64,000 nucleotides of DNA from a virus. This document shows positions 1 through 64,000 of the stretch, one piece after another. Both the position numbers and the translations under genes were made by a program. The stretch spans positions 43,725 through 107,724 of IMG/VR virus record IMGVR_UViG_3300024346_000018. One strand, written 5' to 3'. Under the pieces are notes generated by a model that saw only the letters and a program-made list of their open reading frames with translations, was not told where the DNA came from and made no database searches. Position 1 is the stretch's first letter; the number at the start of each line of letters is the position of its first letter.

Positions 1-527
1 CCAGCGATAACTGATTGAGTAGTATTGATTGAATAACCATATCTACCATCACCATACAAACCACCAGCAACTTCTAAGTTTTTAACGTTTGGATGATTTT
101 CAGCTTGGTTACCATATAAAGAAGTAGTTCCGAATTCTTTTTTACCAGCTCCATCAGCAGATAATCCTAAGTTTGAATATTTGAAATCCAAATAGAATAC
201 TAGACCTGAAGGTAAAGACATTGGTTGTACAGAAACGAATTCTTTAGCAACGATTTCACCGAATACACGGCGAACTAACGGAAGAGCAACACCAGCCCAG
301 TTCTCACCAGCACCACCTGACATTGATGATTGACCACCAGTCACGTTTGCTTCTTGAACCAATGCTTTAGCTTGGTTTTCCAAAATTACCGCCATATTGT
401 TGCGGTCATACTCACTATTAAGGTTTTTCAATAAACCTGTTTTTTCCCATTTTCCAACTAATTTGCCAGCTTCTGCTTGACGATCTTGGAACGGGTTTGC
501 GCTTTCTAAAAGACTTTGTACGTTCAT
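1..527 (-). CDS. 23: Major capsid protein gp23 (partial, N-terminal part)
   Basis: About 175 N-terminal residues are visible; the rest lies beyond the left edge. The product forms the hexameric lattice of a T4-type head after gp21 trims its N-terminus. The N-terminus reads MNVQSLLESANPF, followed by an EAGKLVGKWEKTGLL stretch and then NNMAVILENQAKAL. This is the conserved gp23 opening (KWEKTGLL, then MA.(L/M)LENQA). The start at 527 follows an A/T-only leader with no Shine-Dalgarno. The gene sits directly downstream of the gp22 scaffold, as in T4 (21-22-23 order). The 28-bp gap to gp22 holds no obvious promoter, so it is probably cotranscribed. Confidence 0.9.
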   Translation of the reverse strand, partial: MNVQSLLESANPFQDRQAEAGKLVGKWEKTGLLKNLNSEYDRNNMAVILENQAKALVQEANVTGGQSSMSGGAGENWAGVALPLVRRVFGEIVAKEFVSVQPMSLPSGLVFYLDFKYSNLGLSADGAGKKEFGTTSLYGNQAENHPNVKNLEVAGGLYGDGRYGYSINTTQSVIA

Positions 528-554
528 TTTTTTTTAAATTAAATTTTTTTAAAA

Positions 555-1601
555 TTATTTACCGAAGGCTAATTTGTCCCAACGGCTGTATTGAGCATCA
601 GTTTCGATTACTTTAGCACCGCTATTAGTGATCATTCCTACTGCTTTTGAAGCAAAACCAACTGATTCTTTAATGTTTGATTTTGTTTCAGCTTTCTTAG
701 AGAATGAAGTAATCATTGATTCGTAAACCAATTTAGCTTCTTTCGCTGATTCTGCTTTGTCAAAAGTTTTAACTACGTCGATCTTTTGAGATTCAGTTAA
801 GTTAGTACCTTTGAATACTTTATTCATGTAAAGTAATTTTGCGTTTAGCAAATTAACTTCTTGAATTGAAGAACGAAGTTCATCGATTGTAGCTAAAGCT
901 TGAGCTAATTCTTCTTCCATTTTGGATTTGTCATCATCTTCATCTTTGCCATAACCTTCTTCTACTTCCTCTTCTTCTGATAAACCGAATTCAGCTAACA
1001 ATTCGTCGATGTTGATATCGTTTTCGTCGATTTCTTCTTCGTTTACTGTTTCTTCTGTTTCGTCGATCATTTCGTCAATGTTGATTTCTTCTTCACCTGC
1101 TGGTGCTTCAGCTCCTAATTCAGCATCTAAATCGATTTCTTCTCCACCTTCTTCGCCAGGAATTTCCTCGCCTTGTCCAGCTTCTAATTTTTCGAATTCT
1201 TCAGCCGCAATTTGGCGAATATATTCTTCAACTTCTTCCGGCGACATTTCAGTGATATCTTTATCTTCTTCTTCGCCTGCTTTTTCTTCACCTTTTTCAG
1301 GTGCTTCTTCAGATGCTTTTTCTTCAGCTTCTTCTTCTCCTTCTTCTTTAGCTTCTTCAACTGAATCCTCAGCTAATAATGCTTCTAAGTCAAGAGTTTC
1401 TTCCATTTGATCTTCTGCTTTTTTAGCTTCTTCCATCTTGTCTTCGTCTTCCTCCATCTCGTTTAACTTTGCAGCTAACATAGATTGTAATTGTGGAGTG
1501 AAAGCTTCTTCAAGAGCAAGTTTAGCTTGGGCAAGAGCAGTTTCGCGAACGGCTTTAGCATCAGCAATAGCATCTTTTAAAATTTGCTTTGTGTTACTCA
1601 T
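555..1601 (-). CDS. 22: Prohead core scaffolding protein gp22
   Basis: The 348-residue protein has a very acidic middle (roughly residues 50-230 are dominated by Glu, Asp and Ala) followed by a helical conserved C-terminal part containing LNAKLLYMNKVFKG and a final AFGK. Such acidic, low-complexity composition with a coiled C-terminal half is typical of T4 gp22. That protein builds the internal prohead core and is then degraded by gp21 to let DNA in. Position between gp21 and gp23 supports the call. The long leader (200 bp to the next gene upstream) contains a promoter-like element and a terminator, so the 22-23 pair can be transcribed independently. Confidence 0.85.
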   Translation of the reverse strand: MSNTKQILKDAIADAKAVRETALAQAKLALEEAFTPQLQSMLAAKLNEMEEDEDKMEEAKKAEDQMEETLDLEALLAEDSVEEAKEEGEEEAEEKASEEAPEKGEEKAGEEEDKDITEMSPEEVEEYIRQIAAEEFEKLEAGQGEEIPGEEGGEEIDLDAELGAEAPAGEEEINIDEMIDETEETVNEEEIDENDINIDELLAEFGLSEEEEVEEGYGKDEDDDKSKMEEELAQALATIDELRSSIQEVNLLNAKLLYMNKVFKGTNLTESQKIDVVKTFDKAESAKEAKLVYESMITSFSKKAETKSNIKESVGFASKAVGMITNSGAKVIETDAQYSRWDKLAFGK

Positions 1602-1673
1602 TTTTGTCCTTAATTTTTGTTTTTGGAAATAAGATTATTATGAATCTTAATGGGGGTTGTACTTATTTTTGTA

Positions 1674-1693
1674 ATACCATATAGACATGGTAT
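1674..1693. other. Inverted repeat in gp22 leader
   Basis: ATACCAT and ATGGTAT arms (7 bp) are separated by six bases. The element lies in the transcribed leader between the promoter-like element at 1706-1714 and the gp22 start. It could be an mRNA hairpin or a protein site; no function is evident. Confidence 0.4.
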
Positions 1694-1705
1694 ATTTGAG
1701 TCTGC

Positions 1706-1714
1706 CATAAATAT
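1706..1714 (-). promoter_or_regulatory. Class B promoter-like element before gp22-gp23
   Basis: The coding strand reads ACATATATTTATGG, the class B core ATATTTATR. It lies just downstream of the terminator at 1731-1768 and about 105 bases ahead of the gp22 start, giving the major capsid genes a separate start after readthrough is blocked. Confidence 0.45.
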
Positions 1715-1730
1715 ATGTGGATATATTCAA

Positions 1731-1768
1731 AGCGAAAAGAAATGCCCCTTCTTTGCAGAAGAGGCATA
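1731..1768 (-). terminator. Rho-independent terminator after the 1803-2795 gene
   Basis: On the minus strand an 11-bp stem (ATGCCTCTTCT pairing with AGAAGGGGCAT, one G-U pair) closes a GCAA tetraloop and is followed by TTTCTTTT. The stem is at 1742-1752 and 1757-1767. It separates the protease-portal transcript from the gp22-gp23 transcript. Confidence 0.8.
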
Positions 1769-1802
1769 GAGCTATAATACTGAGACTATAGCGGGGTATG
1801 AA

Positions 1803-2795
1803 TTATTTAATTCCAGCGTAGTGTTGCCATCTACGAATGACGTATTCGTCTAATTCTGTTGATTCACTGTATGTTCCTTTTTTACCTGATTCCGGTGTTA
1901 ATTCTACTTTACCATCTTCTGGAGCACCTATGTTGTATATTTTATTACCTAACATAGCTTTAAGAATATTGTTAAGGAAAGTAATTTCTGGTTTTACCGT
2001 CTCACCGTCTAAAGTATAAGTATACTTTTCGTATTTTGCTATTTTATCATCATTTGATTCTTGTGCTTCATCTAATGAATTGATATTTATATCTTCAACT
2101 GAATCATCTTCAAATCTAACTCGAGCTCTACGTTCGCCAGTTTCATCATCCATTTTCATAGCTGTGATTTTAGCTTTTTTACCTGCTACTGTAACGTTAT
2201 CTCCGATTGAATAATCATCAAATGATGATTTTGGAACAAATGCTTCGTCTAATCCGTTATAGAACTTTCTTGCTTCGTCTTCAGATTCAAATGATTTTTC
2301 TTTAGTTCCGTCTACTGTTTGATAAGTAACAATCCAAAAACGACCTTCTTGTTCGATGCTAGATACTTCGTTATGATTTAAATTACCTTCACCCATTTCT
2401 TCAGCACCTGCTTTATCATCCATTTGAGCATCTGATTCATGGTATCCTTTAGCTGCTTGATAAATGTAGTTTTCAGAGTTAGTAATGTGGTCTTGGATCC
2501 AAGCTGGTAGATTAACTTCCCTATCTCCCATTTGTGCTTTTAACATCATAGCAGCACGAATAATAGAATCTAATGAATCTTGTGCCATTGCTACTTCGTA
2601 ATCTTCGTTTAAACCATCTTCAGCTAATTTTTTAGCTTTATCAGTTGCAATTGCATACATAGCAGCTTTAGGACCTTTGAAATCCTTTTTCATTGCCATT
2701 ACAATATCTTCTTTCTTTTTCTTTTCAGCAGCAGTTAATGTTTTTTCAGCAACGATTTTAGCTACGGTTTCTTTTACGATTTGTTCTAAATCCAT
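1803..2795 (-). CDS. Prohead-associated protein of unknown function
   Basis: The 330-residue product lies between gp21 and gp22. It begins MDLEQIVKETVAKIVAEK, an amphipathic N-terminus resembling those of other proteins here that may be packaged in the head. Residues 20-65 contain a KKKEDIVMAMKK...AAMYAIATDKAKK stretch resembling a helical segment common in structural proteins of marine T4-like phages. The middle (about 150-235) looks like two small beta domains: a WIVTYQTVDGTKEKSF segment and a YSIGDNVTVAGKKAKITAM SH3/KOW-like segment. The start codon touches the stop of gp21 (TAATG-type coupling). A head or prohead role is inferred from position only. Confidence 0.6.
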   Translation of the reverse strand: MDLEQIVKETVAKIVAEKTLTAAEKKKKEDIVMAMKKDFKGPKAAMYAIATDKAKKLAEDGLNEDYEVAMAQDSLDSIIRAAMMLKAQMGDREVNLPAWIQDHITNSENYIYQAAKGYHESDAQMDDKAGAEEMGEGNLNHNEVSSIEQEGRFWIVTYQTVDGTKEKSFESEDEARKFYNGLDEAFVPKSSFDDYSIGDNVTVAGKKAKITAMKMDDETGERRARVRFEDDSVEDININSLDEAQESNDDKIAKYEKYTYTLDGETVKPEITFLNNILKAMLGNKIYNIGAPEDGKVELTPESGKKGTYSESTELDEYVIRRWQHYAGIK

Positions 2796-3424
2796 TATAT
2801 ATTATCAAAATCACAGGTACAAAATCCTGTGCGGTTACAAATAATTTCAGTAATTAAGCTATCTATTTTAGAATAATCTTTAGATGGTTTAGAATATGAA
2901 ATAGATTCATTTACTACTTCCATATACGCACCTGGTGTTGAAGGTGTTGAAACAAAATCCCAACACATTAATTCAAAATCATCTTGTACCTCAATTGTTT
3001 CACCAATTTGACGTACAGAACCCATACCACGAGATGAGATACCTACGGTGATATTGTTATTAAATAATTCTTTTAATATATTACCCGATGGTGTAGGCAG
3101 TACTTCAATTTTACCGTGTAATTCGCGCCCCTTCCAATATAAACTTACAATGTTATGTGATACATTTTTTAAGTTAATAACTGGAGAGTCTGGATGGTCT
3201 AATTCACCTAATGCACGACGTTCTTTAACTGGTCCTTGTAGGTATTTATCAGCTTCACGCTTTAATACTTCGTATGGATAAACACGTCCATTACCATTTT
3301 TGGTTTCAGCCATTTGTATCAATCCTTCTACAAACATTTTACCGTTTGGATTCATCATCGACTCCTTCAATGATTGAGGAGTAGCGGTAAATAAGGCTGT
3401 TTCTATTAATAATTGCTTATCCAT
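2795..3424 (-). CDS. 21: Prohead core protease gp21
   Basis: This serine protease matures the T4-type prohead by cleaving scaffold, capsid and internal proteins. The 209-residue protein shows the family signature: NGNGRVYP (residues 43-50), RALGELDHPD (70-79) with the catalytic His77, and TVGISSRGMGS (126-136) with the catalytic serine. Length fits the family (about 200-215). Its start overlaps the end of the 3417-3935 gene by 8 bp. The C-terminal tail after residue 185 is Cys-containing (CNRTGFCTCDFD) and unlike the rest. Confidence 0.92.
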   Translation of the reverse strand: MDKQLLIETALFTATPQSLKESMMNPNGKMFVEGLIQMAETKNGNGRVYPYEVLKREADKYLQGPVKERRALGELDHPDSPVINLKNVSHNIVSLYWKGRELHGKIEVLPTPSGNILKELFNNNITVGISSRGMGSVRQIGETIEVQDDFELMCWDFVSTPSTPGAYMEVVNESISYSKPSKDYSKIDSLITEIICNRTGFCTCDFDNI

Positions 3425-3935
3425 TAGATCTTTCGTTCAAGATACGACCAACTAAAATGATCATTTCATCTTCAGTCAATTTATCCATTTTAACTTTTTT
3501 AACACCGTTTGCAGTGTCTACAAAATTATCACCTTTAACTTCAGTAGGTAAATCAGTACGTTTTTTACGATCAACTTTCATTGATGATTCATCATATCCA
3601 GCTAAATGAAGTTGAGAGTAATAAGCAGCATTATCTTTTAAGTTTTTACAAACGATCTTATCAGCTTTTATTTCTTCAGTACCTTTATCTAATTCATAGC
3701 GCATCCCTAAATCATATTCTTGAGGATTACACCAATCATTCGGCATACCATACTCCATTGAAGATGATTTTTCTTCAGTAATGATACCTTTGTTTTTTAA
3801 GATTTTAACAGCATCACCAAATGATGTTGTATTAGAAATAAATTTAGGTAATGCCATTTTTACATTACGTAAAAATTGAGCTTGACCCAATGTTCCTTCA
3901 TTTAATGCTTTATACTGATCGAATATGCTTTTCAT
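3417..3935 (-). CDS. Unknown head-cluster protein (172 aa)
   Basis: I recognise no family. The N-terminus MKSIFDQYKALNEG is short and amphipathic, and the C-terminus ends in an acidic EDEMIILVGRILNE helix. There is no membrane segment. It overlaps gp21 (8 bp) downstream and touches the 3935-4411 gene upstream, so it is translated in the head operon and is probably a minor virion or prohead-core protein. Confidence 0.6.
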   Translation of the reverse strand: MKSIFDQYKALNEGTLGQAQFLRNVKMALPKFISNTTSFGDAVKILKNKGIITEEKSSSMEYGMPNDWCNPQEYDLGMRYELDKGTEEIKADKIVCKNLKDNAAYYSQLHLAGYDESSMKVDRKKRTDLPTEVKGDNFVDTANGVKKVKMDKLTEDEMIILVGRILNERSNG

Positions 3936-4411
3936 TATTCTTTTAAATTTTTAATTTTCTTGTCTAATTCAGTTAATCGTGTTGATATTTCTTCTAATCC
4001 ACGAATGGAATTAGTTAAATAATTTTCAGTGGTTAGGCTATTTTCTTCACGTAAACGAATACTATAATCAACTATTTGATTAACTTCGCGTAAACGTTTT
4101 TTAATACCTAATATTGCTTTTGAAATTTTACGTTCAGGAGTAACTTCTGATATTGTTTTATTAAATGAACGATATGATACTTCATTAATCGGATCTTGTC
4201 CTTCGTATTTAACAAAATCAAATGTTTTACCTGATTTAGGAACTTTACCAACTACTTTAAATCCCAATTTTTCAGCATATTTAGTAGCTTTATTTTTACC
4301 ACCTTTAGAGAATGCAAACGGAGTTGAATAAGCTTCACCTCCAGATGTAGCATTTTCTTCATCTAAAATTTCAGCTATTGCTTGACGTATTAATTCACGT
4401 AATTTTTCCAT
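3935..4411 (-). CDS. Unknown head-cluster protein with CTS-like N-terminus
   Basis: The 158-residue protein begins MEKLRELIRQAIAEILDEEN, a clear example of the amphipathic leader shared by several genes here. It is followed by a small basic domain (KATKYAEKLGFKVVGKVPKSGKTFDFVKY, about 40-70) and a coiled-coil C-terminal half rich in Leu, Glu and Arg. Start and stop codons are shared with both neighbours, so it belongs to the portal-protease operon. A capsid-internal location is inferred from the leader. Confidence 0.6.
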   Translation of the reverse strand: MEKLRELIRQAIAEILDEENATSGGEAYSTPFAFSKGGKNKATKYAEKLGFKVVGKVPKSGKTFDFVKYEGQDPINEVSYRSFNKTISEVTPERKISKAILGIKKRLREVNQIVDYSIRLREENSLTTENYLTNSIRGLEEISTRLTELDKKIKNLKE

Positions 4412-5265
4412 TATGCTGTTCTTAATTCGTGTAGTAATTCGTAGTAATTCATCAAATTTAACACATCATCATCAGATACATTTTCCGATTTAGGAATCAT
4501 GTTTAGTATATTATTAACTTCTGATAGTTTGATTTGGATTTTTTTATCTACAATTTTAGATGTTAATACTTCTAATTCTAATTTAATGTTTTGAATTTGG
4601 TTATTAATATATTCTTTTAATGTTACAGTATTAGAAATATTATTAATGAATTCTTTCAATAATGTTTTTTGTTCTGGTAGTAAATCAGTGTATTTGGTGT
4701 TAAAATTTTCAACTACCATTTTATAAATCATCATACGAGTACTTTTATCTTGTTTAGAATATTCTTCCATTACTTGATCTTGTACTGCTGTTTTATCTAC
4801 CGCCTTTTTTGTTAGAAACTCAAGTAAAGTTACTCGGTTATCAATAACAATTTTAGGATCAGTAAATTCAGATGATGTATGTGCTTCCATTAAATTAAAA
4901 ATGGCAGCATTGATTTTATAATTATGTATTTTAGCTTTGAAAAAATCTTCTAAATTATAAGTTTCCTTAATGTCTTTAATTAAGTTATATTTTTCCTTAC
5001 GTAGTGCAGTTTTATTTAACTTTTCAGATAATTTTAAGATAGTTTCAACTAAGCTATCTGCTTTTGATTCGGCTAATGATTTTACGTTAATTAATGCTTG
5101 ATATAATTTATGTTCTTTAGCTATTTCTGTGTTAGAGAAGTATTTTTTAACTAAAGTAGCCGCGTGTGGTTCTTTATTAGACAAAATATCACTAGCAATT
5201 TGGCGCACTAATAGCTCAAATAATATGCCAGTGTTTTTGTATTTAGAATTTTTTAATTTAGACAT
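4411..5265 (-). CDS. Conserved T4-like head-region protein (284 aa)
   Basis: The protein starts MSKLKNSKYKNTGILFELLVRQ, a recognisable opening of a conserved uncharacterised protein found near the portal in marine T4-like phages. It is almost entirely alpha-helical and Lys/Glu/Leu-rich, with no membrane segment or catalytic motif. It is the first gene of the head operon downstream of the portal, 19 bases after a class B promoter-like element. It could be a scaffold or head assembly factor; function is unknown. Confidence 0.65.
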   Translation of the reverse strand: MSKLKNSKYKNTGILFELLVRQIASDILSNKEPHAATLVKKYFSNTEIAKEHKLYQALINVKSLAESKADSLVETILKLSEKLNKTALRKEKYNLIKDIKETYNLEDFFKAKIHNYKINAAIFNLMEAHTSSEFTDPKIVIDNRVTLLEFLTKKAVDKTAVQDQVMEEYSKQDKSTRMMIYKMVVENFNTKYTDLLPEQKTLLKEFINNISNTVTLKEYINNQIQNIKLELEVLTSKIVDKKIQIKLSEVNNILNMIPKSENVSDDDVLNLMNYYELLHELRTA

Positions 5266-5283
5266 GTCTTAGTATTACTCTGT

Positions 5284-5292
5284 TATAAATAT
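5284..5292 (-). promoter_or_regulatory. Class B promoter-like element
   Basis: The coding strand reads CGATATTTATAACAG, 19 bases ahead of the 4411-5265 start and in the 35-bp gap after the portal stop. The same CGATATTTATAA string occurs at 10551-10559. Confidence 0.5.
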
Positions 5293-5300
5293 CGATTAGT

Positions 5301-7130
5301 TTATATATCTTGAATATTTGATTCATTTAGTATGGAAGGCTCTTCAAATACATTAGTTTTATTTATGTTAATACTTTCTAACATTTTTTTATTTTTTAAG
5401 TATTCAACTCTAGCATTCTCTAATGTCCAAGTAGCACCAGTACCTGCAGCCGCTTTTAATGGCTCGTGCATACCTTTCGACCCAATAGGGTCTTTACCTA
5501 ATGCATGGTCTTGTGTTCCATAATCAGATACTTTTTCTTGTGGACGTCCTGCTTCTTTTTCATCATATCCAATAGGTACTTCACCGTAACGGCCTTTACC
5601 ATATAATGAAGCTAAATCATGTGGCGTACCAAATGATGTACCTGAATCAACTGGATCATTACCTTCGTTTTCAATTTGTGAAATACGGAATGAACGTTTT
5701 TTATCTTCAATTGTTTGATTACGGAACTCAGCGTATTGATCTTCTGAGAAGTGGAATATATTTTGGTAAATCCAATCAGTCGGCAATAATGATTTGTCCA
5801 TTATATTACCAGCTAATTCAACTTTTTCCTTCCACAGAGCAATTTTTTCTTGCTCATAAATGATAGATGGAGTAGTTAACGATAATTCAAAATTCGTTAA
5901 TTCAGCATCATCAAATCCTTGAGTATATAAGTGAACTAAAGCAATTTTAGTTAATTCAGATACAACAATACGTTGTATGCGTTCTACTGTACGAGCAAAA
6001 CGAATATCTTCAGAAGCAAGAGTTGCTTTACCAGTTAAATCTTTTTCGTATCCTAAAAACGCTTTTGGAACGCGTAATGCAGCAAATAATTTATCACGTA
6101 AGTAAGATACGTCTTCGATTGCTGTATATTCTAAGCCTTTTAAAGTATCTATTTTAGTAGTTGTATCATTTCCTCTAACTGGAAGATAAAAATCTTCAGT
6201 TAAATTCATCATATTATACTTTAAGTTATAATCGCCTGTTTGAGGATCAATATATGGAGTTTTCTTAATACGTTGTTTCATTTTCTCCATGTATCCATCT
6301 ACTTCATTTGGAGCTATATTACCAATGTTTGTATAGAAAATACGTTTTTCAGGCGCACGCATAATACGATGTATTAACATCGCATCTTCCATTAAAGTTA
6401 ATTGTTTGAATATTTTACGACCTGGTTCAAGATATGAGCGGCCATAAGGTAAATAAGATGGATCTGAAATTAATCTAAAGTGAGCTATTTCGTAGTTTTC
6501 AAAATAATCATCTTTATTTGTGTTTGTAGCGTATCCATAAGATTGATTTAAGTTAATCTTAAAACGCACATATGATGGATTATTTGGATTAGATCCTTCT
6601 TCACGTTGAACATCATATACAGAGAATGGAAGTGCATTATATACACCAAATTTTTCTGCTATATCTAAATGTAAATAAAAATCACCATACTTACACATCG
6701 TTCTAATCCATGACCATAGATTAAATTCTACGTTTAGAACTTCATAAAATAAATTATAAAGTACACGTTGTGTTTTATCGTTTGGAGATTTAATATGTAA
6801 TACTTCACCCTGCTCGTTTTTTAGAGTAGCTTCATCAGCTATGATATCTAACGCTGAAGCAATGATAGCATCTGTATCCATTGCTTCATAGTCCGTGTAA
6901 AGTGAAGTACGTAATGTTTGGTAATTCATTAATGGAGTATATGACAATTTTGAATTGCCAGCATGAATCCGATTGAATCTATCTATTAATGAATTGGTTT
7001 GAATATTACCGTAAGTCTGTAGTCGGTCAACATCAATCGTACGTAATTGATTACCTCCTACATTTCTAATTATTACATCAGTGGAAAATAACCTTCTTAG
7101 TCGTCCGAAAAGACTAGTATCTATTGCCAT
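5301..7130 (-). CDS. 20: Portal vertex protein gp20
   Basis: The dodecameric portal seats the packaging motor and the neck. The 609-residue length and motifs such as LFGRLRRLF near the N-terminus, TDYEAMDTDAIIASALDIIADE (about 80-100), IRTMCKYGDFYLHLDI (about 140-155) and IHRIMRAPEKRIFYTNIGN (about 250-270) are the conserved gp20 features. The LRDKLFAALRVPKAFLGYE segment (about 345-365) is the conserved crown/wing region. It lies between gp17 and the protease cluster, in the T4 order apart from the missing tail genes. An independent class B element lies 33 bases upstream. Confidence 0.93.
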   Translation of the reverse strand: MAIDTSLFGRLRRLFSTDVIIRNVGGNQLRTIDVDRLQTYGNIQTNSLIDRFNRIHAGNSKLSYTPLMNYQTLRTSLYTDYEAMDTDAIIASALDIIADEATLKNEQGEVLHIKSPNDKTQRVLYNLFYEVLNVEFNLWSWIRTMCKYGDFYLHLDIAEKFGVYNALPFSVYDVQREEGSNPNNPSYVRFKINLNQSYGYATNTNKDDYFENYEIAHFRLISDPSYLPYGRSYLEPGRKIFKQLTLMEDAMLIHRIMRAPEKRIFYTNIGNIAPNEVDGYMEKMKQRIKKTPYIDPQTGDYNLKYNMMNLTEDFYLPVRGNDTTTKIDTLKGLEYTAIEDVSYLRDKLFAALRVPKAFLGYEKDLTGKATLASEDIRFARTVERIQRIVVSELTKIALVHLYTQGFDDAELTNFELSLTTPSIIYEQEKIALWKEKVELAGNIMDKSLLPTDWIYQNIFHFSEDQYAEFRNQTIEDKKRSFRISQIENEGNDPVDSGTSFGTPHDLASLYGKGRYGEVPIGYDEKEAGRPQEKVSDYGTQDHALGKDPIGSKGMHEPLKAAAGTGATWTLENARVEYLKNKKMLESININKTNVFEEPSILNESNIQDI

Positions 7131-7163
7131 ATTATTTTGTGTTACTCAATATGTAGTATATGT

Positions 7164-7172
7164 TATAAATAT
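7164..7172 (-). promoter_or_regulatory. Class B promoter-like element before portal
   Basis: The coding strand reads TTTGTATATTTATAAC, 33 bases ahead of the portal start in the 61-bp terminase-portal gap. Confidence 0.5.
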
Positions 7173-7191
7173 ACAAACATAACAAAGAAAT

Positions 7192-8763
7192 TTAAAGGAG
7201 CCAATTTAATGATTCTGTATTACCATAACTATCTTTCATCTGCCAAGGATTATCACTCATATATGTTCCTGAACTGATACCTGAAGATGCTATGTTGATT
7301 CCATTTAGTGATGCTTTAGTCATTTCTAATCCATTTTGGTGATATACTAATGCTGTATCTCTGATGTACAAACCAAACGATAATGCCATTGTTAAGTCAT
7401 CATTATACCCACCTTGTGCTTGTGCTTTGCCATGATCCCAAATGAATGTTCTTAGTTCTTCTAATTGGCGTTTAGAATAAAATACAAATTGCTTATCGCG
7501 TAATGAAGATTCTAATTTAGAAATAAATAATGGGCGTGTTTTAGATGAGTTAGTCAATCCAGGAACGGTTTGATCATTTTCCATCTTGTACACAAAATTA
7601 TCAATTGACATATCACCACCTTTAGGTGAGTGATATAAATTTGAATAACCACGTTCAATAATTGAATTAATAACGTCCCATCCAATATTTGCATTTTCAA
7701 TTACTAACAATGCTGAATTATATTCAATAGCGGCTGTAATTAAATTATTTGCAAATTCACGAGTACCGATTTTAGATTTAAATTCAGCTACTTGTTTATA
7801 TGCTTTAGTTGCTATAATATGAAATGTTGAATAGTCACTTCCATCACCACGAGCAACGTCAGCACACACAACATATGTTTCAGACGGATCTGGATATTCC
7901 CAAATCCAATAATCACCACCCATACCACGCCTCTCAACAGGATCTATAATGTGATTTTGCTCATAGTATTCTAGAATATCGTTTGTTACAACGTTATTAC
8001 CAGAAGCTAAAAAGTCACATTCATATTCTTGGGCGATTTCTTGAGTACCCATATTTGCCTTTTCATTTTCAAACCATTGAGCATCACGTTCAGGATGTAC
8101 ATCCCAAGGTAATTTAATTGGTAAAAATGAATTTTCGTTATTTATAGCACCAACCCAAGTTTTATGGAACCAATTACCAATACCATTTGGTGATGATAAT
8201 GCTATACACCCACCACCAGATGAAATTGTAGGTTTAATTGCGGTATAGATCCGATCAATTCCATCAATAAAGGCGGCCTCATCAATTAGTAGTAACGATA
8301 CAGCGTATGAACGACCAGCATCAGAAGCAGCTGATGATGCTACAATCTGAGATCCGTTAGATAATTTTAATGATAATTTATTATTTGAATCGGGTTTTTC
8401 TTTACCTTTAAGCCAAGCTGGTAATTGTTGGTACATAAATTGTACCTTATCTACCATGTTTACAGCTGTTGATTGCTTAGTTGCAATACATAATACTGTT
8501 TTATCTTTATGGAACAACATTGTCCATAATGAAAAACCAGCAGCTAATGTTGATATACCTAATTGACGTGATTTATTAATGATTGTATAATCATTCTTTA
8601 ACCACAACTTCAGTACTTGTTCTTGGAATGGGTAGAGATTAAAATTTACACGTCCCCTAGTTGGGTGTTGTACCATACAGTACTTACGCATAAAGTGGAT
8701 AGGATCTGTTAAACATTTAACATACTCCTGCCGCATTATGTCCTTTATACTTTGTTCGCTCAT
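7192..8763 (-). CDS. 17: Large terminase subunit gp17
   Basis: This ATPase-nuclease packages DNA into proheads. The 523-residue protein has the ATPase P-loop variant SRQLGIST at residues 65-72, Walker B LLLIDEAAF at 157-165 and the coupling motif region LSSPNGIGNWFH at 189-200. The C-terminal RNase H-like nuclease has acidic residues in VVCADVARGDGSDYS (298-312), LLVIENANIG and GGYNDDLTMAL. Length is slightly below T4 gp17 (610). Its start overlaps the lipase stop by 4 bp. No small terminase is recognisable next to it. Confidence 0.95.
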   Translation of the reverse strand: MSEQSIKDIMRQEYVKCLTDPIHFMRKYCMVQHPTRGRVNFNLYPFQEQVLKLWLKNDYTIINKSRQLGISTLAAGFSLWTMLFHKDKTVLCIATKQSTAVNMVDKVQFMYQQLPAWLKGKEKPDSNNKLSLKLSNGSQIVASSAASDAGRSYAVSLLLIDEAAFIDGIDRIYTAIKPTISSGGGCIALSSPNGIGNWFHKTWVGAINNENSFLPIKLPWDVHPERDAQWFENEKANMGTQEIAQEYECDFLASGNNVVTNDILEYYEQNHIIDPVERRGMGGDYWIWEYPDPSETYVVCADVARGDGSDYSTFHIIATKAYKQVAEFKSKIGTREFANNLITAAIEYNSALLVIENANIGWDVINSIIERGYSNLYHSPKGGDMSIDNFVYKMENDQTVPGLTNSSKTRPLFISKLESSLRDKQFVFYSKRQLEELRTFIWDHGKAQAQGGYNDDLTMALSFGLYIRDTALVYHQNGLEMTKASLNGINIASSGISSGTYMSDNPWQMKDSYGNTESLNWLL

Positions 8764-9497
8764 TTAGTCCAGTTTTCTAATGCTTTTAAATATCCATCAC
8801 CCATATGGTCCATTATATTTTTACCTGAAAATAATGCTTTAAGATATAACCAAAATGATCTTAATGATGATTCTTTTTTTAATATATTACCATCTGTATC
8901 TAATCTTACTTGATAGTTTACGTGATGAAATCTAATATATGGTACGTGGGTTACTAGATCATTTTTATGTACTACTCGTAGAGTATCTATACCACTATTA
9001 TCGTAATTTTCCTTAAATACTTTATTGCCAACTCTTGGGCTGCCAATAGTTGTTGATTTAATATTATAATGTGGATAATGTTTTTTTATTGAGTGTGCAT
9101 ATAATGTTGCTACTGCCCCACCTAAACTATGTCCACAAACTACAATATCTGTAGCTTCACCTTGTAAATTTTCTAATGCAGTATCAATTGCATCGTAAGT
9201 ATCACCCACTACCGATTCCCAACAATATTTAAATCCAATATGAACCTTTTCTCCATCGTTTAAAAATGGTACTTTATCAATTGAAGCATCGTTTTGAAAA
9301 TCCTTCTTTGATTCACTACCTCTCCATACAACATATATTGATTTATTTTTTGTTGCTACAAATCCTTGTGTGTCTGATTTTTTATTTTCAATCCATTTAA
9401 CAAATTCTAATCCGTATTCACCCCACTTAATTTCTTCTTGTTTAGAATAAGCTAATACTGCTAATTTTGCGTTGTATAATGCTTCGTTTCTTGTCAT
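8760..9497 (-). CDS. Class 3 lipase (alpha/beta hydrolase)
   Basis: The 245-residue protein is a complete lipase_3 domain. It has the oxyanion-side motif VVWRGSES (56-63), the nucleophile elbow GHSLGG with Ser124, the GSPRVGN motif (152-158), the acid residue in HKNDLVTHVP (Asp180) and a C-terminal FHHVNY (His191/192). All triad residues are present. There is no signal peptide or membrane segment, so it would act in the cytoplasm unless released by holin or carried in the virion. It is the first gene of the lipase-terminase-portal operon and overlaps the terminase start. Membrane lipid degradation at lysis is a reasonable inference; substrate is unknown. Confidence 0.85.
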   Translation of the reverse strand: MTRNEALYNAKLAVLAYSKQEEIKWGEYGLEFVKWIENKKSDTQGFVATKNKSIYVVWRGSESKKDFQNDASIDKVPFLNDGEKVHIGFKYCWESVVGDTYDAIDTALENLQGEATDIVVCGHSLGGAVATLYAHSIKKHYPHYNIKSTTIGSPRVGNKVFKENYDNSGIDTLRVVHKNDLVTHVPYIRFHHVNYQVRLDTDGNILKKESSLRSFWLYLKALFSGKNIMDHMGDGYLKALENWTK

Positions 9498-9511
9498 AAT
9501 GTAGTTTTGTA

Positions 9512-9520
9512 TATAAATAT
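9512..9520 (-). promoter_or_regulatory. Class B promoter-like element before lipase-terminase
   Basis: The coding strand reads TATATATTTATATAC, 15 bases ahead of the lipase start and immediately behind the terminator at 9522-9553. Confidence 0.5.
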
Positions 9521-9521
9521 A

Positions 9522-9553
9522 TAGAAAAAGAAAAGTCCGCTAAAAGCGGACTC
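9522..9553 (-). terminator. Rho-independent terminator after the 9585-10520 gene
   Basis: On the minus strand AGTCCGC and GCGGACT (7-bp perfect stem at 9534-9540 and 9546-9552, TTTTA loop) are followed by TTTCTTTTTCT. The T-tract runs directly into the class B element of the lipase operon. Confidence 0.85.
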
Positions 9554-9584
9554 TCTAAATAAACAAACATTATTATGAAAAATC

Positions 9585-10520
9585 TTATATTTCTTCTTCT
9601 GCGTCTTCAGCACCAACGATAGCAGCAGCATCTCTAGTTTCTTTATCTGAAATTTTAGGTATACCGTATTTCTTTTTAGTGATACGGAATTTTTTAGCTA
9701 ATTCTAAAGTAACTGGATCTTGTGTTTGAATCAATCCATCAGCGTATTGTTGAGCGATTTCTTGTCCTAACTCATCATCATTATCTACCATAGATTTCAT
9801 TTTATCAACATATTGTTGCTTTCCAGCAGCGTTATCAGCTTTACGATATGCTTCACGAGCACGTTTATAATCTAATGTTTTGGCAGCCAATTCAGCTCTA
9901 TCAGTAGGTAACTGGTAATCTGGATTAGCTTGAGTAGCAGCAGTATACTCAATATCACGACCGAATTTTGAACCACGGTCTTGAGATGGAGTAACCACAC
10001 CAGTCGCTTTTTCAAATCCTGTTGACACATCTTTTTGCGAGGCACTAAATGGCAGTTCATCATATGATATTTTTTTCTTTCCAATTGCACCAATTACTAA
10101 CGGACGAATAAAAGATTGTTGTGATGCATATTGACGATCAGGATTGGCTTCGTTATGAAACTTTAAAATATCCGTTGCTGTTAATGCTTCGCCTTTATCT
10201 TTTAATACTTTAACTATATCAACTAAACTTCTAAATTCTGATTTAGATAATTTACTTTGTACGCTTTCTAACTCACCTCTAAAATCTGGTTTTAATGAAT
10301 ATTTTACTTCAGCAGCACGAGCCATTTCTTTTAATTTTTGACCGCCTGCAGTTTCAATACCTTTAACATCAGCATTACCTTTAATAGCATCTAATTCCTT
10401 AGTATCTTTATAAGAAACTGCTTCTCTACCTTTAGCAGTAGTAACAAATGCAGTATTATCTTCACCCATGATTTCCTCACGTACTATTTTATTAATTATT
10501 TCTTTTAATTTATCTTCCAT
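9585..10520 (-). CDS. Unknown head-associated protein with CTS-like N-terminus
   Basis: The 311-residue protein opens MEDKLKEIINKIVREEIMGE, an amphipathic leader of the type shared with other genes in the structural block. The body is helical and charged, with no membrane segment or catalytic motif I can identify. Residues 90-150 (KSEFRSLVDIVKVLKDKGEALTATD region) might form a small helical domain. It is monocistronic: a class B element upstream and a strong terminator downstream, which suggests high late expression. A packaged virion protein is a plausible inference. Confidence 0.6.
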   Translation of the reverse strand: MEDKLKEIINKIVREEIMGEDNTAFVTTAKGREAVSYKDTKELDAIKGNADVKGIETAGGQKLKEMARAAEVKYSLKPDFRGELESVQSKLSKSEFRSLVDIVKVLKDKGEALTATDILKFHNEANPDRQYASQQSFIRPLVIGAIGKKKISYDELPFSASQKDVSTGFEKATGVVTPSQDRGSKFGRDIEYTAATQANPDYQLPTDRAELAAKTLDYKRAREAYRKADNAAGKQQYVDKMKSMVDNDDELGQEIAQQYADGLIQTQDPVTLELAKKFRITKKKYGIPKISDKETRDAAAIVGAEDAEEEI

Positions 10521-10550
10521 TATTTTGTTTTTTGAATAGAAATTGTCTAT

Positions 10551-10559
10551 TATAAATAT
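10551..10559 (-). promoter_or_regulatory. Class B promoter-like element
   Basis: The coding strand reads ACGATATTTATAATAG, 30 bases ahead of the 9585-10520 start. Confidence 0.5.
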
Positions 10560-10561
10560 CG

Positions 10562-11086
10562 TTATTTTTTTAGTTCATTTAATATGATAGCAATTCTCTC
10601 CTCAGTACTACCTTTAATCTCAACTGTACGTTTTGGTTTATATGTTTGTAAGAACCATTTAATAGATTTATCTATCCTATCCCGATACTCAGGATTAGTT
10701 TCTCTAATACCATTATTTTCTATATCTACACCCTCGGGCGATACATAAAAAATAATATCGTATTGCTTAGCCAACAACATAGCCGCGTCAAATAATATCT
10801 CTTTTTCATTAGATTTAATCGACTTAGCCTCTTTAGTAAATGCACAAACATCATATACTGTTCTGTCAGTTAATAGATTATCATTAAATAATTCACTCGC
10901 ACGCTCAGCAATGAAAACCAACTGACCTTTAACACTAGAGTCAGTATTTAATGGGATACCTAAATCACTTAAATATTTAGATCGTTCAACACACCCAGTA
11001 TAATCCTTAAACTCATCTAATTCTAATAATGCTTTAACCAATGTAGTTTTACCTACAGACATTGTACCTGCTAAACCTATTTTCAT
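10562..11086 (-). CDS. P-loop NTPase/kinase, NadR- or AAA_28-like
   Basis: The 174-residue protein has a Walker A GTMSVGKTTL at residues 7-16, a DRT motif in LLTDRTVYDVCAF (about 76-88) typical of nucleoside/nucleotide-type kinases, and a YDIIFYVSPEG strand near 110-120. This layout matches the AAA_28/NadR kinase-like family that phosphorylates nucleosides or nicotinamide riboside. The substrate cannot be read from sequence. It overlaps the 11083-11403 gene by 4 bp and follows it in one transcript started by a class A promoter. Confidence 0.65.
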   Translation of the reverse strand: MKIGLAGTMSVGKTTLVKALLELDEFKDYTGCVERSKYLSDLGIPLNTDSSVKGQLVFIAERASELFNDNLLTDRTVYDVCAFTKEAKSIKSNEKEILFDAAMLLAKQYDIIFYVSPEGVDIENNGIRETNPEYRDRIDKSIKWFLQTYKPKRTVEIKGSTEERIAIILNELKK

Positions 11087-11403
11087 CGTGCTAAACCTAA
11101 TGTTAATGCTTTATTGTGACTAACTTCTTTACCATTCTTTGGATTGATGTATGTTCTATGAGCAACAGGAATCCAATGATTATCTCTATGAGTATAATCA
11201 AGAATATGATTATATCCCTTAGGATAAAAACATTCTACCGATATAGGTCCGGATGGGTTTTTGTCTAGATCGTATGTCCATACATCTCTCGTACCATCTG
11301 CATGATTAAATTCACGAGTATATTTACGTTTTTGTGGTTGGATCACACCTTCAGTAATTAACGTTTCACGATTTTTGGGTCTACCCCGTCTTTCTGTTTT
11401 CAT
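11083..11403 (-). CDS. Small basic protein with AT-hook-like N-terminus
   Basis: The 106-residue protein begins MKTERRGRPKNRETL, containing the RGRPK core of an AT-hook. The rest is aromatic and His-rich (DYTHRDNHWIPVAHRTYINPKNG), which may be a small DNA-binding or nuclease-like fold. It is translationally coupled to the downstream P-loop kinase. Function is unknown. Confidence 0.55.
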   Translation of the reverse strand: MKTERRGRPKNRETLITEGVIQPQKRKYTREFNHADGTRDVWTYDLDKNPSGPISVECFYPKGYNHILDYTHRDNHWIPVAHRTYINPKNGKEVSHNKALTLGLAR

Positions 11404-11424
11404 AATATTAATGTTTGTTTAATA

Positions 11425-11441
11425 TAAATATAATTAGGAAA
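11425..11441 (-). promoter_or_regulatory. Class A promoter motif
   Basis: TTTCCTAATTATATTTA on the coding strand, a consensus copy, 22 bases ahead of the 11083-11403 start. Confidence 0.65.
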
Positions 11442-11449
11442 CAAATATT

Positions 11450-12790
11450 TTACTCTACTCCTGTTATTTGCTCTAGTATATCTCTTTGAATTAGTTTTTC
11501 AGCAACATAAATACCGTGTGCCCCTGATACTGTAATTCCACGAGCTGATAATGCATCACCTACAAAATGTACATTAGGGTAGTCGTTTAATGATAAATCG
11601 TGGTAATTAACTAACGGTTCAGGTGATAAGTATTTAACTTCAGGAATATACATTCCCCAATCATCTCCAAATTCAAATATTTTATTCATATCTTGAATAA
11701 AATCCCAAACATATTTAAAATATCCATCAAGTGCAGGTTCAACTACATGAGCAAGTGTATCTAAACTAATTCGAGTAGCTGATACTTCATTACCTTCTGA
11801 TGTTGTTGATGGAGTTCTAGATGGTGAGTAATATAATCCTGTTCCGTTTGATTGTAGTTTTTGTACTACATTTCTACTCCAAGCAAATGGATCTTCGATA
11901 CCCTTAATTTCCATTAGGATACCGAAGTTAGTCATATTGTTCCGGAATTGTTCCCCTTTTTTCGCATGACCATTGTAAGTAACATCACCATAAGTTTCCT
12001 CAACGGCCACATAAGCAGCGTTATTGTTAGTGCAGAAACTACGAAGAGATACGTTATCGAATTTCTGATAAAGTTTGAAATCATAGCTGACATCGATTAA
12101 TTTTTGAAAATATTTTTGTGGTGCTTCAAATCGAACACCAATTTGTACTGATTTAGGTTCATTTGGTAATTGGTAATCATCTGCTAATTTTTGAGCAAAA
12201 TCAATACCTGATTTACCTACTGCAAATATTAATTTATCATATTTTAAACTTTTATACCCATCTAGTATATTATTAGTTTTATAATCTAAATAATTTAAAT
12301 GAAATATTATATCTTTAACTTCACAATTCCATATAAACTCAACACCTTTATCAGTTAAATATGAATACCACGCTTTAGCAATTTCATGCAAATAATTTGA
12401 ACCAATATGCCATACTGGAAATAAACGTAATCCAAAATATGGTTTGATGAAATCAGGTTCAGCAATAGGATCAGACATAAATATTTCGTCTGGTTTAGGA
12501 TGAAAACGAGTAAAATTATCTACTACTTGCTTCATCAATTCCATTGCTTTATCTTCACCACAATACTTAGCTAACTGACCACCGATTTCAGTATGATAAG
12601 TTAACTTACCATCTGACCACCCACCAGCACCTAACATACCTGTCATTACTTCTTCAGGTAAACGATTATGTGGGTCATTTCCTTTATCAATGATTTTGAT
12701 TAATTCACCCGGATATCCATTATCCACTAATTTAGTAGCAGCGTTAATACCTGCTACTCCAGCACCTACGATTATAATTTTTTTGTCCAT
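11450..12790 (-). CDS. FAD-dependent dehydrogenase, COG2509-like
   Basis: The 446-residue flavoprotein has an N-terminal dinucleotide fold IIIVGAGVAGINAA (residues 5-18), then GAGGWSDGKLTYHTEIGG (about 51-68), the signature of the uncharacterised COG2509 family. HIGSNYLHEIA and FAVGKSGIDFA follow, then PKSVQIGVRFEAPQ and a C-terminal FAD-binding GDALSARGITVSGAHG. A longer reading frame begins at 12859, but 12790 is preferred. It lies 21 bases behind a class A promoter and a terminator hairpin that the longer version would have to translate through. The reaction is unknown; a role in host redox or cofactor metabolism would make it an auxiliary metabolic gene. Such proteins are unusual in phages. 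Confidence 0.8.
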   Translation of the reverse strand: MDKKIIIVGAGVAGINAATKLVDNGYPGELIKIIDKGNDPHNRLPEEVMTGMLGAGGWSDGKLTYHTEIGGQLAKYCGEDKAMELMKQVVDNFTRFHPKPDEIFMSDPIAEPDFIKPYFGLRLFPVWHIGSNYLHEIAKAWYSYLTDKGVEFIWNCEVKDIIFHLNYLDYKTNNILDGYKSLKYDKLIFAVGKSGIDFAQKLADDYQLPNEPKSVQIGVRFEAPQKYFQKLIDVSYDFKLYQKFDNVSLRSFCTNNNAAYVAVEETYGDVTYNGHAKKGEQFRNNMTNFGILMEIKGIEDPFAWSRNVVQKLQSNGTGLYYSPSRTPSTTSEGNEVSATRISLDTLAHVVEPALDGYFKYVWDFIQDMNKIFEFGDDWGMYIPEVKYLSPEPLVNYHDLSLNDYPNVHFVGDALSARGITVSGAHGIYVAEKLIQRDILEQITGVE

Positions 12791-12810
12791 AATAAATTTT
12801 AAATTGCTTT

Positions 12811-12827
12811 TAAATATAATTAAGAAA
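12811..12827 (-). promoter_or_regulatory. Class A promoter motif fused to terminator
   Basis: TTTCTTAATTATATTTA, 21 bases ahead of the FAD dehydrogenase. Its TTTCTT begins directly at the base of the hairpin at 12828-12849, so the same bases also serve as the terminator T-tract. Confidence 0.65.
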
Positions 12828-12850
12828 GGCCCAATCTTACGATTGGGCCA
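12820..12850 (-). terminator. Terminator after the 12895-13884 gene
   Basis: A perfect 9-bp stem, GGCCCAATC with GATTGGGCC (12828-12836 and 12841-12849), closes a 4-base loop and is followed on the minus strand by TTTCTTAATT. Confidence 0.85.
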
Positions 12851-12894
12851 CAGATCCATTTTTAATATTAAGTCGAACGGCTATGAATCGTTCT

Positions 12895-13884
12895 TTAAAT
12901 TTTTAATAATCCTTCTGGATTTATTATAATAGCACCTCCGTTAATATAGGTATTATTTAATATGTCGTCAGTTGATAAATTATTGATACCTTCTTCAGTT
13001 ACTTTTCTAAATGATATTTTTCCATTTTCAGTAACATTTGCCATATATCCTCCAAATCCAGGTTTTTTAGCAAATTTAATAAGTAATATCTGTTTTAATA
13101 ATTTAGCAGCGCCTTCATTACTATCAAACGAAGACTCTAAATTCAATAATTGTAATAAAGAATCTACTTTAGCATAAATATTCCCAATCAAAGAATACTT
13201 ATCGGATAATTCTCTTAAATCTGAACTACTAAAATCTCTTAAAGTATTAAACGTATTAGTTAAGTCTACTTTATTAAAATTTGTTGATGTTGATACTTTT
13301 TTACTTGCTCCTTTACTTTCTAAAGATGAAACTAAAGCATCTAAACCAAATAATGTATTTAATAATTCAATATTTGCTTTATCTGAACCAAATTTACCTA
13401 AAGTCATACGATTAGTATCATATGCTTTTACTTCAACTCCAACTCCATCAATATTCAAATCCGGATTATCTCCTCCTTGAGTACCTATAGCATCATGTCC
13501 TGCCTGATGGGCAAATAACCAATATAAAGCAATTTCACCATTTCCAGTTCCTTTAGAACCAGCACTGCCTACTTCTTTCCCACCTTTTGGAGGAGATATT
13601 GGGTATAATCTTTTAAATATTTCTCCATCATTCCCACTTAAAGAAATATTAGCACCTAAAGAATATTTACCTTGAACTGCAGGCACTACTTCAACATTTA
13701 AAGCAGATTGTATTGTTTTGTCATACAATTCTGTTTCTTCAGTTATTGGGCGGGATTTTAAATCTAATTCCAATTCAGATAAAATTTCTTGCATTAATTT
13801 TTTATCTGAAGGATCAGTTAGATTAGGATATCCTTTAGGAAAACGATATGAGTATTGCTTTAAAAATCTATCTATAACATTCAT
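12895..13884 (-). CDS. Putative PD-(D/E)XK nuclease-like protein
   Basis: The 329-residue protein contains GNGEIALYWLF (115-125), with a conserved acidic residue at 117. PDLNIDGVGVEVKAYD follows (141-156), in which Pro-Asp141/142 and Glu151-Val-Lys153 fit the PD-(D/E)XK nuclease core. Related proteins with an IALYWLF...EVK layout occur in marine T4-like phages without assigned function. The start touches the stop of the 13884-14348 gene, and a strong terminator follows. It might trim DNA during packaging or act on host DNA; nuclease activity is inferred from the motif only. Confidence 0.55.
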   Translation of the reverse strand: MNVIDRFLKQYSYRFPKGYPNLTDPSDKKLMQEILSELELDLKSRPITEETELYDKTIQSALNVEVVPAVQGKYSLGANISLSGNDGEIFKRLYPISPPKGGKEVGSAGSKGTGNGEIALYWLFAHQAGHDAIGTQGGDNPDLNIDGVGVEVKAYDTNRMTLGKFGSDKANIELLNTLFGLDALVSSLESKGASKKVSTSTNFNKVDLTNTFNTLRDFSSSDLRELSDKYSLIGNIYAKVDSLLQLLNLESSFDSNEGAAKLLKQILLIKFAKKPGFGGYMANVTENGKISFRKVTEEGINNLSTDDILNNTYINGGAIIINPEGLLKI

Positions 13885-14348
13885 TATGCTTCTGCAGGTG
13901 TTTCTTCAGCTGGTGCCTCTTCAGGAGCAGCATTTAGATTTTGGGATGGTGTAGCTGCTCCTTTATCAGGATTGATTGGACCTACAATTAATAACTCTTG
14001 TATTGCTTTGATAGCACGTTGTTCTTCGCCTAAATTAGCTAGATTATATTGCGTACCAGCTACACGAGCAGTGAATTCAGAACCGTTCCAAATTAAATGA
14101 TATGTGTTAAAATTCTTTAGTGTAATTTTGAATGTAGTAGGACGAGGTGCTACCCATTCAATATTTTCTACGAATGCAGTAAAGTCTTCAGACATTAATG
14201 TAATTAATGTTTCTTGAAGTTTAGGGAATTTCTCCAACATTGGAGAATATTTAAAAGCAGCAGCCGTTGGGGTCTCTAACTTTTCAGTGTTACCCGCAAT
14301 CTTTTGTGCTGCTGCTCTTACTTTATCTGCTAATTCCTTTTTAGTCAT
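13884..14348 (-). CDS. Unknown structural-block protein (154 aa)
   Basis: The N-terminus MTKKELADKVRAAAQKIAGN is amphipathic and may belong to the shared leader family, though it is the weakest member. The middle holds a beta-rich PTTFKITLKNFNTYHLIWNG segment and the C-terminus is an Ala/Pro/Glu tail (PEEAPAEETPAEA). It is tightly coupled to its neighbours. No family is recognised. Confidence 0.55.
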   Translation of the reverse strand: MTKKELADKVRAAAQKIAGNTEKLETPTAAAFKYSPMLEKFPKLQETLITLMSEDFTAFVENIEWVAPRPTTFKITLKNFNTYHLIWNGSEFTARVAGTQYNLANLGEEQRAIKAIQELLIVGPINPDKGAATPSQNLNAAPEEAPAEETPAEA

Positions 14349-14350
14349 TA

Positions 14351-14779
14351 TTACAATTGAGTAGAATCGATTGCAACTTCTTCAACTGATTCTTCAGTTT
14401 CTAGAACTTCATCTTTTTCCTCTGGCTTCTCGTCTTTTTTGTCAGACTTAACACTTTTCTTTTTACCTTTTTTATCAGCGTCTTTACCGCCTGACATTTT
14501 TTCCTCAATTGCCAATCTAGCACCTTCATATTCATTTATTGATTTGTCCATCTCTTCCATTACTTTGGCGTATAATTTTTCGCCTAAATAGTGAGATAGG
14601 TTAACTTTTCCCATTAATTCCATTACTTTTTTAGCTTTAGTAGCTTCTTGCTCAATACGAGCCATTTTAGCTTCGTTTGCTGCGATATCACCTGCCTCAT
14701 CAATTTGAGCGATACGGTGAGAAACTGCTTCAGCAATCATTGACTTAACTAAAGCACGTAATTTTTCTTTCTGATTCAT
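14351..14779 (-). CDS. Unknown helical protein with CTS-like N-terminus
   Basis: The 142-residue protein begins MNQKEKLRALVKSMIAEAVS. A coiled helical region follows (residues 35-90), and the C-terminus is highly charged, with a Lys-rich stretch (KKGKKKSVKSDKKDEK) and then an acidic tail. Such a charged tail would suit a DNA-condensing internal head protein, but that is inference. Its start touches the stop of 14779-15408. Confidence 0.55.
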   Translation of the reverse strand: MNQKEKLRALVKSMIAEAVSHRIAQIDEAGDIAANEAKMARIEQEATKAKKVMELMGKVNLSHYLGEKLYAKVMEEMDKSINEYEGARLAIEEKMSGGKDADKKGKKKSVKSDKKDEKPEEKDEVLETEESVEEVAIDSTQL

Positions 14780-15408
14780 TATTTTTTAAGTTTTATTTTC
14801 CAAGCTAAGTTGAAACCAATATATTTATTTAGATTGTTATCCAAATATACATTCAGTCCATAAATATTGTCTTTCTTTGTTTTCAATGTAAGTTGTGGGC
14901 CAACTAATACATTTGAATTTCCTACTACACCTGATATACCAGCATATACTTGATTTTTAGGTAATTCTTTTACTATTTTAGTGTCAGTAATTGTACGTTC
15001 TTTAATTTGAGCACTCCATTTACGTCCAATAATTTTATTCATAGATATAGTATCGGTTAATTCAATTGTACCTAAATTATTATCTAGCACTAATTTATCT
15101 TTATATAATACTTTTTTATTGTATTCTTGTACTATTCTAATAGTATCGCCTTTTAAATAGACAGGTACTTCAACACGTTTTTCTTTTTCAACTATAGTTT
15201 CGTGGTATATATCTTCACCTTTAACATATTTTGTTTTATAGTGATCTATAACAACAGTATCTATTTTTTGCTTTAGTAATTCATAGTTCTTACCATCCAC
15301 GTTTACTAACGGCTTATCGCTGTCTTCTTTAGACGTGCATTGTTGAACAACAATCACTCCAACTAACACCAATATAATGATAATGAAGAAATTTGCTTTA
15401 GTAATCAT
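14779..15408 (-). CDS. Membrane-anchored protein, spanin-like candidate
   Basis: The 209-residue protein has an N-terminal hydrophobic segment FFIIIILVLVGVIVV (residues 7-21), then QQC, which may be a lipidation Cys or simply follow the anchor. A long periplasm-type coiled or strand region (30-140) and a C-terminal beta-rich part (YAGISGVVGNSNVLVGPQLTLK...) follow. The architecture resembles inner-membrane spanin components of Bacteroidota phages. A holin candidate lies three genes upstream, which supports a lysis role. No spanin partner gene is obvious. Confidence 0.45.
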   Translation of the reverse strand: MITKANFFIIIILVLVGVIVVQQCTSKEDSDKPLVNVDGKNYELLKQKIDTVVIDHYKTKYVKGEDIYHETIVEKEKRVEVPVYLKGDTIRIVQEYNKKVLYKDKLVLDNNLGTIELTDTISMNKIIGRKWSAQIKERTITDTKIVKELPKNQVYAGISGVVGNSNVLVGPQLTLKTKKDNIYGLNVYLDNNLNKYIGFNLAWKIKLKK

Positions 15409-15420
15409 ATCTTTATTATT

Positions 15421-16629
15421 TTACCATTTTTTACAAGACCAATAATTAGCTTTCCAACGTGGTCCTGGGTTACTACAATTATGTCTTGCTCTATACGCGG
15501 CACGGCGTTTTGGGTTTTTAGCTTTAATAACCATTCGTTTACCTTTAGCTGATTTACCTCCAAAACCGAAGTTAACTTTTACAACTTTGCCTTTAGCATT
15601 TTTAACATATACTTTAAATTTTTTAATATCGCCTTGCATTATTTTACCTAATTGAACTTTACGTCCACGGTATTCAGCTTCGGTTAATTTAGATTCAGTT
15701 AATTGACGAGAGTATTCTTTCATAAACATGATAAATCCCTCGTAATCCTCTTCACTTTCTACATCATATTCTTCATCTAAATCAGCTCCAATATCATTTA
15801 CGTCTTGGTATGCATATTTATTTAAAGGTTCAATTGTACCTAAAATTACTTGTGGATTTATACCTTTTGCTCTAGCAACCATTAAACGAGTATTACCACC
15901 TACTAAATAATATTTATTCGGAGAATATTGGAGAATCAACGCAGGAGGTGTTTTTTCAGCGGCTAATATGCTTTGAATGTCTTTACCGTAATATTGCGCC
16001 AATTCAATCGCTTCTTCCTCAGAATTTATATCGTATGAGTCAGTATTTTCTAAACGACTCCACATTTCATCAGTTAATGTAACTTCTTTACCACTTGCGA
16101 ATGAATTATATACTACATCATATGGTAGACCTAATTCATCTGCTGTACGTTCTATTTCCTCATTTTCGGCTTGTAAAATAGGAATCCATAATAATGGAGA
16201 TTTACTTTCTAAACGTACTTTAGCTTTATCTGTATTTGGAACAACACGATCGCCTTTACGATCAGCAGCTGCTTTTTTACGAGCAGTAGCAGCGCGTTCT
16301 TCTTTAGATAATGAATTTGCTTTAGCACGAGGTAAACAACGAGTTGTTGCTTGCCCTTTTTTCATTGTACCACATGGACCTGTTATATTACCTTGAGTAT
16401 CGATTCGAACCCAATCTTCTTTTTCAAACCAATCACGAAGTGACTCATGCATATCTAACTCGTCTTCCTCCATTAATCCTTTACATACTTTAACAGCACG
16501 ACCAGATAAATAAGCAGATGGTACTTCACCAGCAGCTATACGACGATCATAGTAAGCTTTACCCTTAGGACAAAGCTTTTTTTCCGTTATAACACTATCA
16601 ACTATGGATTTTATTTTATTCTGATCCAT
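15421..16629 (-). CDS. DUF5872 / ParB-like / head-maturation-type fusion protein
   Basis: The 402-residue product (start at 16629, MDQNKIKSIVDSVITEKK) combines three recognisable parts. Residues about 55-145 resemble DUF5872 (SLRDWFEKEDWVRIDTQGNI, GPCGTMKKG, RCLPRAKA). The middle (about 215-265) has a ParB/sulfiredoxin-like segment YYLVGGNTRLMVARAKG. The C-terminal 80 residues carry the basic YRGRKVQLGKIMQGD...YVKNAKGKVVKVNFG...RARHNCSNPGPRWKANYWSC signature seen at the C-terminus of many marine T4-like capsid-associated proteins. An in-frame start at 16704 would overlap the upstream gene by 89 bases; 16629 overlaps it by 14 and is preferred. Its role is unknown. Confidence 0.65.
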   Translation of the reverse strand: MDQNKIKSIVDSVITEKKLCPKGKAYYDRRIAAGEVPSAYLSGRAVKVCKGLMEEDELDMHESLRDWFEKEDWVRIDTQGNITGPCGTMKKGQATTRCLPRAKANSLSKEERAATARKKAAADRKGDRVVPNTDKAKVRLESKSPLLWIPILQAENEEIERTADELGLPYDVVYNSFASGKEVTLTDEMWSRLENTDSYDINSEEEAIELAQYYGKDIQSILAAEKTPPALILQYSPNKYYLVGGNTRLMVARAKGINPQVILGTIEPLNKYAYQDVNDIGADLDEEYDVESEEDYEGFIMFMKEYSRQLTESKLTEAEYRGRKVQLGKIMQGDIKKFKVYVKNAKGKVVKVNFGFGGKSAKGKRMVIKAKNPKRRAAYRARHNCSNPGPRWKANYWSCKKW

Positions 16630-16873
16630 TTTCTTCTTGTTTTGGTAGAAACCAATTTGAGCACCATTTAGATGGATCTTTAATTTGGTTTCCATCATTA
16701 TCAACTAATTCAGAAGTACCCATATGTTCTTGATAATTTGTACTTGAACACATATGTTTATCGTCTTGCTTATAGTAAAATTTACATACGTGGCATCCAA
16801 ATCCTACTGGAGAATACATGTATGGAGGTGATATCTCAGATACTTCACTTAATATGTTGATTAATTTAATCAT
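16616..16873 (-). CDS. Small Cys-rich protein
   Basis: The 85-residue protein begins MIKLINILSEVSEIS, matching the start of the kinase-phosphatase protein at 17671-18906 (MIKLFDILQEITG). Five cysteines (CHVCKFYY, MCSS, WCSNWF) could bind a metal ion. Similar short Cys proteins sit in structural clusters of marine T4-like phages. It overlaps the next gene by 14 bases and touches the holin candidate upstream. Confidence 0.55.
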   Translation of the reverse strand: MIKLINILSEVSEISPPYMYSPVGFGCHVCKFYYKQDDKHMCSSTNYQEHMGTSELVDNDGNQIKDPSKWCSNWFLPKQEENGSE

Positions 16874-17076
16874 TATTTACCTTTATTCTTTATCTTATAA
16901 TATATTTGTACCCCGAGCCATCCAATAGATAGGATGTAAAATAGACCAGTAAGTACAGGATTTAACATAGAAAAAAAGCTATTAAATAATGCTATACACG
17001 TTGTTGCTACCCCGGCAGCATTTAGCTCATTTGATTGATGCATTTTATTAAGAAGAGATAAAAATGTTATGACCAT
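16873..17076 (-). CDS. Small membrane protein, holin candidate
   Basis: The 67-residue protein has two hydrophobic segments (about 22-38, GVATTCIALFNSFFSML, and 42-58, TGLFYILSIGWLGVQIYY) and ends in a basic tail KIKNKGK, a common holin layout. An internal Met at residue 12 (17043) would give a 56-residue form. The first start overlaps an ATATTTATGG promoter-like element, so the shorter start is credible. Lysis function is inferred from topology only. Confidence 0.5.
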   Translation of the reverse strand: MVITFLSLLNKMHQSNELNAAGVATTCIALFNSFFSMLNPVLTGLFYILSIGWLGVQIYYKIKNKGK

Positions 17077-17081
17077 AAATA

Positions 17082-17669
17082 TTAACTATTTAATTTAGCC
17101 CGTGATTCTTCTACGTCTTTCATTACTTGTTCGCGTATTTTCTGTTTATCTAAAGCTTTTACATGCCAATCTTCAATATCGCCTTGCTCAGTTACGAATC
17201 CATTATTAGAATCCATTGAATTTAAAAATGAATCAAATCCACTTACAAATTCATCTAACATAAAATTAGCATTGGCTTTAACAATTCCTTTTTCGTATTC
17301 TTTATATTTACCTTCTACTTTTAATTGTGTTTCCATTTTAATAACACAATCAAAACAAGTTTTGTGAAGTGTAAACATTCTTTTATCATGTTCAGTTTTC
17401 ATAGGTTTTGAACAAGATGGGCATAGTAATGGAGTGAATACAGCTTTTTTAGCTCTATCTAGTTTGGTAACACTCATTTTGATACCATTTCTTATAGTCC
17501 ATTTTCTACCAAATTCTTCCCACACATCTCCTTCAGAACGTTTAATGTATTTTGAAGTATATCCTACTTGAGTTTGAGTAGCATCATCTTGCTTACCTGA
17601 TACTAGATTACGAATACGTTGTAGGTCTCGTGTTTGAAATTCTTTTTGTAATAATGTTTCTTTAGCCAT
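17082..17669 (-). CDS. Zinc-ribbon protein of the structural block
   Basis: The 195-residue protein carries LLCPSCSKPMKTEHDKRMF...HKTCFDCVIKME (about residues 97-132), two CxxC pairs that form a likely zinc ribbon. An N-terminal helix (LLQKEFQTRDLQRIRNLVSG) and a C-terminal helical tail flank it. Comparable zinc-ribbon proteins occur near structural genes in marine T4-like phages. Function is unknown; it lies 1 base from the kinase-phosphatase gene. Confidence 0.6.
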   Translation of the reverse strand: MAKETLLQKEFQTRDLQRIRNLVSGKQDDATQTQVGYTSKYIKRSEGDVWEEFGRKWTIRNGIKMSVTKLDRAKKAVFTPLLCPSCSKPMKTEHDKRMFTLHKTCFDCVIKMETQLKVEGKYKEYEKGIVKANANFMLDEFVSGFDSFLNSMDSNNGFVTEQGDIEDWHVKALDKQKIREQVMKDVEESRAKLNS

Positions 17670-17670
17670 T

Positions 17671-18906
17671 TTATAACCCTAATTTTTGTAATTGTTTTAT
17701 TGTTGATTCTGTAGATGTATGACGAATGCCAATACCACCTGCATCTATCCATTGTTGGATATTATCTTTTCTATCGTCAATTAATATAGCATTTGGTTCT
17801 GCTAGATCTTTTTTATCTTTTGCTTGTTTAAATATAACTGGAGTGGAAGGTAAATTATTGTTTATCCATTCTTGCTTACCTATTTCTGATGATGGTTCAC
17901 GTGATGGGGCCGTTAATAATTTAGGGTTGTATTGTTTAATATAATTCCATAATTGTTGTCCATCAGACATCCAATTTAACTCAGCCCAAAATTTAGCACC
18001 TGCTTTAGTGATTGCAGACCAAAAATCATTTTTATCATATGTTGAATCAACACCAGGTGTTTGTTTGCCTGTTAAATCATTGTACCCACGTTCAAAATCA
18101 ACTAATACACCATCCATATCACAATATACTTTATATTGTTGTTGAGCTTCAGCTAACATAGCAATTTTAGATTTAGCTGAATCTAGTGTATCTGTTTGTG
18201 GGATTTGTTTAACTAATGAAATTATATCTTGGTTTAATTGTTCAGCGTCTGCTTTAGATTTAGCTTGTTCTTCTGGTGTTTTGGGTTTACCTTTAAATCC
18301 AGCAGTATCAAAATACAATTTTTTAACTTCAGTAGGATCAAATGTTTTATTAGCATCTTCAGGATCGTTATTAATTAAAATAAAACGATTACCAAATTCT
18401 TGACGATATAAATCTATATTTTTATTTGTATCTCTCCAAGTACGTAATACAATTTGAGGTAATAATGAACGATCACGTTCAGCATTACGTTTTAAAGATG
18501 TCATAGGTGAAACATATAACATTAACATCATTGTTTCGTATCCTAATTCTTCTAATTCTGTTTTTTTCTTTAATAATGGTTTAGATGCAGCACCAGTACC
18601 ATCAATAATAACGTTATTTAATCCTTCAAGCGCTTTAGCATACTTTTCCTTAGTAGCTCCTTGAGCTTGGCCCATTAATTTAGCTGCTTGAGATAATTCT
18701 TCAGGACCGAAATCTTTTAAATTAGTACCTAAACCAGATGACTTAAGTAATTCCTCGTATGTATCGTCTACATTTATTACTTGATATTTTTCAACTGGAA
18801 GTAATTGTTTTAATGTATAAGTTTTACCTGAGCCAGCAGGGCCAGCTAAAAATATAGCTTTTGGCTTTCCAGTTATTTCTTGTAATATATCAAATAATTT
18901 TATCAT
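17671..18906 (-). CDS. Polynucleotide kinase-phosphatase-like fusion (P-loop kinase + HAD)
   Basis: The 411-residue protein has an N-terminal P-loop kinase of the zeta-toxin/PNK type: FLAGPAGSGKT at 19-29, VINVDD at 43-48, VIIDGTG at 99-105, and RNAERDRSLLP at 140-150 as a lid-like Arg-rich element. A linker follows, then a HAD phosphatase: YCDMDGVLVDFERG with the nucleophile in DMDG (263-266), a LLTAPSRE motif and a C-terminal AILIDDRKDNI acidic motif. The kinase-then-HAD order matches T4 polynucleotide kinase-phosphatase. The HAD half looks more like the 5'-nucleotidase C type. It may repair nucleic acid ends or process nucleotides. Its end overlaps nothing and its start overlaps the 18903-19778 gene by 4 bp. 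Confidence 0.75.
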   Translation of the reverse strand: MIKLFDILQEITGKPKAIFLAGPAGSGKTYTLKQLLPVEKYQVINVDDTYEELLKSSGLGTNLKDFGPEELSQAAKLMGQAQGATKEKYAKALEGLNNVIIDGTGAASKPLLKKKTELEELGYETMMLMLYVSPMTSLKRNAERDRSLLPQIVLRTWRDTNKNIDLYRQEFGNRFILINNDPEDANKTFDPTEVKKLYFDTAGFKGKPKTPEEQAKSKADAEQLNQDIISLVKQIPQTDTLDSAKSKIAMLAEAQQQYKVYCDMDGVLVDFERGYNDLTGKQTPGVDSTYDKNDFWSAITKAGAKFWAELNWMSDGQQLWNYIKQYNPKLLTAPSREPSSEIGKQEWINNNLPSTPVIFKQAKDKKDLAEPNAILIDDRKDNIQQWIDAGGIGIRHTSTESTIKQLQKLGL

Positions 18907-19778
18907 TTTATAATAAACATTTCAGGTCGCATTTGAGCGAAGTTTCTCATCATTATAGCGGCAGCAGCATTAGCTTCATTTTCATGAGCATGTCCTGTCT
19001 TGCCAGATTCAGGTGTTAATCTATTTTGTATGTCTTGCTTATAATGAACTAATTCATGTGCTAATGTTCTAAAAACATCTGCTTGATGACGATTAGCTAC
19101 ACTTAATTCAATACTTTTATTATTTGGATCGTATCCGCCAAATGAACGTCTTGATTCTGCAGTTGTAGGATCGTAAGACATTTTTAATGGGGGTAATGAT
19201 TTTAATTTTAAATATTCTCTACAATATCCAATAAATTCTTTCAATAATGGGAATTTATCTTCATATAATGATTCATGCATTGGTTCTTCATTGTTATTAT
19301 AAACACTACCATACGCATCAAAAAATTGCTTTGTAGTAATACCAGCAGGTAAAAATTTAGCTATTTGTTTTACATTACGAGCTTGAATAGCATCTCTAAA
19401 GTCAGTTGCTGATATATTTTCAAAATTACCAGCATCAAATACTTCTACTTTAGGATTATTAGATAATGAAGCAAAACGTGAACTTTCTTCTTTACCAAAT
19501 GCAACTACAAAATCTTGATCAGGATTATTTTTAATCGATGATAATGTATAATATACAGGAGAACCTTCAGCAGCTATAACTTTAACTTTAGGACCTAATA
19601 TATTAGTATATAATTCCCAAATCTTTAATGATTGTTCTACTGATACTCCACCACGTTCTTTAGATGAAACGGCAACTACCACCTCAGAAATATCATCTCT
19701 ATCAACTAATAATTTGACTACTTGGAAATGACCTTTATGAGGTGGTTTAAACGCGCCTGGATAAATTGCTATCTTCAT
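18903..19778 (-). CDS. Nucleotidyltransferase fused to zinc metalloprotease-like domain
   Basis: Residues 1-155 form a cytidylyltransferase-like domain: IAIYPGAFKPPHKGH with the HxGH-type motif at 13-17, and an ISATDFRDAI segment (about 122-131) corresponding to the family's ISST.iR motif. This fold includes NMN and pantetheine-phosphate adenylyltransferases. Residues about 175-291 form a second domain with AHELVHYKQD (HExxH at 241-245) and HENEAN (265-270), supplying the third ligand of a zinc metallopeptidase. The fusion is not one I can assign to a described pathway. It is cotranscribed with the kinase-phosphatase gene. Confidence 0.75.
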   Translation of the reverse strand: MKIAIYPGAFKPPHKGHFQVVKLLVDRDDISEVVVAVSSKERGGVSVEQSLKIWELYTNILGPKVKVIAAEGSPVYYTLSSIKNNPDQDFVVAFGKEESSRFASLSNNPKVEVFDAGNFENISATDFRDAIQARNVKQIAKFLPAGITTKQFFDAYGSVYNNNEEPMHESLYEDKFPLLKEFIGYCREYLKLKSLPPLKMSYDPTTAESRRSFGGYDPNNKSIELSVANRHQADVFRTLAHELVHYKQDIQNRLTPESGKTGHAHENEANAAAAIMMRNFAQMRPEMFIIK

Positions 19779-19789
19779 TAATTAATATA

Positions 19790-19803
19790 CAGTATAATAT
19801 ACT
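19790..19803 (-). promoter_or_regulatory. Weak class B promoter-like element
   Basis: The coding strand reads TTAATATTTATTAG in the short gap between the RecB-like nuclease stop and the nucleotidyltransferase start. It deviates from the class B core in the last bases. Confidence 0.3.
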
Positions 19804-19811
19804 AATAAATA

Positions 19812-20603
19812 TTAATTTCCTGTCTCTAACTTAACTGATGTAGGTAATGTTTCAGTATATGGGGAGGCATTTGGGTTTTCAAGTTTGTATATATCTTGAA
19901 TTTTAGTAAACATAGTAAAATTCTTTTCGATTTCATCTACAATTTTAACTTGCCATCCTTTACCTTGCATCTGACCTTCTTTACCTTCCTTATGTGTTTT
20001 AGCTTTTAACCAAATAATACCAGTACGTGTAACTGCTTCAGTATGAGTTTCATTCCAAGCCTGCGCATAAGCCGCGAGTTGTAAATCATATGATGTATGT
20101 AGTGAATTTGATGTTTTAATGTCTAATAACCAAAGTTCCCCGTTGATTCTCACAATTAAATCGGCAGTACCAGCGTATTCATACTGGTCAGAAAATAAAT
20201 GATATTCTTTAGATACTAATTCTGGTTTTACTTGATTCCAAAAATCAGCAAATCGTAAAATCATTTTCCAAACATCTAATTGATATTTAGCATTACCATA
20301 CTCATCAATCCAAGTAATTTCATTTCCACCTAAGAAATCTTCAATTGCATTGTGTACTTGTGTTCCCTCATTAGCTGCTTTGCGCATTATAATATCGCTA
20401 TTATGTCCAACGTCTTTTAACCATGAATGGAAAAAACCGTTCTTAGGAAAGAAATTTAATATGGATGTAACAGATGGGTAGTACTTTTCGCTACGTCTGT
20501 AGAAACGACTATCTAAAATGTTTACTTGTTTTGAATTTTCGGTGTATTCAACAATCCGTTTAATGTTTGGATCTTTGATTACATTTGAGTTTTGCTCAAT
20601 CAT
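19812..20603 (-). CDS. RecB/Cas4-like PD-(D/E)XK exonuclease
   Basis: The 263-residue protein shows the RecB-nuclease core: a conserved His84 in EGTQVHNAIEDF, YAGTADLIVRI with Asp148, WLLDIKTSN with Asp161 and Lys163, and the downstream Gln175 in YDLQLAAYA. These are the metal-binding and catalytic positions of the RecB/lambda-exonuclease-like family. It overlaps the primase stop by 4 bp, suggesting a role in replication or recombination DNA processing. Confidence 0.8.
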   Translation of the reverse strand: MIEQNSNVIKDPNIKRIVEYTENSKQVNILDSRFYRRSEKYYPSVTSILNFFPKNGFFHSWLKDVGHNSDIIMRKAANEGTQVHNAIEDFLGGNEITWIDEYGNAKYQLDVWKMILRFADFWNQVKPELVSKEYHLFSDQYEYAGTADLIVRINGELWLLDIKTSNSLHTSYDLQLAAYAQAWNETHTEAVTRTGIIWLKAKTHKEGKEGQMQGKGWQVKIVDEIEKNFTMFTKIQDIYKLENPNASPYTETLPTSVKLETGN

Positions 20604-21541
20604 GCGATTTTTAGTTTTATACCCATTATTTTTTCAAATGTTAGTGGATATGTGTTTTCAATTATATTTAAGAAATTCTTAAATCCGATTTCATTTGCAT
20701 CTTTACCGTCCATTTCAACCAAATAAACTTCTTTACCATAGTTCATTAATGTTTGACAGTGTTGTAATGCTTCACGTTGTGCATCTTTATCTAAAGCAAC
20801 GTATACTTTTTCTACATCTGAAGTAACTAATCGTTTCATTAGCGCTTCAGAGAGTACTTTACCAAATAATGGAATAACATTTCGTTGTATTGTTAAGGCA
20901 TCGAACATACCTTCAACTAATACTACTGGTGCATCCCAATTTACAAAATATTCTAATCCAATTATGTTTTTATTCTGTACTGATGGATTCTTATACTTAC
21001 GAGGTGAGTCTTGATCAAATGAACGAGCAATAAAATAATTTAATTGTCCTTCTGAATCATATGATGGTATGATAACTCGTCCATTATACTCGCCTTCAGT
21101 ACAGAATCCGATATTGTATTTTTTAATATGATTGTCTGTAATATCACGTTTATGTAAAAAATGTAATGCTTGTTTAGCATATATTTGATCCATTTTAGAC
21201 AATGGAGTAACGTCAATCAGTGTTTTAAATTCCTTAGGCAGTGTTATTTGATTGTAAACAATTTCTTGGCGTTTACCAGGTACAATGATAACGTCTAGCT
21301 GTTCTACTTTAGAACGGTCGACTTTCATTGCTTTAAATAATGAATGTATTGATTTACCTTTAGTATTACATACCCAACAATGCCACGGATTTTCTTTTTT
21401 CTCGTTAGTGGCTACATTAACTTCTAATTTTGGCTTATGGTGTTTACAGAATGGGCAGTGAAACGAATGATTGCCTCGCGATGTAGGTTTAGATTTACCT
21501 AACACATTTTCCAATAAGTTTATCAAAACTAGATTTTCCAT
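20600..21541 (-). CDS. 61: DNA primase (DnaG/gp61-type)
   Basis: The 313-residue protein has an N-terminal zinc-binding module (CPFCKHH at about 29-35 and CWVC at about 55-58) and a TOPRIM domain with the glutamate motif VVLVEGMFDAL (about 207-217) and the acidic YVALDKDAQ motif. It synthesises RNA primers for lagging-strand replication. It is embedded between tail and head genes rather than in a replication cluster. A degenerate class A motif lies only 5 bases upstream of the start. Confidence 0.85.
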   Translation of the reverse strand: MENLVLINLLENVLGKSKPTSRGNHSFHCPFCKHHKPKLEVNVATNEKKENPWHCWVCNTKGKSIHSLFKAMKVDRSKVEQLDVIIVPGKRQEIVYNQITLPKEFKTLIDVTPLSKMDQIYAKQALHFLHKRDITDNHIKKYNIGFCTEGEYNGRVIIPSYDSEGQLNYFIARSFDQDSPRKYKNPSVQNKNIIGLEYFVNWDAPVVLVEGMFDALTIQRNVIPLFGKVLSEALMKRLVTSDVEKVYVALDKDAQREALQHCQTLMNYGKEVYLVEMDGKDANEIGFKNFLNIIENTYPLTFEKIMGIKLKIA

Positions 21542-21545
21542 ACTA

Positions 21546-21562
21546 TAACAATAATTAGGAAA
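21546..21562 (-). promoter_or_regulatory. Degenerate class A promoter motif
   Basis: TTTCCTAATTATTGTTA on the coding strand, only 5 bases from the primase start. If active, the transcript would be nearly leaderless. Confidence 0.4.
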
Positions 21563-21566
21563 TAAA

Positions 21567-22013
21567 TTATATCAAATCCTTACGGAAGAATTTACCTAAT
21601 ATATTATCATTTAAATAACGATCATCTTCTAATACATTATATTGGAATAAATATTTTGTTTCCCAATATGTTAATTGTTTGCTAGTTTTGCATAGCTTGT
21701 ACACATATCGCTTTAAATTATCTTTAGGTAATTTTTTTACTTCGAGGGATGAACCATAATAAGTCTTCCAGTCACTTTCTGATATGACTAATTTCTTGCT
21801 TGGTTTTTTACCACGAGCTACAGGTAATAATGCTAATTCTTTCTTTCCTAATTTTTTATTTTGTTTGTGAAAGAATGCTTTCTTACCAATATATTGTTTA
21901 CCTGTTGTTGCATCTAATGTACAATAGACATATCCATAATATTCAGAAGAATCAAAATTAGGATCATTTATTAGATCCTCAACCTGAGTAGCAGGTCCTA
22001 TAACTTGTACCAT
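21567..22013 (-). CDS. GIY-YIG-like endonuclease
   Basis: The 148-residue protein contains YYGYVYCTLDATTGKQYIGKK (about residues 26-46), a GIY-YIG core with a YVY strand and a YIGKK motif, and a later WETKYLFQYNVL (about 120-131) holding the metal-binding glutamate. Size and order resemble small phage Seg-type endonucleases. It could be a homing endonuclease or a DNA-processing enzyme. It is located next to the primase and before the tail block. Confidence 0.6.
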   Translation of the reverse strand: MVQVIGPATQVEDLINDPNFDSSEYYGYVYCTLDATTGKQYIGKKAFFHKQNKKLGKKELALLPVARGKKPSKKLVISESDWKTYYGSSLEVKKLPKDNLKRYVYKLCKTSKQLTYWETKYLFQYNVLEDDRYLNDNILGKFFRKDLI

Positions 22014-22028
22014 AACTTTTATTTATTT

Positions 22029-22340
22029 TTATGTATCGTAACGTATTAAGAATGTCATATCTGTTTCTCCTGAGATAGGGACAGGTTGACCAAATTTTGC
22101 AACCATTAATAACTCATGATTATCATTATATAGACCTAATGTTGAAGCATATGGTTGGAAATCGGATCCAGTTGCAAAATTCTTTATAGGGGAATATGCA
22201 TCGGATCCGGTAGTTCGTAATGATGGATTATAAGTTAATCCAAATTCATTTTCTTTAACATGAGCAGTAATATAATTTTCATACACTGTATGTTCGTTAG
22301 TGAATGATAATCTAAAGTTATTTACGTTTATTACTGCCAT
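22029..22340 (-). CDS. Small tail/baseplate protein
   Basis: The 104-residue product begins MAVINVNNFRLSF at 22340; an upstream in-frame Met at 22358 would place the start inside the preceding gene. Its C-terminal half (STLGLYNDNHELLMVAKFGQPV) closely matches the end of the 32664-33662 protein (STVGMYNDNNELLAVAKLSRPL). The two therefore share a structural module. It is the last gene of the adhesin-tail block. An ATATTTATATAT element lies 4 bases upstream of the start. Confidence 0.65.
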   Translation of the reverse strand: MAVINVNNFRLSFTNEHTVYENYITAHVKENEFGLTYNPSLRTTGSDAYSPIKNFATGSDFQPYASTLGLYNDNHELLMVAKFGQPVPISGETDMTFLIRYDT

Positions 22341-22343
22341 ATA

Positions 22344-22352
22344 TATAAATAT
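22344..22352 (-). promoter_or_regulatory. Class B element abutting a start codon
   Basis: TAATATTTATATAT lies 4 bases before the ATG at 22340. It would need a leaderless transcript to serve this gene. Confidence 0.3.
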
Positions 22353-25300
22353 TAACAACTACCTAAGTTATTTGGAGAAGAATAAGAATAGGTTAAAGGA
22401 CTTCCATTTTGAAAACATATTATATATGAACTTCCATCAGATATGTATATTGATGAAAGACCACCACCACAAGGTACCCATTCTACATAATCTGATATTC
22501 CATACCCATTATTATTTACCATTTCATATTGTGTACATGTTGTATAGCCACAATAAGCACTATTAGATTCAACTAAAGTATCACTTCTAGTAGCATTACT
22601 ACATGAATTTCTTTCTCTACTATACTTATTATATCCTGAACAATAATATTCTAAGTTCCAACTTCCACAACCTTCAGCATTAGAAGTTATAGTAACAGTT
22701 CTAGTTCCACTATTTGAGCAAGTATTAGCATCATATTGGTCTTGAACTAAATTACACCCTGAACAATATTGACCTCCTGTATTCTGCCAGTTTGGAGTAT
22801 TATTACATGGAGCTCCTGATGGTTGGCCGCCTCCAACATTAATATTATTTACACGGTAATTATTATATGTAGAAGAACAAGCATTAGTATCTTTAAATAC
22901 TGCATATAAAGTACAATCTACGCAAGTATCGTAACCTTGATCAACCCAGTTTGCCGATAAAGATTGACCACAACACCCACCACAATTTGTAGTATTTGTA
23001 TTTAACTGAACATTTCTAGTTTGATTATAAGTTGCCGAACATGAATTATTATTTATTTGAGGTTGGTATTGGTTGCAATCTGAACAGAAAATACTTCCAT
23101 TATTTACCCAGTTTTCAGCAGTACTTTGACCGCAACACCCACCACAAAGTGAAGTATTTGAAGCTAATAATGTATTTCTTGTATTATTATAAGTTGATGA
23201 ACAAGTGTTATTATCAATTTGTGGTTGATATCTATCACATCCAGAACAAAATATATCTCCGTTATTTACCCAGTTAGCTGCTGTGTTTACACTATTTGAT
23301 GGATTAGATGAATATGAACTACCATTAGTAAAATATTGGTTTCCTCCAAAACAAGCATTTGTGTTTTGATAAACAGTGTATGAATTTACCGTTCCAGCAT
23401 TACAAACATAGTAAGTACCTATTGCACTGCTATAATTGGCTGAAGTATTACAATTTGAACCTCCAGGTGTGCTACTATTAGTACCGCATGGATTTGATGT
23501 ATTTAAATAACTTACACAATCAGTACAAAATCCACCACCTGATGGAGTAAAATAATTAGCATTGTTTAATTGGAATGTATAAGTACTATTTCCAGATACT
23601 GTAAATTGAGAATTTGAAGTATATGAACTATTATTTAATGTAACACCACATGCTGGTGATGTATGAGTTAATATAATAGTTGTTCCAGCAACGTAACTTC
23701 TTAATCCTGATTTCCAGGAATTATCTTCAATTCCATTAATATAAATCAAATAACTATTAGGATCTAAACTATTTAAAGGATTTATTTCAACAGTTCCGTA
23801 TAATGGGGATGGAGTTGGAGTTCTTGTATTTGTTGGAGTTGGAGTTTGAGTTCTAGTTGGTGTAACTGGAGGAGTTGAAGGTGGTGTTGTACTTGGAGTT
23901 GGTGTTTGTGTTGGTAAAGCAACACAATCTATTACTGTATTAATTGCACCTGCGTTATCAAAGGTAACAACATATTTATTACCTCCACTTATTATAGTAC
24001 TATATCCTCCTGGATCTGAGCTATATGTTCTTACTGTTAAACGAGTATTATTATATATAACTACTCCATTAGTTATAGGTGATGCAATATCAATATATGT
24101 AGTATTTCCTGAAGATACAGCGCATGCATCATAAGTTGATGTAAAATTTGGATTACCTAATAATATAGCCTTACTAATTGTTGAATTAGATGGTGTTTGT
24201 GTAGGAGTAGCTGGAGGAGTTGAACTTGGAGTTACTGGTGGTGTGTTAGGAGGTGTTGATGATGGAGTATTAGATGGAGTAACAGGTGGGGTTGATGTTG
24301 GAGTTGGAGTTGGGGTAGGAGTTTTTGTACTAGTTTGTGAAGCTGTTATACTAGGAGTAGGTGTTTGAGTTTGGGTTTGAGTTTGGGTATTGGTTGGAGT
24401 ATTAGTAGGTGTTAATGTTTGAGTTGTAGTTTGAGTAGGAGTAAATGAAGGAGTTGTTGTTGGAGTGTTTGATGGAGTTATTGATGGGGTATTTGTTGGA
24501 GTAGAAGTAGGCGTACCCGTTTGAGTTGATGTAACTGTAGGGGTAGTAGTTGGTGTAATTGATGGGGTAAATGATGGTGTGTTAGATGGAGTAGAAGTAG
24601 GTGTACCTGTTTGAGTTGATGTAACTGTAGGGGTAGTTGTTGGAGTAATCGAAGGAGTTATTGATGGTGTGTTTGATGGGGTTAAAGTAGGTGTGCCGGT
24701 TTGAGTAGGAGTAGCTGTTATTGTAGCACTTGGAGTTATTGATGGAGTTAAAGTTGGAGTTGCTGTTGGTGTAGGAGTTAAAGGTACAAGACCTGGAGAT
24801 GAAGTGATAGATGGAGTAGGGGTTATTGTTGAGGTTGGGGTTTGAGTTTGAGTATTAGTAGGAGTTAATGTTGGAGTATTAGTTGGAGTACCTGTTGGGG
24901 TACCAGTAGGTGTTTGTGTTGGAGTTCGTGTTAGAGTAGGTGTTTGAGTAAGAGTATTTGTTGGAGTATTAGTAGGAGTATCTGTTGGAGTACCAGTAGG
25001 TGTTCCTGTAGTAGTTGGGGTTAAAGTTTGGGTATTTGATGGGGTTATTGAAGGAGTATTAGTAGGTGTTACTGTAGGGGTTTGAGTTAATGTTCCTGTT
25101 GGAGTTTGTGTTAGAGTTGGAGTATTAGTAGGTGTGCCTGTTGGGGTATTAGAAGGTGTACTTGTTTGTGTTAATGTTTGAGTAGGAGTTAGAGTTGGTG
25201 TTGGTGTTACCGTTGGTGTAGCCGTATTAGTAGGAGTTGGAGTAGGTGATGGGGTAGCAGTTGGAGTTGGCTTTATACAATTAATAAAACTACCTGTTAC

Positions 25301-28300
25301 GTAAGTAATTTTATTTAATGTACTGTATGAATCTATAGAAGATATTTCGATTAAAGTAATATCATCATTTGCGGTAATTTCATTACCATAAGGAATATAA
25401 GTTCTAGATCCACTTAATGAAGCTGTAACTCCATATGTAGCAGCTAATGAATTACTTCCAGATACGTCTTTATATACTTTTGTCGTTAATGTTATATCAT
25501 TATACAAAGGAGATTCAACACTTCCTGATTTACCTACTATATAAAATCCATATAATGAAGATGAAAATGATGAAGAAGAATAACAAATTTCTTCAATATC
25601 TAAAGACATACTTCTAGCAACATTATATTGAAACATATATAAGTTTCCAGGAGGAACTAATGGTATATAATATCCTGCAGGTGCACTTGCAGTTGTTGTT
25701 GAATTAAAATTATCAGTGTATACTACAAATGTATCTATACTTGAAGTAACTGAACTTGATACTGATGAAGAAATAATACTTCCTGAATAGAATCCTCTAT
25801 ATAAATTTGATCCAGAATATATTGTTGCAGGATCAAAAGAAGAAGTTAATAATATAGCAGAATAATCATTCTGTAGTTGAGTCGGATTTATAGAATATAA
25901 GAACCAGTTGCTTGTATGATCTAATGAAGATGTAGTTAATGGAAAATAACTACCCGAACTATTAGAAGCAGAAATAGCATTTGAAGAAGATAAGAAATAT
26001 TTTTCAGTTACAATACTGTTACTTACTTGATAAAATATCCTATCAGAAGAACTTGAAACTAAAGATCCAGTAGCACTATAAAAACCATTATATAATTTAT
26101 TAGTTCCTAAAAGATCATAATATAATGTAGTTCCTACATTAATTCCAGATCCGCTTGTATTATTAAAATATAAAGTAACAGGAAGAGACCCACTTTCAAT
26201 TTTTAATTCATTAGTAAATGAAGATTGAATTGAGCCTAAATTGCTACCACTTAAAGGACTAACATAATTAAAAGATCCAGTTACTAAATTAGTTAATGAA
26301 TCTACAAATCCTGTAGCAGTATCATTAGCATCTTGTGAGCTTGAAAAACTAAATGAGGCGCTAGGTTTTAAATTTAAAAATACAGTACCTGGTTTGATTT
26401 CCATACCATTACCTGGGAGTAATGATATAGATCCTGTTTTCTTTGAACTATAATAAACTGTTGATCCTGGTATATATGCTAAAGGTTTTCCAGATGTATA
26501 TGGAAGAAGTAATAACTTGTCAATATCCTGAATTAAAATAGGACTATCAGCTTGTAGTGAAGTATCATATCCTATTTCTATATCTGGATTTTCAGATAAT
26601 AACCCAGCATTAGTAAAAGATAATTCTTTACTAACTATATTACCACTTAATTGACGATAATAATAAACCCCATCACAATAATACCCATCATTAGTATATT
26701 CTACTGGGGTTAATGTATTGGTGCATGACTCAAAAGGACCATTAATTGTAATATTATCCCCAACTGTTGGGGTAGTTCCTCCTTTTACACAAACACTAAT
26801 TGATCCGCCACCAGGTAAATAATAAGATGTTTCTTGGGTATCACCACATGCAATATAATTTGCATAATTATCAGTATCGTTACTTAAATTACTAAATGAA
26901 TATACATTACAACTTAATGATGGATCTACAATATATTCATATTTTGTTCTAACTAATATACTAGCTAATTCAATATATGGAGTTGTTGTTTTATGTTTTA
27001 AAAAATATCTACAATCCCTTTCAGATGCTGTGATTCTGCGAGTAACAAAGTAATTAAATAAAGTATCAACCACCCATATAACTGCTAGCATTATAGCAGC
27101 ATATAAAAGTATAGTTCCTATAACTGCAAAGGCAACACTAGCGCTTGCCGAAATAGAACCTACAGTACTTTTAACTATAACGGTAGATACTTGTTCTACT
27201 GTTTTAGTAATAAGTGTAGCAGATGTTTGATATCCAGCACCTCCCTTTCCTATAACTTGTAAACAGGTAACTACTAATTCAGTTACTTCAGCAGTAAATA
27301 CTTGGGTTACAGCTGTATATGCTATAGAAGAACCAGCAATTTTAGCTGCTAAACCTGAAGCTGCTTTCATAGCAAGCCCACCAACAAGAGCAGCAGCTCC
27401 CATAGGTAAACCTAAAGTTGATAAAAATGACATATCTACATCAAATTCATCTAAAGTTTTACTATCTACTGCTTTTCTGAATCCATAAGCTAATTTTGCT
27501 AAAGCATGTCTTATACCAGTTATTGAATATTGTTTTTGTTGAGAATGAACATATTTAGTAAAAAATTCATCATTTGATTTAGTCTTTACTATTGGATCAT
27601 ATCCTAAAAGAAATTCATATGTGGATGGTCGAGAAAGTGTTGAATGGGGAAGAATTTGCTTTATTTTCCCTAAATCAGTCATTACTACATTAGTACAAGC
27701 ATTTACATCTCCTTGATTATTCTCCCAATAAGCAGGACCTGATATTTTGGGAGTAATAGTTCCTGGAGTAGCCCCTAACCAACTTCCAAGTTTTGATTCT
27801 CTGTAAGCTGAATATTCAATATCGTATCGGATTTGTACACCATATGCTCGATCATAAGGACCACCTACTTTAAAAACCTTAGGAACTGTATTGTTTGGGT
27901 AAAAGGAATAATAATATGGAAATGCAGGTTGTGCAAAAAAAGCATCACTCCATACTCTATTTTTATTTGTTGTATTCCAATCATCTATAAAATCCCTTGA
28001 ATAAAGATAAGTTCTTAATTTAGGAGTAGAAGCAGCATCATATGGAGAATACACATGTACTCCCATCAAATAACGATATAAAGGTAAGGTACAATCATAT
28101 TCTAAAGATATAGAATTACCTGATTGTGGGATGTTATTACCTAAAGCTATATTAACTACAAGTTCTTTAGTAGTATTTGTTTGATCTCCATTTACAATAA
28201 CATATAATCTTTTTTTAACACCCGAGGTTAATTGAAAATTATATCCTTTAGGTTTACCTTCATAAAAAGGAAGAAATATATCATTTAAATCAGTACCAAC

Positions 28301-28543
28301 GGAAATTGGGGAACCATTTGGAGTTGAGAATGTAATTCCAGCTACATGAGCATTACCTGAAAATGTTACGTCAATTGTTACATATCCATAAGAAGTATCT
28401 GTTAATTTTATTTTATGCTCTTTATTGGCATAACGAGCTCCAGTAGAAGTTGAATTAAAAAGTTGTGTACCTCCGTTTGAAGGAGAAGCTGATTTAAAAT
28501 CAGATGATAAAACACTAATATTCAACGAATTACTTAAAGGCAT
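22352..28543 (-). CDS. Giant tail adhesin/fibre-like protein with Thr/Pro linker and Cys repeats
   Basis: The 2063-residue protein is mosaic. The N-terminal third is beta-rich. Residues about 375-510 hold long hydrophobic Gly/Ala stretches ([34 protein letters not shown]). These are unusual for a fibre and could be membrane-inserting. Residues about 600-1085 are Ser/Gly-rich beta modules. Residues about 1090-1450 are almost pure TPTPTxTPTNTPT low complexity, with a second short block near 1540-1580. The C-terminal 330 residues carry Cys-rich repeats of 54 residues ([22 protein letters not shown]...CGGCCGQS), resembling repeats in Bacteroidota surface proteins. It is probably a receptor-binding or surface-exposed virion protein. 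The Thr-rich linker could be glycosylated. Confidence 0.7.
22790..23275 (-). repeat. 54-residue Cys-rich tandem repeats (162 bp units)
   Basis: Two near-identical units (23114-23275 and 22952-23113), each opening NWVNNG.IFCS.C and closing CGGCCGQS, are followed by a diverged third unit starting at 22951. Each has the Cys spacing of a disulfide- or metal-stabilised module. Confidence 0.75.
24190..25275 (-). repeat. Thr/Pro-rich low-complexity tract
   Basis: About 1.1 kb encodes repeated TPT, TQT, TNT and SIT units. On the plus strand it appears as a G/T-only tract. Such DNA is prone to slippage. Confidence 0.85.
24501..24680 (-). repeat. 90-bp tandem duplication inside the Thr/Pro tract
   Basis: The string GTAGAAGTAGG recurs exactly 90 bases apart (24501 and 24591), and the following ~65 bases are nearly identical. 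This encodes two copies of a 30-residue unit containing [18 protein letters not shown]. It is a recent duplication. Confidence 0.75.
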
Positions 28544-28561
28544 AATATTGTATTTTCTATA

Positions 28562-31500
28562 TTAACAATCAGTTTCTGTTACTGTTATTGGGCAACTTCC
28601 TGTTGCTGTTGCAACCCCATTATTTAACATAAATATTGTTGAAGTTGGGGATGTCGTTTCATTAATTGGTAATCTAAATGAGCCACTTGGAATTTGAGTT
28701 GTTAATGTTGGATCTGAATACCATGTTGATGCCGCAAAATTACCTGAATTAGATTCTAATTCTGATATTCTAAAATATACAGAAATTGTTGTACAGGTTG
28801 CACAAATTGCTGTTCTATCTATATCAGTTAACGTATATCCAGCATTAAATGGTTTATAACAGAATGTTCTTTGAGTAACATCTAAAGCATTAAATATAGC
28901 ATATATAGTTTCATTTTTCTTAAATCTATGAGTATATGATGATACGGTTGTTGTTAACGGACCAACAGCATTATTTGGGTATCTAGACCATCCAATAAAT
29001 TCAGTAGCACCTGTAGAAGTTGCTTGAACTGTGTGAATCGTATCATATGGTTGGCTTACATTAAAACTAGATATAGATGGACTTTCTGATTCACCACTAA
29101 TAAATCCTTCTGCATTATAAGTTAAATATGAAGGTGTAAAAGTAACTGTTAAATTACCACAATCAATTTGTTGCCATCTATACACATATCCTGTTGAATC
29201 TCTAACCCAAGGTTCTATCGTTCCAGCAACACCACTAAATGTATAAGTAGTTGCTGAAGTAGGAGCAGTATAAGTTACGCCACCATCAATACTATATTCA
29301 AAATTAGGTGTACCACCTGATATATCAATAGTAGCTGTTCCAGCTTCACAATTAGCAGTTGCATTAGTTATGATTAAATTAACTATTGTTGGAGTAGGTG
29401 TTGGAGTTTGAGTAGGGGTTCCAGTTTGTGTTACTGTTGGTGTTGGAGTGGCAGTTAATGTAGTTGAAGGTGTAGGTGTTTGAGTTGCTGTGTTAGATGG
29501 AGTATTAGTTGGGGTAGATGTATTAGCTGGAGTTACGGGTGGTGTATTTGATGGAGTTGTTGTTTGGGTTGGTGTATTAGATGGGGTTGAAGTTTGAGTT
29601 TGAGTTTGTGTTGTAGTTGGTGTAACTGTATTTGTAGGAGTATTTGTTGGAGTTGGGGTATTTGTAGATGTGCTAGTTGGAGTAAATCCTGGAGTAGCAG
29701 TGATAGTTGGAGAAGGTGTTAAAGTATTAGTAGCAGTAACTGTTGGAGTTACTGTATTAGTCGGTGTATTAGTAGGTGTTCCAGTTTGTGTTGGTGTATT
29801 AGTAGGTGTTCCTGAAGGTGTTATAGATGGAGTTGGTGTATTTGTTGGTGTAGTTGTAGGGGTTTGTGTTTGGGTAGTTGATGGAGTTGGAGTATTTGTA
29901 GTAGTATTAGAAGGAGTATTTGTTGGTGTTTGTGTGGATGTATTTGTAGGAGTTACAGTATTAGTAGGAGTACTAGTTACTGTATTAGTTGGGGTAGATG
30001 TTTGAGTAACTGTTGCTGTAATTGTTGGAGTTGGAGTAGGGGTTGAACTTTCAGTTACGCTAGGGGTTGGGGTATTTGTATTTGTTGTAGTTGGGGTATT
30101 AGTAGGTGTTATGCTAGGAGTATTTGTATTAGTAGGAGTATTTGTTGGAGTTTCTGAAGGGGTAGTAGTTTGTGTAGCTGTTACACTTGGTGTATTAGTA
30201 GGTGTAGCTGTAGTAGTCGGTGAATTTTGTGGGGTTTTAGTTTGAGTTGGAGTATTTGTAGATGTTACTGTATTAGTTGGTGTATTTGTTGGAGTTGCAG
30301 TATTAGTAGGTGTTATAGATGGAGTTGGAGTAGGAGTTATTGATAAACAAGATAATTTAAAGTTAAATTGAGTTTCAACATCATTGTAAGGAGTTACTTT
30401 AACAACAACGTGATCCGAAGTTCCATCTAAGCTAATAGTTGCAATATTATAACCCGTATTATTATAAGTTGCTATTAAATTAGATTTATAATATAATTGG
30501 ATTGTATCAGCTAAATCATAATTGTTATATTCAAATGTCGCATTTCCACCAAATGCACCTACATATATGCTAAATTCTTGAGGTAATACTGAGTAGCTAC
30601 CACTTATTCCACTACCACAGTTTGGAACTGTTGGGGAAGGAGTCATTGTAGGTGTTTGAGTAGGAGTTGTTGTTGGGGTTAGTGTTTGACTAACTGCTAT
30701 AGGACATTCTAATACGAATGACCATAATGTTTCTATACTAGTAGAAGCATCAACATTTACTCTAATATAATTTGAAGTTCCATCTAGGTAAAGAGTATCA
30801 CGTACTACACCATTAGATGGGGAATAAGTTCTTAACAATGTGCCATTTGGATAATATAATCTAAATGTATCTGAAATTGTATTAACATTTAAGTTAAAGT
30901 TTACATTTCCGTTAACTCCACCAACATATATTATGTAATCAGTAGCTGAAACTGAGTAGCTACCACTTATTGGAGTGTTACATAAGTAACCAGATGTTGG
31001 AGTAACTGTTGGAGTATTTGTTGGAGTTCCTGTATTTGTAGGAGTTGTTGTAAATGTTGGAGTATTTGTTGGAGTTCCTGTATTTGTAGTAGTTGGGGTT
31101 GGTGTTGCTGTTTGTGATGTAGATGGAGTTGGTGTTGAAGTTTTAGTTACTGTTGGAGTTGGTGTTGACGTATTAGTAGAAGTTACAGTAGGTGTTTGAG
31201 TAGAAGTTTGAGTTACAGTTTGTGTAGGTGTTGGGGATGAGAATGGAGAAGCGGTTAGTGTAGTAGTTTGTGTTTGAGTTGGAGTTTGAGTTGGTGTTTG
31301 TGTTGGTGAAGCAGTTATTGTAGTTGTTGGAGTTTGAGTTGGTGTTCCTGTAGGGGTATTTGTTGCTGTATTTGTTGGTGTTGCAGTATTTGTAGGAGTT
31401 ACTGTAAATGATGGCGTTATACTTGGGGTAGGTGTATTAGAAGGTGTGATTGATGGAGTTGGTGTAGGTGTAATATTTGGATAGTAAGATTCAATATTAA

Positions 31501-31702
31501 GACATGTTTCTTTTAAATTTACTACATCAATACTATTTACATCATCACCAACAAGAATATCAATCCCGTTAGTTAAAGCAGTAGCACTTATATTACTTGC
31601 AGATCCCCCAGAGACTAAAGAAGCTAATATATTAGTATTATAAAATATATTAAAGGGACCCGACTTGTTATTTACCGTAAGTGTTACTGTATATTTTCTC
31701 AT
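28562..31702 (-). CDS. Large Thr/Pro-rich surface protein with duplicated beta domains
   Basis: The 1046-residue protein alternates folded modules and TPT linkers. A short N-terminal beta module (1-75) is followed by a Thr/Pro tract (about 78-235). Two copies of a roughly 95-residue domain come next (about 237-334 and 359-452). Both open SGSYSV, contain YIIYVGG/FSIYVGA, LYYPNG/LYYKSN and LYLDGTS/ISLDGTS, and end W/F-F-x-LxCP/S. They resemble PPC-like beta sandwiches. A second long Thr/Pro tract (about 455-770) leads to a C-terminal region with SprB-like 'FEYSIDGG...[14 protein letters not shown]' and InlB-type repeats ([12 protein letters not shown]). It is probably a tail-associated adhesin or head decoration. 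Confidence 0.65.
29380..30345 (-). repeat. Thr/Pro-rich low-complexity tract
   Basis: This is the second long linker of the 28562-31702 gene, made of TPTNTPT and TQTxTPT units. It is related in sequence to the tract at 24190-25275, so recombination between the two genes is possible. Confidence 0.8.
31000..31475 (-). repeat. Thr/Pro-rich low-complexity tract (N-terminal linker)
   Basis: The first linker of the 28562-31702 gene, about 160 residues of Thr, Pro, Ser, Gln and Asn. Confidence 0.8.
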
Positions 31703-31720
31703 TTATTTACTATTAACCTT

Positions 31721-32650
31721 TTACATAGGTTTTTCTACTACACTTATTTTAAACGCGCAATTATTTATTACATTAGCAACTAATGTTGCATTGTTACTTA
31801 TTAAAACTTTATCAGAGCAACTACTTCCAGGCAATACTGAGTTTATAGTATAAGTTACAGGGTATGAACCTAATCCTAAATCACTAAATTTTACAGTTCC
31901 ATTATTGTATATATTATAAAAACTAGCATTTTCACCAGATAATGTTACACTAGCAACATCTATATTTCCTCCTCTACCATCAGTGCTTGGAATTAGATTT
32001 ATTATTCTATTAATATCCGTATCTAAGTATGTAACACTCTTATATTTTGCTAAAGGAGTTAAAGGAAACATTAATTGATAATCTTGATTTGTTATTATAC
32101 ACAAACCATGAGAATAAAAAATGTTACCTATATGAGTGTTTGAATTTTGAGTATCAATTAAATTACCAATACCATCATCTTTGATAGAATAAACAGATGA
32201 TGTTAGTTCAAAATGATACGGAAGAATTTGTTGACCATATAAATCTTGGTCTATTGACAATACACGAATACCAGCATTTGATCCAGTTGGGAAATTCTTT
32301 ATTAAACCTGGATTTTCATTATAGTTGAAATAAGAACCTGTAGCTCTTACTTGAGATTGGTTATCGTAATATAAAGAACGCAGTAATGAACCAGTGTCAA
32401 GAAGTTCAACACTGGATGAATATTTTTGATAAAATAGATGATTTACTTGAGAATATACTAATCTCTCATATTGCCCTTCCGTAACTGGATCTTCATCTAA
32501 TGAAAAGGAACCAGTTAAGTTGGTTCCTTTATATATTTTGATATATTGATCGTTTTCAGGATATGGGCAATACTCAAAAAACCATTTTTTATTAGCTACA
32601 TATGGTACAGATATTACATCTGATCGTTTTAACCTTTTAAATGAAGCCAT
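31721..32650 (-). CDS. Tail/baseplate structural protein, unknown
   Basis: The 309-residue beta-rich protein begins MASFKRLKRSDVISVPYVAN and contains YSQVNHLFYQKY (about 73-84) and GSLLRSLYYDNQ segments. Such wording is seen in uncharacterised tail proteins next to baseplate genes of marine T4-like phages. A C-terminal domain (about 210-309, STDGRGGNIDVASVTLSGENASFYN) is a likely Ig-like or adhesin module. No enzyme motif is present. Confidence 0.6.
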   Translation of the reverse strand: MASFKRLKRSDVISVPYVANKKWFFEYCPYPENDQYIKIYKGTNLTGSFSLDEDPVTEGQYERLVYSQVNHLFYQKYSSSVELLDTGSLLRSLYYDNQSQVRATGSYFNYNENPGLIKNFPTGSNAGIRVLSIDQDLYGQQILPYHFELTSSVYSIKDDGIGNLIDTQNSNTHIGNIFYSHGLCIITNQDYQLMFPLTPLAKYKSVTYLDTDINRIINLIPSTDGRGGNIDVASVTLSGENASFYNIYNNGTVKFSDLGLGSYPVTYTINSVLPGSSCSDKVLISNNATLVANVINNCAFKISVVEKPM

Positions 32651-32663
32651 TTATAGCGTTTTT

Positions 32664-33662
32664 TTAGTAATCTAATTTAATTCTTATTAAAGATTCTTTA
32701 GTAAAGTCTTTAATTAAAGGGCGAGATAATTTAGCAACCGCTAATAACTCATTATTATCGTTGTACATACCCACAGTACTAATGTATGTTTGAGGATTAT
32801 CTATTAATGTATCATATAATAAACTACCACTTTCATTTATAATAGATGGATTTGTTGTATAGTTAAAGTCACTATTTTTAACTCTAGTAAAGAAATAACG
32901 TGATGACACGGTTTCTTGAGATTGAAGTGTAAAACCATATACTCCATTTGATCCACTTATTACTTTAAACATTTGGAAATTGTTTGGATTTCCAGTAACA
33001 TTACTTCCAGTATTAGACATAAATCCAATACCACCATCAGCTGATGTTACATCTAAAGCACGAGCATTTAATAAAATAACTCCTAAATCAGGAAATACTA
33101 ATCCATAACTACCGCTAACTCCATTTTTAGGAGAAGTAGCAGCAACACCATTACTACCAGAAATTATAGTATAATAACGGTTAGAACCAATAAAGTTAGT
33201 AACAGATCCATTAATAATACTATCATCCGTTAACACTAAAGCAGATGAACCAGAATATAATTTTAAAGATAATGATCCTGGTTTAATAGATTCTTTATAT
33301 TTAGAACGAGCTACTGATAATGCATAGAAATGTTCTGAAACTTTACCTCCAAAATTAAATGATGAATTTTCATCATTATAAATTAAACTTCTATACTGTC
33401 CATAAGCAATACGAGTTGGTGTAACTCCGTTTACTGAAGGATTTAAAAGTGTGGATCCACTTCCACTTACGTGTCCGTATTGGATCGTAAATTGTAAAGA
33501 AGAAGTAGCTGAAGTATCGTATACATTTATGTAATAAGAACTAGTAACTACACTAGAAGTAAAAAATGTAGTTAAACTAGCAGTATCATTAGTCCATGCT
33601 CCTCTTACTACGGTTTCCGAACTTATTACTGAATCATCAGTGTTGTATCTAATAAAGGACAT
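32664..33662 (-). CDS. Tail/baseplate structural protein, unknown
   Basis: The 332-residue beta-rich protein contains IAYGQYRSLIYNDENSSF (about 82-99), FYALSVARSKYKESIKPGS (about 112-130) and a C-terminal module shared with the 22029-22340 protein. Similar proteins form part of tail-tip structures in uncultured marine myoviruses. Its stop is 13 bases from the downstream gene and its start is 1 base from the 33664-34326 stop. Confidence 0.6.
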   Translation of the reverse strand: MSFIRYNTDDSVISSETVVRGAWTNDTASLTTFFTSSVVTSSYYINVYDTSATSSLQFTIQYGHVSGSGSTLLNPSVNGVTPTRIAYGQYRSLIYNDENSSFNFGGKVSEHFYALSVARSKYKESIKPGSLSLKLYSGSSALVLTDDSIINGSVTNFIGSNRYYTIISGSNGVAATSPKNGVSGSYGLVFPDLGVILLNARALDVTSADGGIGFMSNTGSNVTGNPNNFQMFKVISGSNGVYGFTLQSQETVSSRYFFTRVKNSDFNYTTNPSIINESGSLLYDTLIDNPQTYISTVGMYNDNNELLAVAKLSRPLIKDFTKESLIRIKLDY

Positions 33663-33663
33663 A

Positions 33664-34326
33664 TTATAAGTTATTTACTTTAATTATATTTACTGGGATT
33701 GTTATTCTAGCACCTGAATCTCTACCAGTAACTGTAATAGTTGTTGATAATTGAGATAATGAAGTACCAAATAAAGTATTAATTGTGGTACCGGTTAATG
33801 TAAATGAAGTTCCTAATTCGGATTTACTTAATTTAGTACCAGTAGTAGTATTAAGATTTGTTACATCTGTAATTGATACAATACCACTACCATTAAAAGC
33901 AGACATTAATCTAATATCAGCAATAGTAGCAGTATAACCATTAGCTTCAAAAGTTGAAGTTGATCCTAAATAATTTAACGTTTGAGGAGTTATTGTTAAT
34001 GAAGCCCCTTGACGTAATGATATTGTGTTGTAACCTAAAGAAATAACAGGTAATTTCGAAGTACCGCGAGGTAAAGTTACTAATTTATATCTCATAATCT
34101 GAGATTCATCAGGAAAGGCTTCCATCATAGGCATAGCTTCAATAGCTTCACCATAAAATGCAGAACCTGATGGATGGGTTGGATTATATAAAGTATAATC
34201 AATTTCATCATCAGCTAATGCAAATTGAGTAATTTGGAAAGAACCGTCGTTTCTTGCCAACAATTCACGTCCCTTTTTAGTTAATATAGCATCTACAGTT
34301 ACGGTAGTGTTATTTAAAATTGCCAT
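33664..34326 (-). CDS. Virion structural protein, unknown (220 aa)
   Basis: The opening MAILNNTTVTVDAILTKKGR and the following LLARNDGSFQITQFALADDEIDYTLYN are conserved in uncharacterised tail or baseplate proteins of environmental T4-like phages. A C-terminal Ig-like half (residues 95-220) ends in TVTGRDSGARITIPVNI. It is the first gene of a transcript started by a class B element 20 bases upstream. Confidence 0.6.
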   Translation of the reverse strand: MAILNNTTVTVDAILTKKGRELLARNDGSFQITQFALADDEIDYTLYNPTHPSGSAFYGEAIEAMPMMEAFPDESQIMRYKLVTLPRGTSKLPVISLGYNTISLRQGASLTITPQTLNYLGSTSTFEANGYTATIADIRLMSAFNGSGIVSITDVTNLNTTTGTKLSKSELGTSFTLTGTTINTLFGTSLSQLSTTITVTGRDSGARITIPVNIIKVNNL

Positions 34327-34345
34327 AATTTATTTATTATTTTCG

Positions 34346-34354
34346 TATAAATAT
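34346..34354 (-). promoter_or_regulatory. Class B promoter-like element
   Basis: The coding strand reads ATATATATTTATACG, 20 bases before the 33664-34326 start, in the 48-bp A/T-only gap after the 34375-38859 gene. Confidence 0.5.
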
Positions 34355-34374
34355 ATATTTTATAAATTTTTTAA

Positions 34375-37300
34375 TTAAAAACCACCCCCACTGTTTATTG
34401 AGCCTAGGTCAATTAATTTTTGTTTTAATTCTTTTGTTATTGCATCTATGTTATCTAGCACATCAGGGTGAATATCGTTAGGAATTATTAATCCCAATGA
34501 TGTTTCATTATCAGGTTTAATAAAGCTTAATATTATATTATTTTCATCATTAGTTTTACTTAATATTAAAAATTTATCTAATGTTGTTGATGAATAAACA
34601 GGAATACGAAGCGCACTTGGTAACGTTGTTGTTAAAGTAATATTAAGTTTACCTCCAACTTTAGTTATTGAAGCTATATTAGATTCTACAAAGTTTCCAT
34701 TTCCACCATAATATAATATAACAATATCTCCAGGTTTAGGAGAGAAAACAAAATTTATATCTCCATTTTTTAAACCAAATGAATCATAAAGTGAATTTTT
34801 AATTATATTACTTCCACTTGGTACAAATTGATAATTTTGAAAATAACTTAATTCACTACTTAATATTATAGTATTATTATTAGATGAACCAGATACAAAT
34901 TGAGTTAATGAGCTAGTGGCGTATGGATTAAGTCCTGTTTGATTTGTAGCTAGTGAATTAGTTAATGTACCTCCAGGTAATACTTCAGCTACAAATCCAT
35001 TAGTATTAAATCCACCACTTCCGGTAATAAATTCAAATGCAATTTTATCATTTAATGCTAGTTCACCATATAATGTTTCAACATTAAATTCTTGAGTTTG
35101 AGTTAATAAATTATTAAAATTAAAATAAAATTTTCTATATTGATTTGTATATGATGGTACATCATATATTGGAGGAGAACTTGAACCTAAGTTTGAATAA
35201 GCTATAGAACCAATCCCATCATAAAAATTTTCGCCACTTGTAGTATTTCTAACCCAAACTTGTCTAGAGCCTTGAAGTATATATGCCCCACCAGGTCCAT
35301 AAGGATAAACAAAAGGAGCTATAGTTATTGATCTAAATTTAGTTCCCGCAGGAAGAATTTCATACGGGGTTGTTTCACCAGGTCTAAATATTTTAGTTTC
35401 ATATGGAGTATTTAATGTTTGACCATCTCCGGGGCCAGTTAACGTACACCAAAATTGTGTAGTTGTAGTTGGTAAATTTTGTACATCTACTTCTCCTTTA
35501 TATGAAGAGGTAAATGCTAATGTTTTAGAACCATTGGTTAAAGGTCCAGATCCTACTTTGTTAATATTAAAAGTAAAAGATCCACTTTGATCAACACTTC
35601 CAAATGTTACTTTAACTGAAAAATTAGCAGTAAATAATTGTTGACCTGATTCTGCAATACTATATGTAGTAAAAGTATTAGTGGCTGAAGTCAGATAAGC
35701 ATTTCCTTCTTGGTATTTATCATCTAATATATCAGTATTTACACTAAATAAATCAAATATTTTACCTGATGTAATAGGATATACTACAGGAAGTGCATTT
35801 ATAATAGCTCCACCTTTTGTTGATACTTTAAATAATTTAGATAAACTATCTCCTGTATAGTTAAAATATAATCTACTATCTGAACCTGAACTATATAAAA
35901 TAGGAGAATAAGAATATCCACTATTATATATGTTTTTAACACCATCTGTAGCTTTTTGGTTGGAATATTTTTGATTATCAAATAAAGCAACAGTTGCTGT
36001 AGTGCCAGCTTTAAATATATTTTGGACTTCTTCCCAATGTTTATTTTTCTTATTTAGTTCAGTTAAATTACCTTCAGCATCAACTAAATATTTTAATACA
36101 ACATTATTTCTTTTAGGAATACCAAAATATGGATTAGATACAATTTGAGTAAATAAACCTATTTTTCTAGTATTTTTATCAATAGCTGCTGTTTTACCAT
36201 ATGAACTATCTCCACTATATGTTGCGGATGCTGATGAATAATTATTATATGTTAAACTAGATAATTTAGTTCCCTCATAACGAGAACGTTGATGTCCTAA
36301 TAATGAATTATAACTATCTTGTAATTCAGCACTAGATGTAAATTCTACTCCACTTTTTAATACTTTAGAAGTAACATATACATCTTCTAATTTTAATCTG
36401 TTTTTAGATGTTATACTTGAAGAAATATTATTTAAAGTAACATTAAAATCAGTATGATTAAATTCGTTTATATTAATTGATTTTGATGGAAATAAGTATG
36501 GATTTGGATTTGTAGATTCAAAATGGTAATTTATATTAGCATATGAACCAGTAAACTCACCCGTATAAAATTCAGATTTATTCCCAGTTAAAATATCATA
36601 ATTATAGTCTTTAACTTCAGAAATTGTAGGAGCCTCATATATACCTTCATGAATAAATTCAGTAGTAACTTTAGGTTTATATGATTTTACTTTATTACGT
36701 TCAAGTACTGGGGATTTAATTGATATACCAATAATAGGATTTGTTCTTGCAGGAACAAAATCTTTTAACATTTTAAATAAACTATTATCAAAGTATTTTA
36801 CTAATTCAAAAAATCCTTTATAATCTAATCTGTAAGGTATACTTCCAGAAACTATAATATGATCTCTATTTTCAAGATCTAATTCAGTATATGAATCAGT
36901 ATACATGTATCTAGGATCACCAATATAATCATCTACTGAAAATGTAGTGTGGGTACGAGCTATAGATGCTGAAATTAGATCATTTTGAGCATGTTGGGGG
37001 CTAAATGATAAATCAATAAAATGTAAGTCCGTTGATTGTACTAAAGCAGATGATGTTACAGGTTGTTGTAAAGATATAAATGGGGATAAAACACTACCTG
37101 TTATTTGATTATTAATTAAATGTATTTTACCAGCAAGATGATTATGACCTTTTAATCTATCATATTTAAAATCACCTCCAAATTCTTTAGGTTCAAATAT
37201 GCTACTTGTAATTCCAAAAGTAGTTATTAAATTTTGTAAACCTGCTTTTGTTCCTCTAGTTTTTGATAATAAAGGAATATTATGATATATTCTTTTATAT

Positions 37301-38859
37301 AGTTCAGATAATAAATCTTTTTTAGGAATATTATTTAAAAAACTACTTGTCGCAGAAAAATCATTTGAAAATAAAGTACTACCAGAATTTATACCTCCAA
37401 TATAATCATCAAACTCATCATCTCCTTTACTATTGTAAAGTTTAACACCTAATGATTTTAAGGCATCATATACAATATCTTTTGAAATACCTTTTTCTAA
37501 ATTATTATCAGCATTATATAATTCATTAATTGATGTTATATAAATCCATATATTATCAAAATAATGACCAATCATATTAATAAAATTAAAATATGGTTGG
37601 TAATTTGCAGAATCAAACTTAATATACTCAGGTATTACATTATATAAATGATCTAAATTATTTTCATCATATAATTCAGCAGAACCAGTATATGAATTAT
37701 ACCAGTTTTTTGTTATTAATGAGCTAGTAGATAATAAAGTATAAGGTTTTACATTATTTGTTTTAGGCCAGGTATATGAACTTGATTCAAAATACATGTA
37801 ATTTTCAAATCCATCAAAATTTTTAGCGATTCCATCAATTTTTAATTTAATAGATGCTGTTTCTTCATTTTTTAGAATTGAATTTGATGCCAATAAAATA
37901 TTAATATCAGTATTATAATCTTCAATTTGTTTAACTTTATTGTAAAATATTTCTAAACGTTTTTTAGCTGAGCTAAAATGAATGAAATTTTCAAATGAAG
38001 TATAATCGATATTTAAATCATACGAATTATTATTCATATAATTTAATACTCGATGATATGAAGAACCAGTTAATGAAGATATTAATGAGCTATAGCTTTC
38101 ATATTTTGTAGCTACATTTTGTTTAATATCTAGATCTATATCAAAATTAGGACCTTTTAATTGTGGAGGTGGAGGTAATACTACAGATGAATCTAAATTA
38201 ACTGTAAATATATAAGGTTCAATTATTTCTTCACTAATCCAACCTAATGTTTTTTCTACTATATCTAGTGGAAGAGGATCGTATAATTTTAATAATAATG
38301 TAGGTGTTGCTGAATTAGGATCAACAGCAACATTTATTATTAAAAATTGAAAATTATTAGGAAAATTTAAAAGAAAATTAATTTGTTCAGTATTATTCTC
38401 TATGGATGAACCTAAATAATTACCCCAAGATACTAATTGTGGAGTTGAAAGAAACGTTGAATTAAATCTAATTTCAGTTCTATCTTCAGATATTTCATCT
38501 ATAAATAATATAGGAGTAGGACCTGATATTACTGATTTGTTAAAATTATATTGGGTAGTAAACTGACCAGATATATACCCAAGATCTTCTAAATCTTTAA
38601 CTGGGTTTATTTCAATTATAGGATATTCACCTTTTGGGGTAAGAGAGAAATCTGTAGGTAATTTATAATTTGAGTAATTATCTATTGAATATAATATTTC
38701 ACCTTGATCATCATATACTATATATTGTATATAATCTTCTTTAGCCCCAAATGTTTTATTTTGTAGAGATGTTGTTATTAAATTTAAATCTTCATTTTTT
38801 ATACGAGATAATCTTCGAATATTACTTACATCCCCTATAATTTTAATATTATCCGCCAT
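34375..38859 (-). CDS. Large baseplate/tail structural protein (1494 aa)
   Basis: Placed immediately downstream of gp25- and gp6-like genes, this is probably a baseplate wedge or tail-fibre-attachment protein, perhaps the positional equivalent of T4 gp7 or gp10. I see no clear homology by eye. The N-terminus (MADNIKIIGDVSNIRRLSRI) is followed by an alternating helical/beta region up to about 560 with an LLSELYKRIYHNIPLLSKTRGTKAG-like helix. Beta-rich modules with many Ser/Gly/Tyr turns run to the C-terminus NSGGGF. It overlaps its upstream neighbour by one base. Confidence 0.65.
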   Translation of the reverse strand: MADNIKIIGDVSNIRRLSRIKNEDLNLITTSLQNKTFGAKEDYIQYIVYDDQGEILYSIDNYSNYKLPTDFSLTPKGEYPIIEINPVKDLEDLGYISGQFTTQYNFNKSVISGPTPILFIDEISEDRTEIRFNSTFLSTPQLVSWGNYLGSSIENNTEQINFLLNFPNNFQFLIINVAVDPNSATPTLLLKLYDPLPLDIVEKTLGWISEEIIEPYIFTVNLDSSVVLPPPPQLKGPNFDIDLDIKQNVATKYESYSSLISSLTGSSYHRVLNYMNNNSYDLNIDYTSFENFIHFSSAKKRLEIFYNKVKQIEDYNTDINILLASNSILKNEETASIKLKIDGIAKNFDGFENYMYFESSSYTWPKTNNVKPYTLLSTSSLITKNWYNSYTGSAELYDENNLDHLYNVIPEYIKFDSANYQPYFNFINMIGHYFDNIWIYITSINELYNADNNLEKGISKDIVYDALKSLGVKLYNSKGDDEFDDYIGGINSGSTLFSNDFSATSSFLNNIPKKDLLSELYKRIYHNIPLLSKTRGTKAGLQNLITTFGITSSIFEPKEFGGDFKYDRLKGHNHLAGKIHLINNQITGSVLSPFISLQQPVTSSALVQSTDLHFIDLSFSPQHAQNDLISASIARTHTTFSVDDYIGDPRYMYTDSYTELDLENRDHIIVSGSIPYRLDYKGFFELVKYFDNSLFKMLKDFVPARTNPIIGISIKSPVLERNKVKSYKPKVTTEFIHEGIYEAPTISEVKDYNYDILTGNKSEFYTGEFTGSYANINYHFESTNPNPYLFPSKSININEFNHTDFNVTLNNISSSITSKNRLKLEDVYVTSKVLKSGVEFTSSAELQDSYNSLLGHQRSRYEGTKLSSLTYNNYSSASATYSGDSSYGKTAAIDKNTRKIGLFTQIVSNPYFGIPKRNNVVLKYLVDAEGNLTELNKKNKHWEEVQNIFKAGTTATVALFDNQKYSNQKATDGVKNIYNSGYSYSPILYSSGSDSRLYFNYTGDSLSKLFKVSTKGGAIINALPVVYPITSGKIFDLFSVNTDILDDKYQEGNAYLTSATNTFTTYSIAESGQQLFTANFSVKVTFGSVDQSGSFTFNINKVGSGPLTNGSKTLAFTSSYKGEVDVQNLPTTTTQFWCTLTGPGDGQTLNTPYETKIFRPGETTPYEILPAGTKFRSITIAPFVYPYGPGGAYILQGSRQVWVRNTTSGENFYDGIGSIAYSNLGSSSPPIYDVPSYTNQYRKFYFNFNNLLTQTQEFNVETLYGELALNDKIAFEFITGSGGFNTNGFVAEVLPGGTLTNSLATNQTGLNPYATSSLTQFVSGSSNNNTIILSSELSYFQNYQFVPSGSNIIKNSLYDSFGLKNGDINFVFSPKPGDIVILYYGGNGNFVESNIASITKVGGKLNITLTTTLPSALRIPVYSSTTLDKFLILSKTNDENNIILSFIKPDNETSLGLIIPNDIHPDVLDNIDAITKELKQKLIDLGSINSGGGF

Positions 38860-39194
38860 TATTTTTTATTTATACTTCCTAAAGATTTATTAGCTTCTAA
38901 TAATTCTTGTTTTAATAATGTTATTTCATCCAATAGAGCTTGAATATTCGATTCTTCATTAATTTTTACACCTAAATATTCAGCAGTTCTATTTAATATA
39001 AATCTGTGAGATTGAACATCACCTTCAGGGGATATTTGGTAGAATAAATCATCATACAATATAAAAAATTCATCAATTGTAAGTGACGTATCACTATCTG
39101 TTGATGGTTTTAATAATTGTGTAAATCTAGTATCAACTAATTTTTCAAAATCATCTCTTGAAAAAGTACTAGAGTTAAATGATATATTAGCCAT
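38859..39194 (-). CDS. Small helical tail-block protein
   Basis: The 111-residue protein has a C-terminal coiled coil (NIQALLDEITLLKQELLEANKSL) and a segment EFFILYDDLFYQISPEGD (about 48-64). Start and stop codons overlap both neighbours, so stoichiometric expression with the baseplate proteins is likely. No family is recognised. Confidence 0.6.
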   Translation of the reverse strand: MANISFNSSTFSRDDFEKLVDTRFTQLLKPSTDSDTSLTIDEFFILYDDLFYQISPEGDVQSHRFILNRTAEYLGVKINEESNIQALLDEITLLKQELLEANKSLGSINKK

Positions 39195-40270
39195 TACCTT
39201 ATAACTTTAAAATAATTATTATCTTCTAATATTATTGTACTTCCACTTATTATTGATTTGATTAATATTTGATAATATCTTTCAGGTTGTAAACCATTCA
39301 TATATAAATCAAAATAATTACCAGTTGAATCTGCTGATAGTTTAGTGAAAGTAGTGTCAAAATCAATTACAAATTCTTCAGTTTTAATATCTTTTACCGC
39401 ATAGTATGATGATGTAGGTAATAATTTAGAATTTAAATATAATGAAGAAGTCTGAAATGTTCTAGTAGGGAATCTATCTCTTGTATTTACTCTAAAACGA
39501 TTAACTGAATCTTCCTGGTATTCTTTTTTATTATTAGATATAGATATTATTATATTATCAGATTGAACTGTTGTTAATGAACCCGTGGAGTAAGAGAAAT
39601 CATTCCATCTAAATTCTAAACATGGAGGATATATAGTATGAGTATCTGTTGAAAAATATTTAGTTTCAAACGATGACCCTGTATTAAATTCTAAAGAAGA
39701 AGAATGTTTAATTATAAATCCATTTTGATAAAAACTAGAACTAATAACATTAGTTACATCTAATTCTATATCTTTACTTGAAGCATAGTTAAAAGATTGA
39801 GTTGAAATTAAATTACTTCCGGTCCACCAACTTCCACCTCCAATATTATCTCCATTATATGAACTGGTAGTAGCAGTAGTATTTAGACTAAATGAACTTC
39901 CACTTAAAATATCTCTGTACTTCCAGCTAACTCCTTCAGTAGTAGAAGGAACATTAGCAGCACGACCAACTCCCATATTCCAAGAACCTGATATTGGATG
40001 ACAATATAAAGTATAATCTAATGGAATTTCAGAAGCGTTTGCTAAATATAATTTTAAATATGCTTTATAATTTGATAAAGCTATTTTATTAGTTAATAAA
40101 TCAGATATTTCAGTGTTTGAGAATGCTAATAATGCTCTAGAAACTTCACCAGCATCTTCTATAGATTTATACAAACTTATATCTAATATTTCATCTAATC
40201 CTGCATTTTTAGTAGGATAGTATGAATATATAGAAGAATCTTTAGTGGGAAATAATTTATATACTGCCAT
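39194..40270 (-). CDS. Tail structural protein with DNRLRE-like N-terminal fold
   Basis: The 358-residue protein begins MAVYKLFPTKDSSIYSYYPT and continues NAGLDEILDISLY...SRALLAFSNTEI. This pattern resembles DNRLRE/CBM-type beta sandwiches that bind carbohydrate or support adhesion. The remainder is beta-rich with aromatic and Ser residues (GGSWWTGSNLISTQSFNY). It lies between gp6-like and the giant 34375-38859 protein, so a baseplate-periphery role is inferred. Confidence 0.6.
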   Translation of the reverse strand: MAVYKLFPTKDSSIYSYYPTKNAGLDEILDISLYKSIEDAGEVSRALLAFSNTEISDLLTNKIALSNYKAYLKLYLANASEIPLDYTLYCHPISGSWNMGVGRAANVPSTTEGVSWKYRDILSGSSFSLNTTATTSSYNGDNIGGGSWWTGSNLISTQSFNYASSKDIELDVTNVISSSFYQNGFIIKHSSSLEFNTGSSFETKYFSTDTHTIYPPCLEFRWNDFSYSTGSLTTVQSDNIIISISNNKKEYQEDSVNRFRVNTRDRFPTRTFQTSSLYLNSKLLPTSSYYAVKDIKTEEFVIDFDTTFTKLSADSTGNYFDLYMNGLQPERYYQILIKSIISGSTIILEDNNYFKVIR

Positions 40271-40272
40271 TA

Positions 40273-42078
40273 TTAATTAGTAATTATTCTACCGTTTATA
40301 TCATTGTCTGGAAAGCGAACTTCAAATATACTAGGATCTATTGAGGGATATAAAATACCATTTCTAGTAGCTGCATGGATATCATACCCATATGGAGAAT
40401 AATCCCCTCCATTTTTATTTATTATTTCTACTTTATGTACGGATCTAACACCAGGTACTTTTAAAAGAAGCGCATTAATCTCAGATAATATAATAGGTTG
40501 ATTTATTTGCCACGAATCTATATTAAAATAATCTCTTACTTGAGATATGCAATTAGCTAATAACTCCCTATTATTGTAACTTGGGTCTGAGTTTATTTCA
40601 AAATTAATAGCTAAATTAATATAAAATGCATTTTTAATATGAATAGAATCTGTTATCATTCTATATTCATTTAAATATGTTTTTAAATTATTTTTTAATG
40701 TATCATTTGCAGATACTAATCTTTTATCTATATTATAAGCTAAGACAAATAAATCTAAACTTAAAGGATTTTCACTAAGTAAATTACCAGTATTATTATA
40801 TGTTTCTTGTGTTATATAAGCTTTAGCTATATTGCCGTATTTTGAGGGTAAACTTAAAGTCCTAACAATATAATCTTCTTTAGTTACTGCTCTATTTTGG
40901 GAAGTGTATGAATTTAATGTATTTAAACGAATTTCTTCAATTGTATCTCCTCCTCTACCTCCAGTAGCTGGCTCCGGATTGCTAACTAATAAATTACTAA
41001 TAATTGAGTTTCTTAATTCGGTATTTAATGGATTATATTTAAACCAACTAGATGCGTTTGTAGTATCTAAAGAAGTTAATGTATTAGCAGCTACATTAGC
41101 TTGTAATCCACCTCCAACAAGATATTTAATATGTAAATCACCTGATGGAGCTATACCATAATTTTTAGTAAAAAATGTTGATGCTTTATTGTAATTATCT
41201 ATATTATCAGACACACTAGATATTAATCCTAAATTAATATTATCTAAATTAGGAATTATTTCTGTATCTAATTTAGTAGATACCCCTGCACCAAATTGAA
41301 GTTCAATTGATCCTGTAGATTTAACTCTAGTAACAAAACGTTTAGGTACTCTTTTAATTTTAAGTAAATAATCAATTTCTGAAGATCCTGAAATTGCATT
41401 ATTTATAGGTTCAAAGATAGTTTCTTGTGCTAAATATGGTACTTCATACCATTTATCTCCATCACTTCCTGTAACTTCTAAAATTTGGATTAAATTACTA
41501 TCTTGAATTGTAGTAGAAGTAAATTTAGAATTAGGAGGAATATTAGCAGTAGTTGTTTTTACTTCAGCAGATATTACACTAATTGATTTTTTTACAATAA
41601 AAAAATCTTCATTATAGTATGATATATTTGCTGATGCCGTTGATGAAAAATCAACATCATCTGTTGTAATAAATGGAGAAAAATCAACATTACTACGTAC
41701 TAAAGTATTTGAGGGAATTACTAGAGAGTAACTCATATCAATAACTCCATTATTTGAGGGCATTAATTGATATACATCTATTTTAGTAGTAGCGGCATAT
41801 GATAATTTTGGACGATATCCAAATGAATATGCTAAATTATATAAACTTTCTCTCTCTTTAGCTAAATTTAAAAAGTTTTCTTGAATTTGAGCATCAATAT
41901 AAAATGATGAAACATCACCAACATATGATGCCATTTCAATAAACATATTTCCCGGAGATGCTTCTGAAAAATCATTATAAGTATCTGGAAAATATGTTTT
42001 AGCAAATTCATTAAGTGATGTTTTAAAATCACTAAATGTTTTATTAACATATTTTATATCTTTGGTATTGTTCGCCAT
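40273..42078 (-). CDS. 6: Baseplate wedge protein gp6 (baseplate J family)
   Basis: The 601-residue protein carries the conserved opening of T4 gp6-like proteins: FSDFKTSLNEFAKTYFPDTY (about 16-35), SEASPGNMFIEMASYVGD (about 38-55) and an IDAQIQENFL...NLAYSFGYRPKL stretch. The middle contains GGRGGDTIEEIRLNTLNSYTSQNRAVTKEDY (about 372-402), typical of baseplate J proteins. gp6 dimers form the inner ring of the baseplate. The downstream partner gp25 touches its start, which is the expected pairing. Confidence 0.85.
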   Translation of the reverse strand: MANNTKDIKYVNKTFSDFKTSLNEFAKTYFPDTYNDFSEASPGNMFIEMASYVGDVSSFYIDAQIQENFLNLAKERESLYNLAYSFGYRPKLSYAATTKIDVYQLMPSNNGVIDMSYSLVIPSNTLVRSNVDFSPFITTDDVDFSSTASANISYYNEDFFIVKKSISVISAEVKTTTANIPPNSKFTSTTIQDSNLIQILEVTGSDGDKWYEVPYLAQETIFEPINNAISGSSEIDYLLKIKRVPKRFVTRVKSTGSIELQFGAGVSTKLDTEIIPNLDNINLGLISSVSDNIDNYNKASTFFTKNYGIAPSGDLHIKYLVGGGLQANVAANTLTSLDTTNASSWFKYNPLNTELRNSIISNLLVSNPEPATGGRGGDTIEEIRLNTLNSYTSQNRAVTKEDYIVRTLSLPSKYGNIAKAYITQETYNNTGNLLSENPLSLDLFVLAYNIDKRLVSANDTLKNNLKTYLNEYRMITDSIHIKNAFYINLAINFEINSDPSYNNRELLANCISQVRDYFNIDSWQINQPIILSEINALLLKVPGVRSVHKVEIINKNGGDYSPYGYDIHAATRNGILYPSIDPSIFEVRFPDNDINGRIITN

Positions 42079-42497
42079 TATCGTATTGTACTAAAATCTA
42101 TATAAATTTGGTCTTTATTCCCTGAAATTTTTAATTTATATGAAACCATCGCTGTTATACTATTTCCTTCTGTATTTGGAATTATATCCATACTAGTAAC
42201 TATTATATCAGGTATAAAAGTATTAATACTCATTAATATATTATCTTTGATACTATTAGTTAAAGTATCAGTTAAAGGTTCAAATAATAATCTTTTTAAA
42301 TCAGAGCCAAAATTTGGATTAAAAATTCTTTCTCCTTTACTTGTTAGTAAAAGATTAATTAGATTTGATTTTATTTGTGATTGAGTTGATAATGTACTTT
42401 TAAATACTCCACCTCCATTAAAGGGAATTGAAATTCCTATAGCTCTACTTTTTTGCAAATCTAATGGATCAACTCGTACTATTTGAGGAATTGGCAT
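42078..42497 (-). CDS. 25: Baseplate wedge protein gp25 (GPW/gp25 family)
   Basis: The 139-residue protein shows the family hallmark KGERIFNPNFGSDLKRLLFE (about 54-73) and a following LTDTLTNSIKDNILMSI helix. gp25 joins gp6 in the baseplate wedge core and contacts the sheath. Length fits the family (about 130). Its stop overlaps the gp6-like start by one base. Confidence 0.9.
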   Translation of the reverse strand: MPIPQIVRVDPLDLQKSRAIGISIPFNGGGVFKSTLSTQSQIKSNLINLLLTSKGERIFNPNFGSDLKRLLFEPLTDTLTNSIKDNILMSINTFIPDIIVTSMDIIPNTEGNSITAMVSYKLKISGNKDQIYIDFSTIR

Positions 42498-42499
42498 AG

Positions 42500-42808
42500 T
42501 TATTCGTTATATTGTCTCATTGCAGCTAAATCTTGGGAAGTCATATTAGCAGCGGTTTCAGCTATAATATCCAAATATGGGTTACCTGATGGGGGAACTT
42601 TAGATTTAGAATTTATTTGTTGAGATGGGGGAGTTAATCCCATACTAGCAGCTAAATTTTGTCTATAGGCTACCATATCTACATCCTGAGTTGTGAAACT
42701 CATAGTTCTATTTTCTTGTATTGGAGTAGGATTAGTTTGTGATAGTTCTTCTCTTAGAACCTCACGAACAGCTTCTTTAATAAGTTTTTTAAATACGTCT
42801 ACTTTCAT
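42500..42808 (-). CDS. Small protein with CTS-like N-terminus
   Basis: The 102-residue protein opens MKVDVFKKLIKEAVREVLRE, a strong match to the shared amphipathic leader, and has a Pro/Ser/Gln-rich body without a recognisable fold. A class B element lies only 4 bases before the start, so the mRNA would be nearly leaderless. It sits between baseplate genes, far from the head cluster, so its leader may serve another purpose. Confidence 0.55.
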   Translation of the reverse strand: MKVDVFKKLIKEAVREVLREELSQTNPTPIQENRTMSFTTQDVDMVAYRQNLAASMGLTPPSQQINSKSKVPPSGNPYLDIIAETAANMTSQDLAAMRQYNE

Positions 42809-42811
42809 GAT

Positions 42812-42820
42812 TATAAATAT
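42812..42820 (-). promoter_or_regulatory. Class B element abutting a start codon
   Basis: The coding strand reads TTAATATTTATAATC directly before the ATG at 42808. Confidence 0.35.
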
Positions 42821-43974
42821 TAAGCTACGAGACCCTTTTGGTCTATTTGCAATTTTAATTCTTCAACTAATACTGGTGGATTTAAAGTGAATGAAGGTTT
42901 TGTTTGTAGTACTTCATTTCCATCTTTATTAGTAGCAACAGCATATCTTCGTTTATTACCTTTTACAACAAATTTATCATCTTTTTCTTCTTTTATATAA
43001 AATTTAAAATCTTTATAATCATATCCGTTTAGATAACCTAAATCACTAGTTTTAAGTAAATCTTGAATTTCACTAGATGATAAATTTTCAATATTACTAT
43101 CTAATATATCACTTATATTTTGAAGTTTAGCTTTTATTTCTGCTAAGTTTTCTTCTAATTTTGATATTACTAGTAATAATATAGGAAGAAAAGGTAAAAT
43201 TTTAAATAATATTTTTTCTAATTTATTTATTAATCTAATAGTAGCTCCTGTTATTGCTAATGGAGGTAGAAAGGAAAGAGCAGTTACTAATAAAGTTAAT
43301 ACACCAGTAATAAGAGTTAAAATTTCAGCATATTTTCTTACTTCAGATAATCTTTTTTCATTTATTCCGATAATAATTAAAGCATTATTTCTTTTTACTT
43401 TAACAACATCTACATCTTGTTTAGTTTTAATATTCGCTATATCATTATTAACTTCAGTAACTATATCATCTAATTTAGAATTATTTAAAGATATAAATTC
43501 TAAAGCTAGACTAACAACAAAACTTAAAGTAGCAACTATATCAAGACTTTTTGCAGCAGTTTTTAATCTTTTAAAATAATTTTTCTTTTCGTTTGATTCT
43601 TCTTTTATTTCTTCTTTTTTATTATCTTCAACAATTACAATAATTTCTTTTTCTTCAGGAGGAAGAGGATCACTTAATTTTAATTGTTCATCTTGTAATT
43701 CATCCCATCGTTTTTGAAGATTTTCTAATTGTTTATCGGTAACTTTATATAGATTTTCAACTATTTTATTTTTAGTTTCCTCATCAAACTCTTGATTATT
43801 TTTTGTTTTATTATATTCTAAACCACGTTTGATTTTAATCTCACGCATCTCAATTTTAATTTGAGCTTGATTATATTCAATTTCAACACGTCGGGCCGCA
43901 CGCACAATAAAAGGTTTTCTTTTAACCTTTTTAGGTCTATCGGTTAAAGAAATTAGATTATCATTTTCAGCCAT
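42820..43974 (-). CDS. Coiled-coil protein with membrane-like segments (384 aa)
   Basis: The Lys/Glu-rich N-terminal 150 residues form a probable coiled coil. Hydrophobic stretches follow: VATLSFVVSLALEFISL (about 146-162), ILTLITGVLTLLVTALSFLPPLAITGA (about 214-240) and KILFKILPFLPILLLVIS (about 250-267). The C-terminus is again polar. This resembles a tape-measure-like or membrane-active tail protein in miniature, and it lies next to the hub protein. It is otherwise unassigned. Confidence 0.55.
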   Translation of the reverse strand: MAENDNLISLTDRPKKVKRKPFIVRAARRVEIEYNQAQIKIEMREIKIKRGLEYNKTKNNQEFDEETKNKIVENLYKVTDKQLENLQKRWDELQDEQLKLSDPLPPEEKEIIVIVEDNKKEEIKEESNEKKNYFKRLKTAAKSLDIVATLSFVVSLALEFISLNNSKLDDIVTEVNNDIANIKTKQDVDVVKVKRNNALIIIGINEKRLSEVRKYAEILTLITGVLTLLVTALSFLPPLAITGATIRLINKLEKILFKILPFLPILLLVISKLEENLAEIKAKLQNISDILDSNIENLSSSEIQDLLKTSDLGYLNGYDYKDFKFYIKEEKDDKFVVKGNKRRYAVATNKDGNEVLQTKPSFTLNPPVLVEELKLQIDQKGLVA

Positions 43975-43978
43975 AATT

Positions 43979-45142
43979 TTAATTAGCTACGAATACAGTT
44001 TTAGAATAAATTTTAATTAATCTCTTTCTCATTCCTTTTAATTTTCCTCTTAAAGTATCTGCTGAGGAGTTAATTATAGGATTAGATACACCTTCACCTT
44101 GAGTAGTATATAGTTTTATATCGGATGAAAATTCATTTAATGCTGATATAAGATCGGAAAGTAAAGTAAATGTTTGTTTACCTAATAATACAGGTTCTTT
44201 AGGAGTAGAATTTTCATTATTTCCTAAAAATATTTTTGGACTATTTAAAAATATACTTTCATCAGAATCAAGATGAATAGTTCTTTTTGCAGCTAATTCA
44301 ACGTTAGTATTAGCACATAATATTAATTCATCTGCTCTAGAATATAACGTTATACGATCAGATACTAATAATAATTGAGGACGTGTGTATACTGATGGTA
44401 CTATCGGGCCTGTTACTGGGTTAGATGAAATAAAACGAGAAGGATATAAAAATATTGATTGATTTGAAGTCATATAAATAGATGAATCATCTTTATTTAT
44501 ATCTTCTATATGTGGTTTACCATCATTATCTTTAGGATATTGATAACCATTTACTATTTTTATAATAGGATCACCTACATTTCCCGATGTACTCCATGTA
44601 TTATTTAATTCAGTATACTTTAATGTACTACTAAATCTAATCCCATGTCCCCACCTTCCACTAATAATTAAATCCCCTTCAAATGGATAAGAAGGTGACA
44701 CTTGTCGCTCTTCAATATATGAACCTAAAATAATAGTTCCATCTTCCCTAATATTATTAGTTGCTTCTGAATTATGGTGGGGGCTATTATATAAATTTAT
44801 AGGAGATAAATAATAATATCTATTTTGAATTTTTTGAAGTATAACTAATTCTTCTTGTTTAGGAAAAAATGTTATATATGGAAGTAAAGGTGATGCAGAT
44901 GTATCTTCATATTGAGATAATAATGCATTATTTATTTCTGATTTTTTAGGAGTTGGTTGATTCCAAGGAACATAATATATTTTACCTATACTACTCCAAT
45001 CAGAATACCCATAATCCTTATCATTTTTTACAATATGAAATACACGACCATATAATTCTTCAGAGTTAGAATTAAGATTTAAATTATTCGAATTGATATG
45101 TTGAGTTTGAGCTCCAGGATTAATCCTTACTACGGTCGACAT
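43979..45142 (-). CDS. Baseplate hub / central spike protein, gp5-like
   Basis: The 387-residue protein has an N-terminal OB-like region (LYGRVFHIVKNDKDYGYSDW, about 30-50, then a KIYYVPWNQP stretch) and a C-terminal beta-helix-like part (ELAAKRTIHLDSDESIFLNSPKIFLGN). That layout is the typical ending of gp5/VgrG-type spikes. No lysozyme domain is inserted, as in other marine T4-like phages. It overlaps the upstream gene by 23 bp. Confidence 0.55.
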   Translation of the reverse strand: MSTVVRINPGAQTQHINSNNLNLNSNSEELYGRVFHIVKNDKDYGYSDWSSIGKIYYVPWNQPTPKKSEINNALLSQYEDTSASPLLPYITFFPKQEELVILQKIQNRYYYLSPINLYNSPHHNSEATNNIREDGTIILGSYIEERQVSPSYPFEGDLIISGRWGHGIRFSSTLKYTELNNTWSTSGNVGDPIIKIVNGYQYPKDNDGKPHIEDINKDDSSIYMTSNQSIFLYPSRFISSNPVTGPIVPSVYTRPQLLLVSDRITLYSRADELILCANTNVELAAKRTIHLDSDESIFLNSPKIFLGNNENSTPKEPVLLGKQTFTLLSDLISALNEFSSDIKLYTTQGEGVSNPIINSSADTLRGKLKGMRKRLIKIYSKTVFVAN

Positions 45143-45494
45143 TACTTTCTATAGGTTTATTTACTTCGTTTCCAATTTTTTGTACTTCACCTCTTAACTG
45201 TTCTAATTCAGATTCACTTAAAAAGTCTCCATCTCCATTCCCTCCCGAATTAGCCATAGCACGCTGTACAATACCTGCCATTTTGATTAATGAATCATCA
45301 TTTTTAACAGACACGTCAAGATATTCTTTAATTAATGGAACAACCATTAAAGCCGACTGAGTGTCGGCTACTAAAGGTTTAAGACTTGTAATTAAATCTT
45401 TTATTTGTTTTTCCTTTTCTCGAGAATTATCGTATATATTTTTTAAAAGATCGGAAAACGATTTATTTCCAAATATTTTTTGTTCAAAATCCAT
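45120..45494 (-). CDS. Small tail-block protein, unknown (124 aa)
   Basis: Helical and charged, with a SFSDLLKNIYDNSREKEKQIKD segment and a Gly-rich turn (NSGGNGDGDFLSESELEQL). Its last 23 bases overlap the hub gene. A class B element lies 15 bases upstream, so it heads the hub-gp25-gp6 transcript. No family is recognised. Confidence 0.55.
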   Translation of the reverse strand: MDFEQKIFGNKSFSDLLKNIYDNSREKEKQIKDLITSLKPLVADTQSALMVVPLIKEYLDVSVKNDDSLIKMAGIVQRAMANSGGNGDGDFLSESELEQLRGEVQKIGNEVNKPIESNVDRSKD

Positions 45495-45508
45495 AATATT
45501 TATTTTAT

Positions 45509-45517
45509 TATAAATAT
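45509..45517 (-). promoter_or_regulatory. Class B promoter-like element heading the baseplate transcript
   Basis: The coding strand reads AAATATATTTATAATAAAAT, 15 bases before the 45120-45494 start. Confidence 0.5.
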
Positions 45518-45523
45518 ATTTTT

Positions 45524-46279
45524 TTAGATTTTTACAAATCCTGTTTCGTAATATTCATTATATAAATTATAATATACCTTTTTTAATACTTTTATTACTT
45601 TAGTTATTTGAAAGGTATCAACATCTATCATTTCACGAATATAAATGTAAATAGCTTTTTTATTAAATATTTCTAAATTTTCACGTTTACGAAACAATTC
45701 TAAAATTACATCCGCTGTTTTTTGATCTTGGGTTCTTGGAAAAAATTTTTCAAGATGAGCATCCATATAACGAACAAAATAAGAAATAAAATCATTTAAA
45801 TCAGCATCGTTATTTGATTCACGAACCAAATCTTCAACTATAATTTTATCTTCATCTACTTCTTCTAAAGTACCTTTACCTTTAATCTTTTTATAGTTTT
45901 TTTCGTTATATATAATTAAATAACGTTTAGCAATAGTACCAAAATAAGAATATGCTTTACCTTTAGATTGATCATATAAATGAAGTTTCTCTAAAAGAAA
46001 AGCTACTACCTCATGTTTTAACTCATTTATAGTATCAACATCAGTATAATAAAACTTAAATGTGTGAATTATATTTTCTGCTAATTTATGGAATGCGTAG
46101 TCAATACGTTGATCAAATATATGATTACGATTATCTTGATCTTTAGAGGCTAAATATTCTATAATTGCTTCTTCGGTATCTGAAGTAAAATATAAAATTG
46201 ATTTTTTAGGTTTACGTTTACGTATTGTTCCTTTTTTAGTTAAAAGTACCTCTTCTTCTGGAGGGGATATTAAATCCAT
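45524..46279 (-). CDS. 55: Late-transcription sigma factor, gp55-like
   Basis: The 251-residue protein resembles T4 gp55, the minimal sigma factor that directs host RNA polymerase to late promoters. Typical residues are IIHTFKFYYTDVDTINELKHE (about 94-114), HLYDQSKGKAYSYFGTIAKRYLI (about 123-145) and YNEKNYKK. These correspond to sigma region 2, which contacts the polymerase clamp and the -10 element. The N-terminal 40 residues are basic and probably disordered. It is placed directly upstream of the tail transcript. The ATATTTATAA elements before structural operons are candidate targets. Confidence 0.8.
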   Translation of the reverse strand: MDLISPPEEEVLLTKKGTIRKRKPKKSILYFTSDTEEAIIEYLASKDQDNRNHIFDQRIDYAFHKLAENIIHTFKFYYTDVDTINELKHEVVAFLLEKLHLYDQSKGKAYSYFGTIAKRYLIIYNEKNYKKIKGKGTLEEVDEDKIIVEDLVRESNNDADLNDFISYFVRYMDAHLEKFFPRTQDQKTADVILELFRKRENLEIFNKKAIYIYIREMIDVDTFQITKVIKVLKKVYYNLYNEYYETGFVKI

Positions 46280-46280
46280 A

Positions 46281-46556
46281 TTAATTATTTCGAGTTTTAA
46301 AAGAATTCAATTGTGTTTGAATTTCTTGTAATGTCTCAAAGAAAAAACCAATATCATCATCTGACTTAAATGCTTGCGCGACTTCAGACTCCCCTATTTT
46401 TTTATTTGATAATTCTATAAGTTCAGAAATATTAGTAATATATTGATTTTGTTGATCAACAATTTTTTCTAATCGTTCTGTTTTTGAAAATAAATTATAG
46501 CACGCATATGATACGGCTACAATTAATGTAATTAAAGTATATAATATAATTTCCAT
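46281..46556 (-). CDS. Small membrane-anchored coiled-coil protein
   Basis: The product begins MEIILYTLITLIVAVSYACY at the ATG at 46556; a TTG at 46565 would overlap the HD-hydrolase stop and is less likely. One N-terminal transmembrane segment (residues 2-19) is followed by a coiled-coil cytoplasmic or periplasmic part. Function is unknown; it sits between gp55-like and the HD hydrolase. Confidence 0.55.
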   Translation of the reverse strand: MEIILYTLITLIVAVSYACYNLFSKTERLEKIVDQQNQYITNISELIELSNKKIGESEVAQAFKSDDDIGFFFETLQEIQTQLNSFKTRNN

Positions 46557-46557
46557 A

Positions 46558-47319
46558 TTAATCAAAAAATGTATTCATAATGTCCTTTAAATTAGAATTC
46601 TCTGGAACAGTTATTTGTACTGGTTTTTTATTTGGTTGAGAAATTGTTTGCTTTGGTTGTTCAACCGGAGTTCCATTTAATTTATCCAACCATTCACGTT
46701 CGAATTCAATACGTGCTGCTAATAAATCAGCTTGGTGGATAATGAGTGGTAATGATGTACGTAATTTAGTTTCTGGGCCCCACGATAGTAAATAAGATTT
46801 ATTTGATTCATCATATAAACCATCATGTAATTTAATAGCTAACCATTCATTTTTAGAAACTTCAACACCAATTTGAGATAATAACCACAAACCTCGGTCT
46901 GGAACAGTCATATAATCCATTTGGGTATTAAAGGTATAAATTTCACCTCTATTTTTAACATGCCATTCAGACGGATTAGGTAAAACAGCTTCATGTTCGA
47001 ATGTACCAAATTTACCTAAATCATGATTTAAAGCAGAAAACACTACCTCTTCAGTAGTATATGTAGGTTTAACATCAAATTTTCTCCAAATTATATCTAT
47101 CTCCAAACTAGCTGATACCACACGATTAACATGTTCGATATATCCTCCAGGGAAACAGTTGTGATATGCTGGTTTATGCGATGCAGGTAATAATATAAAG
47201 CGTTCTTCATACTTATTATAAAAATCAATTAACCGTTTTTGGCGATCACCAGTGATATATTGTTCAATATAACCTAAAAATTGTTGCCAGTTTTCTAGCA
47301 ATTGCTCTTCATTCAACAT
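46558..47319 (-). CDS. HD-domain phosphohydrolase
   Basis: The 253-residue protein has the HD-superfamily metal ligands: His53/His63 in YHNCFPGGYIEHVNRVV, His99-Asp100 in FSALNHDLGKFG, and a later Asp in IIHQADLLAARIEFE (about 190-205). HD proteins hydrolyse (d)NMPs, dNTPs or cyclic nucleotides; the substrate is not visible. The Gln/Pro-rich C-terminal tail (KQTISQPNKKPVQI) is probably flexible. It is common in T4-like phages of marine bacteria. Confidence 0.7.
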   Translation of the reverse strand: MLNEEQLLENWQQFLGYIEQYITGDRQKRLIDFYNKYEERFILLPASHKPAYHNCFPGGYIEHVNRVVSASLEIDIIWRKFDVKPTYTTEEVVFSALNHDLGKFGTFEHEAVLPNPSEWHVKNRGEIYTFNTQMDYMTVPDRGLWLLSQIGVEVSKNEWLAIKLHDGLYDESNKSYLLSWGPETKLRTSLPLIIHQADLLAARIEFEREWLDKLNGTPVEQPKQTISQPNKKPVQITVPENSNLKDIMNTFFD

Positions 47320-47334
47320 AACCTATTTTTTTAT

Positions 47335-47526
47335 TTAAATGTACGTAGAAAACTCATCGTGTTCTAAAGAAACAGTTGAGCGTAAATCCTCAATTTTTTC
47401 CTTCATGTCACTTAATGTTTGCATCAATTCATTAAAACCTTCACCTCGTGAAAGTTGAAAATCCAATGTACGGTTTAGATTTTCTAATTGATTTATTTTA
47501 TTTAAGACTTGATCCTTATACCTCAT
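47335..47526 (-). CDS. Small coiled-coil protein (63 aa)
   Basis: An almost wholly helical Leu/Asp/Glu heptad-like protein (NKINQLENLNRTLDFQ). It is the first gene after the regulatory gap with the 16-bp palindrome at 47575-47590. No family is recognised. Confidence 0.45.
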   Translation of the reverse strand: MRYKDQVLNKINQLENLNRTLDFQLSRGEGFNELMQTLSDMKEKIEDLRSTVSLEHDEFSTYI

Positions 47527-47574
47527 AATTTAATACATTTATACGTATATACGTGTTTGGTGTGATGTTTGGTC

Positions 47575-47590
47575 AACGTTTGCAAACGTT
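47575..47590. promoter_or_regulatory. 16-bp perfect palindrome, operator candidate
   Basis: AACGTTTGCAAACGTT is a perfect palindrome of the shape bound by LacI/PurR-type repressors. It lies about 50 bases upstream of the 47335-47526 start and downstream of a TATATTTA element near 47648-47655, so it could control the HD hydrolase-gp55 transcript. Confidence 0.5.
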
Positions 47591-47676
47591 TGTAACATTT
47601 CGCGTTTATTTTCCAATTGTTTGGGTTTCAAACCATCCCAACGTTTAAATATACGTGGGACACTTTTAACGCCAAA

Positions 47677-47961
47677 TTATTTCTTGGATTTTTTTAATAA
47701 TTTTTTAGATTCTTTAATCATTTCTTGTAAATCGATTGCTCTAAATGGAAATGAAAAGTATTTTGTTTTTTCAGCATTTTTTAAAATATCATCCTCTTGT
47801 GGATCATCAGTAATAAAAAACGTAAATTGAGCTTTACCCGGTAAAGCATCAAGTAAATCGGTTGAGGAAATTTCACGATCCAAACCATTATCTTTAAATA
47901 AAGTATTTATACCGTTTACAAAAGCTGCTTTATTAGCATCTTTAAATAGATATGTTGCCAT
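47677..47961 (-). CDS. Unknown small protein (94 aa)
   Basis: It begins MATYLFKDANKAAFVNGINT and ends in a Lys-rich helix KESKKLLKKSKK. The middle FTFFITDDPQEDDILKNAEK is acidic. No family or motif is recognised. An ATATTTATTATAA element lies about 25 bases upstream (47985-47995). Confidence 0.5.
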   Translation of the reverse strand: MATYLFKDANKAAFVNGINTLFKDNGLDREISSTDLLDALPGKAQFTFFITDDPQEDDILKNAEKTKYFSFPFRAIDLQEMIKESKKLLKKSKK

Positions 47962-48005
47962 ATTAAAATTTTATTTTGTTTATAATAAATATATAAATTG
48001 ATGAT

Positions 48006-48476
48006 TTACGTGAGATCCTCGTTAGGTATGCCTAAAACTTCAAAAATCACGTCGTGCGCAATATCAAAAGAAACAGCAAAACCTTCGCGATTATCTTCAA
48101 CTCTAAAATCATTCAAACGTCGGTGAATTTCCTGTTCCATAGCATAAGGATTCTGGGTGAACCAAAAATCTCGTACTTGCCATGGTGAAATAACACCCGA
48201 AGAAGAATTAATTTCATTAACACGGTCCGCAACCGAACGCTCAGTAAATCCAATTTTAAAAACACCGGGTACCGATGTATTTTGTAAAACATAGATGTGA
48301 CCCGTTGAAAAAGGTGTTTTTTTATTCCCATATTTCTTTTTGAAATAACGCACATTCCATGCATTTTTTCCTACTTCAACGAAATCGTACGCTTTAGCCA
48401 TTTTGACGTTATCTCGCACTTGTTGAGCGTTCATCTCGTAAAATTCGGACGTGTCCTTACCTGTTAAATTTTCCAT
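48006..48476 (-). CDS. T5orf172 / Mug113-type GIY-YIG protein
   Basis: The 156-residue protein contains GHIYVLQNTSVPGVFKIGF (about 59-77), TERSVADRVNEINSSSG and, later, MEQEIHRRLNDFRV (about 112-125). This is the T5orf172/Mug113 variant of the GIY-YIG fold (YVL...VKIG.T....R, then a glutamate helix). Such proteins are frequent in phages, often with nuclease or DNA-binding roles that are not defined. Confidence 0.75.
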   Translation of the reverse strand: MENLTGKDTSEFYEMNAQQVRDNVKMAKAYDFVEVGKNAWNVRYFKKKYGNKKTPFSTGHIYVLQNTSVPGVFKIGFTERSVADRVNEINSSSGVISPWQVRDFWFTQNPYAMEQEIHRRLNDFRVEDNREGFAVSFDIAHDVIFEVLGIPNEDLT

Positions 48477-48479
48477 AAC

Positions 48480-48662
48480 CTATTTGTCTTCAACCCAAAT
48501 TTCTAAATCTTCCTCTAACGGACTAGTTTTACCTGGAATATAATTTGGGTTTTTAATTGTTTTCCAAGACTGACCACAACGTGAGCATTTACATTTATTT
48601 GGCATCCAACCAAAATTGTACACGTATTTGTGACCAAAAATTTTACATATTAATTTCTTCAT
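48480..48662 (-). CDS. Small zinc-ribbon protein (DUF1660-like)
   Basis: The 60-residue form starting MKKLICKIFGHKYVY at 48662 fits the DUF1660 pattern, with C-x-x-x-GH near the N-terminus and KCSRCGQSWK later, so the four ligands Cys, His, Cys and Cys could bind zinc. In-frame alternatives exist at 48686 (ATG) and 48758 (TTG). The TTG form is unlikely because it extends toward the divergent plus-strand promoter region. Function is unknown. Confidence 0.6.
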   Translation of the reverse strand: MKKLICKIFGHKYVYNFGWMPNKCKCSRCGQSWKTIKNPNYIPGKTSPLEEDLEIWVEDK

Positions 48663-48803
48663 AACCGGTGAATGTGGTAAGGACATTTTGTATATACAAA
48701 CCGGTTTCCAAAAAATTTTGTAGAGGTTAAAATTTGAGATCTTGGATTTTTTATTCAAAAGGGTTATTTTGGAATTTAAAATTTCCTTATTATGTTTATA
48801 GTG

Positions 48804-48832
48804 TTGAAACGTTCATTGAAATATTATATTTG
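48804..48832 (+). promoter_or_regulatory. Bacteroidota-type promoter on the plus strand
   Basis: TTG at 48804-48806 and TATATTTG at 48825-48832 are 18 bases apart. This matches the -33 (TTG) and -7 (TAnnTTTG) consensus of primary-sigma promoters in Bacteroidota. It is the only plus-strand promoter I noticed that precedes a structured element, and its last G is unlike the phage-type TATATTTA elements elsewhere. Confidence 0.55.
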
Positions 48833-48837
48833 TATAT

Positions 48838-48993
48838 ACGAGGCGCGGGGTGTAAAATTGTATACGTGTTGAGAGTGTGTATGGTTAAGACACGGCCCTA
48901 CCCGCCGCGCGTAGGGACCGCGGCCAGCGTGGGAGCAACCCGCGCACGAGTCGCGGTCGACCCGCTATCGTCCGTCTCTTTTGAGATTTTTTT
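48838..48993 (+). ncRNA. Candidate structured GC-rich non-coding RNA
   Basis: By count, 64 of 84 bases from 48891 to 48974 are G or C, in a genome near 30% G+C. Stem 1 is CCCTAC with GTAGGG (48896-48901 and 48911-48916). Stem 2 is ACCGCG with CGCGGT (48917-48922 and 48952-48957). It encloses hairpin GCGTGGG with CCCGCGC (48927-48933 and 48939-48945, one G-U, AGCAA loop). Stems 1 and 2 abut and could stack. A promoter precedes and a T-tract hairpin follows. Overlapping reading frames show no protein-like composition. Alternatives are a replication-origin structure or a foreign insertion; no Rfam family is recognised. Confidence 0.5.
48974..48993 (+). terminator. Weak T-tract hairpin at the end of the GC-rich element
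   Basis: TCTC and GAGA (48975-48978 and 48983-48986, extendable by a G-U pair) close a TTTT loop and are followed by seven T. The stem is short, so termination efficiency is uncertain. Confidence 0.4.
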
Positions 48994-49070
48994 AGTACAC
49001 GCGATTTTTTTGTCATACGCGCGTCTTTTTGTAATACACGCAGACTACCTAACCTTTGTGTAATACGTCA
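48987..49070. repeat. Iteron-like direct repeats, TTTTTGTnATACACGC
   Basis: Three imperfect copies of about 20 bases begin at 48987, 49005 and 49026. Each is a T-run, then GTnATAC or AGTACAC, then an ACGC core. A diverged fourth copy lies at 49054-49070 (CTTTGTGTAATACGTCA). Spacing of about one to two helical turns fits protein binding, for example a replication initiator. Confidence 0.5.
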
Positions 49071-49246
49071 CATTTCCAGCATCATCCATATGATAGGCGT
49101 GAACATGTGACTCTATTTGATATTTTGCAATACGGTGAATAGAACTGAATATCACCTGCTTATATGCACGTGATTTTGGATTAGTCAATTTGGTCATGTG
49201 TTGTTTGTTTGAATGTGATTACTCAGGCGGATTAAATTGGTAATGG
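49071..49246. other. Gene-free remainder of the 48.66-49.25 kb gap
   Basis: After the GC-rich element and iterons, the sequence returns to AT-rich DNA with a few CGTGA/TCACG words (ATGTGAC, CACGTGATTTT). I see no open frame longer than about 30 codons and no hairpin of note. The 49247-49612 gene ends just beyond. Confidence 0.5.
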
Positions 49247-49612
49247 CTATTTAGCCACTACCTTTGATTTAACCTTGGTCTTAGCCTTAGTAGGCACTTC
49301 AATCACAATCGCTTTAGGACGTCCTAATTTTAATGTCCCGTTTGCACGACGAGCTTCTAAATCAGCTATACGTTTTGCTCTAGCGCTTTCTGGATTCGTA
49401 GGACGTCCACGCTTAATATCTAGACCTAATGCTTGCTTCATTAATCGCATTTCGCTTTTAATAGCATTCATTGAACCTGGAACTGATGGACGACCACGCT
49501 TAATTAAACCTGCTTCTCGTTTTGCTTTAATTTCAGCTAAACGGATTTGTCTTACTGAAGTTGGATTAACTGGACGACCTAATTGTGCTGTGTTGTTTTC
49601 TTGATTTTTCAT
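49247..49612 (-). CDS. AT-hook repeat DNA-binding protein
   Basis: The 121-residue basic protein holds four GRP-type AT-hook cores: LGRPVNP (about 12-18), KRGRPSVPG (about 38-46), KRGRPTNPES (about 66-75) and LGRPKA (about 99-104). Each of the first units is followed by a helix like SARAKRIADLEARRANGTLK, which gives a repeat of roughly 30 residues. AT-hooks bind the minor groove of AT-rich DNA, so it could coat or bend this AT-rich phage genome. It is served by a class A promoter 44 bases upstream. Confidence 0.7.
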   Translation of the reverse strand: MKNQENNTAQLGRPVNPTSVRQIRLAEIKAKREAGLIKRGRPSVPGSMNAIKSEMRLMKQALGLDIKRGRPTNPESARAKRIADLEARRANGTLKLGRPKAIVIEVPTKAKTKVKSKVVAK

Positions 49613-49655
49613 ACTGTTTTTGTTTATTTGTTAGTTATTATTATTTATTATGTTG

Positions 49656-49672
49656 TAAATGTAACTTGGAAA
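49656..49672 (-). promoter_or_regulatory. Class A promoter motif
   Basis: TTTCCAAGTTACATTTA on the coding strand, 44 bases ahead of the AT-hook gene. Confidence 0.55.
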
Positions 49673-49683
49673 CCTATTGGAAC

Positions 49684-49929
49684 CTAATCTTTTAAATTAA
49701 CGGCTCCATATGCTGTTACTATGGATCCGAACACTAGAACGATTACCCAATCGGTGTCTTGATTATATAGGAACCCGTAACATGCAATTACTACTAACGT
49801 TACACCTAATTTTAGAAGCAATGATGCACTGTTTCTCTTGGTTTTAGCCTGTTTCTCGGCTGCGATCTTAGCTAAACGATCTTTGTCATCAGCCCACTGT
49901 TCGAATTGTCTTGATTGTTTTGTCAACAT
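49684..49929 (-). CDS. Small two-helix membrane protein
   Basis: The 81-residue protein has a charged N-terminal helix (residues 1-33), then hydrophobic segments LGVTLVVIACYGFLYN (about 41-56) and WVIVLVFGSIVTAYGAV (about 61-77). No family is recognised. Confidence 0.6.
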   Translation of the reverse strand: MLTKQSRQFEQWADDKDRLAKIAAEKQAKTKRNSASLLLKLGVTLVVIACYGFLYNQDTDWVIVLVFGSIVTAYGAVNLKD

Positions 49930-49966
49930 GTCTTTTTATTTAGTTAGTTAATTATTTATTATGGAG

Positions 49967-49983
49967 TAAATGTAATCTGGAAA
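49967..49983 (-). promoter_or_regulatory. Class A promoter motif
   Basis: TTTCCAGATTACATTTA, 38 bases ahead of the small membrane protein gene at 49684-49929. Confidence 0.55.
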
Positions 49984-49987
49984 TTGG

Positions 49988-50161
49988 TTAATCCCTATCA
50001 ATCCATTCGGCTATGTACTTTATTTCCTCAGGTGTTAGGTTATCCACCATCTCATCTAAGCGATCCGCCTTAGCAATGGTTGTGTAACCGATCTGATCAA
50101 TGTCTGAATTGATATCCCACTGTAATTTCTTGACTTCGATGCACTTTTGAATGTTAAGCAT
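49988..50161 (-). CDS. Small acidic protein (57 aa)
   Basis: Translation gives MLNIQKCIEVKKLQWDINSD followed by a helical acidic part ending AEWIDRD. It fills the gap between two class A motifs exactly like its neighbours. No family is recognised. Confidence 0.6.
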   Translation of the reverse strand: MLNIQKCIEVKKLQWDINSDIDQIGYTTIAKADRLDEMVDNLTPEEIKYIAEWIDRD

Positions 50162-50185
50162 GTTCGTTTGTTTTTATGTACATAG

Positions 50186-50202
50186 TAAAGTTAATCTAGA
50201 AA
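50186..50202 (-). promoter_or_regulatory. Class A promoter motif
   Basis: TTTCTAGATTAACTTTA, 25 bases ahead of the 49988-50161 gene. Confidence 0.5.
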
Positions 50203-50433
50203 CTTGCTATTGGGTATGTTTCTTAAGATATCCTCCTTTTCTACTTTCCATAAATTACCTTTGAAGTCTACTACATGAACAGTAACTGGATTTACCTTTT
50301 GGATAACACCTTCTTCAACTTCAGTTCCCCATCCTATATTCTGTAATTGAACCCAATACTTAAATTGAATTCTTTCTCCTAATGCGATTTTTGGTTGTGC
50401 GCTTGCTGCTTTCTTGATGATTTGAGTTGCCAT
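50191..50433 (-). CDS. Small beta-rich protein (80 aa)
   Basis: Residues 18-70 (IALGERIQFKYWVQLQNIGW...GVIQKVNPVTVHVVDFKGN) look like an SH3-type barrel, similar in style to KOW-like nucleic-acid-binding domains. The class A motif of the downstream gene overlaps its last codons. Function is unknown. Confidence 0.55.
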   Translation of the reverse strand: MATQIIKKAASAQPKIALGERIQFKYWVQLQNIGWGTEVEEGVIQKVNPVTVHVVDFKGNLWKVEKEDILRNIPNSKFLD

Positions 50434-50460
50434 GTTATTATTTATTTGTTATGTATGGAG

Positions 50461-50477
50461 TAAAATTAATTAAGACA
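50461..50477 (-). promoter_or_regulatory. Class A promoter motif
   Basis: TGTCTTAATTAATTTTA, the TGTC variant, 28 bases ahead of the 50191-50433 gene. Confidence 0.5.
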
Positions 50478-50481
50478 TTCA

Positions 50482-50646
50482 TTACTTACTAATATCATAA
50501 TAAGTAACACCGTTTATTAAGATGAAATTGTCGTGTCTACATACACAGTAACTGTAGTGTAAGTACTTAGTTCCGTTAATTGTCTTAACAGGTACGATGT
50601 TTGGGTTTGAATTTTTAATGTGGGCGTTCTTGATTGTAGCTGACAT
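50482..50646 (-). CDS. Small protein (54 aa)
   Basis: Translation gives MSATIKNAHIKNSNPNIVPV and later YCVCRHDNFILINGVTYYD. The CxC is its only notable feature. It is supported by a class A motif and regular spacing in the small-gene array. Confidence 0.55.
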   Translation of the reverse strand: MSATIKNAHIKNSNPNIVPVKTINGTKYLHYSYCVCRHDNFILINGVTYYDISK

Positions 50647-50680
50647 ATTTTGTTTGTTTAGTTAATTATTTATTACAGGG

Positions 50681-50697
50681 TAATGATAATCTGGAAA
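50681..50697 (-). promoter_or_regulatory. Class A promoter motif
   Basis: TTTCCAGATTATCATTA, 35 bases ahead of the 50482-50646 gene. Confidence 0.5.
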
Positions 50698-50699
50698 TT

Positions 50700-50858
50700 C
50701 TATTGATCCAATTTATCTAATTCCTTAATCAACTTATCAATCAGCGCTTCAGATGTTTTAACCATTTCACCCCATCCTAAGGCTTTATAGCGTTCTAGAC
50801 GGTTCATTGCGTCCTCGATTTGTTGTACTTTTAATTCGAATTTTTGATCGTTAGTCAT
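50700..50858 (-). CDS. Small coiled-coil protein (52 aa)
   Basis: Translation gives MTNDQKFELKVQQIEDAMNR and a second helix EALIDKLIKELDKLDQ ending in TAG. It is a charged two-helix protein with no recognised family, preceded by a class A motif. Confidence 0.55.
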   Translation of the reverse strand: MTNDQKFELKVQQIEDAMNRLERYKALGWGEMVKTSEALIDKLIKELDKLDQ

Positions 50859-50881
50859 ATGTTAATTTATTTGTTATATAG

Positions 50882-50898
50882 TAAATATAATAAGGACA
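50882..50898 (-). promoter_or_regulatory. Class A promoter motif behind the tRNA-like terminator
   Basis: TGTCCTTATTATATTTA, 24 bases ahead of the 50700-50858 gene and 6 bases after the hairpin at 50904-50920. Confidence 0.55.
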
Positions 50899-50921
50899 AA
50901 GATGGAGGACAATGTCCTCCT
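50892..50921 (-). terminator. Terminator after the tRNA-like gene
   Basis: GGAGGAC and GTCCTCC (50904-50910 and 50914-50920) form a perfect 7-bp stem with a 3-base loop, followed on the minus strand by ATCTTTGTCCTT. Confidence 0.65.
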
Positions 50922-50960
50922 CTTATGCATCTGTAATAATTAACTAATAAACAATATAGT

Positions 50961-51031
50961 GGTTAGGACAGGATTCGAACCTGTAGCGCCTACCTTCTCG
51001 GTCGGTGTGTTTCCAATTACACTACCTAATC
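50961..51031 (-). tRNA. tRNA-like gene with irregular anticodon arm
   Basis: The minus strand folds as a cloverleaf. The acceptor is GATTAGG with CCTAACC (one A-C mismatch). The D arm is GTGT, AATTGGAA, ACAC, and the T arm is ACAGG, TTCGAAT, CCTGT with a perfect T-loop. The anticodon arm CCGAC, CGAGAAG, GTAGG has a G-A mismatch and G instead of the invariant U33. The formal anticodon AGA, or GAG by slippage, cannot be assigned safely. The variable loop is 4 bases; CCA is not encoded. It may be a decaying tRNA or a tRNA-like decoy. Confidence 0.55.
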
Positions 51032-51039
51032 GGTTACTC

Positions 51040-51201
51040 TTAATTTGCCTTAACAAATCGTCCATTACGGATGTCACGTTTACGAGTTACGCCACGGCGA
51101 TCAACCACCGTCTCAAAATAACGATTTAAAAGTGCTGTGTAAGCGAAATATCCACCTACACCTAATAATGCGGCTGAGCCTAAAATTTGAAATAATTGCA
51201 T
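51040..51201 (-). CDS. Small membrane-anchored basic protein (53 aa)
   Basis: Translation gives MQLFQILGSAALLGVGGYFA (a hydrophobic N-terminal helix) followed by a basic tail RRGVTRKRDIRNGRF. It resembles single-span phage membrane proteins. It is preceded by a diverged class A motif and followed by the tRNA-like gene. Confidence 0.55.
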   Translation of the reverse strand: MQLFQILGSAALLGVGGYFAYTALLNRYFETVVDRRGVTRKRDIRNGRFVKAN

Positions 51202-51224
51202 ATGTTTTTTTATTTTTTACATTG

Positions 51225-51241
51225 TAAAAATAGTCAGGAAA
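51225..51241 (-). promoter_or_regulatory. Diverged class A promoter motif fused to terminator
   Basis: TTTCCTGACTATTTTTA, 24 bases ahead of the 51040-51201 gene. Its TTTCCTGACT is itself the 3' part of the hairpin at 51232-51248. Confidence 0.4.
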
Positions 51242-51249
51242 CCTGACTA
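51225..51249 (-). terminator. Terminator over the stop codon of 51247-51474
   Basis: AGTCAGG and CCTGACT (51232-51238 and 51242-51248) form a perfect 7-bp stem with a 3-base loop. The stop codon lies in the 5' arm and ATTTTTA follows on the minus strand. Confidence 0.6.
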
Positions 51250-51474
51250 CTCCAAATTAAACTCAAATAATACTACTTCTGGTCCTATATAATCATTCAT
51301 ATCATTAAATAGGTCTTCGTCACATTCATCGTCACTCAATACTGTTCCTATATAAACATCGTTAACAGACATGTTTGTTTTATACAAAAAATCTGTATGA
51401 TCGTTATGAGAAAACATTACTTGTGTGTTAGGATTAAATTGTTGTAGGTGATTAATTAGTTCTTGTACGTTCAT
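51247..51474 (-). CDS. Small acidic protein (75 aa)
   Basis: It begins MNVQELINHLQQFNPNTQVM, an opening often seen in small phage proteins, and has acidic DDECDEDLFNDMNDY in the second half. Function is unknown. Confidence 0.6.
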   Translation of the reverse strand: MNVQELINHLQQFNPNTQVMFSHNDHTDFLYKTNMSVNDVYIGTVLSDDECDEDLFNDMNDYIGPEVVLFEFNLE

Positions 51475-51503
51475 ATTATTATTGTTTATGTTTTATTACA
51501 ATA

Positions 51504-51520
51504 TAAATGTAATTAAGAAA
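51504..51520 (-). promoter_or_regulatory. Class A promoter motif
   Basis: TTTCTTAATTACATTTA, 30 bases ahead of the 51247-51474 gene. Confidence 0.6.
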
Positions 51521-51546
51521 ATATTCAATAACAATATATGAAAAAA

Positions 51547-51732
51547 TTAATTATATTTCTGCATCAATATATCTGCATAGTCCCAAAATTGTCCTTTGTC
51601 TCCATCTTTCATTAATGCGACAGCGCTCATGAATTCTGTTTTAAATGCTTTTCGTTTGTCGCCACGTAAAAATAAATCGTCAGCACAATTAGTGATTTGT
51701 GTTTTACACCATTTTAAATTTTCGTTTTTCAT
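51547..51732 (-). CDS. Small protein (61 aa)
   Basis: It has the helical, mixed-charge sequence MKNENLKWCKTQITNCADDL...FMSAVALMKDGDKGQFWDYA. No family is recognised. It lies between its own class A motif and that of the next gene. Confidence 0.5.
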   Translation of the reverse strand: MKNENLKWCKTQITNCADDLFLRGDKRKAFKTEFMSAVALMKDGDKGQFWDYADILMQKYN

Positions 51733-51754
51733 GTTCGTTCGTTTTAGTACGTCG

Positions 51755-51771
51755 TAAATATAATTAAGACA
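51755..51771 (-). promoter_or_regulatory. Class A promoter motif
   Basis: TGTCTTAATTATATTTA, 23 bases ahead of the 51547-51732 gene, at the edge of the palindrome-rich gap. Confidence 0.6.
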
Positions 51772-51801
51772 CTTTTTGGAAACAAATTTTGTTTTTGCAG
51801 C

Positions 51802-52105
51802 GCTTAGTCATTTGACTAACCACTGCTTAACACGTTTAAACGGTGCTTCGTCATTTGACTCAGCATTGCGCTTAGTCATTTAACTAAGTGGGCTATCCTA
51901 CTAGGGATGCGACCCTTTATATACGAACATGTCACCCTCGTGTGGACTATTCTACTAACAAAAAAATATATACAAAATAGTTACAAAAATGGTAGGAGGT
52001 GGTGGGAAAAAAATTGGATGACACAAAAACACACACCCAACCCAACTACATTCCATTCCACATACAACACGCTTAGTTGTTTGACTAATTAGTCATTCAA
52101 CTAAC
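51802..52105. repeat. Five imperfect palindromes, consensus TTAGTCATTTGACTAA
   Basis: Copies lie at 51804-51819, 51846-51863 (CGTCATTTGACT variant), 51871-51888, 52071-52088 and 52088-52105. They have 5-6-bp arms around a 4-6-base centre. The fourth and fifth adjoin head to tail. Between the first two lies the perfect palindrome CGTTTAAACG (51833-51842). The roughly 500-bp gap 51733-52236 contains no gene. Multiple dyads of one sequence in a gene-free gap suggest a repressor operator cluster, a centromere-like site or a replication origin. Confidence 0.65.
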
Positions 52106-52109
52106 CACA

Positions 52110-52236
52110 TTCCCTACTAACAAAACATCATTCCACCGTTCACTACAAAAAAATAATTAATAAATCACGCATCTTTCACGTGAATTATACACAAAAAAAC
52201 GTATTGTATTATACTATGTGCTAACAAAAAAATGTG
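52110..52236. other. Gene-free remainder of the 51.73-52.24 kb gap
   Basis: A/T- and A/C-rich sequence with poly-A runs (AACAAAAAAAT). A TATATACAAAATAG-type stretch and a TTCACGTGAA palindrome at 52177-52186 occur. No coding frame or stable hairpin is seen. Confidence 0.45.
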
Positions 52237-52479
52237 TTACTTAACGCGCAACTTTTTAATACGCTCATAACGCTTAATAAACCAATACACGTGTACTAAA
52301 CAAACTAATATGTTTACTATAATGGTCGGGTTATTGTTTATCATGTATCCGTACCCTACCCACGTTAAGCATGCTATTAAATTCGTTATACGAATGAAGC
52401 GTTGTTTTGATAGTGTAAACGAGAGTATACTTAAACCCATCGCTACATATCCTAATATGTCGTTCATGTTATTCATCAT
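52237..52479 (-). CDS. SemiSWEET/YgjV-like small membrane protein
   Basis: The 80-residue protein has three probable transmembrane segments: DILGYVAMGLSILSFTL (about 7-23), ITNLIACLTWVGYGYMI (about 31-47) and TIIVNILVCLVHVYWFI (about 52-68), then a basic tail. The size and spacing are those of a half-transporter SemiSWEET or a YgjV-like inner-membrane protein. It could move sugars or other solutes, but the key Trp/Asn pocket residues cannot be verified by eye. A start at Met5 (52467) is possible because the upstream gene ends at 52469. Confidence 0.5.
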   Translation of the reverse strand: MMNNMNDILGYVAMGLSILSFTLSKQRFIRITNLIACLTWVGYGYMINNNPTIIVNILVCLVHVYWFIKRYERIKKLRVK

Positions 52480-53080
52480 CTAATCCTAATATTTCTTTTA
52501 ATAATAATGTCCCTAACCAAACAAGCACATATAGAAATACGGCACCTAAAGCAATTAAACATATAGCTAATGCTATCATAGGATAGAACCACCCCAATGT
52601 TAAGAACGTAATAAAGAATATACTCGATACGATCCATAGTTTGGTTTCCGTCCACCATGTTTTATTAGTCTGAGTTGTATTTGTTTTCTTATTCGTTATC
52701 TTCTCTCCTATCTTTGTTACTGATGGTGTTAGTTGTTTTTTTCTAAACGAATCAATTGATATTCTCCAAATGTCTGTTACTAATCGTTCGGCTGCTTCTT
52801 GCCATGCTAAATTTTTAGCTCCGACTTCGGTTTTTTCTTCAACTACAAACTTATGTTTCAATAACCAATTCCATTGTCCGTTAACGAGTTGTTCTCTAAT
52901 ACCATATGAACAATCCCATTTTGTAGTCCAACTATCGGATTGTTGACATTGAAATTCGATTATTACTTTCTCGTATCCTTCAATTTGATTGAGCATACGT
53001 TGTATTTCTTCTAATTTCCAATATCGCATTGGATTAATCGGTGATGTTACCATATGTTTCATTATAATATTGTTCTGCAT
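52469..53080 (-). CDS. Membrane protein with soluble N-terminal domain
   Basis: The 203-residue protein has a soluble N-terminal part (IEFQCQQSDSWTTKWDCSYG; WKLEEIQRMLNQIEGYE) and two C-terminal hydrophobic segments (LWIVSSIFFITFLTLGWFYPMIALAICLIAL, about 147-177, and LYVLVWLGTLLLKEIL, about 182-197). It overlaps the 53034-53258 gene by 47 bp and the next gene by 11. Internal Mets at residues 7, 10 and 17 are alternative starts. Function is unknown. Confidence 0.55.
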   Translation of the reverse strand: MQNNIIMKHMVTSPINPMRYWKLEEIQRMLNQIEGYEKVIIEFQCQQSDSWTTKWDCSYGIREQLVNGQWNWLLKHKFVVEEKTEVGAKNLAWQEAAERLVTDIWRISIDSFRKKQLTPSVTKIGEKITNKKTNTTQTNKTWWTETKLWIVSSIFFITFLTLGWFYPMIALAICLIALGAVFLYVLVWLGTLLLKEILGLDDE

Positions 53081-53258
53081 TGAAGTTTATAAATAACACA
53101 GGCATTTCTCCATATTTAAATGCTTTTTTTATCTGCTCTTTCTCCTTTGTAAGTAGTTCCTCTGCTTTCCGATACACATCACCTGGATCCACTGGAATGA
53201 CTTGACTTTCTTCAATCATCCACTCCATTAACTCTTGTAGTGCTGTTTTATTTTCCAT
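53034..53258 (-). CDS. Small acidic protein (74 aa)
   Basis: Helical, with MENKTALQELMEWMIEESQV and a QIKKAFKYGEMPVLFINFNAEQYYNETYG C-terminus. No family is recognised. It overlaps both neighbours, indicating one polycistronic message. Confidence 0.5.
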   Translation of the reverse strand: MENKTALQELMEWMIEESQVIPVDPGDVYRKAEELLTKEKEQIKKAFKYGEMPVLFINFNAEQYYNETYGNITD

Positions 53259-53457
53259 CCTTAACGTGGTCTTTCATTTGTTGAAGCGATTTACATAATG
53301 CGTCTACTTCTTCGAATGTTAGGTATAATCTTGCATCTGATGTAGTATCTACATTTTCTCGTGTAACGAGTACTAAGCCGTTATTGCTTTCATTCGGTTG
53401 AATGAGTACTGTTTGCTCGATTTGAGTATATAATCTCTGTTCTATGAATGGTTTCAT
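53248..53457 (-). CDS. Small protein (69 aa)
   Basis: The start at 53457 (MKPFIEQRLYTQIEQTVLIQ) avoids overlapping the upstream gene, whose stop is at 53459. A start at 53493 is also in frame. The beginning of the short form resembles a beta-strand/helix fold with ETLTFEEVDALCKSL-like helix at the end. No family is recognised. Confidence 0.5.
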   Translation of the reverse strand: MKPFIEQRLYTQIEQTVLIQPNESNNGLVLVTRENVDTTSDARLYLTFEEVDALCKSLQQMKDHVKDGK

Positions 53458-53458
53458 A

Positions 53459-53803
53459 TTATTCCATTGGTTTAAAGTGACTACGTAACACATCCTTAAT
53501 TATTGCTTGTACTTTCCATAAGTCTAATGATATATCCATTAAAACTATTTCATTAGCACATATCCCATATTCTTGATCTTCGATTATGTCTACACCTTCA
53601 TTATCTAAGTCAACGTAGATATCCTTTGCGATTTGATCTATAACTGCGTCTGGCATTTGTGATTCAACACCTAATTGCACCTTCATTTGATCACGCATTG
53701 CCGTCTTATTGATGATGTATTCCATTGTTTCGCCATCAACGTCGATTCCGTTTAATAATGCGATAACTGCTTCTACTACTGTTGAGTCTATATCCTCTTT
53801 CAT
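53459..53803 (-). CDS. Unknown small acidic protein (114 aa)
   Basis: MKEDIDSTVVEAVIALLNGI opens a helical acidic protein with DLDNEGVDIIEDQEYGICANEIVLM in the middle. It is the first gene of a four-gene message that runs to 52237. No family is recognised. Confidence 0.55.
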   Translation of the reverse strand: MKEDIDSTVVEAVIALLNGIDVDGETMEYIINKTAMRDQMKVQLGVESQMPDAVIDQIAKDIYVDLDNEGVDIIEDQEYGICANEIVLMDISLDLWKVQAIIKDVLRSHFKPME

Positions 53804-53841
53804 GTGTTTGTTTATTTATTGGTTTAACTTCTTATTACATT

Positions 53842-53858
53842 TAAAGATAATTAGGAAA
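53842..53858 (-). promoter_or_regulatory. Class A promoter motif
   Basis: TTTCCTAATTATCTTTA, the commonest version, 39 bases ahead of the 53459-53803 gene. A TTGATTAATCAA palindrome (53861-53872) lies just upstream. Confidence 0.65.
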
Positions 53859-53864
53859 GTTTGA

Positions 53865-53990
53865 TTAATCAAGTGTATATACGTAGTACCTTATGGTATC
53901 GCCACCGCTTGTTTCAATTTCTTTCATTTGTGGTTCCATACCCATTTGCTCGAACATTTGCTGTGTTCCTTCGGGATCCACTTGAAACAT
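53865..53990 (-). CDS. Small protein (41 aa)
   Basis: Translation gives MFQVDPEGTQQMFEQMGMEP then KEIETSGGDTIRYYVYTLD. It fills the interval between a class A motif and the next gene. Coding status rests on position and composition only. Confidence 0.45.
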   Translation of the reverse strand: MFQVDPEGTQQMFEQMGMEPQMKEIETSGGDTIRYYVYTLD

Positions 53991-53994
53991 GTAA

Positions 53995-54177
53995 TTAATC
54001 GTTGTTTGTAGGTAGATTATCTTCATATTCCATTAAGTCTGCTGCGTAATCGTTTAATTGTTTAAAGAATCTCTTCATATTCATTGGTAGCTCTGTATTA
54101 TTTTGGAGCTCAAACGCTGCTGCTGCTGCTTCATCCAAATGGAATATTAATCGTTGTAATGGAGTAGTTTGTGACAT
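53995..54177 (-). CDS. Small helical protein (60 aa)
   Basis: MSQTTPLQRLIFHLDEAAAAAF is followed by FFKQLNDYAADLMEYEDNL. Two helices with an Ala-rich centre; no family is recognised. Confidence 0.5.
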   Translation of the reverse strand: MSQTTPLQRLIFHLDEAAAAAFELQNNTELPMNMKRFFKQLNDYAADLMEYEDNLPTNND

Positions 54178-54178
54178 G

Positions 54179-54487
54179 TTATTTATTGATTTTAGATTCT
54201 AATTTAACAATGAAATCAAATGCGTCTATTTTACCTCCGACGTGGAATATTTCCAATGTATTCATTGTATATTCGCGATCGTATGTTTTCCAATCGTAGA
54301 TAGTAAAGTAATCGTTTTTAAATTTAACTACCCATTCTACTTGTGTTTTATCATCGAGTGATGCTTCGCTGAATGTAGGTGGACCTAATACTTCTACTAA
54401 TCGTTTGTAGGTGGCTTTAGTATAGCCTTTTAATGATGTGCCGCATACTTTATCTGATGCGAAGTCTTGATTTCTTAATGTTCTCAT
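54179..54487 (-). CDS. Unknown small protein (102 aa)
   Basis: The sequence contains YKRLVEVLGPPTFSEASLDDKTQVEWVVKF (about 28-57), which resembles a common uncharacterised phage domain in which GPP.....K..VEW precedes a beta strand. Function is unknown. Confidence 0.6.
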   Translation of the reverse strand: MRTLRNQDFASDKVCGTSLKGYTKATYKRLVEVLGPPTFSEASLDDKTQVEWVVKFKNDYFTIYDWKTYDREYTMNTLEIFHVGGKIDAFDFIVKLESKINK

Positions 54488-54509
54488 GTTTGCTCGTTTT
54501 ATTACAGAT

Positions 54510-54526
54510 TAAAGATAATAAGGAAA
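54510..54526 (-). promoter_or_regulatory. Class A promoter motif
   Basis: TTTCCTTATTATCTTTA, 23 bases ahead of the 54179-54487 gene. Confidence 0.6.
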
Positions 54527-54528
54527 TT

Positions 54529-54729
54529 CTATTTATCCAATATTACTGAATTAAGTATATCAATTGATTCCATCAAATTATATCCATACTTATCTAAGAT
54601 TCGGACAAAATCACGTAAATTATTACATTGATTTAATTCCTTTCGTATTTGTTTCATTGGGAATGGTGGGGATGCTTCTTCTTCATCCATAACATGAAAT
54701 AATTTGAGTCTTAAATCTTGGATTTCCAT
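54529..54729 (-). CDS. Small helical protein (66 aa)
   Basis: MEIQDLRLKLFHVMDEEEASPPF opens a protein ending in a Leu/Ile-rich helix (YGYNLMESIDILNSVIL). No family is recognised. Confidence 0.5.
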   Translation of the reverse strand: MEIQDLRLKLFHVMDEEEASPPFPMKQIRKELNQCNNLRDFVRILDKYGYNLMESIDILNSVILDK

Positions 54730-54751
54730 ATGTTTATTTGTTTGTACAGAT

Positions 54752-54768
54752 TAAAGATAATTAGGAAA
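54752..54768 (-). promoter_or_regulatory. Class A promoter motif
   Basis: TTTCCTAATTATCTTTA, 23 bases ahead of the 54529-54729 gene. Confidence 0.65.
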
Positions 54769-54781
54769 TCCTTAGATTCCA

Positions 54782-55000
54782 CTATACGTAGCCGTTTTCA
54801 TTAGCGTATGTGCTTAAGTATTTATTAATTGCATCAAATGGATCACTACCACTGTAATTGAATACATCGATTTCTTCACCGTAACTGAATACTACGTAGT
54901 CATCACTACCATTATTTTCAATTTTAATATGACTTAGATCCACATCACCGAATTCCACTATATAGACAGTCTGTTTGTATATTCCGAAGTTCAATTCCAT
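54782..55000 (-). CDS. Small acidic protein (72 aa)
   Basis: MELNFGIYKQTVYIVEFGDVD opens a beta-rich acidic protein that ends in a helix (FDAINKYLSTYANENGYV). No family is recognised. It is 2 bases from the upstream gene. Confidence 0.5.
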   Translation of the reverse strand: MELNFGIYKQTVYIVEFGDVDLSHIKIENNGSDDYVVFSYGEEIDVFNYSGSDPFDAINKYLSTYANENGYV

Positions 55001-55002
55001 GA

Positions 55003-55191
55003 TTATTTCTTTTTAGTTAGTGAAGCGATTTTAGATTTGAGCTCATTAGCAGCCATTGCTGGATACTTGATATCGAACATAACGCGATGTCCCTTTGCTT
55101 CTGCTTCGGTGATTTCCTTTTCAAATTGAGCTACCCATAGCTCTAATGCTTGTTCAATTACGAATTGATCATGTCCGTTTAACTTTTTCAT
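55003..55191 (-). CDS. Small helical protein (62 aa)
   Basis: MKKLNGHDQFVIEQALELWVAQF opens a charged helical protein with a Lys-rich end (SKIASLTKKK). No family is recognised. Confidence 0.5.
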   Translation of the reverse strand: MKKLNGHDQFVIEQALELWVAQFEKEITEAEAKGHRVMFDIKYPAMAANELKSKIASLTKKK

Positions 55192-55221
55192 GTTTGTTTG
55201 TTTAAATTTTTAACTTATGAT

Positions 55222-55238
55222 TAAATATAATCTAGAAA
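55222..55238 (-). promoter_or_regulatory. Class A promoter motif
   Basis: TTTCTAGATTATATTTA, 31 bases ahead of the 55003-55191 gene. Confidence 0.55.
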
Positions 55239-55240
55239 TT

Positions 55241-55441
55241 TTAATTATCTAAATCTTCAATTAATTTTACTTCACTAATAGTTTCACCATCCCAATAGTA
55301 ATATTCATCTTCCTCTTCACCTTCATAATTTTCACTTCCACTTAAGATAATATTCCTTGCTTCCTCTTCGGATTCAGCTTCAATAACATATCCGATTGTT
55401 TTGATTACTTCTACTTTAGTTTCAATCCTAAATGTTTTCAT
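55241..55441 (-). CDS. Small acidic protein (66 aa)
   Basis: A beta-alpha-beta pattern (MKTFRIETKVEVIKTIGYVI, then ESEEEARNIILSGSENYEG, then DEYYYWDGETISEVKLI) resembles small phage proteins with 'EAESEEEA' helices (DpnD/PcfM-like). Function is unknown. Confidence 0.5.
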   Translation of the reverse strand: MKTFRIETKVEVIKTIGYVIEAESEEEARNIILSGSENYEGEEEDEYYYWDGETISEVKLIEDLDN

Positions 55442-55467
55442 ACGTTAGTTTATTTATTTGTACAGAT

Positions 55468-55484
55468 TAAAGATAATTAAGAAA
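55468..55484 (-). promoter_or_regulatory. Class A promoter motif fused to terminator
   Basis: TTTCTTAATTATCTTTA, 27 bases ahead of the 55241-55441 gene and directly at the foot of the hairpin 55484-55504. Confidence 0.65.
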
Positions 55485-55504
55485 GGTAGTTTAAGCAACT
55501 ACCT
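55476..55504 (-). terminator. Terminator over the stop codon of 55491-55868
   Basis: AGGTAGTT and AACTACCT (8-bp perfect stem at 55484-55491 and 55497-55504) close a 5-base loop that contains most of the stop codon. TTTCTTAATT follows. Confidence 0.65.
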
Positions 55505-55868
55505 CTTCTCGTTCTAACTCTACAACATCGTCATTTTTTAACATGAATAGTTCCATTTCTAAATAGGCGATTTTTGCCTTACGATACTCTTCATTTACCA
55601 TTTGAAGTAAATCACTTAACTCTTCATCTGTAATGTCGATTGGAAATGTTACTTTATACTTCTCATCACGATGTGAATATCTCATGATTTCTACCTTTTC
55701 ATTGTAGCGCTCTCCAAATGTAATTGATGTTACGTTGTGATTCTCTGAAAACCATACTGTAATATGATCTGAAAATTTACTGTGAGTATCATTTGGTAAT
55801 CCCATTAAGATACCTAATCCACGTACTTGTTCGAATGATGTTTTGAATTGATTTAATTCGTTTCTCAT
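55491..55868 (-). CDS. Unknown small protein (125 aa)
   Basis: A beta-rich N-terminal two thirds (DHITVWFSENHNVTSITFGERYNEKVEIMRYS) is followed by a helical end (EEYRKAKIAYLEMELFML) with an acidic tail. No family is recognised. It has its own promoter and terminator. Confidence 0.55.
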   Translation of the reverse strand: MRNELNQFKTSFEQVRGLGILMGLPNDTHSKFSDHITVWFSENHNVTSITFGERYNEKVEIMRYSHRDEKYKVTFPIDITDEELSDLLQMVNEEYRKAKIAYLEMELFMLKNDDVVELEREEVVA

Positions 55869-55906
55869 GTTTTTGTTTATTTATTGGTTTAACTTTTATT
55901 ACAGGT

Positions 55907-55923
55907 TAAAGATAATAAGGAAA
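55907..55923 (-). promoter_or_regulatory. Class A promoter motif
   Basis: TTTCCTTATTATCTTTA, 39 bases ahead of the 55491-55868 gene. A GGAATTT/AAATTTCC hairpin (55918-55936) precedes it and may end the oxygenase message. Confidence 0.6.
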
Positions 55924-55936
55924 TTTTTAAATTCCA

Positions 55937-56533
55937 CTATATGAATGAAAACCAACCTGTTAGGATATATTTAGTAGTTGTATTACTTATTTGTCCTTTA
56001 TGAGCGTGTGTCCAATAAGCAGGCCACACCATGAATTTACCTTGTTCTGCTGATTCAATGTGATTTTGATATTGGAATTCTGTACCTCCATCAGGAACAT
56101 CATTTAAATAAACCATCCACGCTAATACTCTTGATAGTCCAATCCCAGAACCGCTATTTTCACAGTGAAACGGGAAGAAACCTTCACCTGGATTGTATTT
56201 TTGGATATTGAATGCTTCTAATGTAAACTTTGTAAGTAAATCTAAATGTTGAAATTTATTTACATACCCATCAACACCTTCACGTATTAATGGATATAAT
56301 TTATGTAGAACTATCCCCCATTCCTTTTGGAATTCTTCATTTTTTAATATATTACTTTCAAAACTAATATCTGTTGATATTTTAACATCATTATAAACCG
56401 ATCGACTTATTTTCTCACCATCATCATGAGCTGCAACTCCCGGTCTTTTAAAGTTTGATTTCTCAAATTTATTTATTATCTGATTGCAAAGTGATTTAGG
56501 TATTAATCCTGGAACTCTATATATAAATTGCAT
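55937..56533 (-). CDS. 2-oxoglutarate/Fe(II)-dependent oxygenase
   Basis: The 198-residue protein has the facial triad of this superfamily: His123 and Glu125 in FFPFHCENSG (HxE type), and His178 in WTHAHKGQ (THAHKG). The following TTKYILTGWFSF supplies the probable 2OG-binding basic residue (Lys188 in the place of the usual Arg). AWMVYLNDVPDGGTEF is the typical prolyl-4-hydroxylase-like strand-turn. It hydroxylates an unknown protein or small-molecule substrate. T4-like cyanophages often encode relatives. Confidence 0.8.
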   Translation of the reverse strand: MQFIYRVPGLIPKSLCNQIINKFEKSNFKRPGVAAHDDGEKISRSVYNDVKISTDISFESNILKNEEFQKEWGIVLHKLYPLIREGVDGYVNKFQHLDLLTKFTLEAFNIQKYNPGEGFFPFHCENSGSGIGLSRVLAWMVYLNDVPDGGTEFQYQNHIESAEQGKFMVWPAYWTHAHKGQISNTTTKYILTGWFSFI

Positions 56534-56544
56534 ATTATTTTATT

Positions 56545-56898
56545 TTACCAACTTGAACTATAGTATAGATCGTCTAAGCAGTATGACTTATATTCAAGTA
56601 TTTCATCAATGATTTCCACTGTGTAATCTAAACTTACATAATACCCATCTTCATATACTGTTTCGCCGAAGAAGAATCCACTTTGAGTAGGCAGTAATGA
56701 TTTTGCTAATTTAGGATCAATTAATATATCACTACATATGTTATATAATTGAATTAAATGTTCTTTGGTTACTTTATATTCACCACAGTCATCAACACCA
56801 TCTTGAACGTTATCTACGAACCATTTGTGGACAGCGTTTGCTTTACGCCATGAAGCAATCTGATTGCCGTCATATACTAACATCATGTCTAATCCCAT
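56545..56898 (-). CDS. Conserved phage protein, MGLDM family
   Basis: The 117-residue protein opens MGLDMMLVYDGNQIASWRKAN and continues AVHKWFVDNVQDGVDDCGEY and later LPTQSGFFFGETVYEDGYY. This matches a conserved uncharacterised family in phages and bacteria (GLDMYL...WRKAN.IH.WFV...FFFGS). No catalytic role is known. It lies 11 bases from the oxygenase gene. Confidence 0.7.
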   Translation of the reverse strand: MGLDMMLVYDGNQIASWRKANAVHKWFVDNVQDGVDDCGEYKVTKEHLIQLYNICSDILIDPKLAKSLLPTQSGFFFGETVYEDGYYVSLDYTVEIIDEILEYKSYCLDDLYYSSSW

Positions 56899-56899
56899 A

Positions 56900-57118
56900 T
56901 TATTTCTTTAAGTTTAAACGCATGTGTTCCTTGCTAATGAAGTAATCTAAACTCAATGCTGCATCTTGTAGCATTACTAATAAATCAATTTGTGCATTGA
57001 TTCCACCTTTATCTAACGTGTTGATATCTAAAGTGCGTTGGCTCTTAGTTACTTCGGAGATAATATCTGCGTAGTACTTAATTTTGGGCATGTAGCCGTT
57101 TGGATATTTATTTTTCAT
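56900..57118 (-). CDS. Small protein (72 aa)
   Basis: MKNKYPNGYMPKIKYYADIISE opens a helical protein with a basic end (SKEHMRLNLKK). No family is recognised. It is one base from the MGLDM gene, so they share a message. Confidence 0.5.
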   Translation of the reverse strand: MKNKYPNGYMPKIKYYADIISEVTKSQRTLDINTLDKGGINAQIDLLVMLQDAALSLDYFISKEHMRLNLKK

Positions 57119-57141
57119 GTTTGTTTGTTTTTAATACATTA

Positions 57142-57158
57142 TAAATGTAATTAAGAAA
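57142..57158 (-). promoter_or_regulatory. Class A promoter motif
   Basis: TTTCTTAATTACATTTA, 24 bases ahead of the 56900-57118 gene, heading the 56900-MGLDM-oxygenase transcript; it overlaps the last codons of 57151-57414. Confidence 0.6.
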
Positions 57159-57414
57159 TTTCGATCATGGAAATGGGTACATTGTAAGATGAAAACGCGC
57201 CTTCAACTTGTAATGTTGCTGTAGTTCGTTTTACCTTCTTTACAATTAGAGATTTACCTTGTAGTTTAGGATGATTTACCTTCACTTTGTCTCCGATATT
57301 TAACTCGAATTGAGCAATTAATTGCTTGCGCTTCAATTTAATAGTATCTACTACTAATTTGTTTAGTGCGCTTAGTTGTTCTAATGTTAATTGGTTTAAT
57401 TGTGCTTGTGTCAT
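57151..57414 (-). CDS. Small KOW/SH3-like protein (87 aa)
   Basis: A helix (QLNQLTLEQLSALNKLVVDTI) is followed by a small barrel, FELNIGDKVKVNHPKLQGKSLIVKKVKRTTATL (about 36-68), with the GDKVKV opening of SH3/KOW-type nucleic-acid-binding domains. Function is unknown. Confidence 0.55.
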   Translation of the reverse strand: MTQAQLNQLTLEQLSALNKLVVDTIKLKRKQLIAQFELNIGDKVKVNHPKLQGKSLIVKKVKRTTATLQVEGAFSSYNVPISMIEIS

Positions 57415-57422
57415 GTTATTTA

Positions 57423-58172
57423 TTATTGAGCGTTAAAGTAATCCATTACTTCGTTGATTGACATTTTTCGGAATACAACGTCTACTTTCTCACGTACATA
57501 TTCTTTATCAGGTGTAGTATATACTTCAAACGTAACATAACTACCTGATTTGAATGTAATTGTAACTGTATCGAATTCAGTATAATTACCTCTACCACTA
57601 GTATAACCTTTACCTGCTTTTACTTCAGCGTCTGGATATAATTTTTGATATTTGTCAACTGTATATTCTACTGTTGATTTGGTTTTATTAGCGATTTCGT
57701 ATTTGTATTTAGCAGTTTCAGCTGCTTTAGCAATGTTAGCTAATATTGTAGCAGGTTTCATTGCTCGTGAATTGTTATTTAACCAATAACATTCCATTTT
57801 ATCACCGCGTAGATCAACTGATGCTTTACGTTTAATGATTTCATTCTTACCACTATCATATTCATCAAACACAATATAGAAGTTACCTTTAAATTGATCT
57901 AATTCAACTTCAACCATTTTATGTTCTTCTCTCCATGAATTAACATTGATTTCACGCATCACTTTAATACAGTCAATGCTGTAGCCGTAATGATTTGATG
58001 TGAATCCAGCAGCATCTACTATTGCTGCTTTACGTATTACTTCTAATCTCTGACGATCCATTTGCTTTGTAGCGTCTGCTTTAGCAGCGACAACACGTTG
58101 TTCTTGTTCTACCGTTAATAGATCTGTGAATAATGGTAATTGGTTTGGGTCAATTGCTGTTATATTTTCCAT
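57423..58172 (-). CDS. Unknown protein of the small-gene array (249 aa)
   Basis: The N-terminus reads MENITAIDPNQLPLFTDLLT, then a helical stretch (QRVVAAKADATKQMDRQRLEVIRKAAI). The C-terminal two thirds is beta-rich (YIVFDEYDSGKNEIIKRKASVDLRGD; TVTITFKSGSYVTFEVY). No family is recognised. It has a class A promoter. Confidence 0.55.
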   Translation of the reverse strand: MENITAIDPNQLPLFTDLLTVEQEQRVVAAKADATKQMDRQRLEVIRKAAIVDAAGFTSNHYGYSIDCIKVMREINVNSWREEHKMVEVELDQFKGNFYIVFDEYDSGKNEIIKRKASVDLRGDKMECYWLNNNSRAMKPATILANIAKAAETAKYKYEIANKTKSTVEYTVDKYQKLYPDAEVKAGKGYTSGRGNYTEFDTVTITFKSGSYVTFEVYTTPDKEYVREKVDVVFRKMSINEVMDYFNAQ

Positions 58173-58194
58173 ATGTTTATTTATTTGTATAGAG

Positions 58195-58211
58195 TAAATG
58201 TAATTAGGAAA
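58195..58211 (-). promoter_or_regulatory. Class A promoter motif
   Basis: TTTCCTAATTACATTTA, 23 bases ahead of the 57423-58172 gene. Confidence 0.6.
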
Positions 58212-58485
58212 GTTGTTCTAGCCTATCGGCTTCAGGAATGATAACTGTTTGGATGTAATCGTTGAATAGCGTTTCATGTTCAACCATTTCAGCAGGAGAC
58301 CAATTAGGTGTACATACATCATAATATGATCTATGATATGACATTGACTCGTTTGGATAATTTTCATTAGTCAATGTGAATGTTCCATCACCCTCGATGT
58401 CTTCTACATCGTATTCTGGGTAATTTTCATTTAACCACGTTAGGAACGTTTTGTTAATTAGTTTGCGTTTTTCTGTCTTATTCAT
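58204..58485 (-). CDS. Small acidic protein (93 aa)
   Basis: MNKTEKRKLINKTFLTWLNE opens it; the body DVEDIEGDGTFTLTNENYPN is acidic. The His- and Trp-containing middle (MSYHRSYYDVCTPNWSPAEMVEHE) is notable. No family is recognised. The stop lies inside the next class A motif. Confidence 0.55.
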   Translation of the reverse strand: MNKTEKRKLINKTFLTWLNENYPEYDVEDIEGDGTFTLTNENYPNESMSYHRSYYDVCTPNWSPAEMVEHETLFNDYIQTVIIPEADRLEQLS

Positions 58486-58511
58486 ATGTTTGTTTATTTA
58501 TTCGTACATAG

Positions 58512-58528
58512 TAAATATAATTAAGAAA
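58512..58528 (-). promoter_or_regulatory. Class A promoter motif fused to terminator
   Basis: TTTCTTAATTATATTTA, 27 bases ahead of the 58204-58485 gene, contiguous with the hairpin 58527-58550 that ends the SPFH transcript. Confidence 0.65.
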
Positions 58529-58550
58529 GCTCGATCTTTCGACCGAGCTT
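58519..58550 (-). terminator. Terminator after the SPFH gene
   Basis: AAGCTCGGTC and GATCGAGCTT form a 10-bp stem with one G-T wobble around a GAAA tetraloop (58527-58550), followed by TTTCTTAATT on the minus strand. Confidence 0.8.
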
Positions 58551-58571
58551 TAACTTATAAACTAACTATAA

Positions 58572-59522
58572 CTATTTTGAAACATCTCTAAATAATTGGG
58601 GTACAGTACCATATACTGGCAGAACACCATCCCATTTATTAATATATTCTAATTGTAATAATAATGGTGTTAATGTTACTTGCTTCATTCTATTTGATTC
58701 GGCTTCAGCTTTAGCACTTGTTAACATTGCTTGAGCATTACCTTCAGCAGTTGCTACTTTAATTTTAGCTTGTGCTTCAGCAGTTTTAACTTCATTCTCT
58801 GCTCGTAATGCTGCTTGTACTGCATTATTCTTAGCTTCGATCGAACGTTTAAATGTCTCAGGATAAATTAAATTAGATGTGAATTGATTAATTGTGAATC
58901 CTTCCTTTAATAGCTGTCCATCTAATAATCTACGAACTTCAACTTCAAACACAGCACGATTACTAATTAATTCATCAGCAGTGTATTTATTTGTTGCTAA
59001 TCTAAATGCATCATATACTGCTGTCTTTAGGAATCCTTCTTCAATGTCTTCTAATGGTCTACGATACTTAGCAAATATAGAAGGTACTTTATCTCGTTGT
59101 ACTGAATAATTCATAATAGGAGATACTGAAAATTCGGAGCCATCTTTACTATTTACAATAAATGAATTCTCACCTTTGTATTCCTTATGTTGAATGAATG
59201 TAGGGAATTCGTAAATGCGAGTTGTAATTGGATTGTAGAATACCACACCAGTAACTGCTACTATATCATCTACACCTTTATTATCACCATATTGGTTTAC
59301 TTTAACACCAACATGTCCGGCATCGATTCGTTCACACGATGCCATTAAGAATATTACTACTACTAAAGCGATTACGCCTCCTAAAATTGATTTGATCATA
59401 ACTTTTGTTTTATTTTTTTGCTTTTGAATAAATTCTTGTTCTAATTGATCGATTTCTTCATCGGTTCGATAACGATTTTCATCGTTATTATATCGATAAT
59501 CATATCTTCTAAATGTTGCCAT
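58572..59522 (-). CDS. SPFH/prohibitin (band 7) family membrane protein
   Basis: The 316-residue protein has a basic/acidic N-terminal cytoplasmic stretch, one transmembrane segment (SILGGVIALVVVIFLMAS, about 45-62), and then an SPFH domain beginning RIDAGHVGVKVNQYGD. The C-terminal coiled-coil/Ala-Glu helix (EAKNNAVQAALRAENEVKTAEAQ) is the usual oligomerisation region of band 7 proteins such as HflK/HflC and prohibitin. Phage versions may tune host FtsH protease or membrane organisation during infection. Order in the message: metallophosphoesterase, small genes, then SPFH. Confidence 0.85.
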   Translation of the reverse strand: MATFRRYDYRYNNDENRYRTDEEIDQLEQEFIQKQKNKTKVMIKSILGGVIALVVVIFLMASCERIDAGHVGVKVNQYGDNKGVDDIVAVTGVVFYNPITTRIYEFPTFIQHKEYKGENSFIVNSKDGSEFSVSPIMNYSVQRDKVPSIFAKYRRPLEDIEEGFLKTAVYDAFRLATNKYTADELISNRAVFEVEVRRLLDGQLLKEGFTINQFTSNLIYPETFKRSIEAKNNAVQAALRAENEVKTAEAQAKIKVATAEGNAQAMLTSAKAEAESNRMKQVTLTPLLLQLEYINKWDGVLPVYGTVPQLFRDVSK

Positions 59523-59525
59523 AAC

Positions 59526-59699
59526 TTATTTTGTTTTATTTGTGAATATTTGATAATTTAAAGCAATTAATCCAATTAGATCTAACCCACTTACTATATT
59601 AAGTAGTGAATCAGCTGCTGTTAACCCTGGGAATATAACGTTATTTAATAGTAGCATATCACCTAGTAATATACATACTAAATATAATAGTAACTTCAT
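59526..59699 (-). CDS. Small membrane protein (57 aa)
   Basis: Translation gives MKLLLYLVCILLGDMLLLNN, then a second hydrophobic stretch (SLLNIVSGLDLIGLIALNY), and ends in a basic tail. It could be a two-span membrane protein. Its start overlaps the upstream stop by one base. Confidence 0.5.
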   Translation of the reverse strand: MKLLLYLVCILLGDMLLLNNVIFPGLTAADSLLNIVSGLDLIGLIALNYQIFTNKTK

Positions 59700-59959
59700 T
59701 ATTCGCCTCGATTACCTGCTTTTTGGAATTTCTTATAATCAGGAATACCCTCGAAATTACGTTGCCAATAATCGAAGTCCTTCTCGCTCATTGGCATTCC
59801 GAATACATGATATTCTTTTAATTTGCGATCGCCTTGTGGGATTAATGCAGGTCCGTCTGAATTGTGTAGTTGTTTTTTACCACCACGATCTAAATAATAT
59901 CCGATCGTTCCGTCTGCTGTTTTAAATTTACCGTACTTTAATTTATTGTACTTTTCCAT
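59699..59959 (-). CDS. Small basic protein (86 aa)
   Basis: MEKYNKLKYGKFKTADGTIG opens a basic, aromatic protein containing YYLDRGGKKQLHNSDGPALI. The 'LHN.DGPA' stretch recurs in uncharacterised phage and bacterial proteins. Function is unknown. Confidence 0.5.
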   Translation of the reverse strand: MEKYNKLKYGKFKTADGTIGYYLDRGGKKQLHNSDGPALIPQGDRKLKEYHVFGMPMSEKDFDYWQRNFEGIPDYKKFQKAGNRGE

Positions 59960-59962
59960 AAC

Positions 59963-60088
59963 TTATTTTTTAATGTTCCACTTTTGTTCTAAATAATCGT
60001 AATAACGTTGTGTTTTATTTCCATTATATAGGAAATATACTAAATGGATATCGATCCATAATTCAATTTTACGTAGTAACTGTTTCAT
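59963..60088 (-). CDS. Small protein (41 aa)
   Basis: Translation gives MKQLLRKIELWIDIHLVYFL followed by a basic end (QRYYDYLEQKWNIKK). It overlaps the metallophosphoesterase gene by 4 bp, which supports translational coupling. Confidence 0.45.
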   Translation of the reverse strand: MKQLLRKIELWIDIHLVYFLYNGNKTQRYYDYLEQKWNIKK

Positions 60089-60810
60089 CTTTTATATGTA
60101 TTAAATTTAATTTCGCCGTTATCCGTACTAATTTGTTCTAAAATCATATACTGACCTGATGTACCTAAAGTATCAATGTAGTAGTAACGACCACCTGTTG
60201 ATTTACCTTCAGTATCAATCTTACCTTGTGTAGTATGACCTACAACTTGGATAAATTGATCACGTAATGTATCACGATTTGCTTGTTGTAATGAATAGGG
60301 ACGAATCCAAATTGGAGATGATATTTTACTATCACCATATGGATCACGGCCTGCGAATGAAAATACATTTGGGGTATATTCCCATAAATCATTTACTTTC
60401 TCTTCAACTGATTCCCATCCTTCCCATTTATTAATCTTTAACCAATCATAACTAACACCAGCATGAGTAAATAAGAAATCACCCATTTGATAACACATTT
60501 GCATGTGTTGTCTATTTTCATATAATAACTGCTCAATGGCGGGTCTTGCCCCACTTTGATATCCTGAATAATATTGAGTAACACCACGCATGTAATGGTA
60601 ATCGTGGTTACCAATCAACATAATTACTTCAGATTGGCCTGATTGTTTCCAATCAATGATTTCCTGAAAGTTATGCATCTGCTCAACTGCGGTATTATCA
60701 AATGAATCAAAGTAATCACCAATGAATATAACTCGATCTGGAGATTCGCTTGCTACGATTTGCTTCCAATGTGGGCGACCATGTGTGTCGCCTAATATAA
60801 CTGTTTTCAT
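60085..60810 (-). CDS. Calcineurin-like metallophosphoesterase
   Basis: The 241-residue enzyme has the full metal-ligand set: GDTHGRPHW (7-15), IGDYFDSFD (26-34), IGNHDYHYM (66-74), FTHAGVSYD (109-117) and VVGHTTQGK (197-205). The family hydrolyses phosphomonoesters or phosphodiesters of nucleotides, nucleic acids or proteins. T4-like and other large phages frequently carry such enzymes. Substrate is unknown. Confidence 0.85.
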   Translation of the reverse strand: MKTVILGDTHGRPHWKQIVASESPDRVIFIGDYFDSFDNTAVEQMHNFQEIIDWKQSGQSEVIMLIGNHDYHYMRGVTQYYSGYQSGARPAIEQLLYENRQHMQMCYQMGDFLFTHAGVSYDWLKINKWEGWESVEEKVNDLWEYTPNVFSFAGRDPYGDSKISSPIWIRPYSLQQANRDTLRDQFIQVVGHTTQGKIDTEGKSTGGRYYYIDTLGTSGQYMILEQISTDNGEIKFNTYKR

Positions 60811-60812
60811 AA

Positions 60813-61031
60813 CTATATATGTAAATGGTCTTTAATGTTTTGAATATGCTTACACACTTTAGTACGTCCACATTGGAATGCTAAACAATTACATTTCAAT
60901 TGGTTATCTTGATTTCGTACTACCTTATAATCTTGGTATTTACCTTTTTTGTCTTTGGATCCCATCACTATATAAGTGATTGTCCATTTTTCAGTTGGTA
61001 TCTGTGTTGATTTTGGTCGTCCTCTGGGCAT
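60813..61031 (-). CDS. SWIM zinc-finger-like protein with AT-hook start
   Basis: The 72-residue protein begins MPRGRPKST (AT-hook core) and ends with CNCLAFQCGRTKVCKHI (about 48-65), a CxC...CxH arrangement typical of SWIM zinc fingers. It probably binds nucleic acid or protein. It overlaps the 60991-61176 gene by 41 bp. Confidence 0.65.
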   Translation of the reverse strand: MPRGRPKSTQIPTEKWTITYIVMGSKDKKGKYQDYKVVRNQDNQLKCNCLAFQCGRTKVCKHIQNIKDHLHI

Positions 61032-61176
61032 CTGATAGTTGGTTTTGTAATTGACGTATTTCTAATTGTAACATTTTATATTCATTTGAGCGTAGTCCAT
61101 CTCTACTTGCCAACAATATTCTTGTTGACTGATTGTGTAAATTCATCAGTTGAGTAATTATGGTATTTATTTCCAC
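60991..61176 (-). CDS. Small helical protein (61 aa)
   Basis: MEINTIITQLMNLHNQSTRI and LQLEIRQLQNQLSDAQR indicate a coiled-coil protein. It overlaps the SWIM gene in another frame; the ending DAQRTTKINTDTN is low in complexity. Coding is moderately supported by the promoter-like element at 61207-61222. Confidence 0.45.
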   Translation of the reverse strand: MEINTIITQLMNLHNQSTRILLASRDGLRSNEYKMLQLEIRQLQNQLSDAQRTTKINTDTN

Positions 61177-61184
61177 TGCTCATA

Positions 61185-61379
61185 TTATATACACATATAA
61201 ATATAATGGGACATATCTCTATGTCCCTTATGTTTTACTTGATATAATTTATCTCGTTTGCCTTTACCTGTTCGTTGCGTTGTCATTCTAGATATGATGT
61301 GACAACTTTCACCTATTGATAATGGTTCCGGTTTGAATTGATCTAAAATTTCTGCAAATGTTAATTTATTCGTTTTCAT
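61185..61379 (-). CDS. Small protein (64 aa)
   Basis: MKTNKLTFAEILDQFKPEPLSIG opens it, followed by a basic CHIISRMTTQRTGKGKRDKLYQV. No family is recognised. A hairpin at 61217-61236 overlaps its last codons (RDMSHY). Confidence 0.5.
   Translation of the reverse strand: MKTNKLTFAEILDQFKPEPLSIGESCHIISRMTTQRTGKGKRDKLYQVKHKGHRDMSHYIYMCI
61207..61236 (-). terminator. Terminator overlapping a degenerate class A motif
   Basis: GGGACATA and TATGTCCC (8-bp perfect stem, GAGA loop) occupy 61217-61236. They are followed on the minus strand by ATTATATTTATATG. The stem's TGTCCC substitutes for the TTTCYT part of the class A motif that would serve the 60991-61176 gene. Confidence 0.55.
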
Positions 61380-61383
61380 GATT

Positions 61384-61400
61384 TAAAGATAATAAGGAAA
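61384..61400 (-). promoter_or_regulatory. Class A promoter motif abutting a start codon
   Basis: TTTCCTTATTATCTTTA ends 4 bases before the ATG at 61379, so the transcript would be nearly leaderless. Confidence 0.5.
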
Positions 61401-61402
61401 TC

Positions 61403-62020
61403 TTATTTATCCAAACCTGCTAACTTACCTAAGCGCTCATACATTGAAGCATAGTCACGAGGTACTTCACGGTTCGCTTCCTCTTCCTCATAATCGTCTA
61501 TCATTGCTTTATCTCTATCTGATAATGGTTTATTAGGTAATGCTTTATCTTCATCACTTAGATGATCAGTATTATCAGGTTCGATTTCATCCATTGCATC
61601 TTGAGCACGAGCATAATATTCACTTGCTTTATCAAGGTATAATTTAGTTGCTTGATCATTGATGGTTGGATCCATAGCTAATGTTCTATATTCATAGAAT
61701 TTATCCATTAAAAACTTTATATAATCAGCTGGACTCATTTCATCTTTAGCATCAGGGCCAAATTCTTCTATTACTTCATTAATTTCAGATGTTAATGGAG
61801 ATAATTCATACCAATATAACCAACCTGTATCTTCATCGTAATCATCTATTTCATCTGCTTTTAGACCTAATTTAGCTAATCCAGTGTTTAATCCATTTAA
61901 ATCTCTTTGACGATTCCAATATCCAGTTCTGATATATGGTCTTTCACCTTGTAAACGATCAATTTGAGCATTAGGTTCTAATTCTAAAACGCCTTGTATT
62001 TGTTCTGGAGTTAATTTCAT
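61403..62020 (-). CDS. Unknown acidic protein (205 aa)
   Basis: MKLTPEQIQGVLELEPNAQID opens an acidic helical protein with EDTGWLYWYELSPLTSEINE (about 62-81) and a charged tail (YEEEEANREVPRDYASMYERLGKLAGL). No family is recognised. It has its own promoter. A structural or host-interaction role cannot be inferred. Confidence 0.55.
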   Translation of the reverse strand: MKLTPEQIQGVLELEPNAQIDRLQGERPYIRTGYWNRQRDLNGLNTGLAKLGLKADEIDDYDEDTGWLYWYELSPLTSEINEVIEEFGPDAKDEMSPADYIKFLMDKFYEYRTLAMDPTINDQATKLYLDKASEYYARAQDAMDEIEPDNTDHLSDEDKALPNKPLSDRDKAMIDDYEEEEANREVPRDYASMYERLGKLAGLDK

Positions 62021-62042
62021 TTTATTATTTATTCATTTGATA

Positions 62043-62059
62043 TAAATATAATCAAGAAA
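62043..62059 (-). promoter_or_regulatory. Class A promoter motif fused to terminator
   Basis: TTTCTTGATTATATTTA, 23 bases ahead of the 61403-62020 gene, contiguous with the hairpin 62060-62077. Confidence 0.65.
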
Positions 62060-62077
62060 GGGGAACCTAAGTTCCCC
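62051..62077 (-). terminator. Terminator after the lipoprotein gene
   Basis: GGGGAAC and GTTCCCC (62060-62066 and 62071-62077) form a perfect 7-bp stem with a 4-base loop, followed on the minus strand by TTTCTTGATT. Confidence 0.75.
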
Positions 62078-62099
62078 TCAATCAAAATACTAACATTAA

Positions 62100-62270
62100 T
62101 TACTTAGCAGCAGCAGTGTCAGTAGCAGCAGTATCAGCAACAACTGTATCAGCAGCAATAGTGTCTACTGTAGTTGAGTCAGCAGCAGCAGATTCTGTTT
62201 TAGAACCACATGATGTGGCTGCTAATGTGATAAATAATGTAACGAATGTTAGTGCGAATAAATTTTTCAT
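62100..62270 (-). CDS. Small lipoprotein, Ala/Asp/Thr-rich (56 aa)
   Basis: Translation gives MKNLFALTFVTLFITLAATS followed by CGSKTES. This is a signal peptide with lipobox AATSC and Cys21 as the lipidation site. The mature part is a low-complexity ADTT/ADTAA tract like those of small Bacteroidota lipoproteins. A surface or superinfection-exclusion role is possible. A class B-like element lies at 62287-62296. Confidence 0.6.
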   Translation of the reverse strand: MKNLFALTFVTLFITLAATSCGSKTESAAADSTTVDTIAADTVVADTAATDTAAAK

Positions 62271-62286
62271 TTTTACTTGGTTTTGG

Positions 62287-62296
62287 TTTATTATAA
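62287..62296 (-). promoter_or_regulatory. Class B promoter-like element
   Basis: The coding strand reads GTAAATATTTATAATAAACC, about 20 bases ahead of the small lipoprotein start at 62270. Confidence 0.45.
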
Positions 62297-62300
62297 ATAT

Positions 62301-62525
62301 TTACTTTTTATTTGAAGGTATAATTATTATACTCTGTCTACGTTTTATTGTACGAGGTATAATAATTCTGTTATATCTACGGTTAGGTAAATGATATCCA
62401 TTAACACCCATACGATGGTAAGGTTGTAATCTAGTATTTACACGTCTAACTCCAAATCCAGGAATATAGGTATAACAACTCGACGTTATGGTAGCAATCA
62501 ATAACAATAATATTAATTTTTTCAT
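62301..62525 (-). CDS. Small lipoprotein, Arg/Ile-rich (74 aa)
   Basis: The start at 62525 (MKKLILLLLIATITSSCYTY) gives a lipoprotein signal with lipobox TSSC and Cys17. The mature part is basic (RRVNTRLQPYHRMG). An earlier in-frame start at 62594 would overlap the AAA gene and destroy the signal peptide, so 62525 is chosen. A TGTCTTCATTACATTCA class A variant precedes it. Confidence 0.6.
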   Translation of the reverse strand: MKKLILLLLIATITSSCYTYIPGFGVRRVNTRLQPYHRMGVNGYHLPNRRYNRIIIPRTIKRRQSIIIIPSNKK

Positions 62526-62530
62526 ATGAT

Positions 62531-62547
62531 TGAATGTAATGAAGACA
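62531..62547 (-). promoter_or_regulatory. Class A promoter motif variant
   Basis: TGTCTTCATTACATTCA on the coding strand, 6 bases ahead of the lipoprotein ATG at 62525. Confidence 0.45.
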
Positions 62548-62550
62548 TTT

Positions 62551-63657
62551 TTAAAATCCAATTTTGCGTTTAGATTCTTCAGCTTTATATTCAACTTCCT
62601 GTAGATTATATATTTCAGTTAATGTCATATCCTCAGTTACAATATGATCCATTCCTAAATGTTTGATTAACTTATTTGCGTCGTCGACTTTTAATTTGTC
62701 GAATTTGTGTTCAGCAATTAATCTACCTTTACGTAGTAATGCTGTATCAATCTTCTTACGATCCATATTAAACGTGGCGACTATTTGAATGTTTAATATG
62801 TCTCCCAGAATACCGTCAGTTAAGTTGAGTATGTTAGATACACCGTTGGCTGCGTTAGTATCTCGGTCAGTAATAACACGTTCAGCGTCTTCAATGAATA
62901 GAATCGAATCACTGTTTTCAATTAGAAATGGTGTCATTTCAGGTGAGGTGATGAAATCCACTAGGTATGGTGGAACGAACATCACCTTCTTGTCCTTGAT
63001 TTTAGATGCTAGGTATTTTAAATAATGTGTTTTACCTGTACCTGGCTCGCCATGTAATAGAACTAATCCATTCGCTTTATTTTTATTTAGCGTTTTAAGT
63101 ATTTTCTCATGAACAGGCATAAACGATGAACCATAATTATATTCTAATTCTAACTTCTGTTTAGGCAGATCGAATGTTTGAGTATCATATCCGTGACGAG
63201 TCTGAACAATTAATGATATGTTGTTTTCTTTTGTTTTGTGTTTTTTAAGGATTTTAAATAGATCTTCTCTAAATAATTCATACCCACTATCACTTACATT
63301 TGAATAAACTAATAATGTACGTTCATTTTCATCTTCCCAATCATCAACTTCACCACTGCCTATTTTCTTAAATGCATATGGTGATACTTTCAGTACAATC
63401 ATTAATGTTTCTTTATTCTCATTAACAACTGTTTTACTAAAGTATTTATGTTGACTACGTTTTTTAGGTGTAGAATAGTAAGTTGAATACACCTCATTAA
63501 AACTCCATCGTTTAAGGAAGTTACTTAAATCATCATTTTTAAATGAATAATCATTAATGCTTTCATAATGACTAGGTCCTTTACCGGTTACCTCAACCAT
63601 TTTATGGGCAACAGGATACTCATTATCTTCAACGTTAACGTATGGACCTTTATTCAT
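62551..63657 (-). CDS. AAA ATPase, BCS1-like
   Basis: The 368-residue protein has a non-enzymatic N-terminal half (1-185) and a C-terminal AAA module. Walker A is LLHGEPGTGKTHYLKYL (about 198-214), Walker B is SILFIEDAERVI (about 247-258), and the sensor region ATFNMDRKKIDTALLRKGRLI (about 290-310) includes the Arg-containing second region of homology. The order matches BCS1-type AAA proteins that act as oligomeric unfoldases. No replication or protease partner is adjacent, so its substrate is unknown. It overlaps the upstream lipoprotein stop by one base. Confidence 0.8.
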   Translation of the reverse strand: MNKGPYVNVEDNEYPVAHKMVEVTGKGPSHYESINDYSFKNDDLSNFLKRWSFNEVYSTYYSTPKKRSQHKYFSKTVVNENKETLMIVLKVSPYAFKKIGSGEVDDWEDENERTLLVYSNVSDSGYELFREDLFKILKKHKTKENNISLIVQTRHGYDTQTFDLPKQKLELEYNYGSSFMPVHEKILKTLNKNKANGLVLLHGEPGTGKTHYLKYLASKIKDKKVMFVPPYLVDFITSPEMTPFLIENSDSILFIEDAERVITDRDTNAANGVSNILNLTDGILGDILNIQIVATFNMDRKKIDTALLRKGRLIAEHKFDKLKVDDANKLIKHLGMDHIVTEDMTLTEIYNLQEVEYKAEESKRKIGF

Positions 63658-63917
63658 TATTTGTTATAATATATATATTGTGGTTTTGAATTTAACATTT
63701 TCTTCTCATCTTGCCATTCTATAATCTGATTGACTGCTTCATGCTTATGGATAAATGAATTATAATGTTCTACCCACATTAGTCCTACACGTTTAGCTGG
63801 GGTATAATATGTAACTTGTTTTGTACCCGGCTGAGTATATCTAATTTGGTTTATTTCAATACGATAAGCTGAACAACTGCTTAGTAATAATGTTCCTAAT
63901 ATTAGTATTTTTTTCAT
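63657..63917 (-). CDS. Small lipoprotein (86 aa)
   Basis: MKKILILGTLLLSSCSAYRI gives a lipoprotein signal peptide with lipobox LSSC and Cys15. The mature part is basic/aromatic (TPAKRVGLMWVEHYNSFIHKHE). Its start overlaps the stop of the partial upstream gene and its stop touches the AAA ATPase, so all three are coupled. Confidence 0.65.
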   Translation of the reverse strand: MKKILILGTLLLSSCSAYRIEINQIRYTQPGTKQVTYYTPAKRVGLMWVEHYNSFIHKHEAVNQIIEWQDEKKMLNSKPQYIYYNK

Positions 63918-64000
63918 TATACAAATCGTTTTATGTGATGATCAAATTCAAATCCTGATTTGATCGGTTGATTATTCATTAATCGTTTAATATCTGATGT
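63917..64000 (-). CDS. Partial gene entering from the right edge
   Basis: The last 27 residues (from TSDIKRLMNNQPIKSGFEF to HHIKRFV) and a TAA stop are visible; the rest lies outside the window. The stop overlaps the lipoprotein start by one base. The family cannot be determined. Confidence 0.6.
   Translation of the reverse strand, partial: TSDIKRLMNNQPIKSGFEFDHHIKRFV

Follow-up and report, generated by a model that had tools for sequence, protein, structure and literature searches.

A single-copy array of 11-bp repeats, probably an iteron-type replication origin, in a clade of uncultured T4-superfamily phages

Introduction

Bacteriophage T4 has at least five replication origins, and the iterons described in its genome are without a proven role (PMC3016281). 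At oriE these take the form of 12-nt repeats that are conserved in the syntenic regions of close relatives and whose function is ill defined (PMC3016281). The oriE locus adjoins gene 6 and segC, which encodes a GIY-YIG endonuclease, and the primer RNA of this origin is antisense to gene 5. The R-loop origins oriF and oriG combine a promoter with an AT-rich unwinding region (PMC3016281). Iterons of the RepA_N plasmid type are direct repeats that lie in a non-coding region and are bound by the initiator (PMC7145576). Type II and III centromeres likewise consist of short tandem repeats at a single locus, sometimes arranged around a promoter (PMC5016525).

Here we describe a repeat array from a 64,000-nt stretch of viral DNA (the window) that forms the final 64 kb of a 107.7-kb contig. 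A sequence-only reading of the window had pointed to a GC-rich, foldable plus-strand element and had proposed that it is either a phage non-coding RNA or an RNA-primed origin. From comparison with homologous loci we consider it probable, with moderate confidence, that the array is an iteron-type replication origin of a T4-superfamily phage clade with a probable Bacteroidota host.

Results

The entire cis element is contained in a gene-free gap of ~360 bp (48687-49044), bounded on the left by the start of a DUF1660-like gene at 48686 and on the right by the end of a 50-aa open reading frame at 49045, both on the minus strand. As had been claimed, an 84-base stretch of about 76% G+C lies in this gap and genes run on the minus strand only, which we find to be exclusively so for genes of at least 100 aa. 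The highest-GC 84-nt stretch of the whole window is 48893-48976 on the plus strand, with 76.2% G+C and a runner-up of 53.6%, and this region is also the top 100-nt GC peak within the contig. Left of the array, alignments of relatives reveal a conserved AT-rich segment (48698-48831), a candidate unwinding region, of which ~60 bp are absent in five relatives (L020, L023, L025, L028 and L033). The promoter-like sequence and the closing T-tract hairpin that had been reported are both present on the plus strand, the former as a Bacteroidota-type TTG-N18-TATATTTG site at 48804-48832 (TTG at 48804, TATATTTG at 48825-48832) and the latter as a terminator-like CTCTTTTGAG hairpin with a T7 tract at 48974-48993 that distant copies do not conserve. 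Between them are a GTATATAC palindrome (48832-48839) and, in two alignments (A2 and A5), a conserved plus-strand block TGTTGAGRGTG at 48867-48877 that reads GTTGAGAAT in distant copies.

Several further features were noted nearby. Degenerate ~19-bp plus-strand repeats, TTTTTTTGTNATACNCGCG, found by direct sequence inspection at 48986-49046 to the right of the array, carry TTTTTTTGT and CGCG, and relatives show similar T-tract repeats. About a dozen close relatives have a long hairpin, CACGGGAAGCCGCRCGTC...TGCGGCTCCGTG, to the right of the element (L004, L007, L018, L019, L022, L023, L027, L028, L033, L036 and L041); the window has none. A second non-coding gap, 47527-47676, contains a stretch resembling the start of the element (TATACGTGTTTGGTGTG) with a fold z of -1.88. 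The GTATATAC palindrome occurs three times in the gene gaps around the T5orf172 gene, at 47545, 48690 and 48832 of the window, and in the close relatives examined two to three such sites recur at matching positions.

The gene flanking the array at 48006-48476 on the minus strand encodes a T5orf172 endonuclease of the GIY-YIG superfamily (Pfam PF10544, E 4.1e-16). About 6 kb from the array, at 40273-42078 on the same strand, lies a T4 gp6-like baseplate wedge gene (PHROG 6, E 4.1e-23), whose product is 46.5% identical to the baseplate wedge of immuto, a Flavobacterium phage of the T4 superfamily; the terminase large subunit of the contig is 51% identical to that of immuto. Beside the array, at 49247-49612, is a gene for an AT-hook-like protein in which an (R)GRP motif recurs; longer, GC-rich versions occur in L078, L091, L103 and L120. 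A 251-aa protein (45524-46279) is conserved in hundreds of contigs and is possibly a late sigma factor; its match to Sigma70_r2 is weak and falls below the cut-off (E 0.067).

About 85 IMG/VR contigs contain homologs of the element, and 78 of these are distinct and have full context. The close set, obtained by protein and DNA searches, comprises 20 copies (19 distinct) of 156-157 nt with a mean identity of 87%, all at the same location, so that the element, for which absence from close relatives had been considered, is present in 19 distinct close copies. An alignment of the 251-aa neighbor protein led to 80 further loci, which were scanned with an element profile, giving 25 matches (E 1e-49 to 3e-4), of which 23 are new; their orientation is unchanged and most lie 1.6-3.3 kb upstream of the gene for the 251-aa protein. 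At loci without a profile match clear 11-bp arrays were not seen, the core in L068 being weak and truncated. By profile there is one copy in the contig of the window and one in each of four genomes (G001-G004) of 169-183 kb that have terminal repeats and hence are taken as complete; by pattern, exactly one copy is present in seven of nine large records and none in the other two. A core pattern of the wider family, to which the window's own sub-type does not conform and whose counts are limited to that extent, is present in 64 IMG/VR contigs and absent from all 84,980 prokaryote genomes searched. With the same restriction on the sub-type, there is no evidence that the element is an insertion of host genome sequence. 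Searches of cultured phages with the element by blastn and megablast gave no match. Three of the four matches from a first DNA pattern scan (L015-L017) were discarded as chance, since they match the element region over 18-21 bases only, and other GC-rich islands in relatives, considered as extra arrays, are mostly genes for AT-hook-like proteins instead. The clade carrying the array is a large and widespread T4-superfamily phage group, probably with a Bacteroidota host.

Alignment of these copies establishes a conserved layout that begins with GTATATA (present in 75/78 copies), continues with a 26-30 base core ending in CGTGGGAGCA and is completed by at least three head-to-tail 11-bp repeats with the consensus nnYCGCKATCR. 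The CGC core is preserved in 224 of the 234 repeat units of the 78 copies. Identity at a lag of 11 is 0.654 for 39 copies (shuffle mean 0.271, largest shuffle 0.328) and 0.645 for all 78 (shuffle mean 0.265, largest shuffle 0.294), with values near 0.15 at lags of 10 and 12. The units in the window occupy 48916-48970 on the plus strand and read, in order, GACCGCGGCCA (unit 0, 48916-48926; GACCGCAATTG in distant copies), GCGTGGGAGCA (unit 1, 48927-48937; near-invariant yet divergent from the repeat consensus), and the iterons ACCCGCGCACG (48938-48948), AGTCGCGGTCG (48949-48959) and ACCCGCTATCG (48960-48970). Periodicity in the window copy by itself is weak (shuffle p 0.004) and other stretches score equally high, and for this reason the register becomes visible through family comparison only; it was overlooked in the sequence-only reading. 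The 11-bp repeat disfavors a coding role, as does the fact that some close copies differ in length by 1 nt. An array of iterons with one repeat per helical turn points instead to a site at which protein binds DNA.

The position of this site was compared with strand composition in the four complete genomes, where more than 99% of coding bases lie on a single strand and the coding strand, therefore, cannot account for changes in skew. The cumulative GC-skew maximum is found at +23, -39, -2160 and -2133 bp relative to the array. In order to check for amino-acid effects the skew was recalculated at four-fold degenerate sites. Relative to the array, the cumulative maximum then falls at -59 bp (G001) and -5.7 kb (G003), and in G002 and G004 it is 48 and 28 kb distant, respectively. 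The steepest local fall at these sites is less than 5 kb from the array in G001, G003 and G004, and the step at the array ranks 50th of 732 positions in G002 and 87th of 718 in G004. The four genomes are mutually related and hence are not independent tests, and the step might reflect gene modules because the array is at the border between small and structural genes. The skew evidence favors an origin without proving one.

Phased 11-bp iterons, a single copy, a total-skew extremum at or near the array and a setting like that of T4 oriE are together best explained by an origin. Of the earlier proposal of an RNA-primed origin these data sustain the origin; that an RNA provides the primer is possible.

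A protein-binding array of this kind could also be an operator, or a centromere-like site of the ParR/parC or TubR/tubC type, through which a phage protein controls divergent gene modules or organizes phage DNA. We regard this as unlikely, even though short tandem repeats at a single locus, in parC and tubC sometimes in two blocks, also typify type II and III centromeres (PMC5016525), and even though a gene for an AT-hook-like protein and three GTATATAC sites are close by. No relatives of ParM, ParR, TubZ or ParA, that is, none of the partition genes expected of such a system, were found beside the array among the neighboring proteins scanned, the absence of the wider-family core from the 84,980 prokaryote genomes gives no sign of a maintained replicon, and a control or partition site leaves the skew extremum unexplained.

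Quite improbable, in our assessment, is a structured plus-strand non-coding RNA of ~150 nt, antisense to the direction of the genes and transcribed from its own host-type promoter. The window copy does have the promoter-like site and the T-tract hairpin, and its predicted plus-strand fold of -64.6 kcal/mol is more stable than expected (z -2.61, with 0/200 shuffles as good; minus strand, z -1.29), in keeping with the strong foldability originally claimed. In the relatives, however, this excess is not conserved, with mean z values across the 19 close copies of -0.80 and -0.86 for the plus and minus strands, respectively. The covariation test that had been suggested for homologs was negative: the consensus fold of the 19-copy alignment shows no gain over column-shuffled alignments (z -0.85), and a conserved secondary structure backed by covariation was not found in 19 and then in 39 copies, the stems being lost in distant ones. 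Pair counts for the window fold are barely above shuffles in close relatives, and a trimmed structure scores slightly better but was selected from the same sequences. Of the 16 bp that make up the main stem, close copies retain 12-16 and distant copies 7-12. Several stem positions do vary by G-U tolerant plus-strand steps in close relatives, pair 22-44, for example, occurring as UA, UG and CG. The GTATATA site carries the promoter-like octamer TAnnTTTG in 21/78 copies (a GCG-type end in 32/78), and a T-run of at least six follows close behind the array in 24/78. Rfam contains no match at gathering level, a lenient E-value search returning chance-level matches at E 6-8, in agreement with the earlier statement that no matching RNA family was known. 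Because stability, stems, promoter and terminator all vary between relatives, and since an RNA fold would not predict an exact 11-base register, we reject a structured RNA. The strong predicted fold presumably arises as a side effect of the repeats, which are GC-rich and in part self-complementary and have CGCG cores able to pair with one another.

Finally, it is highly improbable that the array is a target or relic of the neighboring T5orf172 endonuclease, as a homing or origin-directed site kept by the nuclease, since, for all that the gene adjoins the array in most relatives and that the ICP1 T5orf172 nuclease Odn cuts a satellite origin and requires its iterons (PMC8263062), conserved copies without a T5orf172 gene detected nearby in at least five loci (L091, L103, L109, L110 and L120) speak against maintenance of the site by the nuclease; a T5orf172 gene that homed beside an origin is more likely.

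Discussion

If the array is an origin, as we think probable, a putative phage initiator would contact the phased repeats from a single face of the helix, wrapping or bending the DNA, and the AT-rich left-hand segment would then open and the replisome load. In the clade of the window a short plus-strand transcript from near 48838 might supply a primer, in the manner of the T4 R-loop RNAs, although this is conjecture; a transcript with such a role is possible.

A broader proposal would combine a new family of origins, based on 11-bp CGC iterons and conserved throughout a large T4-superfamily clade of uncultured phages, with a T5orf172 nuclease that is tied to the origin and maybe cuts the origins of competitors. 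In such a combination the nuclease may be an Odn-like weapon, carried at the phage's own origin and directed against competing phages or satellites. Taken as a whole the proposal is speculative and on balance we doubt it.

The role of the oriE iterons is ill defined according to the T4 review, and the present clade makes the iteron question testable, as it supplies an independent, intergenic, single-copy array in at least 78 distinct copies together with skew evidence for an origin. In addition, the array provides a short motif by which the probable origin can be found in many genomes of uncultured phages. The recurrent association of an origin-type array with a T5orf172 nuclease ties phage origins to competition between phages and between phages and satellites.

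Among iteron origins, those of RepA_N plasmids and of the PLE of V. cholerae share with the window family direct repeats in non-coding DNA, but their repeats are longer and semi-palindromic (~30 bp in PLE, PMC8263062), in contrast to 11-bp non-palindromic units and an initiator that is putative. Like T4 oriF and oriG the window has a promoter-like site and an AT-rich segment; no iterons are described at those origins, however, and the promoter-like site of the window family is not conserved. Immuto has two arrays of ~12-bp ACCCGTT repeats, which flank GTATATACGATGTGTAAAATGAT and lie in a gap of 540 bp that separates plus-strand genes (L046 11315-11900, corresponding to ~66.3-66.9 kb of NC_055915), and its skew switches at ~74-76 kb, 8-9 kb off these arrays.

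The comparison with T4 oriE is one of repeat layout and gene setting and not of sequence similarity, and the T4 iterons did not stand out in a simple lag scan. The T4 repeats are 12 nt, as opposed to 11 bp in the window family, and the T4 site is located inside gene 5, with repEA and repEB, genes for proteins of 45-50 aa, whereas the array of the window is intergenic. A further feature of oriE is a primer RNA that is antisense to a late baseplate gene. What the two loci have in common are evenly spaced short direct repeats and synteny with a GIY-YIG endonuclease gene, which lies alongside in both, and with the gene 6 baseplate wedge, just downstream in T4 and ~6 kb off here.
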